A DNA stretch of 64,000 bases, from assembly GCF_028502605.1 (NCBI RefSeq), contig NC_079232.1, forward strand, positions 7,502,001-7,566,000. The letters are read 5' to 3'. The DNA is from Trichoderma breve. Lineage: Eukaryota; Ascomycota; Sordariomycetes; Hypocreales; Hypocreaceae. This document shows positions 1 to 64,000 of the stretch, in pieces. Positions within the stretch are counted from its first letter, which is position 1, and the number at the start of each line of letters is the position of its first letter. Both the position numbers and the translations under genes were made by a program. Under the pieces are notes generated by a model, which saw only the letters and a list, made by a program, of their open reading frames with translations, did no database searches and had not been told where the DNA came from.

Positions 1-1
1 G

Positions 2-880
2 ACTGGATGTTCCAGTGGAGTCGGTAAAGAACTGGCAAAGATTCTCTATTCGCATAATGCAAAGGTCTACATCACCGCCCGATCCACAAAGAAAGCTGAG
101 GCAGCAATAGCCGACATCAAAGCTGCGCATCCAGAATCGCGAGGGGAGCTCATTTATCTACATCTCGACCTCAACGACCTATCTTCCGTTAAACAGTCGG
201 CCGACGAGTTTCTGAGACTCGAAAACAGATTAGATGTGCTGTGGAATAATGCGGGTGTTATGCTCTCTCCTACTGGTACAAAAACAAAACAAGGCTATGA
301 GGAGCAGTTGGGTGTCAACTGCCTGGCGACTTTCCTCTTTACCCAGCTTCTCACTCCGTTGCTGATAAGCACAGCAAAGACTGCTGCTCCTGGCTCCGTT
401 CGTGTGATCTGGGTATCTTCATCAGCGACTCACCGCTCTCCACCCGGGGGCATAGATTTCGACAATATGGATTACAAAAAGGATATTGGTAAATGGACCA
501 AATACGGAATCAGCAAAGCCGGGGTTTAATACTACGCAACGCAGTATGCAAAACTACACCAGAATGATGGCATCGTTAGCGTATCTCTCCACCCAGGCAA
601 TTTGAAGACTGAACTCCAACGCCATGTTTCGTCGCTACAGATGGTGGTCATCAATATGATGGTGTATCCGCCGATCAACGGCGCTTATACTGAGCTGTTT
701 GCCGGTCTCTCGCCAGAGGTGACCTTGGAGAAGAGTGGTGCTTGGATCCAGCCGTGGGGCCGCTTCAGCAGTCAGAGGTCTGATTTGGTCGAAGGCTCAA
801 AGTCCAAGGCTGAGGGCGGAACTGGTATCGCAGAGAAATTTTGGAGTTGGTCAGAAGAGCAAGTCAAGCCATTTATTTGA
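2..880 (+). pseudogene. Short-chain dehydrogenase/reductase, 5'-truncated by window edge, in-frame stop
   Basis: The frame is open from the left edge to a TGA at 878-880, apart from one TAA at 527-529. It reads as a fungal SDR of the retinol-dehydrogenase/WW-oxidoreductase-like type. The glycine-rich NAD(P) loop (TGCSSGVG) lies at the very edge, NNAG follows at about nt 245, then the active-site Ser in VSSSATHR (about nt 415) and the catalytic YGISK. The stop falls just after this YxxxK motif (SKAGV then stop). The same frame continues past it with family-typical YYATQYAKL and SLHPGNLKTEL. A small intron does not explain the stop. The enzyme would lose its C-terminal third, including the substrate-binding part. 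The start codon is outside the window. Either a nonsense mutation or a base-call error is possible; the otherwise clean frame suggests a recent event. Confidence 0.8.
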
Positions 881-1089
881 GGCTGGGGATAGTTTACGCG
901 AGATGATTTGCCAATATACCGGAGCAGTGGTTATACAGTCATCTACTAATGTCATATTACACATCGCTAATACTTTAATATTTAAATCCAAGGAGTACAT
1001 CCCAACACTAATCGAGTCGCTATTACAACAGAGTGCAAACAAAATATTCACGCAAGACGTGCCACCCGTCATTTGTAGCGACCAGATGG

Positions 1090-2088
1090 TTATGAAACAT
1101 CAAAAACAAGCGGCTCATCCCCCCTTTGCGCCCTCCAATGGTTTGTCGCTGCCATGGCCTCCCAGCAGCCTTTGAGCAAAAACCCCCATTTCTTCAAGAA
1201 ACCCTCAGTCATCTCCCAGCCACTAGCATCCCACGGATTTCCCCAGACCAATACTCCGTTCATCTCAATCGTGTTTCTTTCTTGTTGAGGATTCCCCAAC
1301 ATGTCGCCACATATGTCTTCTGCGTGAAACAAGTGCATGGTACGAATGGCGTTATCACGCATGGTCGCGTCAGGAAGAAGATCGACCCACGTGTCGTGTG
1401 GCACAGATTGCTGAAGCGCCGTTGGCATCAGTGAAGGTGGCGGTGCCGGGGGCGGAGTGAAGAGAGGCGTCGAGTGCAGAGCTTCGGTGATGTCGCACTC
1501 GGGAGGGATGAGATGCGTTACTGATAGAATCGTCATATTTGTCAAGGTGCCGCGAAAAGCATTGAATTGCACGAGGGGAATGAGATGGTCAGAAGATAGT
1601 GGGAACACTGTACTCCCGTCTAGGCGAAATGGCGCAAATGAAGGAGAAGTGGCAATCATGCATTCTAAAGAGCTACGAGAAGCGTGGCGCGAGCGATGAA
1701 TGCATTGCCATGCAGCCCCAAGACTCTCATAAATATGAGTCTGCTCGGCTGCCGAAGGAAATGGGGGATGGTGAGGTCCGATTTGAACAGCTTGCTGGGA
1801 GGACTTGTCTTGCAGGAGTTTCCTCTTTCCTGTAATCAATTGTGAGCTAGAACACTATAACAGTCACAAATAGTCGCAAGTCAAGAGCATCACCAACTGT
1901 ATGATCGAGAATTCAGACGATATTGCCTTTTGCGTCTGGCTTCCCTGTCCTTTAACCCAGTCCAGTTGTCGTCTTCATCCCTTGCCTAACCACATTGGTT
2001 CATTAGATGATAGCAGGGCATTCCTGGAGGAAGCGACTATTACCTCAGAAAGCTGGTGCATGGCAGACAGTTCAATTCGGGACTCCAT
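1090..2088 (-). CDS. bZIP transcription factor with C-terminal DUF3425
   Basis: Three exons join in frame: 2088-2044, 1985-1898 and 1829-1090, with introns of 58 and 68 nt, giving about 290 residues. Exon 1 starts with an ATG (MESRIELSAM). Exon 2 carries the basic region (DNWTGLKDREARRKRQ, then YRLNSRSY), completed across the second intron by RKRK; this is the fungal 'ERRKxQNRxAQRxYRxR' type. The C-terminal half (about residues 120-290) has the DUF3425 signature: LIPLVQFNAFRGTL, then MPTALQQSVPHDTWVDLLPD, MRDNAIR, VWGNPWDASGWEM and TNHWRAQRG. Known family members are nuclear regulators, many in secondary metabolism or stress. The leucine-zipper part is short and poor in heptad leucines, as is common in this family. 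Targets unknown. Confidence 0.82.
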
Positions 2089-2780
2089 TTCTACTGGCGG
2101 CTTTGTATATACCTAGTAGTGATCCAGGAATTGAAAGCGGGTGGGAGGTGACACGATCTGACTTGGCGGGACTTGCTGATTAGGTCGCGGTACCTACTAA
2201 CCTAGGTAAGTAATTTCCTTGTCGCCACATGATCCAAGCGTTCCAAGCTACCTGCAGTCATCCATCCATGCACCTGACCTCGTCAGCATTCCAGGTACCT
2301 GTTACTTCAATCAACGTTCGTTTCCAGAAGGCGGTTTGTCTCTCCTTCCCACCGTATCAATGCGGCGCCTTCCTCAGCTGTCTGTTGGGGAGTTGACGTG
2401 TGTTGGGTGGTGATGCGTCAGTTTGTTGAATGCCCAGATACATGTATTGGAACCCCTCGGTCAGTTCTGGAGCTGGTACCTCGATACCTTCGAGGGCACA
2501 CTGTCGTCGCCAGTGAATGACAAACTTGTCGAATTTCTGTCTGGCGCCTCGTCTGTCTAACCACTGGAGTGGGTAAGTTATGGGAGAGTGAATTTGACGG
2601 CGCGTAAGACAACTGGCCGGGGAATCCAACCAGTTGTCCAACAGAGGATGTCAGGATGAAGAAATCCAATGTGACTGGTGGAAATAATCCACCAACATAA
2701 ACTTACTACGGGTTTATCTCTTGGGAATCCCTTTTATATTAACCTATAGAAGCTCAGCTTATTACATAGCGATGGAGCAG
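2089..2780. other. Intergenic region between bZIP gene and dual-zinc-cluster regulator
   Basis: The only recognisable content is the PKS ketoreductase fragment at about 2588-2690 (separate entry). Repeated TACCTAGG/GGTACCT-like words occur near 2190-2310. The minus-strand frames of 2357-2641 give a protein-like string next to the fragment ([15 protein letters not shown]), but I do not recognise it. Confidence 0.5.
2588..2690 (-). pseudogene. Relic fragment of a PKS ketoreductase domain
   Basis: The minus strand encodes [20 protein letters not shown] followed by YAPSNS, the KR active-site segment (Ser and Tyr of the K-S-Y-N tetrad) found in the intact PKS at about 48262-48355 (also minus). 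By eye, about 88 of 94 aligned bases match. Homology ends abruptly on both sides: upstream the frame stops in non-homologous DNA, and downstream SNS is followed by unrelated residues. The piece has no start or remaining domain and cannot encode an enzyme. It is either debris of a second PKS copy or a small captured duplication. Confidence 0.85.
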
Positions 2781-5433
2781 TTATTGATCCGTGGGGATAG
2801 AAAGTGCAAGGCCGGTTATTGCTGCTGCTGCTGCTGGATCCATGTCTGGATCTTGGATTTGCCACCACTGGAAATTATCCATGGGCCAGGAGGCTAACAT
2901 TGGCATGCTAGGAGTGTTTAAGTAAGAAAGCTCTTCAGTGGTTGATAGAGTCTGGTTAGGTTGGAATATTGATGGCTCTGGGCTGGGAATTGAATGTAAA
3001 GGTCGAGAGGGGGTTAATGCAGATGGCTGTGTAAGAGCTGCATGATTGCTGATGTTGGTAGCATGAAATAGTTGGTCCCATTCGGGAGAATCCTGAGATT
3101 TCATAGAGGAGAAGAACGGATATCGCCGAGATATCCCATCAGCTGCATTAAGCGGCCCTGGCTCGAATGGTGCCCTATTAATGGTATGAGAACCTCGAAA
3201 AAGAAAGCGCAACAAAGTAGACTGTACCGTTCCACATCCTCCCCAGGAAGCCCCTTGGGAACCTCGATGCCGTAAGCTCTGGCGGCAGCGCAACAAAATC
3301 CATGCTGGAATGCATTAGTAATGAAGGACTAATCAGGTGGTCTGGCATCACACACGACTTTCTTAGCCAGGACTATAATTGGCATAGAATTTTCCAGAGC
3401 TCGCAGATTCAACTTCACCAGCTCCGTGACATCATCCCTGTAAGAATTCCTATTTTCTTGCCACCTAGTTGACGCGAGCAGAGCAGATGTCGAATCCCAG
3501 ATACAAAGACTGAGCCACGGATCACGGAACAGATGATCCGGCTCGACTTTTAAGACCTTCTGTATCAGGAACGAAATATCTCTAGCGTGGGAGACATACC
3601 GATCTGAACAAGTCTGGATGAACTCGGGAGAAATTTGCGTTACGAAGCGTTGGATTTTTGAGCCTACATCTTCGGGAACGAAGGCGCCAAATAGAATGAT
3701 ACAGCATTGGTGATAATACGCATGGATCATGAGAAAGATGTCAAGATGCCGGCTGACTCTGAAAGTGTACATGTGACGCTCAACAAAAGCATAGTTGGCT
3801 GGTAAGTTGCGCCTCCATGTTTCTAACTCTTCACATAGTATGGAGAAGTTAGACCCTGGAAGCCAGGGCAAGTCCATCTTTGAGTCTTGGGCTTCTTGCA
3901 TGTAACTATTACGGTTAGAAAATCAACGACTAAGAGCAGGATCATATGATAAGTGGACACACGTCAAGATTTTGCGTCGAATCACCAGAATGTTAATCAG
4001 GTATGCGCAGTGATTAGAGGACTGCTTTATTGCCTCATCTTCAACCACGCCGCGAAGTTGACGAAGTGTCAGAGTCTTGCAAGGTTGTCCTTGGGTGAAG
4101 CTCCATAGATTGCATGGTAAGGGTACATCCATCAACAGTTCTAGGTCGATATGACTGTTGCTCTCGTAAAGGAGATCAGATACCAGCACCGCCCACATTA
4201 GGCGACGCCGGCACTCCTGCTGCAGAAATGTCCCCGGTGAGTTGGACTCATAGAGCTTAAGTTGCATCGACATTCGAGTAGCGATTCCTAAAATGTCAGT
4301 GCCACATCAACAATGACTCGAGGCAGTTTGGCACCATACCAACTAAGTTCCATGCGGAGGTATATTCTCCCTCGTGCATCTCGTGCAAAACAAGAAATTG
4401 CACCGCTGAGATGGTCATTGTTGAAATGTGGTCAAAGTTACGCGTGATCAAGCTCCTCGCTTCTGCCGCCCATTTCAGTCCGTTCCTACGGCTGCGGGAA
4501 CCAGGAAGAAATTTGGACGACGATGCACAAATAGCGAGCAGTAGCAAGGCCGGTGCTCGGTCAAGGCCTTCGCACAAGTAGCCTGGATGCAGAAAGTTGT
4601 TACAACTGATTGGGTGGACATTCTCCAGGAAAGAATCCAGGTATGGTAGCAGTTCTTGGCCCGAGGGAGTTCCCAACGTGCGTATTTGTGTCTCGGATGG
4701 AGCCGGCCTTGGGCTATGGGCAGAGTTCACACTCATTTCATTCACCCGCCTCTCAGAACCTCTTTCTGATGCCGATACATCAGACTGACTGACTCTTCCC
4801 GGAGACCTGGAGAACTGTTCTTCTGCAGCATGGCTAGAGAGTAAAGTCGTCTCCCTCACCTCAGATGTATCATAGCTGAGGGGTGAGTTCCTCGGTAGCT
4901 CGGCGGCTTGTTCTGAGCTCTCTGAAGGTGCATATCTCGGCGAGATCTTGCTGTCTAGTTCGCCCCATCGCCGACCAGCTGTCACATATAGGCATTGCGA
5001 TTGTTTCCGTACACAAAAGGAGCATGCAGGTTTCTGAGCGTCGCACTTGAGCTTCTTCTTTCGACATGTCTCGCACGCAATTGGAATCCGCAGACGCTTG
5101 TGGCCAGCCTGAGTGAAATTCGAGGCCCGTGCTACCAAGTCTGTGCCTTGTGGAGAGAGGGGCGGCCCTACTGTGGTTAGTTATTCTCAGCACATTCCGT
5201 GGAAAGGCTACGGCCAACCTGTGGACAGACACTGAATGCCCAATTTCTCACAGCGGCGACACAGCCCCGGTCTTCCATCACATTTGACCTACAGACTCGT
5301 CAGACTCCATATCCGGTAGACCTTTGGTGTTCAAACTGACTTTTCTCTGGCGGCAAGTAATGCAACCTCGAAATTTGTCAGTCGCGGTTTCCCATGCATA
5401 AGAAACGAGTAGACGTGTTTTCTCACCAGCCAT
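2781..5433 (-). CDS. Transcription factor with two tandem Zn2Cys6 clusters
   Basis: Seven exons join in phase: 5433-5341, 5288-5219, 5170-4340, 4287-3963, 3905-3356, 3304-3228 and 3174-2781, giving about 779 residues. The first zinc cluster is split by intron 1: GCITCRQRK joins VKCDGRPGLCRRCEKLGIQC. About 40 residues later comes a second complete cluster, ACETCRKKKLKCDAQKPAC then SFCVRKQSQC. The middle is the fungal-specific TF homology region (LHEMHEGEYTSAWNLVG joined to IATRMSMQLKLYE; RRRLMWAVLVSDLL). The C-terminus is Ser/Pro/Gln-rich with an Ala run and an acidic-aromatic end, as in activation domains. An alternative 60-nt intron at the 5' end (GTGAGA donor) would give a start MAGCITC. 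Without the last 53-nt intron the frame would stop at about 3101. It is a nuclear DNA-binding regulator with unknown targets. Confidence 0.8.
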
Positions 5434-6078
5434 GATTCCTATTCTATCATTGGAAATTGCATGTGCAGTTTCTCGAGCGCCCACGCCATCTCGGTGCTGA
5501 ACTGGCGCGTATGGGGGATTGCACTAGCGACAGTCAGATGACATGGAGGATGTCTGGAAGTCACGTGTCTCGCCCTTTCCCCGTTTGATTTTGTATGGAT
5601 CTAGCTCTTTTTTAAGTGTTTAAGGTCCTCTTTAATAAGGGGTAAGCTGAGGCCGCCATTCCAAGATAGGAGCGAAAGAAGATGTGAGTGATCGGATCGA
5701 TCCTGCTACTGACTAGGGCTATGGTCTGGCCTTGTCTCGAGTGAAGGGCTGGATGCCTGCCTTATGCTTCGCCTTTGGCAGCTATGAGTGCCCTCTCTAA
5801 ATTTGACAAGCTTTCTTATCTGCCGTGGTATCTTTTCGAAGGCGTTTTACGCTGCTCTAGGAGACTTTCTCGCGACCTAAAGTGCTGAGACGAGTGTCGT
5901 TCTAAGAAGGAATTATAAATGTCTACAAGCCATGAAAAGTCATTGTTCAATGCACACTTTGGACCTCTGACCCAGGATCGGTTGATATATTGCCGCTAAA
6001 GTATACAGTAGATTAGGCTAGTGAGAGAATCATTGTATCTTGGCATCATTTGACAGCCCTAGTGCCCGAGCCTGATAG
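5434..6078. other. Intergenic, no gene recognised
   Basis: This is the upstream region of the dual-cluster regulator and the downstream side of the sulfatase. I found no coding frame with family motifs, RNA gene or repeat. Confidence 0.5.
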
Positions 6079-8691
<2,613 letters not shown>

Positions 8692-10430
8692 ATGGTTTTT
8701 ACTTATTCGCTGGGCAACTTCCGTGCCATCTATCTTGTGTCGCTTTGCTGCATCGGGTATGTGTTCATCCACTGGCTCAAGTTCAGACAAATTCGAGAAC
8801 GACGCTCTTACGAATCCACTACAGGTCTTTTTTGTTCGCTTATGACACTGGAATTGTTGGTTAGTTAACCTTGACACATTATTGCAAATCCAGTTTGTTG
8901 ATTCTGTTAGGTGGTGTCTTGACACTATCGGCTTTTCAAAATGATTTCAGATATACCAAGGCTGAGGCGACAAGCATCAACTCAAACTGTGTCTCTATCC
9001 TTCAGGCTGGCGCTTTCTTTGGTTGTTTTCTGATCTGGCCATTCACTGCCCGTTACGGACGACGCATGTCCATCGTCCTAGCCTCGTTCATCTTCAGCAT
9101 CGGCGGAATCCTCCAGGTCGTCAACACACACTCCATCGGTGCTTTCTACGCCGGTAGAGTCATCTCCGGGTTTGGCGTGGGCGCCGCGACCGTCCTAGTG
9201 CCTATGTATTCTGCCGAAATGGCACCCAAAAACATGCGCGGTCAGCTTGGATCCTGCTTCCAGCTATTCTTTGCCCTTGGCGTGTGTGTCAGCTACTGGT
9301 AGGGCCCCCTAATCTCCCTGTTTTAAAGGCCTGAGCGTACGGCGCTTATACCTATCTATAGGATCAATTACGCAGTTCAGACCCGTGTTCCGTCCAGCAC
9401 CCTGCAATGGCAGATCCCTATTGGACTCCAACTCGTTCCGGGTGGTCTCATCGGCCTGGGTATGCTCCTCGTGAAGGAATCTGTCCGATGGCTAGCAAAG
9501 CAAGGACGAAACGAAGAGGCCTTGGCCAATCTTATCTGGATTCGCGGCGGTGATAGTCCTGAGGTACAAGCCGAATTTGAGGAGATCCGCTCTAGTCTTG
9601 ACGAGGAGTCCCGCCTTACCGAAGGCATCTCGTGGAAGGAGCTTCTGCTGCCAGTAAATCGGTTCCGTGTCTTCGTCGTTGTCACCATGCAGCTCGGTGT
9701 TCAGCTTACTGGGAACACATCTCTTGCGTATTATGCTCCACAAATCTTCGCCGCTGTCGGCGCGGGCAACTCCTCTCTGTTTGTCACAGGGTTTTTCGGG
9801 GTTGTCAAAGTTGTCTCCGTATCTGTCTTCTGCATCTTTGTTGTCGGAAGGATTGGGCGAAAGACAGCTTTCATGGGCGGTGCGGCAGCGATGGGCATCC
9901 TAATGCTCATCATTGCCATCATTGTTGCAAAGGCCCCACCCACTGGTCATATAACCGGCTCGTCTATCGCCGCGATCATCATAGTATACTGCGAGGCCGC
10001 ATCTTACAACTTGTCATGGGGCCCCGTGTCTTGGCTCTATCTGGGTGAGATTTTCCCGACTCGCACTAGGGAATTTGGAATCGCAATCGGAGCTGCTGCA
10101 CAGTGGCTGTTCAACTTCATGCTTTCACAAATCACGCCACATGCTATCAAAAATCTCGGCTGGAAGACATTCCTTATGTTTTCAATCTTCAATTTCTCTC
10201 TGGTGGTTTATTCTTTCTTCATACTTCGCGAGGTAAGTTTAACAATCAGCATACATATAGACCGCCAACTAATTGATTGCCGACAGACATCAGGTAAATC
10301 CCTTGAAGAGATGGAAGAAGTATTCGGGTCAAAGCAAAATGCCATTGAAGTTGAAGCTAGCCGAGTCAAAGCGGAGGAGTTGGAAGCTCATAAAATGGGC
10401 GCCGATCAGATGGTCCGCCATGTTGAATAA
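8692..10430 (+). CDS. MFS sugar-type transporter
   Basis: Five exons (8692-8756, 8825-8859, 8911-9298, 9362-10232, 10287-10430) join in phase to about 500 residues. Exon 2 has only 35 nt but restores the hallmark FAYDTGIVGGVLTL of TM1, the sugar-porter 'FGYDTGVIGG' element. Others follow: RYGRRMSIV in the loop after TM2, GRVISGFGVGAATVLVPMY, the family 'PESPRWL' position as VKESVRWLAKQGR, then VGRIGRKTAF, and near the end WGPVSWLYLGEIFPTRTR. Twelve membrane segments are expected. The protein belongs to the hexose/quinate/lactose porter family in the plasma membrane; substrate is not predictable. It is divergently transcribed from the arylsulfatase. Confidence 0.92.
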
Positions 10431-11757
10431 TAAGCACATAGATAAATATTGCAGCCTATGAAAGTTATTCTATAATAAGTAGGCTATAGAGTTCTTTATT
10501 GCCTGAGACCAAAAATAGTTATTGAGAATGGCTTATACCTTTAAATTAACTGCTTCCTAATCTACTGAAATACTTATGAAAAATAATTGCTATTAGATTT
10601 TATTTTAATGAGCCTGACCGAATGGCGAGACGACTTGCGTTTGGCGCTGGTGAGCAGTTATGGTGCTTCTGGTAACAATGCAGCCACTGTCGTTGCGCCT
10701 CCACCTCCTCGAACTTGACAGATGAATCGTTGCGAGATCCGTTTCCGTCAGGAAGTTGGTGTTAAGTATATACTCTTAGCTGGTCCCAATTTACAAAGAC
10801 ATTTTCCATTTTCTATTAAAAAAAAGCATATGAAACTTATTTTATTGTAATAACAATAATACAAAATAAGATGGGGAAACAATTTTTGTAATACACTTTA
10901 GTGTATAAACTCTTCATGAGTATTTTAGGCTAACACTACATTGCAGGCAAAAGGAGCGCAAACGATGATGTCTCTCTTCTGCTCCGCCAGGTTAAAAATC
11001 AAGCCTACATCGTCACAAACAACATGTAGCCCGTAATCACAAATCCAGAAGATATATCGCCAAAAAAAAAAATTTTGATGAATCATGTGAATAGCTCGCC
11101 CACGCATAGTTGGAATTCGTACCATGGCTAGAAGCAAGGAATAGCTTCGTTCGAGTCCAGTACTCAATTGCCTGCGAGATAATGAGCCAATGATCTTTCA
11201 AGTGCACTTCACTTATACCGCCATTTGTTACATACCTAGTACCTAGACTATACGCTCCAAAGACACAGTTCAAACATGTAGCTGGCCCGGATGTAAACGC
11301 GGTTATATGGCAGTAATCGCCGGATCTGCCGCTTGTGTTCTCGGACATTATGATCTGTCATGACCGAGGCTAAACCTTCCTTCGTTTACAACGTCCCTTC
11401 ATTGGGCAACAAAGTAAATAACATCGCCCACTGCGCCAAGGATCATCATCCATCGCTAGTGGTTCATTCGCGCACCAATCTCACAGTTTCCCACAGAGCG
11501 TTCAAGATCTCCGGTTCAGGGGTTGCAACATTTATTTGGTAACTCAGGACAAGTCCCGGGCACGGAAACTGCTATCTCCGTCCATTAATAAAGAGCTTTG
11601 ACAAAGAAGTACTCGTAGGATTTCTTGACCGAACCAGTATAAAATAGGATGGACTGGTATTGAGATCTATGGCCACCAGATGCTCCTTTAGACGACAAAC
11701 ACTTTATTTCCTGCACTTGTCATCAATTAAAAAGGCGTATCGCTGACAGCTTTCATC
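10431..11757. other. Intergenic, partly AT-rich, holds a PKS fragment
   Basis: AT-rich stretches lie at 10440-10620 and 10790-10920. The only recognised content is the PKS ketosynthase fragment at 10619-10716. Minus-strand frames at 10925-11348 look weakly protein-like but match no family I recognise. Confidence 0.5.
10619..10716 (+). pseudogene. Relic fragment of PKS ketosynthase C-terminus / KS-AT linker
   Basis: The plus strand encodes EWRDDLRLALVSSYGASGNN followed by AATVVAPPPPR and a stop. This is the end of the KS domain and the Pro-rich linker of the intact PKS (minus strand, about 46657-46742). By eye only about three of roughly 95 bases differ. Homology starts and stops abruptly inside AT-rich DNA. 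It is non-functional alone; the identity suggests a recent copy or gene conversion. Confidence 0.85.
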
Positions 11758-12714
11758 ATGCCTCAAGTTCAAAGAAAAACCATTTTTATTACCGGTGCCT
11801 CAGGCTATATCGGTTCCAAGATCACCGAGCTGGTCATTGCAGACGGGTTCATCGTTCGAGGGCTGTCTCGGTCCGAAAAAAACGACGACAAGCTTCGTGC
11901 CATTGGTGCCGAACCTGTACGCGGCTCCATTGACTCCTTTGACGTGCTAACCGTCGAAAGTGCCAATGCCGACATTGTCATCCATTTAGTCGACACGTGG
12001 ATTGCGCACTTCAACGAGGACTATTCTGCTGTTGTGCGAGACAATAACCTTGCCATTGATGCCATCGTCAAAGGCATCCAGGGAACAATGAAACCGCTCA
12101 TTGTAGCATCGGGGTCCGCGATAGTCAAGCCAGATCCGGAGCATAACGAGACTGATGAGACGAGTCCACTCAATATCGACGGGATCAATCGCCGATACGA
12201 GAGCGAGCAATACGCCCTCGACCAAGAAAGCAAGGGCGTTCGTGTTTATTCGATCCGCTTGGCACCTTATGTTTATGGCCATGGTGGCAGTGGTATTGCA
12301 CTCTTCATGCAGCTGGCCCTGCAGAGGGGCACAAGCGTATACGTTGGCGATGGATTAAGGCGGACCTCTACTGTCCACGTCAACGACGCTGCACACTTAT
12401 TCCTGCTGGTAGCCAAACAAACTCCCGCAAGCAGTATATACAACTGCACGTCCGACGACTATGTGAAGGTGGGCGATTTGGCAAAGGCGATGGCGGAGGC
12501 GCTTGGAATTCCGGTCAAGTCCGTGACAGAAGAGGAAGCTATTGCGCAACTGGGACCAGCTTTGGGCAAATTCATCAGTCTTGAGAATATAGCCTCTAGT
12601 GCAAAAGCAGTGAGGGAGTTGGGCTGGAAGACAAAGGAAGTTGGAGTCCTTGAGGACATAGCTGCTGGCTCCTATGTCGCTGTTGCTGAGAGCCTCAAGA
12701 GCAGCTCTTCGTAG
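11758..12714 (+). CDS. NAD(P)-dependent epimerase/dehydratase-like protein (extended SDR)
   Basis: An intronless 318-codon frame. The N-terminus has the Rossmann motif TGASGYIG (about residues 12-19) after beta-strand KTIFI, followed by VRGLSRSEKN, a position often contacting NADP. The Ser of IVASGSA and an Arg-Arg-Tyr-Glu segment (RRYESEQYA) stand at the usual active-site region. In place of the canonical YxxxK this reads YESEQ, so the catalytic Lys is not obvious and the chemistry is uncertain. RLAPYVYGHGG and the STVHVNDAAHLFLLV segment are typical of the NAD-dependent epimerase/dehydratase family and of fungal atypical SDRs. A duplicated segment begins just downstream. Confidence 0.85.
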   Translation: MPQVQRKTIFITGASGYIGSKITELVIADGFIVRGLSRSEKNDDKLRAIGAEPVRGSIDSFDVLTVESANADIVIHLVDTWIAHFNEDYSAVVRDNNLAIDAIVKGIQGTMKPLIVASGSAIVKPDPEHNETDETSPLNIDGINRRYESEQYALDQESKGVRVYSIRLAPYVYGHGGSGIALFMQLALQRGTSVYVGDGLRRTSTVHVNDAAHLFLLVAKQTPASSIYNCTSDDYVKVGDLAKAMAEALGIPVKSVTEEEAIAQLGPALGKFISLENIASSAKAVRELGWKTKEVGVLEDIAAGSYVAVAESLKSSSS

Positions 12715-12730
12715 AGGAGGTTTTGACTCA

Positions 12731-13092
12731 TAGCCTCGGCATTAGTCGCAGCTGCTCTGGTTCGCGAGACGTGGAAAACAAAATGACGAAACCACCTAAA
12801 TTTATGATATACTAAGTCTCACGCTATATTCGATAATTATAAGGCGAGTAGTGGTAGTTACTGTTGAATCCTCTGCTTTCCTTCTTCCCCCTGACCTGCC
12901 CTTCGTATATATAAGGATGGGGTCCAGGCGGAACTATTTTGCAGAAGTTCGCAGAAGAGATCTGAGAGCCAGCCAACTGGCACACCATTAGATGCCATGG
13001 GAGATGTTGTCCACTATCTTTACTGCAACTTACTATCATCCCGAGTGTTCTTACTGTTGCTTTATTAACGACAATCAGTCTTCCTAGGTATT
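12731..13092 (+). repeat. Diverged direct repeat, copy A
   Basis: Bases 12731-12890 and about 13064-13092 resemble 16870-17057 in the same orientation. Shared words include CTCTGGTTCG, GAGACGTGGAAAAC (TAGACG in copy B), AAGGCGAGTAGTG, GAATCCTCTG and AACGACAATCAGT. Copy A holds about 170 extra bases in the middle. It lies between the epimerase gene and the MITE and encodes nothing recognisable. Confidence 0.7.
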
Positions 13093-13115
13093 TTATCGCT
13101 TTAGTACCTAGTACC

Positions 13116-13619
13116 TACAGTCCCGTCCAAAAGTGACGATGCGCTCCATACTAGTGCACCACCTGATACCTAATTAAATCTAAAAGTGATACTCAGTAAT
13201 ACTACAGCAATTAGATAATATAAAAAAATAAAAAATAGTAATAGATATTAATTATTAACTAGACTTTATAATTTTATATTTATTTTTATTATTTACCCTT
13301 ATATACCGTAGAAATACTACGTTAAACTGATTATGATGGAATTCACAGTGTTAATAGCACTTATTATCCGCTATAACTCCACTATAAGCTAACTATAATA
13401 AATACTTTCCACACTGTAAAGATTTAAAGCTAAATAGCTTAATAAATAACAGCTATTTAAGAAAAATAAATAAATATTATTAAAAAATAGTACTTAATCT
13501 TTATATTTTGTAATTTGTTTTTAATTAAAATATTATTTACTATTTTATTTTTAAGATATAAAATACTGTAGTTTGCGGGTTTTTATGGGGTGCATCGTCA
13601 CTTTTGGACCACCACTGTA
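13116..13619. mobile_element. Tc1/mariner-type MITE with TA target duplication
   Basis: Near-perfect terminal inverted repeats of about 25 nt bound the element at 13118-13142 and 13592-13617. Both contain GTCCAAAAGTGACGATGC (right copy on the minus strand) and begin CAGT. Each end is flanked by TA, the target duplication of Tc1/mariner elements. The 500-bp interior is very AT-rich, has no transposase frame and may be RIP-mutated. It is a non-autonomous copy that would need a transposase supplied elsewhere. Confidence 0.85.
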
Positions 13620-14082
13620 CCTGCTACTCGTGTACTATACCTACTACCTGGTAGGTAGTACTGACAAATAAAATAGGTCCATGCCAATTGGTCCATTACC
13701 TACGTCGGACCTAGCTCCGACTCCCCTCATTATCCGGCCTTGCAAACCATCCCCGCAAGTCATACCTAGACACAGCAACATGAGCCAGAATTTTTATCGA
13801 AGCTTGCAAGAATTACTCTGGCGGAAGCCTGAGAGCAAGACGAAATCAGCAGGTTAACACGCCGCCACTACGGCCCGTGATGTGTAAGGCTCATGACGTC
13901 ATCTGCTTCATTCGAAACCGAGTCTATTTTACCATTGCATATCCCTGCATAACCTCGTTCGCAGACACGAGTTTAAGCGTAACTGGAGACATCCGGGCTG
14001 TACTCCATGCCTAGAGGCATAAAGGAGGCTTGGGAGAATATCACCCGTCCTATGTTACACGTCCTCGACGCGTCCCCCAGCC
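13620..14082. other. Upstream region of Zn2Cys6 regulator
   Basis: Short palindromic TACCTACC/GGTAGGTA words lie at about 13635-13660. A TGACGTCA sequence (CRE/bZIP-type palindrome) lies within 13893-13901. I see no gene. Confidence 0.5.
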
Positions 14083-16548
14083 ATGGAGCAGCGCCCGCAA
14101 CAGGCTTCCCTGCGACCGCTTCTGCCGCGGTCCAGAGATGAAAACAGTCATTCCTCTGGCGACGCGTCTCCCTCCGACCGTAGGGCTCGACCAAGAAAGC
14201 GACGCACCGTGGTGGCTGTTGCTTGTGAGTCGTGTCGCCGGCACAAATCCAAGGCAAGCTAGCCCCCAGTGCTGGCCAGAGAACCTTGAACTTTGCGTAT
14301 GTTGAGACAGATAATAATAATCATCATCATCATACAGTGTGATGCCGTCAGACCCCAATGCTCCCTTTGCGTCGCTCGCGGCCGTGATTGTATCTACACC
14401 GCCGAACCGGACGAATCGAGAGGCTCAGCCCTGAAGCGGAAATACAGCGAGCTCGAGAAGAATATGCAGCAGCTTCAGCAAACTCATGCTTCCCTACAGG
14501 GGCTGGTTGATGCACTCCGGTTCCGAGATCAGGGAGATGTTGAGGCCGTGCTGCGTCGCCTCCGACAAGGCCAAGACGTCGAATCCATCGCGCGGCAGAT
14601 TCAGACAGGCGATCTACTGCTCCAAATGCGTCTCTCGCCCGAGACTAGATTTCGCCACGTCTTGCCCTACCGGTCGCAAATGCCTCTGCAACTCTTGACA
14701 GCGCACAATCCGTATCTCAACTCGTCATTATACGAAGCCACGTTTGCGTCTCCAGAATCCGATATGTCCATGTCCATCCCACCATCTTCTTCCTCGTCGG
14801 CATTGCGTCGCGGCGAGCACAGGCCGCAGTACCTCAAGCCGTACGTTGCGGCCAGCATAGTTGACCCAAGGCTCGATGCAGTGAAGCCGTCAGCATGGAC
14901 GACCGTCTCCAGCGATGATCATTTGATGAGGAAGTTGCTTAGCCTTTATTTTTCCCACGAATTTTTGTGGTTGAATTGTTTTCACAAGGATCTCTTCCTG
15001 GAAGACATGTTGTCTGGCTCCACAAGATTTTGCTCCTCACTTCTTGTCAATGCTGTGCTTACACAGGCATGCGTGAGTCTAAGAATTATCCACCTTGTCT
15101 TTCTGCTGCGCATTGGACAATCTGGCTGGTTTGCATGCCTGGTGCGCTAACTAACATGTGTGTGTTGATAGAGCTGCTGCCGCACTTTTTCGGATCGTTT
15201 GGAGTACTGGAATCCAGACAGCCTCGGGTATCGGTTTTTTGCCGAAGCGAGGCGGCTGTGGGAGCTGGAGGCGGGTCAAAAGAGCTCCATCACAACAGTC
15301 CAGGCAGGCATGGTCATCAACATCATCTACAACATGTATTCCATGGACAAAATTGGAATGACATATGATGTCCAAGCTATCGCCATGGCCCATGACTTGA
15401 AGCTTTTTGATGGACCAACCTCCAAGAACAGACGTAAACAAAGGGGCTATGACTTTACAGCTTGGTCTATATTCTTCTGGATGAAGTAAGTGTAATCCTT
15501 GGGATGTGAACGCCTTCAGAAATCATTAACGTTGTTGTAGCTTGCAGTGTTACCATTTCATTAGGAGTCCCTTGTTTAAAGTACCTCCGAAAGCGCCTCT
15601 CCCAGACCCAGACAAGGACCCTGAATGGTACGGGGAAATTTGGGTGAAATATCCCTTGAATCAGACTCCAATCCAAATGAACTTCCCACATTTCTTTAAA
15701 GCCAAGTGTGAGTTAGGCGTTATTGTTACCCAAATAGCCGTCGATCTATTCGACGCAGAAGAAAGGGACGGTACTCGTGATCCCAGAGAGTCGGTAGCCG
15801 GCTATCTGGAAGCATTGGAGTCGTGGTCATCGTCGCTACCAATATCTCTAAATCCAACCGAAATTGTTTTCCCTTTTCATCTGAAGCTGCAGTGAGTAAT
15901 ACATTCAGTCCACGAGCGGCTAAATACTGACAACAACTAAGTCTCACCTATCACAACATTGTCATCAACCTCTGCGAAGTCACCACACCAGATGGTGACG
16001 CAAAAATACCTGCTCAGGCCGACGGCGGGGTTCGATGGAAATTACACTTGTCTAGGATCAGCTTTGAGACCATCGTGAGACTGTATTACCTCCGCCACGG
16101 GTTCGAAAATGCCGATGCATACATGGCCCATTGCTTGACAGTGTTAGCCTTCATGGGCGTCGCTCAGCTAGCTGCTTCAACAACTCCCTCCCTTCCAGCT
16201 CCGACGTCCCCAGAGGAGGCACGCAGTACTCTAATACTTGCTGCTAAAGGCTTAGGGGAGCAAGGCCAGAATTACTATCTGCCTTTTACGCTGTTTCATA
16301 TCGTCCAGGGCCAAATGGGCTCTGACGACTTGAACGCCTTGCAATCACTCACCACAGCGTGTAACGAAGATGTCGGCACACCCCAGATTAGAGCAAGGCA
16401 TGTGCAAGCGCAATATCCAGTCAATATTGTCAATATGACCGACTATCCGCAAAACCAGCGTTTGGGTAGTTTGATCAAAGAGTACTCGGAGCTGGCCATC
16501 GTGGAGGCCGCATCGCCTTCAACGAGTGATCTAAGCAACACCCCGTGA
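14083..16548 (+). CDS. Zn2Cys6 transcription factor (fungal-specific TF domain)
   Basis: Five exons (14083-14253, 14338-15072, 15172-15485, 15541-15891, 15942-16548) join in phase to about 725 residues. The zinc cluster spans intron 1: ACESCRRHKSK joins CDAVRPQCSLCVARGRDC. Intron 1 uses a GC donor (AAG|GCAAGC); reading through would hit TAG after two codons, and no GT donor fits. After the cluster come a Lys/Arg-rich linker and a short coiled coil (ALKRKYSELEKNMQQLQQTH). The fungal TF domain follows (FSHEFLWLNCFHKDLFLEDM; SDRLEYWNPDSLGYRFFAEA; MAHDLKLFDGP). It is a nuclear regulator whose target is unknown. Diverged repeat copies lie on both sides of the locus. Confidence 0.88.
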
Positions 16549-16869
16549 TTTTCTGCATGATTCTTCACGAGTGCGTACAAGCAGGCAACTCAGTATATTG
16601 GGGAACTGCATTGATATTTAGTTCTATCTGCCAAGAGGAATCCTGTCCCTCATTCGGAGAATATAGGGAAGACGCTGAATCTGAAGCCTGCTGCACAAGT
16701 GCGTCTTTATAGGCTGCGTTGACTCATGGCTCAGGTGTTGGCAATGGTGACTCGGCCCTTGGATGCTGACAACGATTTCACGCTGCAGTGGTGGTAATGT
16801 GGACGACCAGCGCAGTGGGCGTAAGAATATATATCGAAGATGTCGATGGTTGACCTCGCCAAAGGACTC

Positions 16870-17057
16870 GTAGCTTCGGCCTTAATCGCAGCAGCTCTGG
16901 TTCGCTAGACGTGGAAAACGTGATAACGAAAAGACCTCAATTCATGATATACCAAATCCCACGCAATATCCGGCAAATGCAAGGCGAGTAGTGCCCGCTG
17001 CTGTGGAATCCTCTGTCCCTCAATCAACGACAATCAGTATTCCTGGGTATTATCAGT
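16870..17057 (+). repeat. Diverged direct repeat, copy B
   Basis: This is a same-orientation copy of the 12731-13092 segment, without the central 170 bases of copy A. It sits between the 3' ends of the Zn2Cys6 gene and the DUF3176 gene. No coding content. The rest of 16549-17108 holds nothing else I recognise. Confidence 0.7.
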
Positions 17058-17108
17058 GTCGAAGAGCACTCGCTAGGACGTAGGCGTTATACATTCTGCC
17101 GAACCGAG

Positions 17109-18991
17109 CTATTCACCCTTGACAAATACCAGCTCATCTGGGCGACCTAAGTTTGCGCGTAGTCGTAACCCTCGCTCCTCCAGAATCCGGTTTCCACTCG
17201 CGCCACCGATATCGACTTCCTCTGCCTCGAAGCCTCTCAGTTGTGCAAAGAGCAAGGGCAGTACTTCGTTTTTCCACACTTCCACTCCGCTCTGCCGCGT
17301 AATGGCAATAGCTGCAATGACTAGAACAAACGACAGCACGGCGAGGGCAATAGGCAGCGCCAACCAACCCCAGCTGACGTGAATAAATGTCTTTTCTACC
17401 AACGTCTGGCCAGGATTTGCCGTACTGTTCTGACTCGATCGGATAGGCTCCGTCATGCTAGAGGCCAGTCTGTTCATAGCCGCGTCTATGTCTGCTTCAA
17501 GACCTAGACGTGAGCCCACTGGTGGTGCCTCGGGCGCGTTGTCGAGATACACCAAGGCATTCGTATTTATTGTGTTGATGCCTTCACTGAAGAACCCAGT
17601 GGAGAATAGTACTGACAGGTAGCTATTGAGGTTCTCGAAGTCGACCTCGTGGAATGAGTAGTTGCCCACGGCACTAGAGGTATTGCTATACAGAGTTAAG
17701 TAAGGTGGGATTGTATTTGCAAACAACAAGCTGTCTTCTTCGGGCGCTGTCACATTTGTCACACCATTCGTGACATTGATAAATGGATACGTCTTTGCAC
17801 AGAGGCTAAGCGTACAGGACCATCCCGCTACAGGTAGATCTCTCAGAACATCCACGCTGGTTGAATTGGGCATTGCCAGTGCCTGAACTGCTTCAAAGCT
17901 GATGAGAGTCGCAGGAGCGTCATCCGCCTCCGCATTAGTAAATAAAGCGCTGGCATTCCACTGTGTGCCGAATATTCCCTCTGCACCGCGAACCGTGGCA
18001 AATACAGTCAGGAGAGTCTGGTTGTGTGGCGTTTTGAAATCACACTGAGATATCTCGGGACTGACTTCCTCCAGGAAATCGACAAACTGCGAATTGGTGC
18101 AATTTCGGGTTAGTTTGGACGTGATGTTCTGGCACGACGAGCAGACTCCAAGCGTGTGAATGTCGGTCCATGTGCAGTTCCCGGATGGGCAAGTCAGGTT
18201 CGGTTGAATGCTGTCTAGGTATATGCCTTGCATGATGGCGGCGTTCATTGCCGGATCAATGTTTCCCACTGCAAATGAATTAGGACCTTGTCTTACCACC
18301 AAGTGATTTACTTACACAACGCAAAACCCGCAACGCCACGGTAGTTGGATGGCGTGTAATTGCGAGCCGCACTGAAAGTAGATAAGAGCGTTGTATCCAC
18401 CACCGGCTTGGAAGGAAAGCTGAATACAAGCTGCACAAATGGATCCATCAGTAGCCCTGCAATGGTTATCAGCGCCGCAAAGCAGGCAAGGAGCGAATGC
18501 CTATGTTGGCGTAGAATCAAGACAAACCCGCCCCAGGGCCCCCGGCTTGCTCTATCAAAGACACTGAGATCGGCGAGACGCCTGGGCTGGCCACTGAAGT
18601 GAAGCCATTTGAGTTGTCCTAGGATCTCAGTGATTGCCAGCATAAATGACGACTTTGCGAGCGTAGCCAAAAACGAAATTACGGCAGTTGGTGAGATTTC
18701 CAGGCTCCACTGGTCCAATTGTCTCCCGTCTTCGTACTTAAGAACGATTACGATCGCAGCCAAGCAGACTAAACTGAAGATGCATGAGACAATCTCCCAC
18801 AGCCACAATTTGGATAAGACATTTTTTATCCCCAGACGCGCATGCTGAATTCCGTGGCGGTCGTTTTTCTCTGTGTGTAGTAAGTCTGTAACCAGTGGTG
18901 GTGTGGCACTAACGTCTGGCTCGAGAGGTACGGGTTGGTAAATGTCCGGTCTTGAATCGTCTACTTTTTCTGACAATGTCGGCTTATACAT
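17109..18991 (-). CDS. DUF3176 family membrane protein
   Basis: Two exons (18991-18316 and 18268-17109; 47-nt intron) join in phase to about 611 residues. The N-terminal half has the DUF3176 core: LWEIVSCIFSLVCLAAIVIVL, then SFLATLAKSSFMLAITEILGQLKW, FDRASRGPWGG and LLACFAALITIAGLLMDPFVQLV, giving about three membrane helices. A long extracytoplasmic segment follows, with many N-glycosylation sequons and paired cysteines (CPSGNCTW; CSSCQNITSK). A last membrane helix (WLALPIALAVLSFVLVIAAIAI) precedes a short tail. The family is common in ascomycetes and has no established function. Confidence 0.88.
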
Positions 18992-20993
18992 CGTAAGAGT
19001 TTTTACTCTAACAGACGAGTTTTGGAAATGTCCACGTAGTTGTGATCACAGCAGTAAAGAGACGGAAATAGATTACGGGGGTCACCACCATGCTATATAG
19101 CCTGTCACTTATTCTCCGCCAGCGCATTTGGCTGTCATACTTAAGCAATAGAAGCATGTAGGAACAGCTCATGACGGAGTTCGGCCGACCAGGGGGATAA
19201 TTAATTTGAAGAGGCGACTTGACCATCGCTGCAAGTGGGTGGAGTTTGAGAAATGCCGACTGATCCTACAACAGGTGATCAGGCATTCATGAGGGTCTGT
19301 GTGTATGAGGGCTGCGTAAGAGCTAGTCCTCTAACTGCTGTGAGACATATATATGACTTATAATAGTAACATCCACCATGCAGTCGGTGCCGGTGGAAAT
19401 ATAGTATCCGCGTCCTTGTCTACTGTATGCAAGATCTCGCACGAAAATTCCAAATCGAGACAAACGGCGTCTCTCTCCGCACAACCATTGGCGGGAGAGC
19501 GACAGCCGTTGCTTTTGGACTATTCCTGAAAAAGAAAGCGGGCGTCAGTTTTCGCTTCAAGATGGAGCAGCGGAAGCCAAAGCAGCGCCCGAGCACATCT
19601 GACACACATCATGATGCACCGGGATATATCGCCTCCTCTGCTAAACTAGAGGTCGATCGACAATGCGACGAATGGCCAAGCATCTGACAGCATGGAATCT
19701 TGTATTTTATTTTCCTAAGCAGAAGATGGGCAACGCGACGGGGAGATCTTCCTCGATTCCCTATCCCTGTATGTTGACTTCCCTGCAGAACTTACTTGCA
19801 GACGTAGTCGTTTGTGTGAAGGCTACATCAGCTTCGAGTCTTAAATCTAGCATAGTAATTCCATGCTTAGGATATGGTTCCATGAATGCGTAAACTGTTT
19901 CTGAAGAGTTTTCCATAAATCTGCAAGTGGATCACTCTATACATTGTATCAGATTGATCTAATTTGACGTATATCAAGAGGATACAGGGTAGCATGTGAC
20001 GATGCGGACCCTGATGAACTGTCCGGCAATTCGGCACCTAGGAACATCTTGTCCGATATTGTGAGCTTCCAAGGAATCTGCTCTCTGAGACTACGTATTC
20101 CATAACAATTTGACGTCAGCGAGTAGCGGCGGATCGTGGCCCAAAAGGAACATTGTAATCGTAGATAGATGTACCGATTTACTAAGTATTTGGGCAGCTG
20201 GGGTGGAGTCGTGGAATGCGCGCAGTTTGGTACCAATGATGTGGGCAGGGCCGTGGGGGCGTAAGACTACATGTACAATTTCACGCACCAGGACACGCGT
20301 TCACCACGTGCTAGGTAACAAGTGGCCCGGATTGTGAATTGCATAGTACGAATACGCTGGCTCGCTCGCTTTTGTGATGCTTGGGCGCCATCCCTGGAGA
20401 AGATCTCAGTCGCTTTTGGTTATCGATATGGGCAACGTCTTTATCGATATGACTGGCCTGACTAAGACAGATGATCCCGACCTGTGCGCGCTTGCTCAAA
20501 GTCCAACAAACATCGTCATGGCTTCCTGCACCTCCACGGTCAAGTCACGTGTGCGGGGTCACAGGTGTTGAGCGCGATACCTGACGGCTGAATATCGGGC
20601 TAATCTACCACATCCCAGCCCGGCCTCCCATTGGCCAGGCTTGGTCGTCCATCTGGCCGCTTAGGTAAGGACTGGTCTAAACTCAAACGGGCAGTCGTCA
20701 CGATGGCTGCATAAGAGGCTTGGAAGTCGGGTTTTGATGAAGTCAAGCATTGGTAAACACGCCTGGACAAAATGTAAAAAGACCTTTTCATGAATTGCTA
20801 CGGAACAATAGGTGGTTGGAACTGTTACGTGCTTTCTATTCCTTTCATTTCCACTACGTCATATAAATTCCCATGGCCATGCGGCGGAGGCAGCCCGGCA
20901 TGATATGAGGAAGTTCATTCAGCCATTCAAAACCACAGCTTTATTTCTCCTAACTCTTGTCGTTTTTTTTGAACACTACTTGTAGCATTGAAC
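18992..20993. other. 2-kb region without a convincing gene
   Basis: Scattered short frames occur; the longest plausible one is at 19427-19687 (86 codons from an ATG). None shows a family motif or intron logic. CACGTG-type words and TTATCGATATG repeats occur near 20420-20450. I annotate no gene. Confidence 0.45.
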
Positions 20994-22778
20994 ATGACTC
21001 AATTCAAATTCCGACTGCCACGTCAACCGTTTCTGCATGGGAAGTTTGTCGACTCCCAATGTAAGGACAAACATGAGCTTACTTCAGCTACTGATGGATC
21101 TCAAGTGATGGCCGGTTCGTACTTTTGTATTCAGGGAAGAAATATCGCGTGCTAAGTCTTCTTTTTTGAACCCGACAGATCTCCAATGGGCTGCTGTGGA
21201 GGATGTAGAGCTTGCTGTGGATTCTGCAGAGAAGGGCTTGAAAGAGTGGCAGGCACTCTCACCTGTGTGTTTCGCGAGTTCCCTATCATTTCAATATCAC
21301 TTGGGAAATAACAGCTGTAAATTAGAAAAAACGTTGCAGTTGTTTGCTTCGATACGCGGACTTGATTGAGTCTCATGCTGAGGAACTCGCATACCTCGAA
21401 GTCATTGTAACGGGAAAGCCAATGGTGTTTGCTTCTGGCTATGAGGCTCCTCAGCTTGCAAACATACTACGATGTAAGTGATGATTTGATTGAGAAGCTT
21501 TTCTTTGGACTCCAAAATTTGACCATGATAAGATTACGCAGGATACACGGACAAGTTGAGCGGTGAGAGCTACCCATTAGAAGATGGACTTCTTAAAGTG
21601 AGTCTCTAGCAACTAGTACCCAGATGGTCCTCAGATGTATAAGTCCGTGGGTGCTAAACAATCACAGATGGTCGTACACGAGCCCCTTGGTGTTTGCGCC
21701 GCCATAACAGCCTTCAACAGTCCCATGATTCTTTTTGCCTTGAAAGTAGCACCAGCTCTCGCCTCAGGGAACGTAATGATTGTCAAGGCTAGCGAGTTTA
21801 ACCCGTTGTCATCGCTGCGTCTGGCAGAACTCGCTACAGAAGCAGGGCTACCGGCCGGCGCCATCAACGTCTTGATCGGCGGTGCAGATGTGGGAAATGC
21901 TCTCGCTACTCATAAGCATATTCGAAAGATTAGTTTCACGGGCAGTGTCGCTACGGGCAAGAAGGTTCAGATTGCAGCGACCGAATCCAACTTGAAGCGG
22001 GTGACTCTGGAATTGGGAGGCAAGTCACCGGTCGTCATCTTCCGAGATGCCGACTTGAACAATGCCGTCCGAGCTGCCTCTAATTTTCTGGCTTTCAATG
22101 GCCAGGGCTGCATCTTAGGGACGCGTATACTTGTTCAAGAGGAGATATCGGTCACCTTCCTAGAAGCATTGAGGCAGCTCATTGAGGAGCATACCAAAAC
22201 GTTGGGCTCGGATCCAATGGAACTCTCCACGTTATCATGCCCTATATTTCACGTACAACAACACAAGAGAGTTGCTGAATTTCTTGATTTGGGGAAACAA
22301 GAGGCCGAAGTTTTCGTTGGGGGGTCGGTTTGCCAACACCCGGGGCTCTATGTGGAGCCCACCGTTTTCGTCAATCCCAAGCCAGCTGCGAGGATCCTGC
22401 ACGAGGAGATCTTTGGGCCGGTAGCCGTTGTCCAGACATTCAAGACTGAATCCGAAGCAATCGAAATGGCGAATGATACGGAATACGGGCTCGGCGCATT
22501 TATACATACTAATGATATCAGCCGTGCGCTTCGAGTAGCATCCAAAATCCAGTCGGGCACGGTTTCAATCAACACGACTGAGAATATGAGCCCTCAAATG
22601 CCATTTGGGGGGAGCAAAAGTATGTTGAAACTGCACCTTCTCCAGCAAAGTACCAAGTTCTATTAGCTGATGGTAATTAGACAGTGGCTTGGGGCGCGAG
22701 AACGCACGATATGCGCTGATGGCTTATACGGAGCCGAAGTCAATCTTTATCAGGTATCTGGCTAACCCTCTATGCTGA
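20994..22778 (+). CDS. NAD-dependent aldehyde dehydrogenase
   Basis: Six exons (20994-21114, 21179-21264, 21326-21473, 21533-21597, 21635-22619, 22681-22778) join in phase to about 500 residues, the normal ALDH length. The N-terminus MTQFKFRLPRQPFLHGKFVD leads to LRYYAGYTDKLSGESYP. The substrate/NAD region HEPLGVCAAITAFNSPM precedes SFTGSVATGKKV. The catalytic Glu is in VTLELGGKSP and the nucleophilic Cys in FNGQGCILGTR; EEIFGPVA and MPFGGSKNSGLGREN follow. The fourth intron (21598-21634) is only 37 nt but is needed for the frame. It oxidises an aldehyde to an acid in the cytosol; substrate is unknown. Most similar in style to the betaine/retinal ALDH group. Confidence 0.92.
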
Positions 22779-23589
22779 AAGATGCAGATCATCACCACAG
22801 CTGTTATTATTCTAACAATTGACTTCAGGACACTTGGAGAGATGGAATGAATGGGGAGTTCTCGGCTCATATTGAAGATGGTACATGAACAGGGTGACCC
22901 GTATTTCGCTGTCGAAGAAAAGGTAGCTAGCATCTGCAGTTGGGAGTATCAATAATCTGAGCCTCAATAGAATCAGCTATTCTGATGATCATTCCTTCAA
23001 TCTTTCGTAAATATAACTTATTTATGATCTTTGTTGAAAAACCACAGCTATTTAAACGCGATGCACACTATAGGGAAATCTTGTTTCATGTCAACATTGA
23101 AAGCCAGACATGGGCTAATGTTGGCGGTGATCGTTGACGTTAGTAGTCATATGTCGGACAACGAATCTGCGTCCTTCAGAGCGAAATACCATAATTAGGT
23201 AGTCCCGGATTCCAAAGTATTTATTTAGTGGAATTTAGCTTGTGCGGAACCAACTCCAACATATCTCTGTCGGAATTATTCCCTGATTGAGCGTCCATAA
23301 CGATGCTTCGTCAGCAGAAAGCCAAGTTTCGCTACAGATTTCTCCAATGTACGAAATGAGTCTATACCCTGAGCGGCGAAATAGTTGACTCAATATGTGC
23401 CAAGTAATAGAAGGTAATTAACTCGGCCAATCTCGTGTGAGCAACCCAGTGTAAACCTACCAAATCCTTAATAAGCCTCCCTATATCCCACCTCCGACGC
23501 GAGAACGTGAAGCTACAGTAACCGAACAGTTACACTCGCATGAACCCCAAATAACACTAGGAGAATACCATCGTATACTGCCAATTGTC
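22779..23589. other. Intergenic, no gene recognised
   Basis: This lies between the ALDH stop and the SDR start. I see no coding frame with motifs and no repeat. Confidence 0.5.
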
Positions 23590-24464
23590 ATGTCTTTTGC
23601 ATCCCGTGTTTTTGCCATTACTGGCGGCGCCTCTGGCATGGGCCTAGCTGTCGCAAAGCTTCTTTCGAAACAAGGAGCGGCCGCGGTTTGTGTTGGCGAT
23701 TTGAACAAGAAGAACTTTGAATCAGCTACTAAAGAGATTCGTGGTGAGAATCCCGACACTGCCATCGACATGTCCGCTCTCGACGTGTCCAAGTCAGCAG
23801 CTGTGGAAGAGTGGATTTCCAGCATCGTACACAAGTACGGCCGACTTGACGGTGCCGCCAATGTAGCGGGCGTACCCCAAGTTGCTAGGCAGAGTAGTGA
23901 AGCTGGACCAACCCTGCTGGACGAATCCGACGACATGTGGCGTCTGCACATGGGAGTCAACCTGGATGGCGTCTTCTACTGTACACGCAGCCAGGTGAGA
24001 GCCATGACAGCCCTGCGTCACAAGGGAGATAGTACGGAGAGATCCATCGTTAATGTGTCAAGTATGGCGGCTTTGAGGAATGGAGCCTCGTGTTTGAGTT
24101 ACGGCGTGGCCAAAACTGCCGTTGTATCTTTGGGTGCTCGTATCGCGAAAGATGTTGCGCCTTTTGGCATCCGCGTCAATACAGTTCTTCCAGGTAATTA
24201 ATCCACTTCCATGCTTCCTTCTATTTGCCTTGAAAACACAACCAAGTATGATGAGACCAGCACCTAACTGCATCAAAACATTCAGGTGCTACAAACAGTC
24301 CCATGCTTTCACAATTCTTCCCTAGAGACGCCAAAAGCATTGTGGCAACTCTGGGATATGATGTATTGGAGCCGGAGGATATTGCTCGAACCATTGTTTA
24401 CCTTCTCAGCGATGAATCTAAGAAGATTTCTGGAGTCGCACTCCCAGTCGGAAGTGGACATTGA
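23590..24464 (+). CDS. Classical short-chain dehydrogenase/reductase
   Basis: Two exons (23590-24193 and 24286-24464; 92-nt intron) join in phase to about 260 residues, typical for classical SDRs. TGGASGMG (residues 11-18) is the NAD(P) loop, and the acidic residue in VCVGDLN after beta-2 suggests NAD preference. NVAG replaces NNAG. The active site shows Ser in VNVSSMA and Tyr/Lys in SYGVAK, and GIRVNTVLPG precedes the intron. Exon 2 gives the substrate lid and the C-terminus ISGVALPVGSGH. It is co-directional with the ALDH 0.8 kb upstream, so alcohol-to-aldehyde-to-acid coupling is possible but inferred. Confidence 0.92.
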
Positions 24465-24916
24465 GGTTTAGCTTAGTGACTTAGGTGATAGAGGTGCGGT
24501 GTGAGAAGCAGCAGCTGGATGGAAGTATCATCAAGAGATGTGAAATAAAACAAGTGAATTTCTCTGCTTTGGAGCACTCATTGTAGCACATATTTCTCGT
24601 TATGTTTCTTGCTGTTGCAGCTATTGCAGCTCCTCCCATGCCGCCATCTGTGAGGAGCCGGGTTGAGTAGAGAAGAGTGAAGAAGGATAAGAACACTGTA
24701 GTTTCTTCTTCATAAGTAGTACGCAGTTAGGTTGGGATGACTGTATTGGTTCTATAACTCATATTCAAGCACCAAGTTACGTCATTCGATATTTACGGAC
24801 ATTCACTTCTAAAAACCCATCGTATTGCAGAATATTCACTCTCACGAGTGGCTTCAAAGTCTTAAAGTTCAAGTGAAGCTAAACTTGATGATATCTGATG
24901 TATACTAGGTATGTAA
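24465..24916. other. Convergent 3' intergenic region
   Basis: This separates the 3' ends of the SDR (plus) and the hydrolase (minus). No gene or repeat seen. Confidence 0.5.
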
Positions 24917-26332
24917 CTAAGAAGGAGGTACATTGGCATTAATTGCAGCATTCACGAGATTGGTTGCCTGATAACCCAGAATCAGCCCTTTCTTCACAGC
25001 CGCACTTGAAGCGACCTTCATTTTCGTCACGTAGTCCTTATTCGTGGGGTACAAGCTCTTCAGTGTTTCATCAGAAAAGTTCGTCCTCACCCCTATGAAT
25101 GTTCCGTTGTAAGCGGCAATTGGCACCGTGATCTCTGGCTGTCGAGCGCCGCCCTTGGTGTTGTTATAGCTGTCGCGGATGTAGTCAACACCGAGGGGCA
25201 TGGATGCCGAAGGTCCAATTTCCATCAGCGGGAATGTTGGGGGTGGAATTCCTGTGCGGATCCAACGAGACGCGTGCCGATAGGCGGCATCCAGTGGTGG
25301 CAACCAGCTGACAGGATCTGCCGTGGCGGAGTTGACTGGGATTTTGTTCGGGAGCTGATCTGATATCGCTAAGGCTGCGGTCTTCTGTAACACCAGCAGA
25401 TTTGCGTGGGCTCCACCAGTGTTTTCCCAGTATCGATACAAGGCCGTGTCTGGCTGGCGACATCCTTGCACATACACATACAGAGCCTCCGATTCCGTGT
25501 TGATTTGATGAACAGGTATCTTCAGGTCTGTGCGAATGCGCGTTGGCACTGCTGGTGCCAAGGCAGTGGTGCCGGTGTATGGGGCACCAATCAGCCGGCT
25601 GAAGTCAGAAGCTTGGCCAAAAGAAATAACAGGGATGAGAGCATCAAAGGCGTTGCTCATGGGTTGGACGCCGTTGGCATAAGCGTTCAGTCGGATACCG
25701 GACTGAGATTCGCCCGTGCCAATGATATTCTTGGCTTTCAAGCCAGGAATCAGACCCGACTTGAGAAGGTTTGCTGCCTGCGTATAAATGTCGTACGAAT
25801 ATCTGTCATCAGGCACGTTTAAACTGCCATAGCGTGCCGGGTCCCATTCAGTCAGTCCCAGAGGCGCCATTCCAGTTACATTTTGGTAGCCAACGATTCC
25901 CACTATTTGAGCAGAAACACCGACAAAGGCATAGCCGGCGTCGTACACTCCAGGACCATCAGATATCATGAGATCGTAACCTGCAGAAACGTTGATCCAT
26001 TCAAGAATGGCGTCACCGTTGAAGTCGGACTCTTTGGCAGGTCGGCGGATGAGAATGCGCGTCTTGTAGTTTGCGGGGTCGATTGGAACCAGAGTCCATT
26101 TCCCGTCGATAGTAAGATTTCCAGTTACGTTGTAGCGTAACGCTTGACCACTAATGAAGTACTCTTCTTCAACGTAGCCGATGTCTGAAATGTCGCCAAC
26201 CCAGGCAGAGAAAGGGTGTCCATGAGTGCCACCTGTGATTGGCCCTTCAATGGTGGGTATTACCGGTGGTTGATGCCCTCTAGTTGAAGCCATAACCGCT
26301 GGCAAGAGCCAGAGTAATGCAAAGAGCTTCAT
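24917..26332 (-). CDS. Secreted alpha/beta-hydrolase domain protein
   Basis: A single exon of about 471 residues starts at the ATG giving MKLFALLWLLPAVMAS, a signal peptide; upstream in-frame TTG codons are unlikely starts. The mature protein has several Asn-x-Ser/Thr sites. The nucleophile elbow is GTGESQSG, matching the family's G-x-S-x-S/G pattern. EWDPARYGSL and the C-terminal PTNKDYVTKM are typical of the 'alpha/beta hydrolase domain' (Abhydrolase_10) proteins of fungi and bacteria. An extracellular esterase-like activity is expected; the substrate is not known. Confidence 0.85.
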   Translation of the reverse strand: MKLFALLWLLPAVMASTRGHQPPVIPTIEGPITGGTHGHPFSAWVGDISDIGYVEEEYFISGQALRYNVTGNLTIDGKWTLVPIDPANYKTRILIRRPAKESDFNGDAILEWINVSAGYDLMISDGPGVYDAGYAFVGVSAQIVGIVGYQNVTGMAPLGLTEWDPARYGSLNVPDDRYSYDIYTQAANLLKSGLIPGLKAKNIIGTGESQSGIRLNAYANGVQPMSNAFDALIPVISFGQASDFSRLIGAPYTGTTALAPAVPTRIRTDLKIPVHQINTESEALYVYVQGCRQPDTALYRYWENTGGAHANLLVLQKTAALAISDQLPNKIPVNSATADPVSWLPPLDAAYRHASRWIRTGIPPPTFPLMEIGPSASMPLGVDYIRDSYNNTKGGARQPEITVPIAAYNGTFIGVRTNFSDETLKSLYPTNKDYVTKMKVASSAAVKKGLILGYQATNLVNAAINANVPPS

Positions 26333-27252
26333 GGTCAATACCAAGGGAATGGAACCCCGCGTATGTGCTTTTTTTTTTTTTCCAAAAATAAAAAGATATT
26401 ACTTGTCTGACAAGAATGAGACAATTGCAATTGTTATACTATGCATTTTTTCCCCCGAACATTTGGTTCATGAAGCAGTAGTTAAATACAATGCAGCCAG
26501 ACAACGACAAACAATAATCGATCATCTCGAAATTAAACAGGAGTTCACGCCCATGGAATTCTCAAGTTACCAATTTGGGTAATTTTCGCGATGTGTGTAG
26601 GTTGCTTGGTTGCTCCGCCTGGCACAACGCCAATGCCAATTAGCTAGGCTCTGAGATCCACTGCATGGGGACATGGAAACCAATTAGATACGAACATCGA
26701 GATACTATAGTGCTCATTTACCATATTGGGTATTCGACACGATTTTTGCAGGAAGCTAAGAACAATGGAGATCACTCCTGAAGAATACGTAACTATCGCG
26801 GAGCGCCTCGTTTACCGCCTAGCCCTCTGAAGCCCTCCATCTCTATCGTAGGCAGGAGACAGTGTATGGTCCATATACGGTAATCTTCCCGTTCACGGAA
26901 TAGAAAGTGGGAGTGCATTGTCTTGAATTACCGACCTATATTTTTACACCACACAACTCCAATTCTATGTTCCCCATATTCGATAGGTGGATACTAAGTG
27001 AAGCGTGATACTTACCGTATGATGTTTACAAAGAAAGGCTTATCTTTGGTCTTGATAACATCTGTAAATATATAACCAAGGTTCTGGTGGCCAAGAGTTA
27101 TGGTTTTCTGGGATGTTGTACTCTACACGATACGTCAATCGGATGGATGTCTGTATTCCATATATCTATCGAGAAACACATTCTGTGAGGAAGTTACAGT
27201 ATTTGAACTCTCTTCAAGGCTCTCTTTGTGTCATCTATATGGTTCTGTGAGA
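26333..27252. other. Intergenic, no gene recognised
   Basis: This holds the hydrolase promoter with a short T-tract at about 26370-26385, then the 3' side of the next regulator. No coding signal seen. Confidence 0.5.
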
Positions 27253-29356
27253 CTACCGAGCTACCGTCTCAACCTGGGCCTCTGCTAGTAAGGGAAGCCT
27301 TGGCCTATCATCAGCAATAGCTTGAGCCTGATCCCGCTGATCATCTTCCAGAGCCAGCAACGAAACGATCTTGACGGCAAAGATCACTCGCGATGCATCG
27401 CCACAATATGAATTGGTCTCTCGGATATATCGAGCAGCGTGCAGGATGGATGATGCTTGAGTATATATAGACGATTGCAAGGCTACCACAGCAGAAGTTG
27501 GTCCACCAAGGTTAGTCTGTGGAGGCTTCGACAATGCGATGAGCAATAAAATGTGCTGAGTGATGATGGTTAGAGCGTTGAAGAGGGCGATGGCACCGGC
27601 GGCGTGTGTATCGCCGTAGATGAAGGGACCTTGCGACACGGCCAGTGTCAAAGACTCTGCTGATATCGATGTGTCCTCGAAACTGAGTGGTCTAGCGATG
27701 CGAGGAATTGTAATATCCTCTCCCACATACTCTTTCCACCAGGCCACAAGATTCACCACGACACGATTGACTGCCACTTCTATCTCTAACTTTTGCTTCC
27801 TAGGCAAATCTTGAATAGCGCGGATTCCATCACGAATATTCGAAGCAGGCTCGTCAACCTGAGGGAGGTGAACCTCGCGGAGAAATACAAAAGCAACATC
27901 AACGATACGATCCCAAGGTGCCTTAGGCTCTTGTGCAAATGGCACTTGGCACCAATCAACAGTAGCAAACTTTGCCGATTTGTTTCGGAGGATAGCTTGG
28001 AAGGCCTGCGGTGATGAGTTAGTATTTATGGGAAGGCATCTTCGCTGCGGCTTGTGGAAGAAAAAAAAGAAAGGATTTTAAAAAAAAAAAAGGTTTGAGG
28101 TGCATTCCTTACCTCGAGAGAACGAACGGATCGAAACATTTTATGTTGGATCCCAAAGGAACAGGCATGTGGGCCGATGGCCTGAAGTATATCGCAAGCT
28201 ATATTGAGGTGCTTCAGGCCTGCGTCAGGAGTGGCGCCTTGCATCTGTTCAAAGTAGGCAAACATCATGGGTACATAGATCATGTTGCAATGACCGTTTT
28301 CATCTATAGAGAGAGAGGACGACGAGGCATTTGAACTATTCCCTAGCGCCTTTGTATCCCAAGGACGCCTGTGGCCTGAGTCGTGAAGCGACATGCGATA
28401 GCTCTCTAGTGCGGCAAGGTACCAATGAAGTGCATCCGCAGCAGTAGCGTTATCACTATTTGAGACGGCATAATAGATGAGAGCTGCTGCACGAATTGAG
28501 AATTTGACAGACGGCGACGTCGTTGTGGCCATGATGTTGGGTAGCTCAAATACCCATGAGCGCTGGGGACGCCTGGAACTTGTAATTAAATCGACGAATA
28601 TGCCCACAAGGTGGTATTCATTATTACAAATGTCAGCCAACAATGGATGGAATGGAAGCTGCCCTTGCGCGTTGGCCATATTGAGTAGAGCCTGGTCGAG
28701 ATCTGGCTGTGTGGTGAAGTCGTTTGAGTCAGGGTCAAGGAAGAGTGTCTCTTCCAGATATTCTGGCGTTTCTAGAAACGGGATTCCTGGGGATTCATCT
28801 GCGGGTGACACGGCAATTAAAGAAAATCCGTTGGTAGTCGACGGGCAAGGCGAAGGACGCTCGCTAGCTGATTGAGCCGGTGAGCAGTCATCTGGATTCT
28901 CAATACTCTCCTGAATATTGGTAGGCGTAGGGGATTTTGCTCTGCACTTTGCAGCCTTGGCGCGTCGGCCACTCTCGCGTTTCAATATCTTGCTGGTCAT
29001 GTCCAGGAATACGGCGCCACGTATGGGTCCAGAGCAAGAGAGACCTAAGCGCGAGCATTGTCTGCAGCAAGGAACGCGCTCATCACACTGTCGTAGAGAG
29101 GCATCTGTCAATCTTTGCATGCATACGCGTGTAGATTGGTAGAAGGTGGAAGAATGTGGTGATGGGAAGAATATCCATCATGAATGGCAAGGAACGCCAG
29201 GATGTAACATGATCACGGCATAGGTATATAGAGGTCTGTCATCCCTCAATTAAAAAAAAAAAAAAAAAAAAAAACAAAACCAAGACTTACTTTGACGTGC
29301 CGTTGTAAGCATTGCTTGCAGCCTCTGCTACGAGCTGGACGTGAGTTTTGCGGCAT
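27253..29356 (-). CDS. Zn2Cys6 transcription factor
   Basis: Three exons (29356-29291, 29087-28113, 28005-27253) join in phase to about 597 residues. The zinc cluster is split by intron 1: RGCKQCLQRHVK joins CDERVPCCRQCSRLGLSC; then GPIRGAVF and a basic stretch ESGRRAKAAKCRAK. The middle and C-terminal parts (DICNNEYHLVGIFVDLI; YYAVSNSDNATAADALHWYL; HLNIACDILQAIGPHAC; SLEAFQAILRNKSAKFATVD) fit the fungal TF-associated domain (DUF3468-like) of small-cluster regulators. Intron 1 is long (203 nt) and contains a 23-base A run on the plus strand at 29252-29274, so a second small intron or other start is possible. A nuclear regulator with unknown target. Confidence 0.82.
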
Positions 29357-29917
29357 GCCGCCTCGTGTGGACAGCCAGCGTTGTCGAGAGATTGGTGAAA
29401 TCGTATCCTGTAGACTTGTCGTTGGTACTTTGGTTTTGTGTAGATGAAAAAAAAGTAGACAAAGAAAGATTAGAAGTGACTGAGAGGGTTCCATTGCTGT
29501 GCGATTGACGAAGAGGGAGGGGCCCCCTTGAAATTGCCGACGCCGGCCGCGTAACAACTTTTAGTGGCGAGGAACTGCATAGTCTGGTCTATAATAGCCC
29601 ATCCACCAACTCTAGAACCGTTAGGATGGCCGACTTCCCCATGGGGCTCACATTAGCGCTGTAGAGTAACCTTCTTGGCCTCCTTGTGTTCTTGTAGCTA
29701 GCAGATCCGCGGATCCGTGCAAACACAAGCACCATCGTAACCACAAGACACCTACTGTTACGTACCCCTGCTCGTCTCAGGATTATAGTACATCGTTCTT
29801 GGTAGTAGTACCAATAGGTGCCCACAACATAGACCGTCTTATAGACAGTCAAGTCTACATTCTTCCCGTGTTGAGGTCTGTTTTGTTGCACTGAATGCTA
29901 GCTCCGTCTTCACTTTG
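29357..29917. other. Intergenic, no gene recognised
   Basis: This holds the upstream DNA of the 29356 regulator and the 3' side of the next one, both on the minus strand. No supported coding frame. Confidence 0.5.
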
Positions 29918-31251
29918 TCATTTCAACGAACCGCCCCGACTGGCAAACCAAGCCTCCAACTCTGGAATTCCCACTGCTGCGGACAGCAACATCTTTCCAA
30001 ACAGGTCGACATCACCGGCCTTTGCTTCACTTAACATTATAGTGAATTGCCCGTCAATGATGAGGAAATGATTTCTCTGTCGCCAAGCGTTTCTAAAATC
30101 CAACGCTGTCTCCGCCTGCCATAGATGCTCTGACACCATCCACGAGTGGCACAGGCCCAGCCGTCCATCGCACTGGTACAGGTTCTGGCTGCCTGTGAGC
30201 ACTCGATACGCCTGTAGAAAGAAAAAGGTAAATAAGAGCGTCCGCCGTGCAGATTCTTGGAAGATCCAGTCTTTCCACAGATCCGAGAGCGTGGCTAGAC
30301 AGCACTCGGCGAAACGGTCTGAACAATTTCCCTCGGTGTCGAAGATGACGTGCGCAAGGAGGCCGATGGCAGAGGTCTCGAGAATTGGAATGGTGCGCTC
30401 GCCTGATGCTCGAGCGCTTATGTTGCCATCAAAGAGGCGGATAATCTGGTAGAGGAGTAGAGCTTGGGTGTGAGCGAGGCTGTCCATTGGCGTCGTTGGT
30501 AAAGGCTCGCACAACAAATCCTGCACTCGAGACTCGATGCAACGAAGGATGACGGGTGCATTTGCTTGGTTCTTTGCCAAATAAAGTGCACAAGAAGAAA
30601 TGGCGTCTATTTGTTAATGGTGTTAGCTACGTTGGATCCGATAACGACACAAAGAAATGCTCTCGTACCTTGCATCGAACGCGGCATGCTGTCGGCATAG
30701 AGCAGTGGGTGCGACCACGGTGTCTGCATCTCCATCACCATGGTCCTGGGTGCTTTCTGTATTTGATCCAAAGAGAACTGAAGTCTTCTCGCGACAACCT
30801 CTGTCAGTCGATCATGAAGTCCCTTGGTGGCTGGCGCCGTTAGCATGGACGGTTGCTGCACAACATCGTAGTCATGACTCTCAGCACCGTAGTCGAGAGT
30901 AGCAAGATCGCTAAGAAATGTATGCATATTGTGCTCGCTGGACTCTTGATCTACGGCCCCAACAGATCCGAATTGGCAGGCCATTGGCTTAGCTCCCTCC
31001 GTACAGTCATCGCCCAAGGGGCCATGAGGAACAGGCACGTCCTGCAATGGCTCCGGCCCGAATGCAGCACGACTAGAGGCCTTGACCTTGGCCTGCGGCG
31101 TACGTGACGGATACTCGCACTGAATCTGTCGCTGCGAGCATCTCAAACACGCCGGGACGGCAAAATCGCAGCGGCGCTTGGCCTTGATGCATGCCGCGCA
31201 ACTCTTCTTTCGAGGTGGTGGGTTGTAGCGCTCACGAGCCGTAAAGGACAT
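29918..31251 (-). CDS. Zn2Cys6 transcription factor, small AflR-like regulator
   Basis: Two exons (31251-30669, 30606-29918; 62-nt intron) join in phase to about 423 residues. The N-terminal cluster is SCAACIKAKRRCDFAVPACL then RCSQRQIQC, followed by EYPSRTP. The 'CxxCxxAKRRCD' form is common in fungal regulators of polyketide clusters. The C-terminal part is helical without a full fungal-TF domain (LAHTQALLLYQIIRLFDGN; CHSWMVSEHLWQAETALDFR). It is divergent from an NmrA-like gene with three CGG/CCG palindromes between them. It lies 10 kb from the PKS and is the best candidate for a cluster regulator here, but no site was found in the PKS promoter, so the assignment is weak. Confidence 0.85.
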
Positions 31252-31766
31252 GGTTGGTCGGTCAAGGCTCTGGAGAGCATGTCGTGTCTATGAGCCACAA
31301 CTTTCGCCGGAATCCCGCCGCCAGCTGATGGATGAGTCTGGACGAGCAGTTCTATGAAAACCGAGTAGTAAGTTGTGATTGTAAGAGATAAGATTAATGT
31401 TGTGAGCTTCTGCCTGCTGGTGATGTAAAGTGGGTTCGGCGGAATTCCGCCGACTAATACATATGTACATGTACGTACTCTGAATCAACTACCAGCTTTC
31501 GTAACGGGCGGATTTCCGCCCACCAGCTAGTAAATCCTCTACGGACGACGATTCATAAGCTAATCTCAGGAAATTTCGTAGCGGAGACATTCACAATGTT
31601 TTACATCACGGCAATCGTTCAGATAATACACTTTGCAATGAATATATTAGCGGGCGTGCGTCTCGCTCAGAAGACTGATATGGGCTGAACTCATCACAAC
31701 GACCTGCCACCAACTAAAACAAAGCAAATATTACACCTCTCAGTTTTTTTATACGGCTAAATCAGA
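31252..31766. promoter_or_regulatory. Divergent regulator/NmrA promoter with three CGG-type palindromes
   Basis: Three related 16-nt inverted repeats occur: 31305-31320 (CGCCGGAATCCCGCCG, imperfect), 31437-31452 (CGGCGGAATTCCGCCG, perfect) and 31505-31520 (GGGCGGATTTCCGCCC, near perfect). The shared core GGCGGA-N2-TCCGCC is an inverted CGG pair, as bound by dimeric Zn2Cys6 proteins. Their clustering upstream of a Zn2Cys6 gene suggests autoregulation and control of the NmrA gene. Confidence 0.65.
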
Positions 31767-32690
31767 ATGGCTCAACCGAAAGTCTTCGTTTGCGGTATCA
31801 CCGGCACACAAGGCGGCGCCGTTGCTCGCAGACTTCTCTGCGAGAATGTCGCAGTAACGGCTCTCGTCCGTGACCTGTCTTCGCCTCAAGCACAATCTAT
31901 CGAGGCCCTCGGCGCCAAGCTCTTCCCTGGAAATTTCGACGACATATCTGCTCTTGAACGAGCCTTGGCTGGCTGCACTGCTGCCTTTCTCAACTTCAGT
32001 CCCGACTTCAATGACTGGACCGCTGAGCTGCGCTGGGCAAAATCCATCATCGCCGCTGCACGGGATGCAGGGGTAAAACACATCTTGTACTCTAGTGGAT
32101 TTGCCGTAAACGCCCCCGAGAAACTTCAACACTGGGACCCAGACAGCGTCATGGCTATAGTTCTGCTCTCGAAACAGAGCATCGAGAAGGAAGTGCGTGA
32201 TGCGGGCTTCAACTACTGGACCATACTGCGGCCAGGCAACTTCATGGCAAACTACCTGCCGCCGAAAGTCATCATGTATGGCGATCTTCCGCAGTCAGGA
32301 ATATGGCACACTGCTCTGCTGAAAGAGACCACGCTGCCCATGGTAGACGAGGACACCATTGGCCGCTTCGCATCTGCCGCAATTCTTAACCCTACCAAGT
32401 TTACCGGCCAAGAGATTGAGCTTGCCGACGAGCTCCTTCGCCCTGAGCAGATTCTTGAAAGACTCTCAGCCACTGCTGGACGACAACTGAAGGCCGAGTA
32501 TATGTCAGATGCCTCTATCGAGGAGAAAAAGAGCAACCCTTTCATTCTCGGACAGTTTGCAATGCGTGACATGGTTCAATTCGTCGACATGGACAAGGTT
32601 CAAAGCTGGGGAGTTCCAATGAGCTCGTTTTCTGCATTTCTCGAGAGAAACAAAGAATTTGTTAAGAAGACTTATCAACAGGCGGCATAA
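31767..32690 (+). CDS. NmrA-like NAD(P)-binding protein
   Basis: An intronless frame of 307 residues. The N-terminus KVFVCGITGTQGGAVARRLL carries GxxGxQGG, the NmrA-type dinucleotide loop, followed by VTALVRDLSSP. LFPGNFDD, the YSSGFAV segment and the WTILRPGNFMANY motif are characteristic of NmrA/HSCARG proteins. There is no YxxxK triad, so it may sense NAD(P) rather than catalyse, as NmrA does in nitrogen regulation; some cluster-borne relatives are reductases (isoflavone-reductase type). It is divergent from the small Zn2Cys6 gene. Intronless, as is often seen in this family. Confidence 0.9.
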   Translation: MAQPKVFVCGITGTQGGAVARRLLCENVAVTALVRDLSSPQAQSIEALGAKLFPGNFDDISALERALAGCTAAFLNFSPDFNDWTAELRWAKSIIAAARDAGVKHILYSSGFAVNAPEKLQHWDPDSVMAIVLLSKQSIEKEVRDAGFNYWTILRPGNFMANYLPPKVIMYGDLPQSGIWHTALLKETTLPMVDEDTIGRFASAAILNPTKFTGQEIELADELLRPEQILERLSATAGRQLKAEYMSDASIEEKKSNPFILGQFAMRDMVQFVDMDKVQSWGVPMSSFSAFLERNKEFVKKTYQQAA

Positions 32691-33038
32691 AGCAAAACAA
32701 TTATTTGTACAGGTGACCTAAGGCCTTTGTTCTTTATAGAGATAATAAAAGGTATTGCTATTCAGCATGACAGAATTATCATAAGACAATAACCTTGTTC
32801 TAACAATGAATCTCTCTAGGTGTAAGCAGTTTAGCAAGAGTCAAGTAAATATATGCCAGAGCCAAAGCGAGATTTTATTTATAATTAATGAGCTATGTAT
32901 GTATTAGTAATGCCGAAGTAATATATAGTCTGTGGTGCGGGGTATATATAACTGATGAAATATAAGCCTCAACAGCCCTCTGACTTTCGGCCTTTTTGCA
33001 TTTCAACACTAACCTTGTTTTTTTACTAAGAGTAAGAA
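32691..33038. other. Intergenic, no gene recognised
   Basis: AT-rich spacer between the NmrA-like and S9 peptidase genes, including the peptidase promoter. No features. Confidence 0.5.
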
Positions 33039-35348
33039 ATGGAGAATTATGTGATAGAGAGTAGCAAAGTTATCCCGCATTGGCTGCCAGGCGGAGATAT
33101 ATTCTGGTACCAACTCAAACTGCCTGGAAACGGTCATGATTTTGTGCTTGTCAATGCTCTGAAGGCCACTCGCCAAGGGGGCTTTACCGAGGATACTCTA
33201 GCTCAAGAGGTAGAGCGGTTGATGGGTCGGTGGATAGACTTGAAGTCTCTAACTGAAGGTGATATGGAATGGAACAACCCTCTCGACAATGCAAATTTGA
33301 AGGGAAGGTTTGTAAATACAGAGTTCGCTTCCCCATATGCGGCCAGCGAAGTATCAATTCGATTTCTCAACAGATGCAGCTCCCCGGTAACGATAGAATG
33401 GGTTGATCACTCGTGCGAGCCAGTCTGGCGAGGTGTTATTGAAGTGGGGAAAATCGGCCACTTCACAACCTGGAATGGCCACATATGGAGAATACATGCC
33501 AAAGAAGATCCAAATTTAAAGGTTCTATATGCTGCGCCAAAGGAAGAAGACAAAGATGCCGTTGTTATTGACGATAATCTACTGCGTGGTGAAGATGGCG
33601 CTCGCAAACCCAAGAATGACACGGGATTTCCCCTAATCTCTATACGAAATGGAACAGTTTGGGCTACTTATGAGAATGGAGATGAGCAAACTCTTGCCAG
33701 CGATGATACTGAAACTGGCCTATATGATGAGGAAAGAATCTATATCTCTCCCGACAGACAATTTGCTATTATATGGCAGTATACGCCTGAACAGGACTAT
33801 CAGATGCACCTGGTTGAGTCTTCACCTACTAAACAGCTTCAGCCTAAAATAAAGTCTATTCATTACCTCAAACCTGGTCATCAAGTCAGAGTTGATAGGC
33901 CTCGTCTTTTCGATTTAAGCCAGCGCAAAGAAATACCAACAGACGATGCTCTGTTCCGCAATCCATACGCATTAACAAATCTCGGTTGGAATAAGAGCGG
34001 AGAAGAGTATAGATTCATTTTCAACGAGAGAGGTCATCAACACTTGCGAGTTATTGGAATCTCTGTGCATGGTCGCGTTCGAGTCTTGGTAGAAGAAAGT
34101 ACCAAAACATTCATCGACTACTCCACCAAGCTTTATCGTCATTTGATCTTAGACACGGAGGAGATGATATGGGCTAGTGAGCGTGATGGCTGGAATCATT
34201 TGTACCTCTACGACCTACGGCAGGGTATTTTGAAGAACCAAGTCACGACCGGGACCTGGCTCGTCAAGGCTGTCAGTAGAGTAGATGAGAAGACGCGCCA
34301 GATTTGGTTCTCCGGCTTTGGCATGGTCAAGGGTCAAGATCCGTATTATGCTCAACTTGCAAGGATCAACTTTGATGGTTCAGGGCTCACAATGCTTACC
34401 GATGGCAACGGAACTCATTCCTGGAAGTGGTCTCCAGATTATCGCTATTTGATCGATACATGGTCAAGAGTCAATTGTCCCCCAGAAGTTGTGTTACGGG
34501 ATGGAAATACTGGCGCAAAAATCTTGACTCTCCAGGAAAGCCAGCTCGCCCGCCTTGCTGACTCTCAATGGAATGCTCCGGAGATATTTTCTACCCCAGG
34601 TCGTGATGGAGTCACTATGATACACGGCATTATCATTCGACCTGCAAATTTTGACGCTAATAACAAATATCCAATCCTCGAAGAGATATATGCGGGACCA
34701 CAGGGTTACTATACCCCTAAAGCTTTTTCGAATTATTCTTGGTATCGCGGCTGGGCTGACCGAGACTATGTCGTTGTAAAACTCGACGGCATGGGGACAA
34801 ATTGGCGATCGAAAGCTTTTCACGACGTCTGCTACAAAAATATTCACGACGCAGGGTTCCCCGACCGCATCAAGTGGATCAGAGAGGCAGCGGCGACGCG
34901 TCCATGGATGGACCTTGAGCGCGTTGGTATTATGGGCACGTCTGCTGGCGGCCAAAGTGCGGGTGCTGCACTGATCCATCACGGAGACTTTTATAAAGCG
35001 GCAGCAGCAGACTCTGGATGCCACGATAACCGCATGGATAAGATTTGGTGGAACGAGCAGTGGATGGGCTGGCCCGTTGATAAGTCGTACGAGGACGCGA
35101 GCAATGTCGTCAACGCTGAGAAGTTGCAAGGGAATCTTATGCTGATCGTTGGGGATCTAGATGACAATGTAGATCCGTCATCGACGTTTCAATTTGCAAA
35201 TGCGTTAAACAAAGCAGGGAAAATATACGAGATGCTCCTTATACCGGGCGGCAAGCATGGCTGTGGACATGGACAATATGGTCAAATGCGGCAGGCTGAC
35301 TTTTTTCAACGCCATCTCCAAAAGAAGCAGCAATTCTCATGTATATAG
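33039..35348 (+). CDS. S9 family serine peptidase (dipeptidyl-peptidase IV-like)
   Basis: An intronless frame of 769 residues. The N-terminal ~500 residues form the expected beta-propeller (DPP IV N domain: ERIYISPDRQFAIIWQYTPE; WASERDGWNHLYLYDLRQG). The C-terminal alpha/beta-hydrolase domain has the nucleophile in GTSAGGQSA, the acid in VGDLDDNVDP and the His in GGKHGCGHG, so the triad is complete. The family consensus around Ser is GWSYGG; GTSAGG is the variant seen in many fungal and bacterial relatives. There is no signal peptide or transmembrane anchor, unlike fungal DPP IV/V, so it may be intracellular. It cleaves peptides or possibly other amide/ester substrates. A link to the cluster is unknown. 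Confidence 0.88.
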   Translation: MENYVIESSKVIPHWLPGGDIFWYQLKLPGNGHDFVLVNALKATRQGGFTEDTLAQEVERLMGRWIDLKSLTEGDMEWNNPLDNANLKGRFVNTEFASPYAASEVSIRFLNRCSSPVTIEWVDHSCEPVWRGVIEVGKIGHFTTWNGHIWRIHAKEDPNLKVLYAAPKEEDKDAVVIDDNLLRGEDGARKPKNDTGFPLISIRNGTVWATYENGDEQTLASDDTETGLYDEERIYISPDRQFAIIWQYTPEQDYQMHLVESSPTKQLQPKIKSIHYLKPGHQVRVDRPRLFDLSQRKEIPTDDALFRNPYALTNLGWNKSGEEYRFIFNERGHQHLRVIGISVHGRVRVLVEESTKTFIDYSTKLYRHLILDTEEMIWASERDGWNHLYLYDLRQGILKNQVTTGTWLVKAVSRVDEKTRQIWFSGFGMVKGQDPYYAQLARINFDGSGLTMLTDGNGTHSWKWSPDYRYLIDTWSRVNCPPEVVLRDGNTGAKILTLQESQLARLADSQWNAPEIFSTPGRDGVTMIHGIIIRPANFDANNKYPILEEIYAGPQGYYTPKAFSNYSWYRGWADRDYVVVKLDGMGTNWRSKAFHDVCYKNIHDAGFPDRIKWIREAAATRPWMDLERVGIMGTSAGGQSAGAALIHHGDFYKAAAADSGCHDNRMDKIWWNEQWMGWPVDKSYEDASNVVNAEKLQGNLMLIVGDLDDNVDPSSTFQFANALNKAGKIYEMLLIPGGKHGCGHGQYGQMRQADFFQRHLQKKQQFSCI

Positions 35349-35708
35349 CTTCGGCTCTGTTCTTACTAGATCCATATCTGATCATTCTGAATCCAACTCT
35401 TGATGCAGCCAGAAACGTATAAGCCGAGAAAAAAACGGTTGTAAGATCACCACTACTTGGGAAAACCTTTTAGTGACGACTGCATTGACTCGGCGATTGA
35501 GGTTGTAGTGTGCCCAAAGTGCTGATACTGATTGACATAGCAGCGAACTATTTTCTTCTTCCAGGACCACAGCCATGTTATTGTTCGAAAGGACGCCATA
35601 CAAGTAAATCGAAGCGATCTTACCAGCACCGTGGATAAGCTGCCTCGTCGTTTGTTGCTGAAAAGGTGTGATACGGAGCTCTGAATTGCATTCACGGAGG
35701 CTTCTTAT

Positions 35709-35748
<40 letters not shown>

Positions 35749-36531
35749 AACGACATGTGTCACAACTCTTCTCATGCTTACGCTGTCCCAAGCAGCTATT
35801 AATTTGTCATGTTTGTGTGATCGGGCGTGAGCTGACTGTGCCGAACCTGACGTTGAAGTAGTGTGATGAAGGCTGGAGTGAGCAAGCTAGTCGCAGGTGC
35901 TGATCAAAAATTTACTGATTCGGAACATTAAGCATAAGCATCGGCTAGCGTGCGCCTGATCGCATGAACCTTATGGCCTCCGTAGGCATGCTTCAATTCC
36001 CACTTGTTATTTACCAGTACAAAAATGTCAAACATACTCAGAGCCGAAACTCAATGATAGTACAGGTTGAAGGTACCCGACTAGATTCCTCCACGATTGT
36101 CTTTTGGCCGTTTGACCCGTCAACCGCATGGTGAGGCCATCAGCAAACGCGATTGAACCATCGTCCTAGTTGATTCCGCGCTGCACGAGATCCACATTGA
36201 AGAAAGGAATACAACCAGCGAGAGAGGTGAACCCTTGACGCAAACCTAGCGGTGATTAGTATTTAATCCACTAAAGTGTATGTGTAATCTTGGGTCGCCA
36301 TTCGCTATCTCATTAGCAGCTGACGTCCGTTTCCAATTATATGTCCCGAAGGCTTTTAAATATCACCTCCTAAGCACTAAAGCGGCGGATAATGACAAAC
36401 TAATAGCCAGTTATAGGACGAACGTAAATTGAAGGAGTATATAGAGCCAGAATGAACTCACTTCATCTCATTGTTTCAGCCCAGTCAGAAGTAAGTCTGC
36501 TACAGCTAGCACGATCTGGTCATCACCTGGA
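35349..36531. other. Intergenic with 37-base T tract
   Basis: An uninterrupted T run occupies 35711-35747. No gene is recognised in the remainder. A GCGGCGGATAA word at about 36381-36391 resembles a half-site of the 31.3-31.5 kb palindromes and lies upstream of the GST. Confidence 0.5.
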
Positions 36532-37336
36532 ATGGAGTCTAAACCTATAATATTCTACGACCTTGCTGGAAGAGTAAACAAGTGTTACTCAAACAACACT
36601 TGGAAAAGTACGGCAGGAAGCCAGCCCCTCTCTCGTATATCATATCGTAACAAATTCTAACTGGAAGCCAGTACGTCTGGTGCTCAATTATAAAGCCGTC
36701 CCCTACGAGGTTGTGCACACTGAATACCCTGACATCAAAGATCTTCTTATATCCAAAGGCGTGAAACCTAATGTTATCGACGAATATACATGGTTTCCGT
36801 TTACTCTTCCGGCAGTGACACTTCCTGACGGATCGACTGTGCAAAACTCACGTGCTATTGTGGACGAGCTCGAACGGCTATTCCCATCACCATCTATGCG
36901 GCTCGACAATGGCTACACGGAGCGCGCAATACGGCTCGCCCACGACCTAATGATGGGGCTTGGGGCAGATAATTGTTATACGTTATACAGTCGAACCTAT
37001 AATCCGCGTACAACTACACATTTTAATAATGTATATGCGCCTTTTTTTAAAGTGTCGTCGCTATCGGAGCTCGCCGAGAGCCCCTTGGTTTGGGATGGTG
37101 CATGGGCCAGCGCTCAAGACGCTCTGAAGAAGACCAAGGAGCTCCTTTGCGAACATCCCGAGGGCCCGTTCGTAGAGGGTACTACTTTTAGCTACGCGGA
37201 TTGCTTAATCGGAGGAGTTTGGCAGTGGCTGAGGGTTCCGAATCCAGAAATGTTTCAAAGGGTTATGAGCTACGACGAATCGTTCAGGAAGCACCAAGAA
37301 GCGTTAGCACCATACCTCGAGCGTGATGGCTCGTGA
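36532..37336 (+). CDS. Glutathione S-transferase-like protein
   Basis: Two exons (36532-36607 and 36672-37336; 64-nt intron) join in phase to about 246 residues. The N-terminal thioredoxin-like domain reads KPIIFYDLAG, then NNTWKIRLVLNYKAVPYEVV, with the cis-Pro position in FTLPAVTLPDGSTVQNSRAI (the 'LPxL..G..v.dS..I' GSH-binding element). The all-helical C-terminal domain contains FVEGTTFSYADCLIGGVWQW. This pattern matches fungal GSTs near the Ure2p/beta-etherase-like groups often found beside natural-product genes. The role could be GSH conjugation of a reactive intermediate or isomerisation. Confidence 0.88.
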
Positions 37337-39083
37337 TGGCTAAATACTGATGAAAAACTGTCGTGCTGGTACAGTAATGAAACCCGGCTCAAGCTTTGGT
37401 ACATTTGTCAGGGACGGGTGAGGTTGGTTTGCTTCAGACCCAGGCCAGTGCGCTAGGCCAAGCCCATCGACAAGTGATGTACATGATGGACATGTTGAGA
37501 AGTGTAGTTGGGTGCATTATTGTCTTGATGAAAGGTCTTCATTATCTATCAAAACGTCGGGGGCAGGACCTCTTATATATACACTCTACGAGGTCCACAG
37601 AGACAGATCGGTCAAGGATACCCTGCAACAACAGGATTCGGCTGCTCAACGAGCGTAGCTCTGCAGTCTTGCCCCTCTGGTGCACGCTCATATTTTGCCA
37701 TATGCACTAATACCATAGTCATATATTACAAGTGAGTTTTTTTCCACGGAGCAACCAGCTTAGACTATTTGATTTTGCTCCCTTCCGCTGAATACTCGAA
37801 AACGTACTTCTCTTCGATGTACTCACCGGGTGGAAACGCCAGCCACTGAGCAGCTACCCCTCGGTCCGCTGCATTAGCTCCTCTTTACGTCGCGTGAGCT
37901 AATCTCGCGCTCGCCAATACTAATCCCACTCATTGAAGAAATGGACATTTTGGTAGAGGAATTCGTCCCGCCACTTGTTCAGATCATAGGTTACTTTACT
38001 CCAATAACTTAGAACGTCTTCGGAAAGTCGTACTTCTATCACACGATATATACAGTGCCTCGAGGACAGCGGTAGGCTGTAGGTCTCTGAGTGTTCCCGC
38101 TAGATATAAAAATTCGGATTACGTGTGATCGATTAGTAACCTAATGTCCGGACATAACATAGGGACCGGACATATCGACCCCCACAGTGATTTGTATGTA
38201 TGATACAATTAAAATAAAACTTACAAATCCAATACTAAGGTACCTAGCTAATGAAAAAAAAAAAAAAAAAAAACAAGTCTTGTACCTTTGAAACCAATTT
38301 GAAAAGTCTTGTCGTGAAAGTTTTCAGCAGTCACTAGTAGTTAACGAGGCACGACTGATGCCCAATGGCCCTGAATTCTCAATCGACCTCAGAGGAGATC
38401 ATTTGTTATATGACGCTGCTGTTGAGACACGCGCTTTGGAAATATTTCCTAATGTGTATTGTAAATGTTATATCGTTACAATAGCAACCTCCAGAGAGAC
38501 CATAGAACCTTGAACTTTGACACTGAGCAAAAACGGCCACTGATAGAAGTTAACAGGGTCAAAAAGCGGGAAACTCCGTTTCAACGGATGAAGCGGCCGC
38601 TGTAGTACAGCCACCAGTACGAATGCAGCAGAAAGTGCCAGGAACAGAAGTGTCTCTATAGCTTACAAATTAAGCTTGAGTGCTAGTGTCACAAGGGGAA
38701 GGCAGTCGTACATGTTTGGAACAGTTACCTGCCAGGCCAGATTACTAACGTACTTCCGAACTTGTCTGGTAGGCGAAGTTATGCGCATCCTGAGTGCGTC
38801 ATATCGGTTTGAAGCAAAGATGTCAGAGCTAAAAGATGTCAGAGCAAATAGATATTGAGATGATTGGTAAGACAGCTGATAGCAGAAGGTAAGGTTGAAC
38901 CGCATGAAGCCTTGGGAGATTTCTATAAAGAGCGGTTCATTTCTCAACGCTAGCCTCAGTCCTTGTAAAAGACATCATCGCCTTTCTATCAACCAAACAT
39001 TTTTTTTTTCGAGTTCATCCTCTGTGGTGGAAAAACCAGTATTAAAGGACATTTGCGAGTCTTTGTCAGAACAGCAAGGCATC
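37337..39083. other. Intergenic with a decayed coding remnant and an A tract
   Basis: This contains the remnant at 37765-38115 (separate entry) and a 20-base A run at 38254-38273. No intact gene. In-frame ATGs exist upstream of the amidase (from 38895), but they precede a low-complexity leader, so I do not use them. Confidence 0.5.
37765..38115 (-). pseudogene. Decayed protein-coding remnant, family not recognised
   Basis: Reading the minus strand, one frame gives RVIEVRLSEDVLSYWSKVTY then DLNKWRDEFLYQNVHFFNEW, D, stop, YWRARD, stop, LTRRKEEL. A shift into another frame then gives ANAADRGVAAQWLAFPPGEY followed by IEEKYVFEYSAEGSKIK and a TAG at 37767-37765. Strong codon-like structure, amphipathic composition and a natural C-terminus argue for a former gene, but stops and a frameshift break it. 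At least two stops (TAG) sit where Trp (TGG) would fit, as RIP-type G-to-A change would produce. I do not recognise the family. Confidence 0.6.
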
Positions 39084-40496
39084 ATGAGTCTGGATCTTAG
39101 ATACTCCGACGCTACGGCGCTTGCCGAGCTGATTCGCACGGGCAAAGTGTCTGCCGTAGAAGTTATGCAGGCTCACCTCGACCGCATAAATTCTCTGAAC
39201 CCCCAGCTGAATGCTATCGTCACCCTTAACAAGAGTGCGTTGGAGGAGGCCAAAGCCGCAGACGCAGCAGTGCAGGCTGGTACAAAGAATCTCGGCCCCC
39301 TGCATGGCGTCCCATTCACCGTGAAAGATTCGATTGATACTGCAGGCGTGGCGACACAACGCGGCTCGCCAATTTTCGAAGGCCGCGTGCCGTCGTCCGA
39401 CGCCGTCAGCGTTGCGCGGATGAAGGCCGCCGGCGCCATTTTACTTGCCAAGACCAACCTCCCGGAATTCTCATACGCCTGCGAAAGTGAGAATCTCCTC
39501 ACGGGCAGGACGAACAACCCTTGGAACCTCGAGAAGACGCCAGGGGGCTCCAGCGGCGGAGAGTCGGCGGCCATTGCAGCCGGACTCTCCCCTATTGGCT
39601 TGGGCACCGATCTTAGCATCTCAGTACGCGGCCCGTCTGCGATGACAGGCATCATGGCGCTCAAGCCAACTCACGGGCGTATTCCTATGACAGGCGTATG
39701 GCCACGAGAGCCTCGCCGGTTCTGGCATACAGGGCCAATGGCGCGAAGCGTTCGCGACTTGGCTCTGGCATACTCGGTGATGGCTGGCCCCGACGGGCAA
39801 GATGCATTTTCGTCACTGGGGGCCAACTTTGATGCCGGAGTCGGAGCGACGCCCAAACGACAGCTCAAGGTCGGCTGGCTAGTAGAGCCGGGGTTTGGCC
39901 CTATTGATCGCGAGGTTGGCTCAACCGTCCGGGCTGCCGCCGAGGCTCTCAAAGCTGCAGGCTGTGCCGTCGAGTCTGTCCGCATCCCGGCTCTGGAGCA
40001 GGACTTCGCCCTGGACGTGTTTTTACGCATTCATGTCAATGAGATGAAACCCCCCATGGTGAAAATCACCAGCGGGCAACCCGAAGAAAAGATTTTCAAG
40101 AATGCTCGGGGCATGTTGAACACTCCCGAAACACCAATGGCCGAGTTCGTTGATGCTGAGCAGGCAATTGATAGGCTCAAGGACGGCTTTGCCGAATATT
40201 TCCAAAAGTATGATGCACTTGTGTGCCCTGTGATTCCAGTACCCTCGCATGGGCACGCTATTGAAGAGCTCACGATTGACGGGCAGACCGTCAGTAACTT
40301 CAATATTTGTTCGACCACCACGCCTTTCACTGTAACGGGACTACCAGGACTGTCAATCCCGTTCGGAGCAAGTCATGATGGCATGCCAATCGGTGTCCAG
40401 CTTGTCAGTAGCTGGCACGCTGAGTCCACAGTCCTGCACCTCGCATCCGTGCTGGAAAAGGTCAGCCCTGTTAAGGGGTCTCATCCAAACATATAA
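39084..40496 (+). CDS. Amidase-signature family hydrolase
   Basis: An intronless frame of about 470 residues from the ATG giving MSLDLRYSDATALAELI; the frame also opens 189 nt upstream, but that leader is low-complexity. Catalytic Lys: FTVKDSIDTAGV. The Gly/Ser loop is TPGGSSGGESAAIAAG with the cis-Ser, followed by LGTDLSISVRGPSAMTGI. The nucleophile position usually reads GGSIR; here it is SISVR, a variant known in one amidase subgroup. LKPTHGRIPMTG follows. It would hydrolyse a C-N bond of an amide. Intronless and GC-richer than nearby DNA, it could be of bacterial origin, which is only a suspicion. It is the nearest gene to the PKS on that side (564 bp from the PKS stop, convergent). Confidence 0.9.
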   Translation: MSLDLRYSDATALAELIRTGKVSAVEVMQAHLDRINSLNPQLNAIVTLNKSALEEAKAADAAVQAGTKNLGPLHGVPFTVKDSIDTAGVATQRGSPIFEGRVPSSDAVSVARMKAAGAILLAKTNLPEFSYACESENLLTGRTNNPWNLEKTPGGSSGGESAAIAAGLSPIGLGTDLSISVRGPSAMTGIMALKPTHGRIPMTGVWPREPRRFWHTGPMARSVRDLALAYSVMAGPDGQDAFSSLGANFDAGVGATPKRQLKVGWLVEPGFGPIDREVGSTVRAAAEALKAAGCAVESVRIPALEQDFALDVFLRIHVNEMKPPMVKITSGQPEEKIFKNARGMLNTPETPMAEFVDAEQAIDRLKDGFAEYFQKYDALVCPVIPVPSHGHAIEELTIDGQTVSNFNICSTTTPFTVTGLPGLSIPFGASHDGMPIGVQLVSSWHAESTVLHLASVLEKVSPVKGSHPNI

Positions 40497-41060
40497 ACAG
40501 GCTCGTTAGGATAAACTTCGCAGTCGAGGGATTTAAATATCGGATTAGGGACTTGAGTACTATATCTCTATAGTATATATTTCATTACTTATAGAAGATG
40601 TTGTTTTATTCTTAAAAGTGTATCGCATTTAAATGTAGCTGTCATGGCGAGGTGGTTTAAGGCTGATGGGTTGACCACAGGCCCTTTAGTACGATACCAC
40701 ATTCCGCACCGACTGTGAGGCTTGGGGAGGTATTGAAGATAGTAATGATATCGGCCTAATCGTTTACTTGTTATTTATAGAAATAAGATAAAGCGTATTG
40801 GTATTCAAAATGTATAACTTTGCTATTGCATTTTAGCGATAAGCTTACAATCCGGCTCAAAGTAATACTTCCAGGATAACTTTTCTTTAGTAGCTAACCC
40901 AGCGGATTTACATTTGCTTTTTAATGAATGCTTTCAATCACTTTTTTTATTTACTATTTCTGACTAATAGCTATCTGCTACTCTACCAGACACCTATTCA
41001 TCCCCAATCACCATAATGGGAATATCACCAGACAACAATATTGTTGCAAAATAAGATCTC
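40497..41060. other. AT-rich convergent spacer
   Basis: This lies between the 3' ends of the amidase and PKS. TA-rich, no gene recognised. Confidence 0.5.
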
Positions 41061-44000
41061 TCAAGGCCCAAGCAGTCCAGCAAGAGTCGAGGCCCAAGTA
41101 TTAACCTGATTGAGTTTTAGTAAATTGAACCGTTTGTAGGAAAAGATTTCATCGACTTGCTTACCTTTGCGGGAGTCATCATGGAGAAGTGGTTGCCGTC
41201 GGCGCGAACCACACTCACGCTTCCCAAGAGTTCATCCCATCCCAAAGATCCGTCGTCGACCCTGTCGTCCAAGAACCACTCTGTGATCCTCTGTTCTTCG
41301 GGCTTGACCTCTGGCCTGCGCACAGTATCCTGCTTGTCTGCGCCCTCCTTCGCTGAGACTAGCACAGCTTGTGGCAACTTCCTGCCAGGCAGCTTGCTCA
41401 CCTTGTACGCCGCCACCTGTTGTCTTGCTAGCGTGAAGTGGTCGTTCTCAACAACTTTACCTCTGCTGCTCTCGCCATTCTTGTCTTGGGCTATGCTATC
41501 CAAAAACTCGCACAAGGCGTCGGGTAGCGTGCTTGCGAAGGTGGGACACGCCGTATCGATGAGGAATAGCTTCTCGACCTCATTGCCGTCCTCAAGCAAC
41601 TGTCGCGCTGCTTCATAGGCCACAACACCGCCGACCGAATATCCACCGAGCAAGTAAGGACCCTCGGGCTGACGGCGCTTGATCTCGCCGACGTAGATGG
41701 CAGCAAGCTCCTCGATAGTAGGTATATTGAGGGCGTCGGGCTTGTTCTTGAGGAAGGGACTGTTGAGAGCATACACAGACACCTCTTCAGCACTGCTCAG
41801 CAACGGCCCAAGAGCGCCAAACACCGCACCGGACCCAAATCCATCTGGGGCAAGGAATACGTTGCGGCCTCCTGAAGCCCGTGAACCACGATGAAGCAAC
41901 GTCGATGTCGCCTTTGCAGAACACTGCTTCTCCGGCTCAGCAACCATACCACAGACCACTCGGACACCTCTGGATTCTCTCGTTGAGCCCTCAGACCAGT
42001 CCACGTGCGCAAATCCAGAGTCGTTCATGACCTTCTCCCAGGCCCAGGGGCTCTGCAGCGCATATGAGCGGCCGTCGTCGAACAACCACCACCCGTCCAG
42101 AAGGCCCCAGACAAGGTCATACCACGCCAGCTTTTGCGCCAGCTCAACCAGTGCCACGGCGCCGTCGTCAGGTCGTACCATCTTGCGGATATTAGTCAGG
42201 CAAACATTCAGGTTGCGTGTTGCGTGCACGCAGTTGCTCGACACAACGACATGGTACTTTCCTAGCAACTCCTGCGGGGGCTCCTCTTCGATGTTCAGTT
42301 TACTAAAGTCCATGCCTTGAACGCCCTTAAATGTCTTCTTGGCGCGCGCAAGCAGTGAAGGCGAGAGCTCGGTGAATGTATATGAAAAGGGAAGTCCAGT
42401 GGCTTGAAGCAGCGGTACGAGATGTTTAGTGGTGCCACCTGTGCCGGCGCCGACCTCGAGGATCCGGAATGGTTCACCATCGGAGGCCTGCAAGTGGATA
42501 GCGGCTGAGATGAAGTCGCACAAAACCCTTGTGGTGGCCAGCAGATCGGGGCCGTTTGCGTAGAAGTCTTCTAGTAGGAGGCGACCCTTATCAGAGCCAA
42601 ACAAAAGAGAGACAGCGTCAGCTTTGCCAGACAGACATTCAGCCAAATGTGGCCCGAGAAGATCAGGCAGACCGTGTGTTGATGCGTATTGAGGGAAACG
42701 TGCGATGAGGTCGGCACTGAGTTCCACGGCCGACTTGACATTTGGGTCATGTAGGGGCGTCGGGCCGCGCATGTAGTCACCAGCTTTTGTTTTCTCGACG
42801 ATACCGGCCTCCTCTAGGATATCCCAGAGCCGCGGGACTTCTCTATGGTATTTGGCAAGGGTTCCCTGCAGGGCAGGGAGTTTCTCTCCTCGCTTGAAGT
42901 TTTCAATGAGGCAGCCGAGCTTGGCAAATCCTTCGGTAATGAATGCTGCGACGGTTTCCAGCTGAGGAGGATATACCTGATCCCAATAGCCCGTGAACTT
43001 GGTGTCCTTGGCATGTGCATCAAAGTTGCGGCGGATCTGCTGGAAAGCTGCGTGGGTTATTCTTCCACCGCTCCTCTCCAGCGTCGACTTCTCAGCAGCA
43101 GCCGGCGTGGTTGCGCCCGTGTACGGAGTCATTGAGATGTCGTTGATGGAGGCTGACTGCCCATGAGATCCATTGGAAGTGGGAGTTTGCGCTGAATCAA
43201 CACCTAGAGTTGCCCCGATGAGCTTGCACAGGGATGCCACATCGACCAGTGAAGAGAATTCCGAGTTTGAGATGTCAACGCTGAACGCATCATTCAAGTT
43301 ACTGATGATTTCCGATGCGACAAGGGAGTCGGCGCCCAGATCCTCGAGATTCGAGTCCATCTGAATCTCCTCGATAGGCACGTCTAGGGAATGGCTGAGT
43401 ATCGAGAAAATAGGCTCCCGCCAAGCCGATGAAGGCTTGCCGACTGCCTCAACAGTAGGTTCAAATACATGCTCAGGCTGCTGATATTCCTCTTCTTCTT
43501 CGCTGCTGTCAATCTCAGCGCCGGCATCATCGTCACCGCCACCGACTCGAGCAGAGATGAAAGCGCACAGAGAGGCAACATCCACAATCTTGGTGAACTC
43601 ATCATTCGAAATGTCCACTTTGAATGTATCGGAGATACTTGCCAGGATTTCTGAAGTCACCAGCGAGTCTGTACCGAGCTCCTCTAGCGTTGCGCTCTCA
43701 ATGATGTCCTCAGCAGGAATGTCGAGTGACTTGCTCAGAAGCTGCTGCACGCCACCCAGCACGAAGACCGACTTTTGACCACTCTTCTTAGCTTTGGGCT
43801 TCTTAGGCGCGATCGGAGCAGCAGTGATAGCAGCTGGTGGACTCTGATACGAGCTCTTGGGCGTGGATGTTTGAACATCAACTGGTCTTGCCGGAGCCTT
43901 GACTGGCTCTTTGATCTCCACACTTGTTCCTGGGTTGGCTCCCGCAATCACCTTGGCTAGTGAGATGCGAGGAACTCTCGAGAACTTTAGGCCCCTGGCA

Positions 44001-47000
44001 GACCAGACAAGTTTTCTTGTGTTCTTGTCAAAGCCAAATACATCCAAGATGGTCTCTTTGCTGTCCTCGTGAACAATCCTGGTGTATGCTCTGTATCTCG
44101 CGCTTCCCTTCAGCGCACTTAGCGGGCCTACGGAATCCATGCCAGTGCAAATGTAAGACATTTCGCCGTTCGTCTCCTCTTCTTCGCCTGCGTCCCGTAG
44201 CGAGTGCACAAATATGCCCGGCACTTGTAAGAAGTTGTCCATAACCAGTGGATCCGCGATACTCTTGTTGGGAGTCATGGCCGAAGCGTCCAAGTTGGAC
44301 AGCGGCATGTGAATGTCTCCTGCACCCTCCTTGCCTTGTTTGCCAACGAGGTATTTCAGGCCTTTATACGGCGGCGAATAGGTGGCCATCTTGGAGAAGA
44401 CCTTGTATATCATTGCGCCTCGCAGTGCCTCCGTATCGGTATCATCATCCAGAAGCGTTGAGAGGCGCTCCCACATGTGTCTATCGCTCGATTCGCTGCC
44501 AGACTTGGAGCCGTTGGTCAGAGATATGACGCCTGTGGCATGTGAGGTTGGCTTCTCGTTGTCTTTAAAGGAAGCCAACTTGAAGTCCCATGCACTCCCC
44601 GTCTTCTTTGTTAACGTGAGTCTGACTGAGCGTTTCGAGTCTATACCAAGAGGAGCGTTGATCTTAATGGCATCCACTGTGGTTTCCGCGTTCTTCCCAG
44701 GATTCAGCAGAGCGACTGCATGCGCAGCCAGTTCGAGGTAAATTGCTGCTGGGCATAATGAAGAACCAACAACAATGTGACCTTTGACAAGCTCATGGTA
44801 GCGCCTGCTGCGTGTGTCTACCTTGAAGACATACTCTCCCTGATTCTGGCTCTTGTCCTGCTCTATGTAGGGGTAGTCACTGATGTCTTGGTGGCAGTGA
44901 GGGCACAAACCGGACAGTGGTGCCTCGCCGCCTTGCTTCGTACTTGCGCTGCCAAGGGGAGTGTAATCAAGCCAGTGATTGTGCTTTTCGAATTGATACT
45001 GCGGTAGATGCACGGGCACATAGCTCGCGGCTTGGCTCCGGTGGAAGGGCCAGAACTGTACGTTCGTGTGCCCGTTCTTCCACAGCGCCACCGTGGCGTC
45101 TGCAAGAGATCGAACTGGGTCTTTGCCATTGATCGGTACAAAGCCGTGCTGGTCTTGAGCCTGTGCTTGTGGTATCGCGTTCCGTGCCAACGCGATAATG
45201 GGACCGCCGAAGCCAGCCTCCAAAAACGTGCATGAACCCAGACGATCGACAATGCGCGAGATGGCTTTTCCAAAGTACACTGCACCCCGAGTATTGCGGG
45301 CGATCACGTTGGGACCAGGACCGGTCCAGGAGTCCTCGTGGCACGATTCGAAAGGGTAAATGGGATTCTATCCCGAAAGAGAGGGTTAGCAAATCATCTC
45401 AATAGAAAACGGAGGCTATTGAGCTGTCTTTGAGTATCTCTTTCTACTGACCTTGAATGTGACCGAAGCTGATAGCACCGCTGCTTCATCAACGATCGGG
45501 TCAGCCATGACTGAATGGTATGCATGCATTCCTCTCAGGACCTTGAAGCGGAGCTTTTCACCGCTGGCTTTCCTCTCGATCAAGTGCGATTCAAGCAAGT
45601 CGATGTCCGGTGTATGCCCAGCGACAACGTAGTTGTTAGGCCCGTTGTAGCACGCAATGTCAAGCTTAACGTCAGGATGCTGCTCGTTGAAGCGCTGCAT
45701 GTTTTGAGCAGGCGTCGTCCCCGTCCCGACCAAGTCGGCCTCGATGGCTACCATGGACCCGGTGTCATCGCCCCAGAGCTTCGCGATGAGAGATGCACGT
45801 CCTATTTATAATTAGCATTCCAAAAGTCACTCTATCAGTCGAATCATTTAATTACTGACTATCAAACTGTTAGCATACGGCGCCAGGCTCAGATAATCGG
45901 AGCAAATTCAGCCCGGGGACAAGACATACCCAGTAACAAGTCGCATACCATCCTTCAGTGTTATGGCGCCCGAGACAGTCAGTGCTGCCCACTCGCCAAA
46001 GGAGTGGCCAGAAATTGCCTGGGGCCTCACTCCTGAAGCAATCCACGACATACCGGACGAGTACTGAATAGCGAACATGGCAGCGTGGCGGAGGACGAGA
46101 TCATCGCTTTCTTGGACTCCCTCGAGGACAGCCGGGAAGAGACTGGGAAGCCCAAGAGACTGAATTGCCTCTTCGCAGTCGTCTATATATGACTTGAAGA
46201 GCAGAGAGCTCTCATATAGAGCCTTGGCAGGCGGAACTGCAGTGCCATTCTGTCCACTGAAGAGTAACACAATTGACTTGGGCTTGGGAGAGGCCGTGGT
46301 AATGTGGCTCTCGGGATCAGCGAGTTGTGTCTGCAGGTCGTTCACTTGAGTTGGAGAGTCAGTACCTAGTCTGGAGAAGCTTAGAACATTGTAAATAGCG
46401 AGTATATGACTTACCAGATGTGACAGTCGTGGAGAACACGTGTTGGAGTTGGCGGTTCTGCTTCTTCGCCAGCGTAAAAGCCAGGTGCCGAACGAACTCA
46501 GGAGTAGACGACTCTCTATCTAGCTGACTCTTCAGTTTGGCGAAATAAGCCAAAAGACTGGATTTAGAACCGGCAGATATGAAAATAGGGAACTTTGAAA
46601 CAGAAGCATTGGCCGTGTTAGACTCAAGCAATGAAGGCGAAGATGACGATCGAGGAGGTGGAGGCGCAACGACAGTGGCCGCATTGTTACCAGAAGCACC
46701 ATAACTGCTCACCAGTGCCAAACGCAAGTCATCTCGCCATTCTTTCAAGGAGGTCGAGATCGCCATTTGGTCAGGCTCGAGGGCTGGAATATTCGGGTTC
46801 AGTGTTTGGAACTGGGCCTGAGGTGTAATTTTACCGTGCTTCATCATGAGCAGGACCTTGATCAGGGAAATCGCGCCTGAAGCGCCCTCAGAATGGCCGA
46901 CATTGGGTTTCACAGCGCCGACATGCAAAGTATTGCCCCGGTCCGGACCACCAAGAACCTGTCGGATCGCCTCAACCTCGACGGGGTCACCAGCGCGTGT

Positions 47001-49376
47001 TCCCGTACCGTGAGCCTCGACATACGACACGGCCGCTGGGCTGACACCAGCGCGCAGCAGCACGTCTCTGAATAATGCCTTCTGGCTCTTCAGAACAGGA
47101 TTTGTGATGCTAGTGTTGTTTATGTTTTGATTGTTGCCAGTGGACAGCAATACGGCGTGAATGTCGTCGCCATCCTGAATCGCCCTGGCCACTGGCTTCA
47201 ATACCAAAACACCGACAGCCTCACCACGGCAGTATCCGTCCGCGCGAGCATCGAATGTCTTGCATGGACCCGTCTTGCTCAGAAACCCGCCTGTGCGGAG
47301 GGCGTCGAACAAGGCAGTGTTGGTGATCAGATTGGCACCTCCAGCGATAGCCCTCGTGCACTCGCCGACCTGGATCGCCCGGCAGGCCTGGTGTATGGCA
47401 ACCATAGCCGACGAGCAAGCCGTATCAATAGTCTGAGAAGGTCCTGTCCAGCCGAAATGGTGACTCAATCGACCAGCAACAAAGGAGCGGAGCATACCGA
47501 AGCCCGTGTAAGGCGACGATGGGTTGCAAGCCAGATTCAAGGGGTAGTCTGGCGCGTTCATGCCGATGAAGCAGCCGGTGATTTCGCCACCATCGGCCAC
47601 ATCGTGGGTCTCTGCCTCCTGTTGCTGATCTTCTCCAAAGCAGCCGGCTGATTCGAGGGCGTGGTAAGTGGTTTCGAGCAACAGGCGTTGATGTGGATCG
47701 AGGGCCGCAGATTCGCGCTTAGACTTCTTGAAGAACTGATGGTCGAATGATTCGGTGTCTCGTAAGAAATTGCCCACCATCTTCTCGCTTTTACTGGCTG
47801 CGTCGGGAAACCGCTTCGGGTCCAAGTCGCGGAACATGCTCTTACCTGACGATATCGCCTGCCAAAGGTCATCTGCGGTGTCTCCGGCCGCTGTCCGGCA
47901 AGCCATGCCCACGATGGCCACTGCATGCTCAGGATAACTTGTTGGTGTGATTTTTTCGTCTCCTGTTCGGGGTGTGATATCCCATAGCACTGGATGCCTT
48001 GGCGGGTCTCCTTTCTTGAGCTCCAACACTCGCACCACCGCCACATGGTCAGACTTGAGGCTAAGGACGCCATCCAAGGCCGCCAGGGCCTCCTCTTTGC
48101 TGATGATTGCAAGGCCCTTGGCTTGCATTCCCGTAGTGATCATACGTGTAGCCGACTTGCTTTGAGCCATCATACCAACGCCATCCCAGCAAGTCCACTG
48201 GATCGATGTGCTGTTGTCTCCCTGACGTCTCCTCCGTGCAGCTAATCCTTCCAAGAACGAGTTTGATGGCGCATAAGACAACTGGCCGGGAAATCCAACG
48301 AGTTGTCCAACAGAGGATGTCAGGATGAAGAAATCCAATGTGCCTGGTAGAAATAACTTGTCCAGATGGAGGGCGCCCATCACTTTGGGCGCCATATCGT
48401 TGTCCACCTCAGAGGGAGTACAGCGCTCCAATGTGCGGTATCCCGCGACACCGGCTGTGTGAATAACACCCTTTACAGAAGGCAGGGCTAAGTTGTCTAA
48501 GGCTTGCCGCAGAGTCAGATCTGCATCCGGCTTGCTGATGTCAATGGCCAGCACATGTACAATAGCCCCTAAGGTGCGGAGATGATCAATCCGTTTGACC
48601 AATGCGTCGGTATCAGCATCTTTCTCTTCGTTGTTGAGAACAGGCAAACCACGACGGGACACCAGTACAATGTTGCGAGCCCCTCTCTCCCCCATCCAAG
48701 TCGCAGTCTCCAAACCTATGCCTCGGGTCCCGCCCGTGATCAGGTATGTGCCCTTGGGATCAAGACTTGGCTTTACACCGGCCCCTTTTGTTTCAATGTC
48801 CTGGAACGGTTGGAGCCTCGCAGTCTGCGCCACTCCATTGGAGACTTTGACGACATCGAAGCCCTGGGCATATTTTATAGCGGAAAGCGGAAAGCGTCCT
48901 TCGTCTTCCTCGATCAGTCCGCCAAAGAGATCTGGTATTTCCATCTTCATTGCGCGTGCCAGTCCATAGAGAGGTGCGTAACCCAGTTCACTGATACCAG
49001 AATCTTTGGTGATGACTGAAAACAGCTTATAAGCCGTGCCTCTCTTGGCCTGGGTGTGTTGTTGCAGCATCTGCGCAGCAGCAATGAGACTGGTGCACGA
49101 TTTAGTCGCCGCTTCATAGACCCCGTACTTGTCATTCACCGCCTGAGGAAGATGAACGACAATTGCATCAGGCGTTAACAATGGCGCTATCTGCTCAACT
49201 TCTCTGGCAATGGCTGTTTTGTGGCCCTCTTCGGCAAGTTGGCTTTGGTATGCTGACAAGATTGTGTCATGCTCCCCTTCGCCAGCGAGAAAGACTACTT
49301 TCTCAAATTGAAACGGTTTGCCGGATAGTGTAGCCGTCGTCCAACGGACTTGGTGATATAGCCCGTGTGTGCTCAT
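41061..49376 (-). CDS. Iterative type I PKS, order KR-KS-AT-PT-ACP-ACP-CMeT-TE
   Basis: Exons 49376-46415, 46365-45930, 45866-45856 (putative 11-nt micro-exon), 45801-45452, 45367-41165 and 41105-41061 give about 2,668 residues. KR (about 1-470, with its structural subdomain): TGGTRGIG 214-221, Lys331, Ser354/355, Tyr368, Asn372. KS (about 483-915): DTACSS Cys654, EAHGTGT His789, VGHSEG His828. AT: GHSFGE Ser ~1109. PT: GHIVVGSSLCP His ~1450, DNFLQ Asp ~1630. ACPs: Ser ~1821 (GTDSL) and ~1934 (GADSL). C-methyltransferase: EVGAGTGG ~2224. TE: GGYSVGG Ser ~2497, DGNHFSMM His. KS, AT, PT, tandem ACP and TE are of non-reducing type, expected to form a C-methylated, PT-cyclised aromatic product. 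No SAT is present; ATG 49376 (MSTHGLYHQVRW) opens directly into the KR. The last 59-nt intron gives the C-terminus VNTWASTLAGLLGP. The AT-region splice is uncertain. Confidence 0.93.
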
Positions 49377-52175
49377 GACTGATGTTGTTTTCCCAATCAA
49401 AAGAATTGTTATTTGGGGAAATGTGCCATTAACAAGGTTCTTCAAAGTGTGTTGAAACGAGAAGTTGTTGCAATAAGCAAAAGTGAACTCAATCAAAGCT
49501 ACGACTTCGATTGTAGAACTATATATACCAGTCGCGAGTGTATCGACTTGGTGATTTAGCCGGAGGAATATAAGAATACCCCAGAAAGAAGTGATGTCAA
49601 ATCGTGATACGGCACGTATGCCCTTGCAACAATCTGACGCTAGCTATGTGCCAGATGTCAACGAAGCTACAGCTATCAGGGTATTGTATCAGCTTAGTTT
49701 CTATTACGTTTGTAGCTTCATTGCCTGATGCATACTGTGCAGGTTACGAGTATATTTCTAATCAAGATAAGAGTGTTGGTGAAGTGGCAACAGCTAGTGA
49801 TAGCAATCTATCTTTTACGTTCTGAGATACAGTTGGAAAGCTTTAAAATAGTACGCAGTTAGTATTCTTTCCATTTACATAAGAAACTAATTATATATTA
49901 TGTTCTTTATAGTATAAGCTAAATAGTAATTTTGCTTTATACTATTGTTTATATAAATGTTTAATTCTTAAATAAATATTAAGTAGAGCTATAATAGTTA
50001 GCTTAAAGGCAACCTATACCCTAGCACTATTAATAGTTATTAAAATGGAAATATAATATAAATACTTTAAGTTATATTTAAGGGTTTTATATTATAAAAT
50101 AATATCCCAATGATATCTTTACATATATATATTAAAAAAGAGTATACAAAAGCAATATAATTATACTCATAGAAATATATACTAAATATATATTTTATTA
50201 GCTTTTAAAATACCTATAGTTAGTATATCACAACCACAGTGTGTAGTTCACTATTACTTAATACTTTCATTTTATTATACAAAAAGATAATTTACACAAG
50301 TATATATAGACGAAAGAGGTAAATAAACAAACTAGGATTATATTCCATCAATACAAAACTCTTCAAGTATAATGATTTATGATAAATCACCAGTAGATAT
50401 TTAACCAAAGCAACACAATGTATTCCCTTGCAACCCCTAGTCCAGTCTAGTGGCTCCTACACTACTTTGTATCACTTACATAACTTTCTTTAATGGCTAC
50501 GGCTTACTTTATTTCTAACCTTGTTTGGTGTGTTGTAGTTTGTACCCAACGTAGGGTTGCAGCTGACGGATAAATCGGCATCTTGATAAGTGTAAACGGC
50601 GATCCTTACCAAGAGTAGTATCATAATATCCCTACTCTATCAACTCGAGAGATTCCATCACATTTGTCTATCGGAATTCGCAATACCAAGGGGTGGATAA
50701 AATACAACGTTGGTTATCACATCGATGCTCCAGGGTCTAGACTAGCGGCATTCGCTCCCCGCTGCCTAACGCAGGGCAGAATCTAACGGTTAATGCGGCA
50801 GCTGCGGCACCCTGATAAGCGTGGATGACGATCACTACCAGTCTCAGTATTGTTAGCATACCCGATTCGTCAATTTATAGAGATTTTATAATTCTTATCT
50901 GTCAGATTGTACCTGGCCCGTGTGTGTCAGATAACTGCAGATCTGACACGTATGCTGCAGCAATTATTCATTATCCTTGTTTCCTGCGCATCTCTTGCCG
51001 TGTCTGATAACTACAGGCCTGCCTTGTAGTAGAGTAGGAGGTAGTAACAGCAGCAGTCGCAGTGTTTACTATCCTTGGCTCCCGAAACTGTGCCTCGGCA
51101 TGTAATCTTAGATACTGCAGGGTTAACGCAGACCCTGTGGAGTGCGGTTTATTATCCTTGTTTCCTGCACTGTACCTAGCGTGAAGTGTCAGATGACAAT
51201 ACACCTAACTATCAGTACTAGACTGCGGAGTATTTCATCATCCGGCTTCTCCGGCCCGTGCCTAGTGCATAGTGTCAGATTCCTGAAGACGGCCTAACTA
51301 ACGATATTGTAGTACTCCGCAGTCTACTAACCTGCGGAGTATTACAATGCTTGTTTTCTGGAATCTGGCGTAAGGTTTAGGCAGGGATCCCCATAGGGCG
51401 TTAATGACGACTATCACTTACTCTACCCATGACATACTCGTACCCGAGTCTGTTTGAACATCCTACCCTAAAGACTCTGTTCAAGTGTGCAAATTTCACC
51501 AAAACTAGATACAATAGAGGCTACGATTTATGCCTTCTCCAAATGTCCAATTGACAATTTTAAGAACTATTCAATATATCAGTGAGTTTTGGAGAGAGAG
51601 CAGCACGAATTTGAGTATTTTATGTAGCTATTCTATTTCATTGAAAGAATTGAGCGGCGGAGTCTCCGATCTACTGTCTGTTTTTTCGAGGAGGACGAGT
51701 GTGGTAACCTTCCTATGTTAGCATAACACTATGATCAAAACTCCCCACTGCTAAAGTATACGAGGGAATACGGTATGATGGTGAGTCGTGCATTTGGCCA
51801 GTAAGAGTTGTGGAAGGGCATGAGACAATGGCTGGTTGAAAGTCATCAAGTATCGTATAGCCGTTGACCGGATGGATGTTTAAGGCGAGACGCTGGGTGT
51901 CCGAATCCGCTCTGTCCTACGGATCAGTTATATACCATATGGTCCAAGGAGTTACTGACGGGCCTTGAGTCACAACGATATTAGAGATTCTATCTTAGCC
52001 TACTACTTTGATTCACAAATTAATCTAGTACAGACACGCTGCGATCTTTAGTGTCAATTTGGGAGAAAGCTCAATAGCTTTGCAGTCTCTTGAACTAATT
52101 ATTTGTGCACAAATGTTGATCCCCTTATTGTCATCGATGTATCTCGCGGGGCTTGCCAATTTGACAGACTGAACT
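49377..52175. other. PKS upstream region, AT-rich block and degenerate repeats
   Basis: A strongly AT-rich block runs from about 49,840 to 50,420, followed by diverged repeats (separate entry). The rest to the P450 stop shows no coding frame with motifs. No gene recognised in 2.8 kb, unusual inside a cluster. Confidence 0.55.
50560..51450. repeat. Array of diverged short repeats
   Basis: Related units recur. ATTATCCTTGTTTCCTGC appears at about 50969 and 51150, with weaker versions at 51055, 51238 and 51345. GTGTCAGATAACTGCAG-like words lie at about 50922, 51000, 51186 and 51270. A third family (CTGATAAGCGTGGATGACGATCAC) lies near 50580, 50812 and 51395. CTGCGGAGTA with its inverse TACTCCGCAG lies at 51313-51341. 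Copies differ at many positions, so this may be an old, RIP-mutated repetitive sequence. Confidence 0.5.
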
Positions 52176-54294
52176 CTAGTCTGTTGATGACTGCTTGCGT
52201 TTTTTTATTCTGCAATTGAAACCTTCCTGCTTGAAAAAAAAGCCGTTCTCCACCGTTAGAGCTTTGGGGTCGATGATTTGAATCTGCAATTCTCTGTCAA
52301 TAGCAGCTCCAATGTTCCAACACTCGGGGACATGGCAACTTGCCTCGTAGTTGAGAATCAGAAAAGGTATTAACTTCTTAACCTCAAACAAGCCAATGTA
52401 CTTTCCAAGACACACACGTCTCCCGGCGCCAAACTGTGCTGACCGTTAGTTCCAATACAGTTCAAGGGCCTAATCCACGAACTCCAACACTTACGGTGAG
52501 TATGCTCTGCTCAAGTTTCTTCTTGTGACCTTCGCCACCAAGCCATCTCTCCGGACTCCAATCTTCTACGTTCTCGCCAAATGTGGGTTTGTGTCGGTTG
52601 ACCACGTATGGGTTACCACCGACGAAAACGCCTTCCGGCAGATACTTGCCCATTACGTCAACTCCGCCGACGGGAACAACCCGCTCAAAGGGAAGAGCAA
52701 ACGGTGGATGTATGCGCACAGCCTCTTGGACGCATGCGTCCAGATATTCCAAATCGCGGACCTCGTTCCATTTTGGATATGGACGAGAGAGATTTGCAGC
52801 GTCTAGTTCACGCTGCAATGCTTGGAGCGTGTCCGGATGACTTACCAGGTTGTCTGCGAAAAGATTAACCGCCTATTTCTTTTGCTCGCTACACATGACT
52901 TACTACAAGATTGTTAGCCCGTTATACACAAAGTAATTAGAGGGAGATGAACCTGATTGATCAGGCTTTAATGGCACATACCACAGAATCGTTCGCATTA
53001 CAGAGCCAACTGAATCAGAGCCTGCTATAACATTCGAAAACGTCCAAGCAGTTGACGCCCTGTAGATTGTATTAATAACGGCTTATAAATATCCCAAGCA
53101 CCGCAAGTGAGGATATTCCTACCATGGTGGCAAGTCTGGGTTAGCCCGGTGAATCTCAAGGAAGCGAGATAGAAAATCCTTCCCGCTAGTTTGCGTGCCA
53201 GCGTCGTCGTTGCCGTCCAGTCGCTCTCGAATGGCTTTGCTCACAACCCCAAGAATTGACATTCCCGGAGTCCGTCTAAAGCTGTGGACAATCTTGTTTT
53301 TATAGAACCAGGGGTCCAGCCAAGGAATCTGTGTCATCTGGGGAACATGTTCAGTAAGATTACATGAGTCATCAACAGAAGCACCCAACAAAGTACGTAC
53401 TGGTGCCGCAGTCTTCATGTAGTTGAAAATAGCGTCTAGCATTCCCTCATCATCCCGGCCTTGATCAAGGAATCCGTATCGTTTGGAAAAGGACATGGTT
53501 CCCATAACATCAAAGGCGAAATATTGCACCCATTTGCCAAAGTCGAGTATTTCCGTCGTGCCCACGAAGCGCTTGTCTAGCTGTTCAGACAGACAGGCAA
53601 GTACATCATCGACCAGTCCTTCGAATGTGACAGTGTTCGAGAGTGAAAAAAGCGGAGCAATTGGACTTTTGAGCCTCTTGTGCATTTGTTCGTCTTGTGT
53701 GTTGAATACCAGTAGCATAGAGCCACGCTCACTAGAATATGGACGCAATGCACTGTAAAAGTCACTCTAAGAGAGAGAAACCTATTGTTAGCATTGCATC
53801 ATTCTAGACACTGCGGTAAAGGTCCAGGACAAGATACAAACCTTGGGAAACCCGGACCTAATCGGATAGATTGTCTGAATAGCTTCGGGGTTGCTGACAG
53901 ACACCATGTGAGGCCCAATCCGTACAATGTCGCCATATTTGGCATGAACAGCCTGGTGATATAGATGTGCACGCCCGGTTCTCACCCACCAGACCCTTTG
54001 CAAGTTAGTGAGGCTGGCCAAGAAGGGCCCTGGAATATGTCTCAACGACCACCAGGTTTGAAACAGGTGCACAAAGACAACAGCAATCGTCGCTACCACA
54101 GCCAGCCACAAAAGCCGAACTCCATAGAAATCATCTCTGAAACTTGAAAATAGCTCTGCCGATGCATTGATGGCAGTTACGAGCGTCTTGTTCATTGTGC
54201 CCATCCAAGACAACCAATGCCTCGCAAGTTCCTGTTGGAAAATAAATAAACTTGACACTAAATGTTGTAGTTTACAAATGGATCCGTCTGGCAT
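52176..54294 (-). CDS. Cytochrome P450 monooxygenase 1 (pisatin-demethylase-like)
   Basis: Clear exons are 54294-53842, 53766-53401, 53337-53123, 53059-52982 (or to 52953), 52853-52495 and 52433-52176. A membrane anchor ([18 protein letters not shown]) is followed by the Pro-rich hinge [10 protein letters not shown], then [17 protein letters not shown]-helix: [19 protein letters not shown]. Exx[18 protein letters not shown] region: DWSPERW. Heme loop: [11 protein letters not shown] with the Cys ligand. An internal ATG (MGTMNKTLV) is an alternative start. The junction after the I-helix is a problem: donor 52981 with acceptor 52854 shifts the frame. A weak donor at 52952 or a two-intron solution restores it, or the gene carries a one-base defect. 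ER-bound oxidase, likely tailoring the polyketide. Confidence 0.85.
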
Positions 54295-55700
54295 AAATAG
54301 GGCAACTGTTTTTCAGTTGTTAAAAGCGACTAAATAACGATGATGTAACAAAGGTTTTTTCCATTTATGATACAAATCAGGTCACTTTGGCTAATGAAGC
54401 CATTGGCAAAATGTAAAAATGTTCAATGTAATATCAATTTACTAACGCCAAATAATCCTTACCAAAAACATTCGATAATAGCATGATGTTTAGACATTTA
54501 CTTCTACAGCCAAGTACATTTCTAATCATGCAATGCATTTCATCATCACTCTCTCTGTGACTAATAGTCCATGCTATTTTGAAGTCTGAATTGGAAGCGT
54601 ACACTATCTTGCTTCAAGCTAGCGACTAAACAAGAAGGTTACATATTCATATCCTTGTGGCATGTATATCGGTGAGAGATTACGAAGTCCGAAATTTAGT
54701 TCCATCTCGGAGTGAGTTGTCAACTACCCATGGAAAGGCCACGTTCCTCCCGCTCTGCAACCTCAATGCATTACAGCAGATAAGCAATGTCAAGGCAACT
54801 ACGTTGTAACAGAAAAGCCTCCATTAACCAAATGTAAAATAAGATTTAAATAAAAAGTGGATATAAAATAAATAAATAATAGTATTTAAGTAAATATATA
54901 TTTATAGAAATTTAATAAATTCTATTTAATTTTAATATTATTCCTTATAATATAGAAAGTTTTTTAGATTTTATAAACTATTTTTAATTTCAAATATTAG
55001 TTTTTGAATAAAAGAAATAAAAAGTTAAAATGTATAAACTAATATATAACTTATTTTTTCTTTATTTTCCTTATTTTGTATATCTTTTTAAAAAGAAAGA
55101 AATATATAAAACAGGGATTTTTAAAGTACATTTAATTACAAGCGGCAATATAACTATTTAAAGTAATATATTTACAATTATATTTATATAATTAAGATTT
55201 TTGAAATATATAAAATATCACTATATATAGATTTTCCCAACCATTAGATACTAGGATATAAGGTGAGTTGTTGCTTTTGCGTCCCACTGTAGTAGGTATT
55301 AGTGGAGATAGCACGGAAACTAACCGGAACCCGATATCACCTGCTTGGGCAGAGATCGTGGGGGCACCTGGTCTCTTCGCGTCTTACATGCATACGGCTA
55401 GTCAGAGATCGCCCGGGTAAATGGTCGTTTTCCGCTTCCATATTTGGCAACCAATCTCGCTCTGTCTTACATGCATGCGACCTTTCGGTAACCCCTGTGT
55501 TCTCCACCACCGGCTTACAAAAGTTCTCAGGTACCTGAGACGTCACTTAGATAAATGAATCTTGGGATATGACATTACAATAACTTCTTGTATGAGAAAC
55601 GTGGTTGAAATAGTATTATCAAGCCAATTGCCTGCTTGAGAATCCTCTGGAATAATTGCTTCCAACAGAATCTATCAACACTCGCAGAACAACCGCAACA
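54295..55700. other. Divergent P450 / O-methyltransferase spacer with AT island
   Basis: An extreme AT-rich block spans about 54,830-55,250. Near 55360-55480 a TCTTACATGCATACG/GCATGCGAC sequence is repeated. No gene recognised. Confidence 0.55.
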
Positions 55701-57125
55701 ATGGGATCATCCACTCGATCAGTTGATGATGTTCTCAAGACCTTGAATTCCATCAAACCAGAGGACTTCGCAGCCGATGGTGATCGAAGCAACGTCCTCC
55801 TGGCTGCGTATGCTCTTGTAAGCCGCCTTGAGACGCCCTGGGAGGCTGTTGCAAGGCTGTGTATGAACCAGGCAAGTCCAAGACATCCCCGGCTTCCTTC
55901 TACAAGTATTAACGTTGTGCTATTATGAAGCCTGCTCTTGAAGCCAGCTTGAAGGTGGCCAAAGATTTGCAGTTGTTTGAGAAGTGGCATGAGAGAGGTG
56001 ATGGGCCAGAAAAAAGTGACACCTTGGCGGACCTGGTTCAGTGTGATAAGCAGCTCTTCTGTAAGTCTTTGCACTTGGACAACAAAATCATACCCTGAGA
56101 ATGGGAGAAAAAGCCTCAGCACAGAAGCCACTGACATCAAGTAGCTCGTATTCTGCGGCATTTGGCAGTGAACCATATTCTTCAAGAAGTTTCGGCAAGT
56201 GTGTACAAGCCTACGGCCTTCTCTCTGTCTCTCCTCCAGCCCGTCTTCGGGGAGTGGATCAATTATCTGTAAGCTGAAACCCTACTATCACAAATTACGA
56301 TGCTAAACCGCTACCGCAGGTATGATGCTGCCATTCCTTGTTTCCATCGGATGCCAGAGTATCTTCAGAAAACACGTTACCAGACGCCTATAGACCCTGA
56401 TGATGGCGTGTTTCAGTATGCCAAAGATTACAAGGGAGATTTGTTCAAATATTACGCAGATCATCCCAAAGAAGGCGCATCCTTCAACCATGTCATGGGA
56501 GGTGTCATGGCCAATCAGGCCAGCTGGGTGAACATCATCCCTGCTGAGGCCTTTATCAATGGTTCGGATCCTAGTCAACCGCTCATTGTTGACGTAGGAG
56601 GAAATGTTGGTCATGATATCGAGAAATTCCGCAAGGAATTTCCAGAGACGGCTGCACGGCTGTATCTGGAGGACAAGCCCGGAGTGATTGCACTGTCAAA
56701 GTGCCCTGACCCCGTGAACAAAATTCCTCACGACTTCTTCCAGCCCCAACCAATTAAAGGTGAGCGATTGTGTGCCTCTAACAAGACTCAACCGCTGACA
56801 AATCTTTGCAGGTTCCCGTGTCTACTACATGCATGGTGTTCTGCATGACTGGGCTGATGAGCCGGCTCGCAAGATCCTCCAAATGCTCCGGGATGCTCTG
56901 AAGCCTGGTTACAGCAAACTTCTGATTCATGATCACATAGTCCCAGAGGTCTCAGCCCACCCACATGCGACATCGTACGACTTGACCATGATGGTTTTGG
57001 TTGCAGGGCTAGAAAGGACCGAAAGCGCCTGGCATGCTTTGCTTCAGTCAGCTGGATACAAGGTCATCCGGGTATGGAGATCGCCTCTGGCAGCCCAAGC
57101 TATCCTGGAGGCCGAGTTGGCATAA
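55701..57125 (+). CDS. SAM-dependent O-methyltransferase
   Basis: Five exons (55701-55871, 55931-56060, 56142-56268, 56320-56759, 56812-57125) join in phase to about 393 residues. The first intron has a GC donor (CAG|GCAAGT). The N-terminal dimerisation/winged-helix part reads ARILRHLAVNHILQEV. The SAM loop is LIVDVGGNVGHDIEKF. The catalytic His lies in YYMHGVLHDWADEPARKIL, and LLIHDHIVPE supplies the supporting acidic residue. This is the Methyltransf_2 (plant-COMT-like) family that methylates phenolic hydroxyls, including aromatic polyketides in fungi. It lies between two P450 genes in the PKS neighbourhood, so a tailoring role is likely. Confidence 0.92.
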
Positions 57126-57619
57126 GTTTCGAAAGGATAGATGGACACACTCCCAATACTGTATACTGTGTCGCATGACTCCTCACGCAGAATGTTGTGG
57201 TGGATCCTTAGAGTACTATAGTCGATAATACATATGACGCAAACCAATATCATCGTCGACTTGCTTCGCACTTTCAACTATGCTAGAAAGAAGTGAACAA
57301 CAAGTGCAATATATCATATAAGTGCTTCATGAATTTTTTACTAATAGCTGAGCAAGAAGTGTGCAATAGAATAAGGGCCGCAAAGTGATTATGTGCATAT
57401 CATCACATTGCAAAAATATTATCGTAGCACTTATTTCTGGCATTATAGTCCATTTCTGCACGTCTATATTGCCCAATATTGACTCTGTTGCTTTGTTCCT
57501 TTCTACAAACTTTATTGTAAGTCATTATGCTACGAGCATTGATTTTGCTATTCATGATGTACTGAGTGGCCAATATTATAACGGCAATAAAAAGGTCGTA
57601 GTATTCAGCGCGCAAATGT
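57126..57619. other. Convergent 3' spacer
   Basis: AT-rich region between the O-methyltransferase and the second P450. No gene recognised. Confidence 0.5.
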
Positions 57620-59469
57620 CTAATTTATGACCACCCTGACGCCTTTGCTTTCCTTCTTAGGCATAGGAACAAACAAATCGTAGTCATATTTCACGTCATC
57701 AATACCCGTTTCATACAATTTCGTTCGCGGAAAGACACGCAAGGTCAGAGCCACTACCGATAAGAACAAGTTACAGTACGCCAGACTTGAGTATGGATGA
57801 ATTAGTAGCCATTGCAGATCTGTGAATGCGGAAACTTACTTCATTCCCAAGCACACCCTGCTGCCCTTAGAGAACGACGTCAAGCTACTCTCCATTCGGC
57901 GCCGTTGAGCTTCCTCTATGTCGAGCCATCGTTCAGGCCTAAATACATTCGAATCGGGGAACACTTCTTCGTTGTGGTGATTGATAGCATTGGACATGCC
58001 CATAGGTGTGCCGGATGGAATAACATATTTGACTTCGTGGCCATTGAATTGGCCTTGGTATATTAGATTTTCTTTGGATGCAATTCTGGGTATTCGGGCT
58101 GTGACGCCATAGGAAAGTCGCAAGCCTTCGGTAATGACTGCACTAAGATAAGGCAAATTTTCAAGAGCAACCCATGTTAGGCTGATGGCATCTGCATCCT
58201 GTAATTCTTTTGTCAACCGCTCTAGGATTTCAGGCTGATTCAGGAGGTAAAACGTGATGACAGTTAGAGTCCACTATGCGAATGTTAGAACTTTAGGCTA
58301 TGTCTGAGTTTGAGCTATCAGTCTTACCGCAGTCGTCTCAGTACCGGCCGAGATCATGGAGAAGCCTTCGCCACCTAGTCGGTAGTCCGTTTTCTCTTCA
58401 TCTGGCAAAGAGGAGCCGAGTATCGCCGCAAAAATACTCGCACGATCCTGTACTTTGCCAGACTCGTGCTCTTGTTTAGCTTTGCGTACGCGAGCAGGCA
58501 TTCTCTCATTCGACTCTGCCAACATTTTTGCGATATCCTCTCTCATGTATTTGGCAAATAGCGGAGCAATGTTGGTGAGAATTTTCAGAGGCGGAAAAAA
58601 ACGGAAAACGTACGTAGTTCCGAGAATCGCTCCCAAAGGTTCCCTAAAATTTGGATACCAGGTTTCCTTCACATAATCCTTTCAGCACGATGTGATGTAC
58701 ATCTCTTCCAATGAGACTCATTCTTACCTGCGATATAAATCCAAAAGGCTCTCCAAAGCAGTAGCCCGAAATGACATCTGAAGTAAAACAGCTGTAGGAT
58801 GTGGTCACGTCCAATGGATCTCCATTTTGTTTGCCTTTGACTGTTAGAAGCTGCCTCGGAATCTTGTTCTTTGTCATTTGACCTACCTAAACGTATCATC
58901 TTGTCACATAGTTGGTCGACGAGCTCCCTGATATTGGATTCAAGCTTCAAAATCTGTGCTCGTGAGAAAAACTTGTTCATCGCGCTCCGTCTGATCCGAT
59001 GATGATCGTGATCCAGGGTCGCGAACATGGACGAAACGATTGGCCCAGCGACGAAGTTCAAAAAGTGTTGCTGTTTATCACGCTTGCGGCCTCCACCGGC
59101 ATAGATCTCATCAACAAATGCTATGTCATCAAAGTGCAGCTCCTCGGGATTAATGCGCACAACAGGACCTAATTAACAACATCAGCCATGGCTACTGGCG
59201 TTTCGACGCCATATCATTTTACCATAAATCTCATGCATTCGTTTAATCTCGTGCGTGTACCTCCCATGTAGAATTAGATCATACCAGGCTTCATAGAGGA
59301 ATGTTGCAGCTGCAAGCTTCGGACCAGGTATGTGGTTGAGAGGATGAAAGGGTGAAATGTTATACAACGCCCAGAGTATATAATACGCTATCCACAGACC
59401 AGCAAGGCCTATGAGATTAGTCTGTGTAAGGAATCCATTAAGGATGCCCAACACAGCTGGAACACCCAT
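57620..59469 (-). CDS. Cytochrome P450 monooxygenase 2 (trichodiene-oxygenase-like)
   Basis: Six exons (59469-59223, 59168-58887, 58840-58728, 58678-58328, 58273-57840, 57785-57620) join in phase to about 530 residues. An N-terminal anchor (LIGLAGLWIAYYILWALY) precedes HPLNHIPGPKLAAATFLYEA. EIYGPVVRINPEELHFDD and HHRIRRSAMNKFFSR are typical of this fungal P450 group. I-helix: SMISAGTETTAWTLTVITFY, with the A-G-x-E-T-T oxygen-binding element. ExxR: ITEGLRLSYGV. FRPERW precedes the heme loop FSKGSRVCLGMN. The C-terminus includes FPRTKLYET. ER-membrane oxidase, possible tailoring enzyme. Confidence 0.93.
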
Positions 59470-60750
59470 TTTCGAATGTAGATGAGTTCAATGTGTTGGA
59501 GGTTGTCATTGACGTTCCAAGAGTTTAATAGGTTTCTCAGACGTCGACGTTGGCTGTTAGATACACACTAACCATTTCCGATTGTCAGCAGGTTCTGTGG
59601 TTTCTGGGTACTAGTAGTAGCTACTGTGATGATTTATGGGGAATATGTTCCGCTAGTCAGCGAAGTCCCCGATAAAAGTGCCTTGTGTCTGACGTCCTTG
59701 TACCAATGCAAGTTGATCCAACAGGCACTAAACTGTCACTGTGTATTTGCTTGATTATGGCAGTGTCTTGATATTACCTTTGATTACGATTAGCTAGGTT
59801 AGTAAACAACCAAACGGTTACAACCACTTTATTATACACTACTAAAAAATACAAACTTATTGTATTTTGCAAAGATAACTATAAAGAAGTATATATATAT
59901 ATATTGGTGAAATTGAGATTTTCTTAACACTTTAATATTTATAAATATTTACATTATGTATGCACTTTGTTATAATTTACATTAGTTAACTTATTTCCAA
60001 CGTAAATAAAAGCTATATTTATAACTACTTCTCTAAGATTTATAACGATAATTAATTTAAAATTTAATTCAATTAAAACATTATATATTTGGAAATTAAT
60101 ATAATATTTCATATAGTAGTTATTAACTTTTGATTACTTATTTTTGCAATAACGAGATATACAGGGTAAGATAAAGTTGTCAATACAATGCGGGATGAAT
60201 GTGGGTCTGAAACAACACGCTACTTTATCGTGGGGGTGGATTCTGCAATAGACATGGATGACGAGCTCCATAAGAACGGCCCGTCCTGCATGGGTAGCCA
60301 TCCCTGCATGGGTCCCCAGTCATCAACCCTGCACGGAGAGTCAAGCCTGCATGCACAGTCCTGCATGGATCGTTAACCCTGCAAGCTGTAGCAAGGGTAT
60401 ATTCAGCCCCCGGTCATGTATCGTCAAGGTTGCTCGACTCAAGATAGCATGATTCCTTCGGCCCGCTTACGAATGTTGCGGAGCCGGCAACGAGCACATC
60501 ATCATCATCATCATCATTATCACCAATAGCACTGAGCAAAATTTGCCCATGTTCTCTCCCGCCCTTTCCTCCCCCCTGGTCATTGGTGGTACGACTGCTC
60601 TAGGCTAACATCCTTCACACCGCACTGCTGCTTAGAAGACGATAAGCCCCCGAAGTGTTCGGATGCTGTTTGTCGATTTGAATTGCTCTAAAATAGCCAG
60701 ACGATCTATCCTTAGACTACCACAATTCCATGGGCCACTGAATACGGATA
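59470..60750. other. Divergent P450-P450 spacer with AT island
   Basis: An AT-rich block runs from about 59,810 to 60,170, then a short CCTGCATGG repeat array (separate entry) and a (CAT)n run at about 60496-60515. No gene recognised. Confidence 0.55.
60284..60386 (+). repeat. Degenerate CCTGCATGG tandem repeats
   Basis: Six variants of CCTGCATGG (CCTGCATGG, CCTGCACGG, CCTGCATGC, CCTGCAAGC) occur in about 100 bases at uneven 13-27-nt spacing. They lie 370-470 bases upstream of the third P450. They could be a decayed minisatellite or a cluster of GCATGC-like protein sites. Confidence 0.55.
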
Positions 60751-62292
60751 ATGAGATTAACAGAGGCATATGTCAAGGCGGCACTGCAAGGTGCTACGCC
60801 TGCGGCTGTGTGCCTGCTCGCCGCTTTGGCAATATTATCCGTCATTCTTTACCGGCTTTATTTCCATCCTCTCAAACATATTCCTGGCCCGCTATTAGCA
60901 AGGACATCGTCAATCTTCCTCTATGTGATCAGCTACCTGGGCCTCGAAGCCCGTATCCTTCGCCATTACCACAAAGTTTATGATACAAAAGTGTTACGAG
61001 TAGCACCAAACTCAGTTTCTGTGTCCGATGGCGCTTCTATTCACACTATTTATGTGGCTGGGGGTGGGTTTGCGAAAGATGCCAGGTACTCAAATTTCAA
61101 CATGGGACCTGTAACTACCATTTTTTCGAGCCTGGACACCGATTATCGTGACTTGCGCGCCAAGGCTGTTGCGCCCCTTTTCTCAACATCTCGTCTTCGC
61201 AATGCTTCTTTACATGGAGGTGTTATCCATGAATGTGTCTCCGAGTTTGTCACCCAGCTCGCTAGTCTCAAAGCCGACTGCAAGACCAACCATGCCAAGT
61301 TGGATATCCTAGACCAGTGCGCCCGTCTCTCTCTGGACGTTGTGACTGGCTATCTGCTGAACGAGCCGTACGGTGGCCTGGCCGAGCACCAGCAACTTCC
61401 CACGGAGAAGCGGCTGAATGCCAAGCTCAGCATAAACCCATTCATATTTGCCATTGTGGGGTTTTCGCGCTTCTCGCTGCTTCCAAACTGGCTTTTCAAA
61501 TTCATGTACTCTCTCTACAGCCGCTTTAGCTTCAGCGAGGAAGTGGGCAGATGTTTTGTCAGCATGGACTCGTTTGCGCGTCGTCTAGTCAGCCAGACTC
61601 TTGAAGTCGATCCCACCAAAAGGCAAGACTCGTACCAAACTCGACTTTTGGCAGCGGGAATTACACCTTCGGAGACCGAAGTTCAGTGTCAGGCCGTCGT
61701 ATTCGCCGGTTCTGACTCCACAGCCGTTAAGTTGGCCACAATTCTGTTTCATTTGGTGCAGAATCAGGACTGCCTTCGCCGACTGAAGGAAGAACTCCAG
61801 GCGGCAGAGACTGAAGACGAAGCCGTAGCCCTGCAAGAACAGCCATACCTGCTTGCCGTTATCAAGGAAGGTTTGAGAGTGGGCATGGCTAATCCGACTC
61901 GGATGACGCGTGTTGTTCCCGCCAAGGGGATGCAAGTTGGAGAAGTCTACATCCCACCAGGTACCATTGTTGGTGTTGCTCCGTATATTGTGCACCATGA
62001 TCCAGCTGTATTTCCAGATCCATTTGCATTCCGGCCTGAGAGATGGCTCGAGGCCGATAGGGACAATGGGTTGAAGAGACCCAATATGGACAGGAGTTTA
62101 CTTATGTTTGGAGCGGGTTTGAGAGCTTGTATAGGAAGAAACCTGGCGCAGAAACAGTTGACAGAAACCATCAAGGCCGTGGTGAAAAGCAGTGTGCTTG
62201 AAGGCGCGCAGACTTGCCAAAAGCGCATTGAGCTTGTAGAGTGGTTTAACGCCGAAATTAAGGGGCATACGCTAGACATTGAGTGGCCTTGA
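60751..62292 (+). CDS. Cytochrome P450 monooxygenase 3, intronless
   Basis: A single exon of 513 residues. The membrane anchor (AVCLLAALAILSVILYRLYF) leads to HPLKHIPGPLLARTSSIFL. HYHKVYDTKVLRVAPNSVSV matches the benzoate-4-monooxygenase/pisatin-demethylase-like fungal P450s. I-helix: VVFAGSDSTAVKLATILFHL. ExxR: IKEGLRVGMANPTRM. FRPERWLEA precedes the heme loop MFGAGLRACIGRNLAQKQL. It ends EIKGHTLDIEWP. ER-bound oxidase. Unlike the two neighbouring P450 genes, which carry several introns each, this one has none. It marks the right end of the recognisable cluster. Confidence 0.93.
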   Translation: MRLTEAYVKAALQGATPAAVCLLAALAILSVILYRLYFHPLKHIPGPLLARTSSIFLYVISYLGLEARILRHYHKVYDTKVLRVAPNSVSVSDGASIHTIYVAGGGFAKDARYSNFNMGPVTTIFSSLDTDYRDLRAKAVAPLFSTSRLRNASLHGGVIHECVSEFVTQLASLKADCKTNHAKLDILDQCARLSLDVVTGYLLNEPYGGLAEHQQLPTEKRLNAKLSINPFIFAIVGFSRFSLLPNWLFKFMYSLYSRFSFSEEVGRCFVSMDSFARRLVSQTLEVDPTKRQDSYQTRLLAAGITPSETEVQCQAVVFAGSDSTAVKLATILFHLVQNQDCLRRLKEELQAAETEDEAVALQEQPYLLAVIKEGLRVGMANPTRMTRVVPAKGMQVGEVYIPPGTIVGVAPYIVHHDPAVFPDPFAFRPERWLEADRDNGLKRPNMDRSLLMFGAGLRACIGRNLAQKQLTETIKAVVKSSVLEGAQTCQKRIELVEWFNAEIKGHTLDIEWP

Positions 62293-64000
62293 TACGTGTA
62301 GAATATATTACTGAAATCCCCCTACATAAATACATCATTGAATCACTGGGAACAGCCACTTAGGTGGGTGATAGTGTATCGTTCTACTTAGGCTTAGGGG
62401 TCAATAGCAGTTATACTATAACAAACGAGTTTTGTACAAGATGGATTGCAAAGCAAAGACTATCGAATACACAAGGCAGCATTTAGTGACTCTCAAAACA
62501 GTTTTATTTCATTACTTTTACTGTCAACTAAGCGAACTCCTGTATATCTAATAAATATAATAGAAACTTTTTTATATGCCTCTATATGAAAGTTTATTTT
62601 TTTCTCATGATAATAATACGGCTCTTGTAAATACTTCAGCCTTCAAATGAATATTATCCAAAAGCAATATATAAAGGAATGTTTAGTAATATCAATGACT
62701 ACTTTAGGCTAAGTGACGCAGTTTCGTATTTAACCTGTGAGAAAACGGCAAGTCTTCCGGCATGACACGGCACAGAAATACTGCGCACAACGCGGTAATA
62801 CGAAGAGAAAAAAAATGTTTTGCATGAGGCGCAGCATGTGAATGTTAAAACACTTTGGTGCTGACTACAAGGTAGGCAACTGCTACATTAACGGTGGGGC
62901 CGGGACTTTTGCATTAGATAAACTGCAGCAGAATGTCACTTTGGCATTGTAACGTCAAGGGCAGGGCTAGGGAGCATGACGTAGTAAATCGTGATTGGAC
63001 TGATGGAAACATGGAACGGGAACAGGGATCAAATGATCAACTAACCAGAGTCTCTTCACTTTGAACTCAAGTATCACTGGTGTATCATATGTCATTTCCA
63101 TCGTGATCCTCTACAACGTCTCGTGATGACGCTCACCGCCGGATTGATGCTAAAGATCCGCGGACCTAGGTAGATCTTGTGGTTCTAGAATCATCAAAGC
63201 TGTTACTAATACGAGGCGTGCATTACATTCGGGAGTTAGCAATCACATTATCTCCGCCGTGACTAGGAAGTCAGGCAATACACTGTTGGTGCGCTCATCC
63301 AACTTGGGCCGCAATGTGTCTGCACTACTGCAGCTAGCCCTGTTAACGCGGAAAGTACTGGCGTGTATATCTCAAGTAGTTGTATAGGATACAATTGAAT
63401 GAACATCATTTCTTCCTTTGGCCTACACATTTGGTGTAAGCCGCGTTTATCTCAATAGGTCAACTTGTATCACCAACCCCGACCATTATCTCTCCACTGC
63501 ATACGCTGATTTGTCAAATATCGCGAGTATTAATAACGAGTTCATGGAATGATTTGTAATAGATTCAACATCGAGATAATTGGTGCCTTCCAATTCCGCC
63601 ACGGCCACATCCATGTTTGGTTACAAACAGGCGCGCTTAGACTGTTTCTTCTGAAGCCCCTGAATCTTGTCCTGTAGTATTGTACTTTCGAGCGCTATCT
63701 AGCAGACTGCTACCATCCCGCGTAGACTCATGCCAAAGATACAAGCTACTAGTGAAACTTTGATGGCATTGTCCAAAGTGACTAAATTTGAGTGTTGAAT
63801 TTACTATATCGTCACTAATAAACAACTCCTATTCGGGTGTTCATTGTGTGTTTATGGCTTAACATGTTCTAGCTCTTTACAAAACAACCATCGAGTGGCT
63901 TTGCCCAGGTCCTTTCCTTCCCAATTGTTCAATCGATCTGGGTAAAGTGGCAATTTGCCACCCAGGGAGTCGTCGTGTGCGAGAAGAACGAAAATATTGC
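62293..64000. other. Right-edge region, no gene recognised
   Basis: There are only short frames on both strands, without family motifs or convincing splice logic. It is moderately AT-rich to about 62,720. No repeats of note found. Confidence 0.45.

Follow-up and report, generated by a model that had tools for sequence, protein, structure and literature searches.

The question raised by this locus is what a ketoreductase (KR) does at the front of a fungal polyketide synthase (PKS) of otherwise non-reducing (NR) type, and where it came from. The window, that is, the whole stretch of DNA analysed, comprises 64,000 nucleotides of a Trichoderma breve contig. A single intact gene of five exons was read on its minus strand, with the ATG at 49376 and the end of the stop codon at 41061. 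With a probability of roughly 0.6, we regard its product as an intact iterative PKS that would have arisen by fusion of a KR of partially reducing (PR) type with a C-methylating NR-PKS, the KR reducing the chain in cis. This reading draws on the domain order, the intact catalytic residues, the split grouping of KR and KS and the lasting conservation of the KR, all established at sequence level. The gene and its parts are as follows:

41061..49376, minus strand: KR-NR-PKS gene, 5 exons, 2664 aa (sequence reading)
48762..49376, minus strand: KR structural subdomain, residues 1-205 (AF2 model and alignment to KR relatives)
48183..48752, minus strand: KR catalytic subdomain, residues 209-398, with K331, S355, Y368 and N372 (PF08659, 4.7e-53; tetrad conservation)
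46809..47924, minus strand: KS, residues 485-856, with C654, H789 and H828 (PF00109, 3.6e-68; PF02801, 1.6e-33)
44900..46365, minus strand, approximate limits: AT, exons 2-4, with Ser in GHSFGEW and His in MHAYHSV (motifs)
43946..44866, minus strand: PT, His and Asp present (TIGR04532, 2.6e-35, 122 bits, cut-off 168)
43550..43753, minus strand: ACP1 (TIGR00517, residues 539-606 of exon 4; Ser in 48/48 homologues)
43217..43405, minus strand: ACP2 (PF00550; Ser in 48/48 homologues)
42167..43042, minus strand: CMeT, HTH_51 plus methyltransferase fold (PF18558, 6.6e-23; PF08242, 2.2e-14)
41177..41863, minus strand: TE (PF00975, 4.7e-23)
45802..45930, minus strand: [D1,2] stwintron as read from the sequence, internal intron 45929-45859 inside the donor of the external intron (45930 plus 45858-45802)

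Domain scans (Pfam/TIGR) were run on the translations of exons 1 and 4; the AT, being split over three exons, was not scored as one piece by Pfam and was located by its active Ser and His motifs. The resulting order is KR(with structural subdomain)-KS-AT-PT-ACP-ACP-CMeT-TE. The KR carries the motif TGGTRGIG together with K331, S355, Y368 and N372, and its functional residues thus appear intact; Cys-His-His of the KS, His-Asp of the PT, Ser of both ACPs and Ser-Asp-His of the TE are likewise present. The PT covers nearly the whole TIGR04532 model, yet its score stays below the cut-off; its His is found in 48/48 and its Asp in 43/48 listed homologues. An AF2 model of residues 1-470 (mean pLDDT 89.6) is matched along its length by EryKR1 (2fr0, TM 0.78), the best PDB match (E 1.9e-31). 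The coordinates and strand, the domain order, the NADPH loop with its K-S-Y-N tetrad, and the KR of about 470 residues with a structural subdomain had all been proposed in an earlier sequence-only reading, and are confirmed here by the scans, the motif check and the model.

The exons run 49376-46415, 46365-45931, 45801-45452, 45367-41165 and 41105-41061. From 49643, where the frame starts behind a stop codon, down to 49376 there is no in-frame ATG; further upstream lie about 2.8 kb of partly AT-rich DNA and then the next gene. Both KR and KS are held by exon 1, one open stretch of 2962 bases, and the KR is therefore not a separate gene. That the locus is a decaying pseudogene, or an artefact of assembly or gene modelling, is considered highly improbable. 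Such a reading could appeal to the exon 2/3 junction, where no single GT-AG intron joins the exons in frame at the conserved motif LVTGRAS and where the T. guizhouense model P0001 (96% identical) leaves out residues. A nested reading does join them in frame: the sequence fits a [D1,2] stwintron, in which the donor of the external intron is interrupted, behind its first base, by the internal intron, and the junction reads best in this way. A reading with an alternative donor and six residues fewer (A) and another with an 11-nt mini-exon and a branch point almost touching the acceptor (B) were set aside for it. Under the stwintron reading all five exons are open throughout and have GT-AG signals. 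The junction was measurable in 41 of the 48 homologue models (seven were not); nine have exactly the stwintron spacing, and the other 32 differ in length, a pattern that indicates an unusual intron common to these genes rather than a mistake in the T. breve genome. The single KR-KS exon and the same domain order in 48 homologues (listed matches) also speak against an artefact.

SAT was absent from the Pfam scans of exons 1 and 4 and from residues 1-453 at E values up to 1; all 12 SAT matches of the genome lie outside the 64-kb window. An upstream SAT exon was ruled out, since none of these matches falls within the window and the next gene is separated by about 2.8 kb, partly AT-rich. The KR lies directly before the KS and stands in the usual place of the SAT, as had been claimed. 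Measured against a strict definition of fungal NR-PKSs, the enzyme departs in two respects, the lack of an N-terminal SAT and the presence of a reducing domain. According to one paper, no active ascomycete NR-PKS without SAT had been reported by 2023, ACAS without its SAT is inactive, and ACAS requires a covalently attached SAT, although that SAT may be catalytically inactive (PMC10401856). An enzyme devoid of SAT could for these reasons be crippled, unless the KR compensates; the KR may serve structurally in place of the SAT of ascomycete NR-PKSs.

At least 48 fungal homologues (50-96% identity) were found, in Trichoderma, Aspergillus, Penicillium, Botrytis, Apiospora and other hosts among the listed matches, the closest listed being P0001. 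All 48 listed have the KR region at the N-terminus, and in the precomputed Pfam column KR is present and SAT absent. This number is a lower bound from the best 120 of 3315 and the best 120 of 1068 matches, lists in which multi-module bacterial proteins also took up places. The first search was word-based with the first 500 residues as query, which favours KR-bearing proteins; among the matches listed for a KS-AT query were these 48 fungal proteins again, together with P0121, which is uninformative on the KR as its gene model begins inside the KS. Further clade pieces are P0187-P0191 and P0194, with P0191 lacking most of the catalytic KR. One expression record gives 0.0 in the two genomes that have the gene.

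How the KR has been conserved bears on whether it is mainly a structural stand-in for SAT with little or no reduction, the product then being an ordinary non-reduced C-methylated aromatic. The SAT requirement of ACAS favours this view in that an N-terminal part is perhaps required in ascomycete NR-PKSs (PMC10401856). Against it, K, S and Y are each kept in 48/48 listed homologues and N in 47/48, and R241 shows no variation when aligned with KR relatives. Moreover, the catalytic part (median pairwise identity 0.611 over the 48 homologues) is far better conserved than the structural part (0.469, the least conserved domain), and a pure scaffold predicts the reverse; the view is accordingly held to be unlikely. 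The corresponding values are 0.630 for AT, 0.629 for CMeT, 0.718 for KS, 0.507 for PT and 0.544 for TE. CMeT is mostly absent in 10/48 homologues, with about four parsimony changes, while KR is kept in 48/48. The conservation of KR residues across the clade fits action in cis on the chain. Pairwise distances of KR and KS correlate at 0.85, no higher than for other domain pairs (KS-PT 0.90, KR-PT 0.88, KS-AT 0.79), which shows shared descent only.

Separate phylogenies were computed for the two domains. The KS tree (55 sequences, including 18 of 49 clade members hand-picked for spread and four KS labelled HR) recovered the KR-NR-PKS clade at 100/100, joined it to seven CMeT-type NR-PKSs at 99.1/100 and placed the KS within the NR-PKS lineage at 99.5/100, with nine NR-PKSs sampled. 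Domain scans showed CMeT in three own-genome members of those seven. A bacterial origin of the KS, suggested by the PDB ranking (7zma with 456 bits in two stretches and CurL with 288, above CTB1 with 245), was overturned by this tree. The KR tree (112 sequences) held the same 18 clade members plus five pieces, no named 6-MSAS, and bacterial references from 27 of 80 loci, hand-picked from the ones whose match covered most of the query. Here the clade (100/100) grouped with 12 fragments at 97.1/100 and with 27 bacterial single-module ORFs at 99.6/100. All four of these 27 ORFs that were scanned by Pfam have the order KS-AT-DH-KR-ACP. Only two of the 12 fragments bear a fungal name (P0197, Arthroderma; P0202, Apiospora), ACP is listed in 8/12, and a dehydratase-end scan of three was weak and below cut-off (E 0.017, 0.0088, 0.00033). 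P0202 may lie beside the clade, with a KS-tree support of 21/41. An origin of the KR straight from bacterial modular PKSs, to which the PDB and first BLAST rankings pointed, was given up when the KR was seen to group with DH-KR-ACP-type fragments and single-module synthases of bacteria.

With KS and KR grouping with different PKS classes, the enzyme looks chimeric, and the sequences indicate that the fusion arose once in the members sampled. We label the donor of the KR '6-MSAS-type' as a working assumption. The KR could instead have been acquired by domain shuffling within the genome, from a highly reducing (HR) PKS or a PKS-NRPS, as such KRs are numerous there (39 PF08659 matches, some of them fragments or other reductases). 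In the KR tree, however, seven own-genome KRs labelled HR form a separate group (99.4/100) with the window KR elsewhere; four of them were scanned, two having ER (HR type) and two running into an NRPS condensation domain. Such shuffling is thus deemed very unlikely.

The KR might also act on or gate the starter, or act on a substrate in trans, and not on the growing chain. Its position where the starter-loading domain normally sits fits this idea, and the fold matches include a bacterial assembly-line KR that is likewise N-terminal (MlnE of macrolactin, 5d2e); the nearest KR relatives in the tree, however, are KRs of single-module synthases, which work on their own chain, and the idea appears improbable. 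Reduction of the ACP-bound chain in cis is most likely. Residues after HAAG are A-G-Y-H-T-like in the clade (A in 48, G in 39, Y in 43, H in 39 and T in 45 of 48), as against L-E-D in 7/12 KR fragments, and the substrate or stereochemistry of the KR may for this reason differ.

In the preferred reading, the KR half of a partially reducing synthase, without its ACP, would have been placed before the KS of a C-methylating NR-PKS. With SAT absent, priming would proceed by acetyl or malonyl loaded via the enzyme's own AT and KS. The poly-beta-keto chain would be extended on its ACPs with methylation at chosen steps, and the ACP would swing to the N-terminal KR, which would reduce a keto group when the chain is at one set length or a small number of them. 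Cyclisation by the PT and release by the TE would then give a C-methylated aromatic lacking at least one oxygen or having a reduced centre. Additionally, the KR may fill the structural place of SAT. More tentatively, the clade could represent a third class of fungal aromatic synthases between non-reducing and partially reducing ones: in one old fusion, the 6-MSAS-type KR would both complete the N-terminus, with no SAT needed, and add a single programmed reduction, with the PT, a dehydratase-fold domain, cooperating by dehydrating or cyclising the reduced chain. Possible tailoring functions lie nearby:

52176..54312, minus strand, approximate limits: P450 gene of several exons, possible tailoring enzyme (PF00067 on 53119-53766 and 52462-52872; no PF00067 match on 53788-54312)
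56273..57122, plus strand: O-methyltransferase gene, possible tailoring enzyme (PF00891, 2.6e-15 on 56799-57122, weak on 56273-56848)
57836..59487, minus strand, approximate limits: P450 gene (PF00067, 8.4e-27 on 57836-58273; no PF00067 match on 58298-58681)
60742..62292, plus strand: P450 gene (PF00067, 3.9e-42)

We infer that the three P450 genes and the O-methyltransferase gene could belong to the PKS cluster. If the KR works in cis, programming of fungal aromatic PKSs includes selective reduction in an otherwise non-reducing enzyme. In the clade, evolution has also joined a reducing to a non-reducing part, and its members are a natural system in which to ask whether SAT is dispensable in an ascomycete NR-PKS, such activity being unreported as of PMC10401856.

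The KR-first order is not new: in the Synthaser paper (2021), Aspergillus NR-PKSs with KR replacing SAT are described, several homologues are noted and their characterisation is left to the future (PMC8582187), a 2014 table contains a 2648-aa protein with the order KR-KS-AT-PP-TE, and 48 homologues are listed here. The statement of the sequence-only reading that it knew of no characterised example stands within openly licensed papers, where no product of a KR-first NR-PKS was found. The T. breve gene is thus a further member of a group already described. Added beyond the earlier reports is an apparently chimeric ancestry, with the KS grouping with CMeT-type NR-PKSs and the KR with the KS-AT-DH-KR-ACP-type group.

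Like the Synthaser cluster, in which KR takes the SAT place before an otherwise textbook NR-PKS, the T. breve enzyme has KR directly before KS, no SAT and an NR-PKS-like remainder (with PT below the curated cut-off); the cluster is reported from Aspergillus and has no KR ancestry given, whereas the present enzyme is Trichoderma-type with CMeT and two ACPs (PMC8582187). Several listed clade members, e.g., P0020, P0022 and P0039, bear the transferred Botrytis names BcPKS20 or BcPKS19. P0016, from B. cinerea, shares the domain order of the T. breve enzyme; the one BcPKS19-named member, P0039, is without CMeT. In a published table, Bcpks19 and Bcpks20 are grouped under 'unknown polyketides' (PMC9920419). 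CMeT-type fungal NR-PKSs (SAT-KS-AT-PT-ACP-CMeT with TE or R) share the KS grouping (99.1/100) and, in own-genome examples, the order from KS to CMeT, but they have no front KR, and 2/3 own-genome examples have SAT and a reductase-type release domain. With 6-MSAS-type PR-PKSs and bacterial single-module relatives the likeness lies in the KR, which groups with KS-AT-DH-KR-ACP synthases and DH-KR-ACP-type fragments (99.6/100, in a tree without a named 6-MSAS); in these systems, however, the KR is near the C-terminus before ACP, and the T. breve enzyme does not have the KS-AT-DH-KR-ACP order. The basidiomycete NR-PKSs CrPKS1-3 (clade XII), which are not known to carry a KR, belong to another fungal phylum than T. 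breve. Like the T. breve enzyme they have no SAT, and they are nevertheless active (PMC10401856).

The window lies on the 7.59-Mb contig C1, 21 kb from its end (genome: 38.5 Mb, nine contigs), and its minus strand carries, at 41061-49376, a single PKS gene of five exons (2664 codons plus stop). The following domains were located:
KR catalytic part, residues 209-398, minus strand, domain scan of exon 1
KS, residues 485-856, minus strand, domain scan of exon 1
PT match, two ACPs, HTH_51 plus methyltransferase, and TE, minus strand, domain scans of exons 1 and 4
AT, spread over three exons, minus strand, active Ser and His present

The AT was not scored as a single piece because of this split. 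Residues 1-470 were modelled with a mean pLDDT of 89.6, and two-subdomain ketoreductases matched the model over its whole length, with EryKR1 (2fr0) as the top match (E 1.9e-31, TM 0.78); residues 1-205 of this model are the predicted KR structural subdomain. Scans and model bear out the sequence-only reading, which had described an N-terminal KR with structural subdomain followed by KS, PT, two ACPs, CMeT and TE. That the KR runs straight into the KS was likewise confirmed: a single exon encodes both, with neither stop nor intron between them. The gene is real and apparently intact.

Homologues were sought among 5.8 billion proteins. Within the best 120 of 3315 matches listed, at least 48 fungal proteins (P0001-P0048) have the same layout, the closest being P0001 from Trichoderma guizhouense (96%). 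Precomputed Pfam lists give KR in 48/48 of them and SAT in 0/48, and the KR catalytic part aligns at the N-terminus of all 48 with at least 80% coverage; the structural part is partial in three (coverage 0.29 in P0044, 0.75 in P0035, 0.77 in P0040). K331, S355 and Y368 of the KR are present in 48/48 and N372 in 47/48, as are the KS Cys (48/48), AT Ser (46/48, two gaps), PT His (48/48), PT Asp (43/48, the other five Asn), the Ser of both ACPs (48/48) and TE Ser (46/48, two gaps). Median pairwise identities are 0.611 and 0.469 for the catalytic and structural parts of the KR, 0.718 for KS, 0.630 for AT, 0.507 for PT, 0.530 and 0.521 for the ACPs, 0.629 for CMeT and 0.544 for TE. CMeT is mostly absent (coverage 0 to 0.29) from ten of the 48 (P0039-P0048), which fall in four places on a FastTree tree of the clade, with four changes in CMeT presence. 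These were taken as losses, given that CMeT is present in the KS relatives; gene-model faults may account for some. C-methylation thus seems to have been lost repeatedly with the KR kept, so that the KR is retained in 48/48 while another optional domain comes and goes. P0121 (Penicillium salamii) belongs to the clade by its KS; its gene model starts inside the KS.

Between exons 2 and 3, the frame at the conserved LVTG-RAS motif is not restored by any single GT-AG intron. By reading of the sequence, the frame is restored there when one intron is placed inside the donor of another:
45929-45859 (71 nt), minus strand, internal intron GTATGT...GCTAACAGTTTGATAG
58 nt, minus strand, external intron G + TCAGTA...GCTAATTATAAATAG

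An intron nested in an external donor in this way is termed a [D1,2] stwintron in the literature, and 45802-45930 (minus strand, AT region) is probably one. The exon 2/3 spacing, measurable by motif search in 41 of the 48 homologue models, agrees exactly with this reading in nine; the other 32 spread over 17 lengths, so gene callers seem to fail here throughout the clade. This suggests a nested intron common to the clade and misannotated in public records.

KS and KR were placed in separate trees (supports as SH-aLRT/UFBoot). The KS tree (55 sequences) unites the 18 clade members in a single group (100/100). Support is 99.1/100 for this group together with seven CMeT-type NR-PKSs, and 99.5/100 for it together with all nine NR-PKSs. 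Without the clade, the seven form a group at 83.5/86; the clade is therefore probably sister to them. CMeT was assigned by precomputed Pfam in four of the seven and by scan in three own-genome loci, two of which also have SAT plus a release domain of reductase type. The third locus, L053 (C4:628000-637900), reads KS-AT-ACP-CMeT; neither SAT nor release domain was found in the scanned part of its main open frame, and no SAT match was found on contig C4.

The KR tree (112 sequences) included 23 clade members (100/100), which group with 12 KR fragments (97.1/100) and, at the next level, with a set of 27 bacterial single-module ORFs (99.6/100). Seven further own-genome KRs are set apart (99.4/100); four were scanned, two being HR-type with ER and two PKS-NRPS. 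Two of the 12 fragments are named as fungal, eight list an ACP, and weak dehydratase-domain traces precede the KR in all three that were scanned. The bacterial ORFs span 1713-2303 codons stop to stop, ending 0-46 codons past the match, and 4/4 scanned are KS-AT-DH-KR-ACP. This order is taken to be that of the 6-MSAS type; the trees include no named 6-MSAS. The PKS protein starts where the relatives' KR halves start, just past the dehydratase region, and their ACP is missing from it. Outside the fusion, the nearest relative of the clade KR may be P0202 (Apiospora phragmitis), whose 402-aa gene model consists of a KR alone (support 21/41). The simplest account of these trees would be one fusion that joined such a KR to a CMeT-type NR-PKS, the SAT being lost. 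A fusion-derived, intact PKS whose N-terminal KR reduces the ACP-bound chain in cis is favoured as overall explanation at a probability of about 0.6, slightly lowered because only 2/12 fragments are named fungal and no named 6-MSAS is in the tree.

Relatives of the clade KR reduce selectively in single-module iterative synthases, so one or a few programmed reductions are expected; the KR would reduce the ACP-bound chain once or a few times and may also replace SAT structurally. Priming without SAT could proceed from AT-loaded acetyl or by malonyl decarboxylation. The residues after HAAG, a stretch that matters in KRs for substrate entry or stereochemistry, are A-G-Y-H-T-like in the clade versus L-E-D in 7/12 fragments, a clade-wide difference that may change either property. 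SAT hands the acetyl starter to ACP (PMC10401856); this end of an NR-PKS is thus accessible to the ACP, which should also be able to reach a KR located there. The same source describes SAT-less basidiomycete NR-PKSs as active and ascomycete ACAS without SAT as inactive, and states that reports of an active SAT-less ascomycete NR-PKS were lacking at that time. These findings make the KR-bearing clade a test case.

Three P450 genes and an O-methyltransferase gene flank the PKS on one side (52.2-62.3 kb); the opposite side has an amidase gene and a GST-like gene. These neighbours may tailor the PKS product. Just upstream of the PKS start, 49500-50500 is AT-rich (GC 0.34, then 0.25). Elsewhere in the genome, just two short partial matches to the 2.7-kb upstream region were found, and the AT-rich stretch is possibly an old mutated repeat.

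The sequence-only reading had known of no characterised example. This holds for products, none having been found for the N-terminal-KR NR-PKS type in searches of openly licensed papers; the architecture itself is already recorded. PMC4073137 tabulates a KR-KS-AT-PP-TE protein of 2648 aa for two out of four genome columns (value 0.0 in both), and PMC9920419 places Bcpks19 and Bcpks20 in an unknown-polyketide block. New here are the Trichoderma-type member, the different grouping of KR and KS, the sustained KR constraint alongside CMeT changes, the bearing of the clade on the SAT question, and the nested intron. The KS network of Aspergillus sequences in PMC8582187 has an NR-PKS cluster in which KR replaces SAT, as in the present PKS; its authors call such enzymes very abnormal, argue that annotation error is not the cause and propose reduction of the KR type. 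The characterised CMeT NR-PKS of PMC11579551 has SAT and lacks KR.
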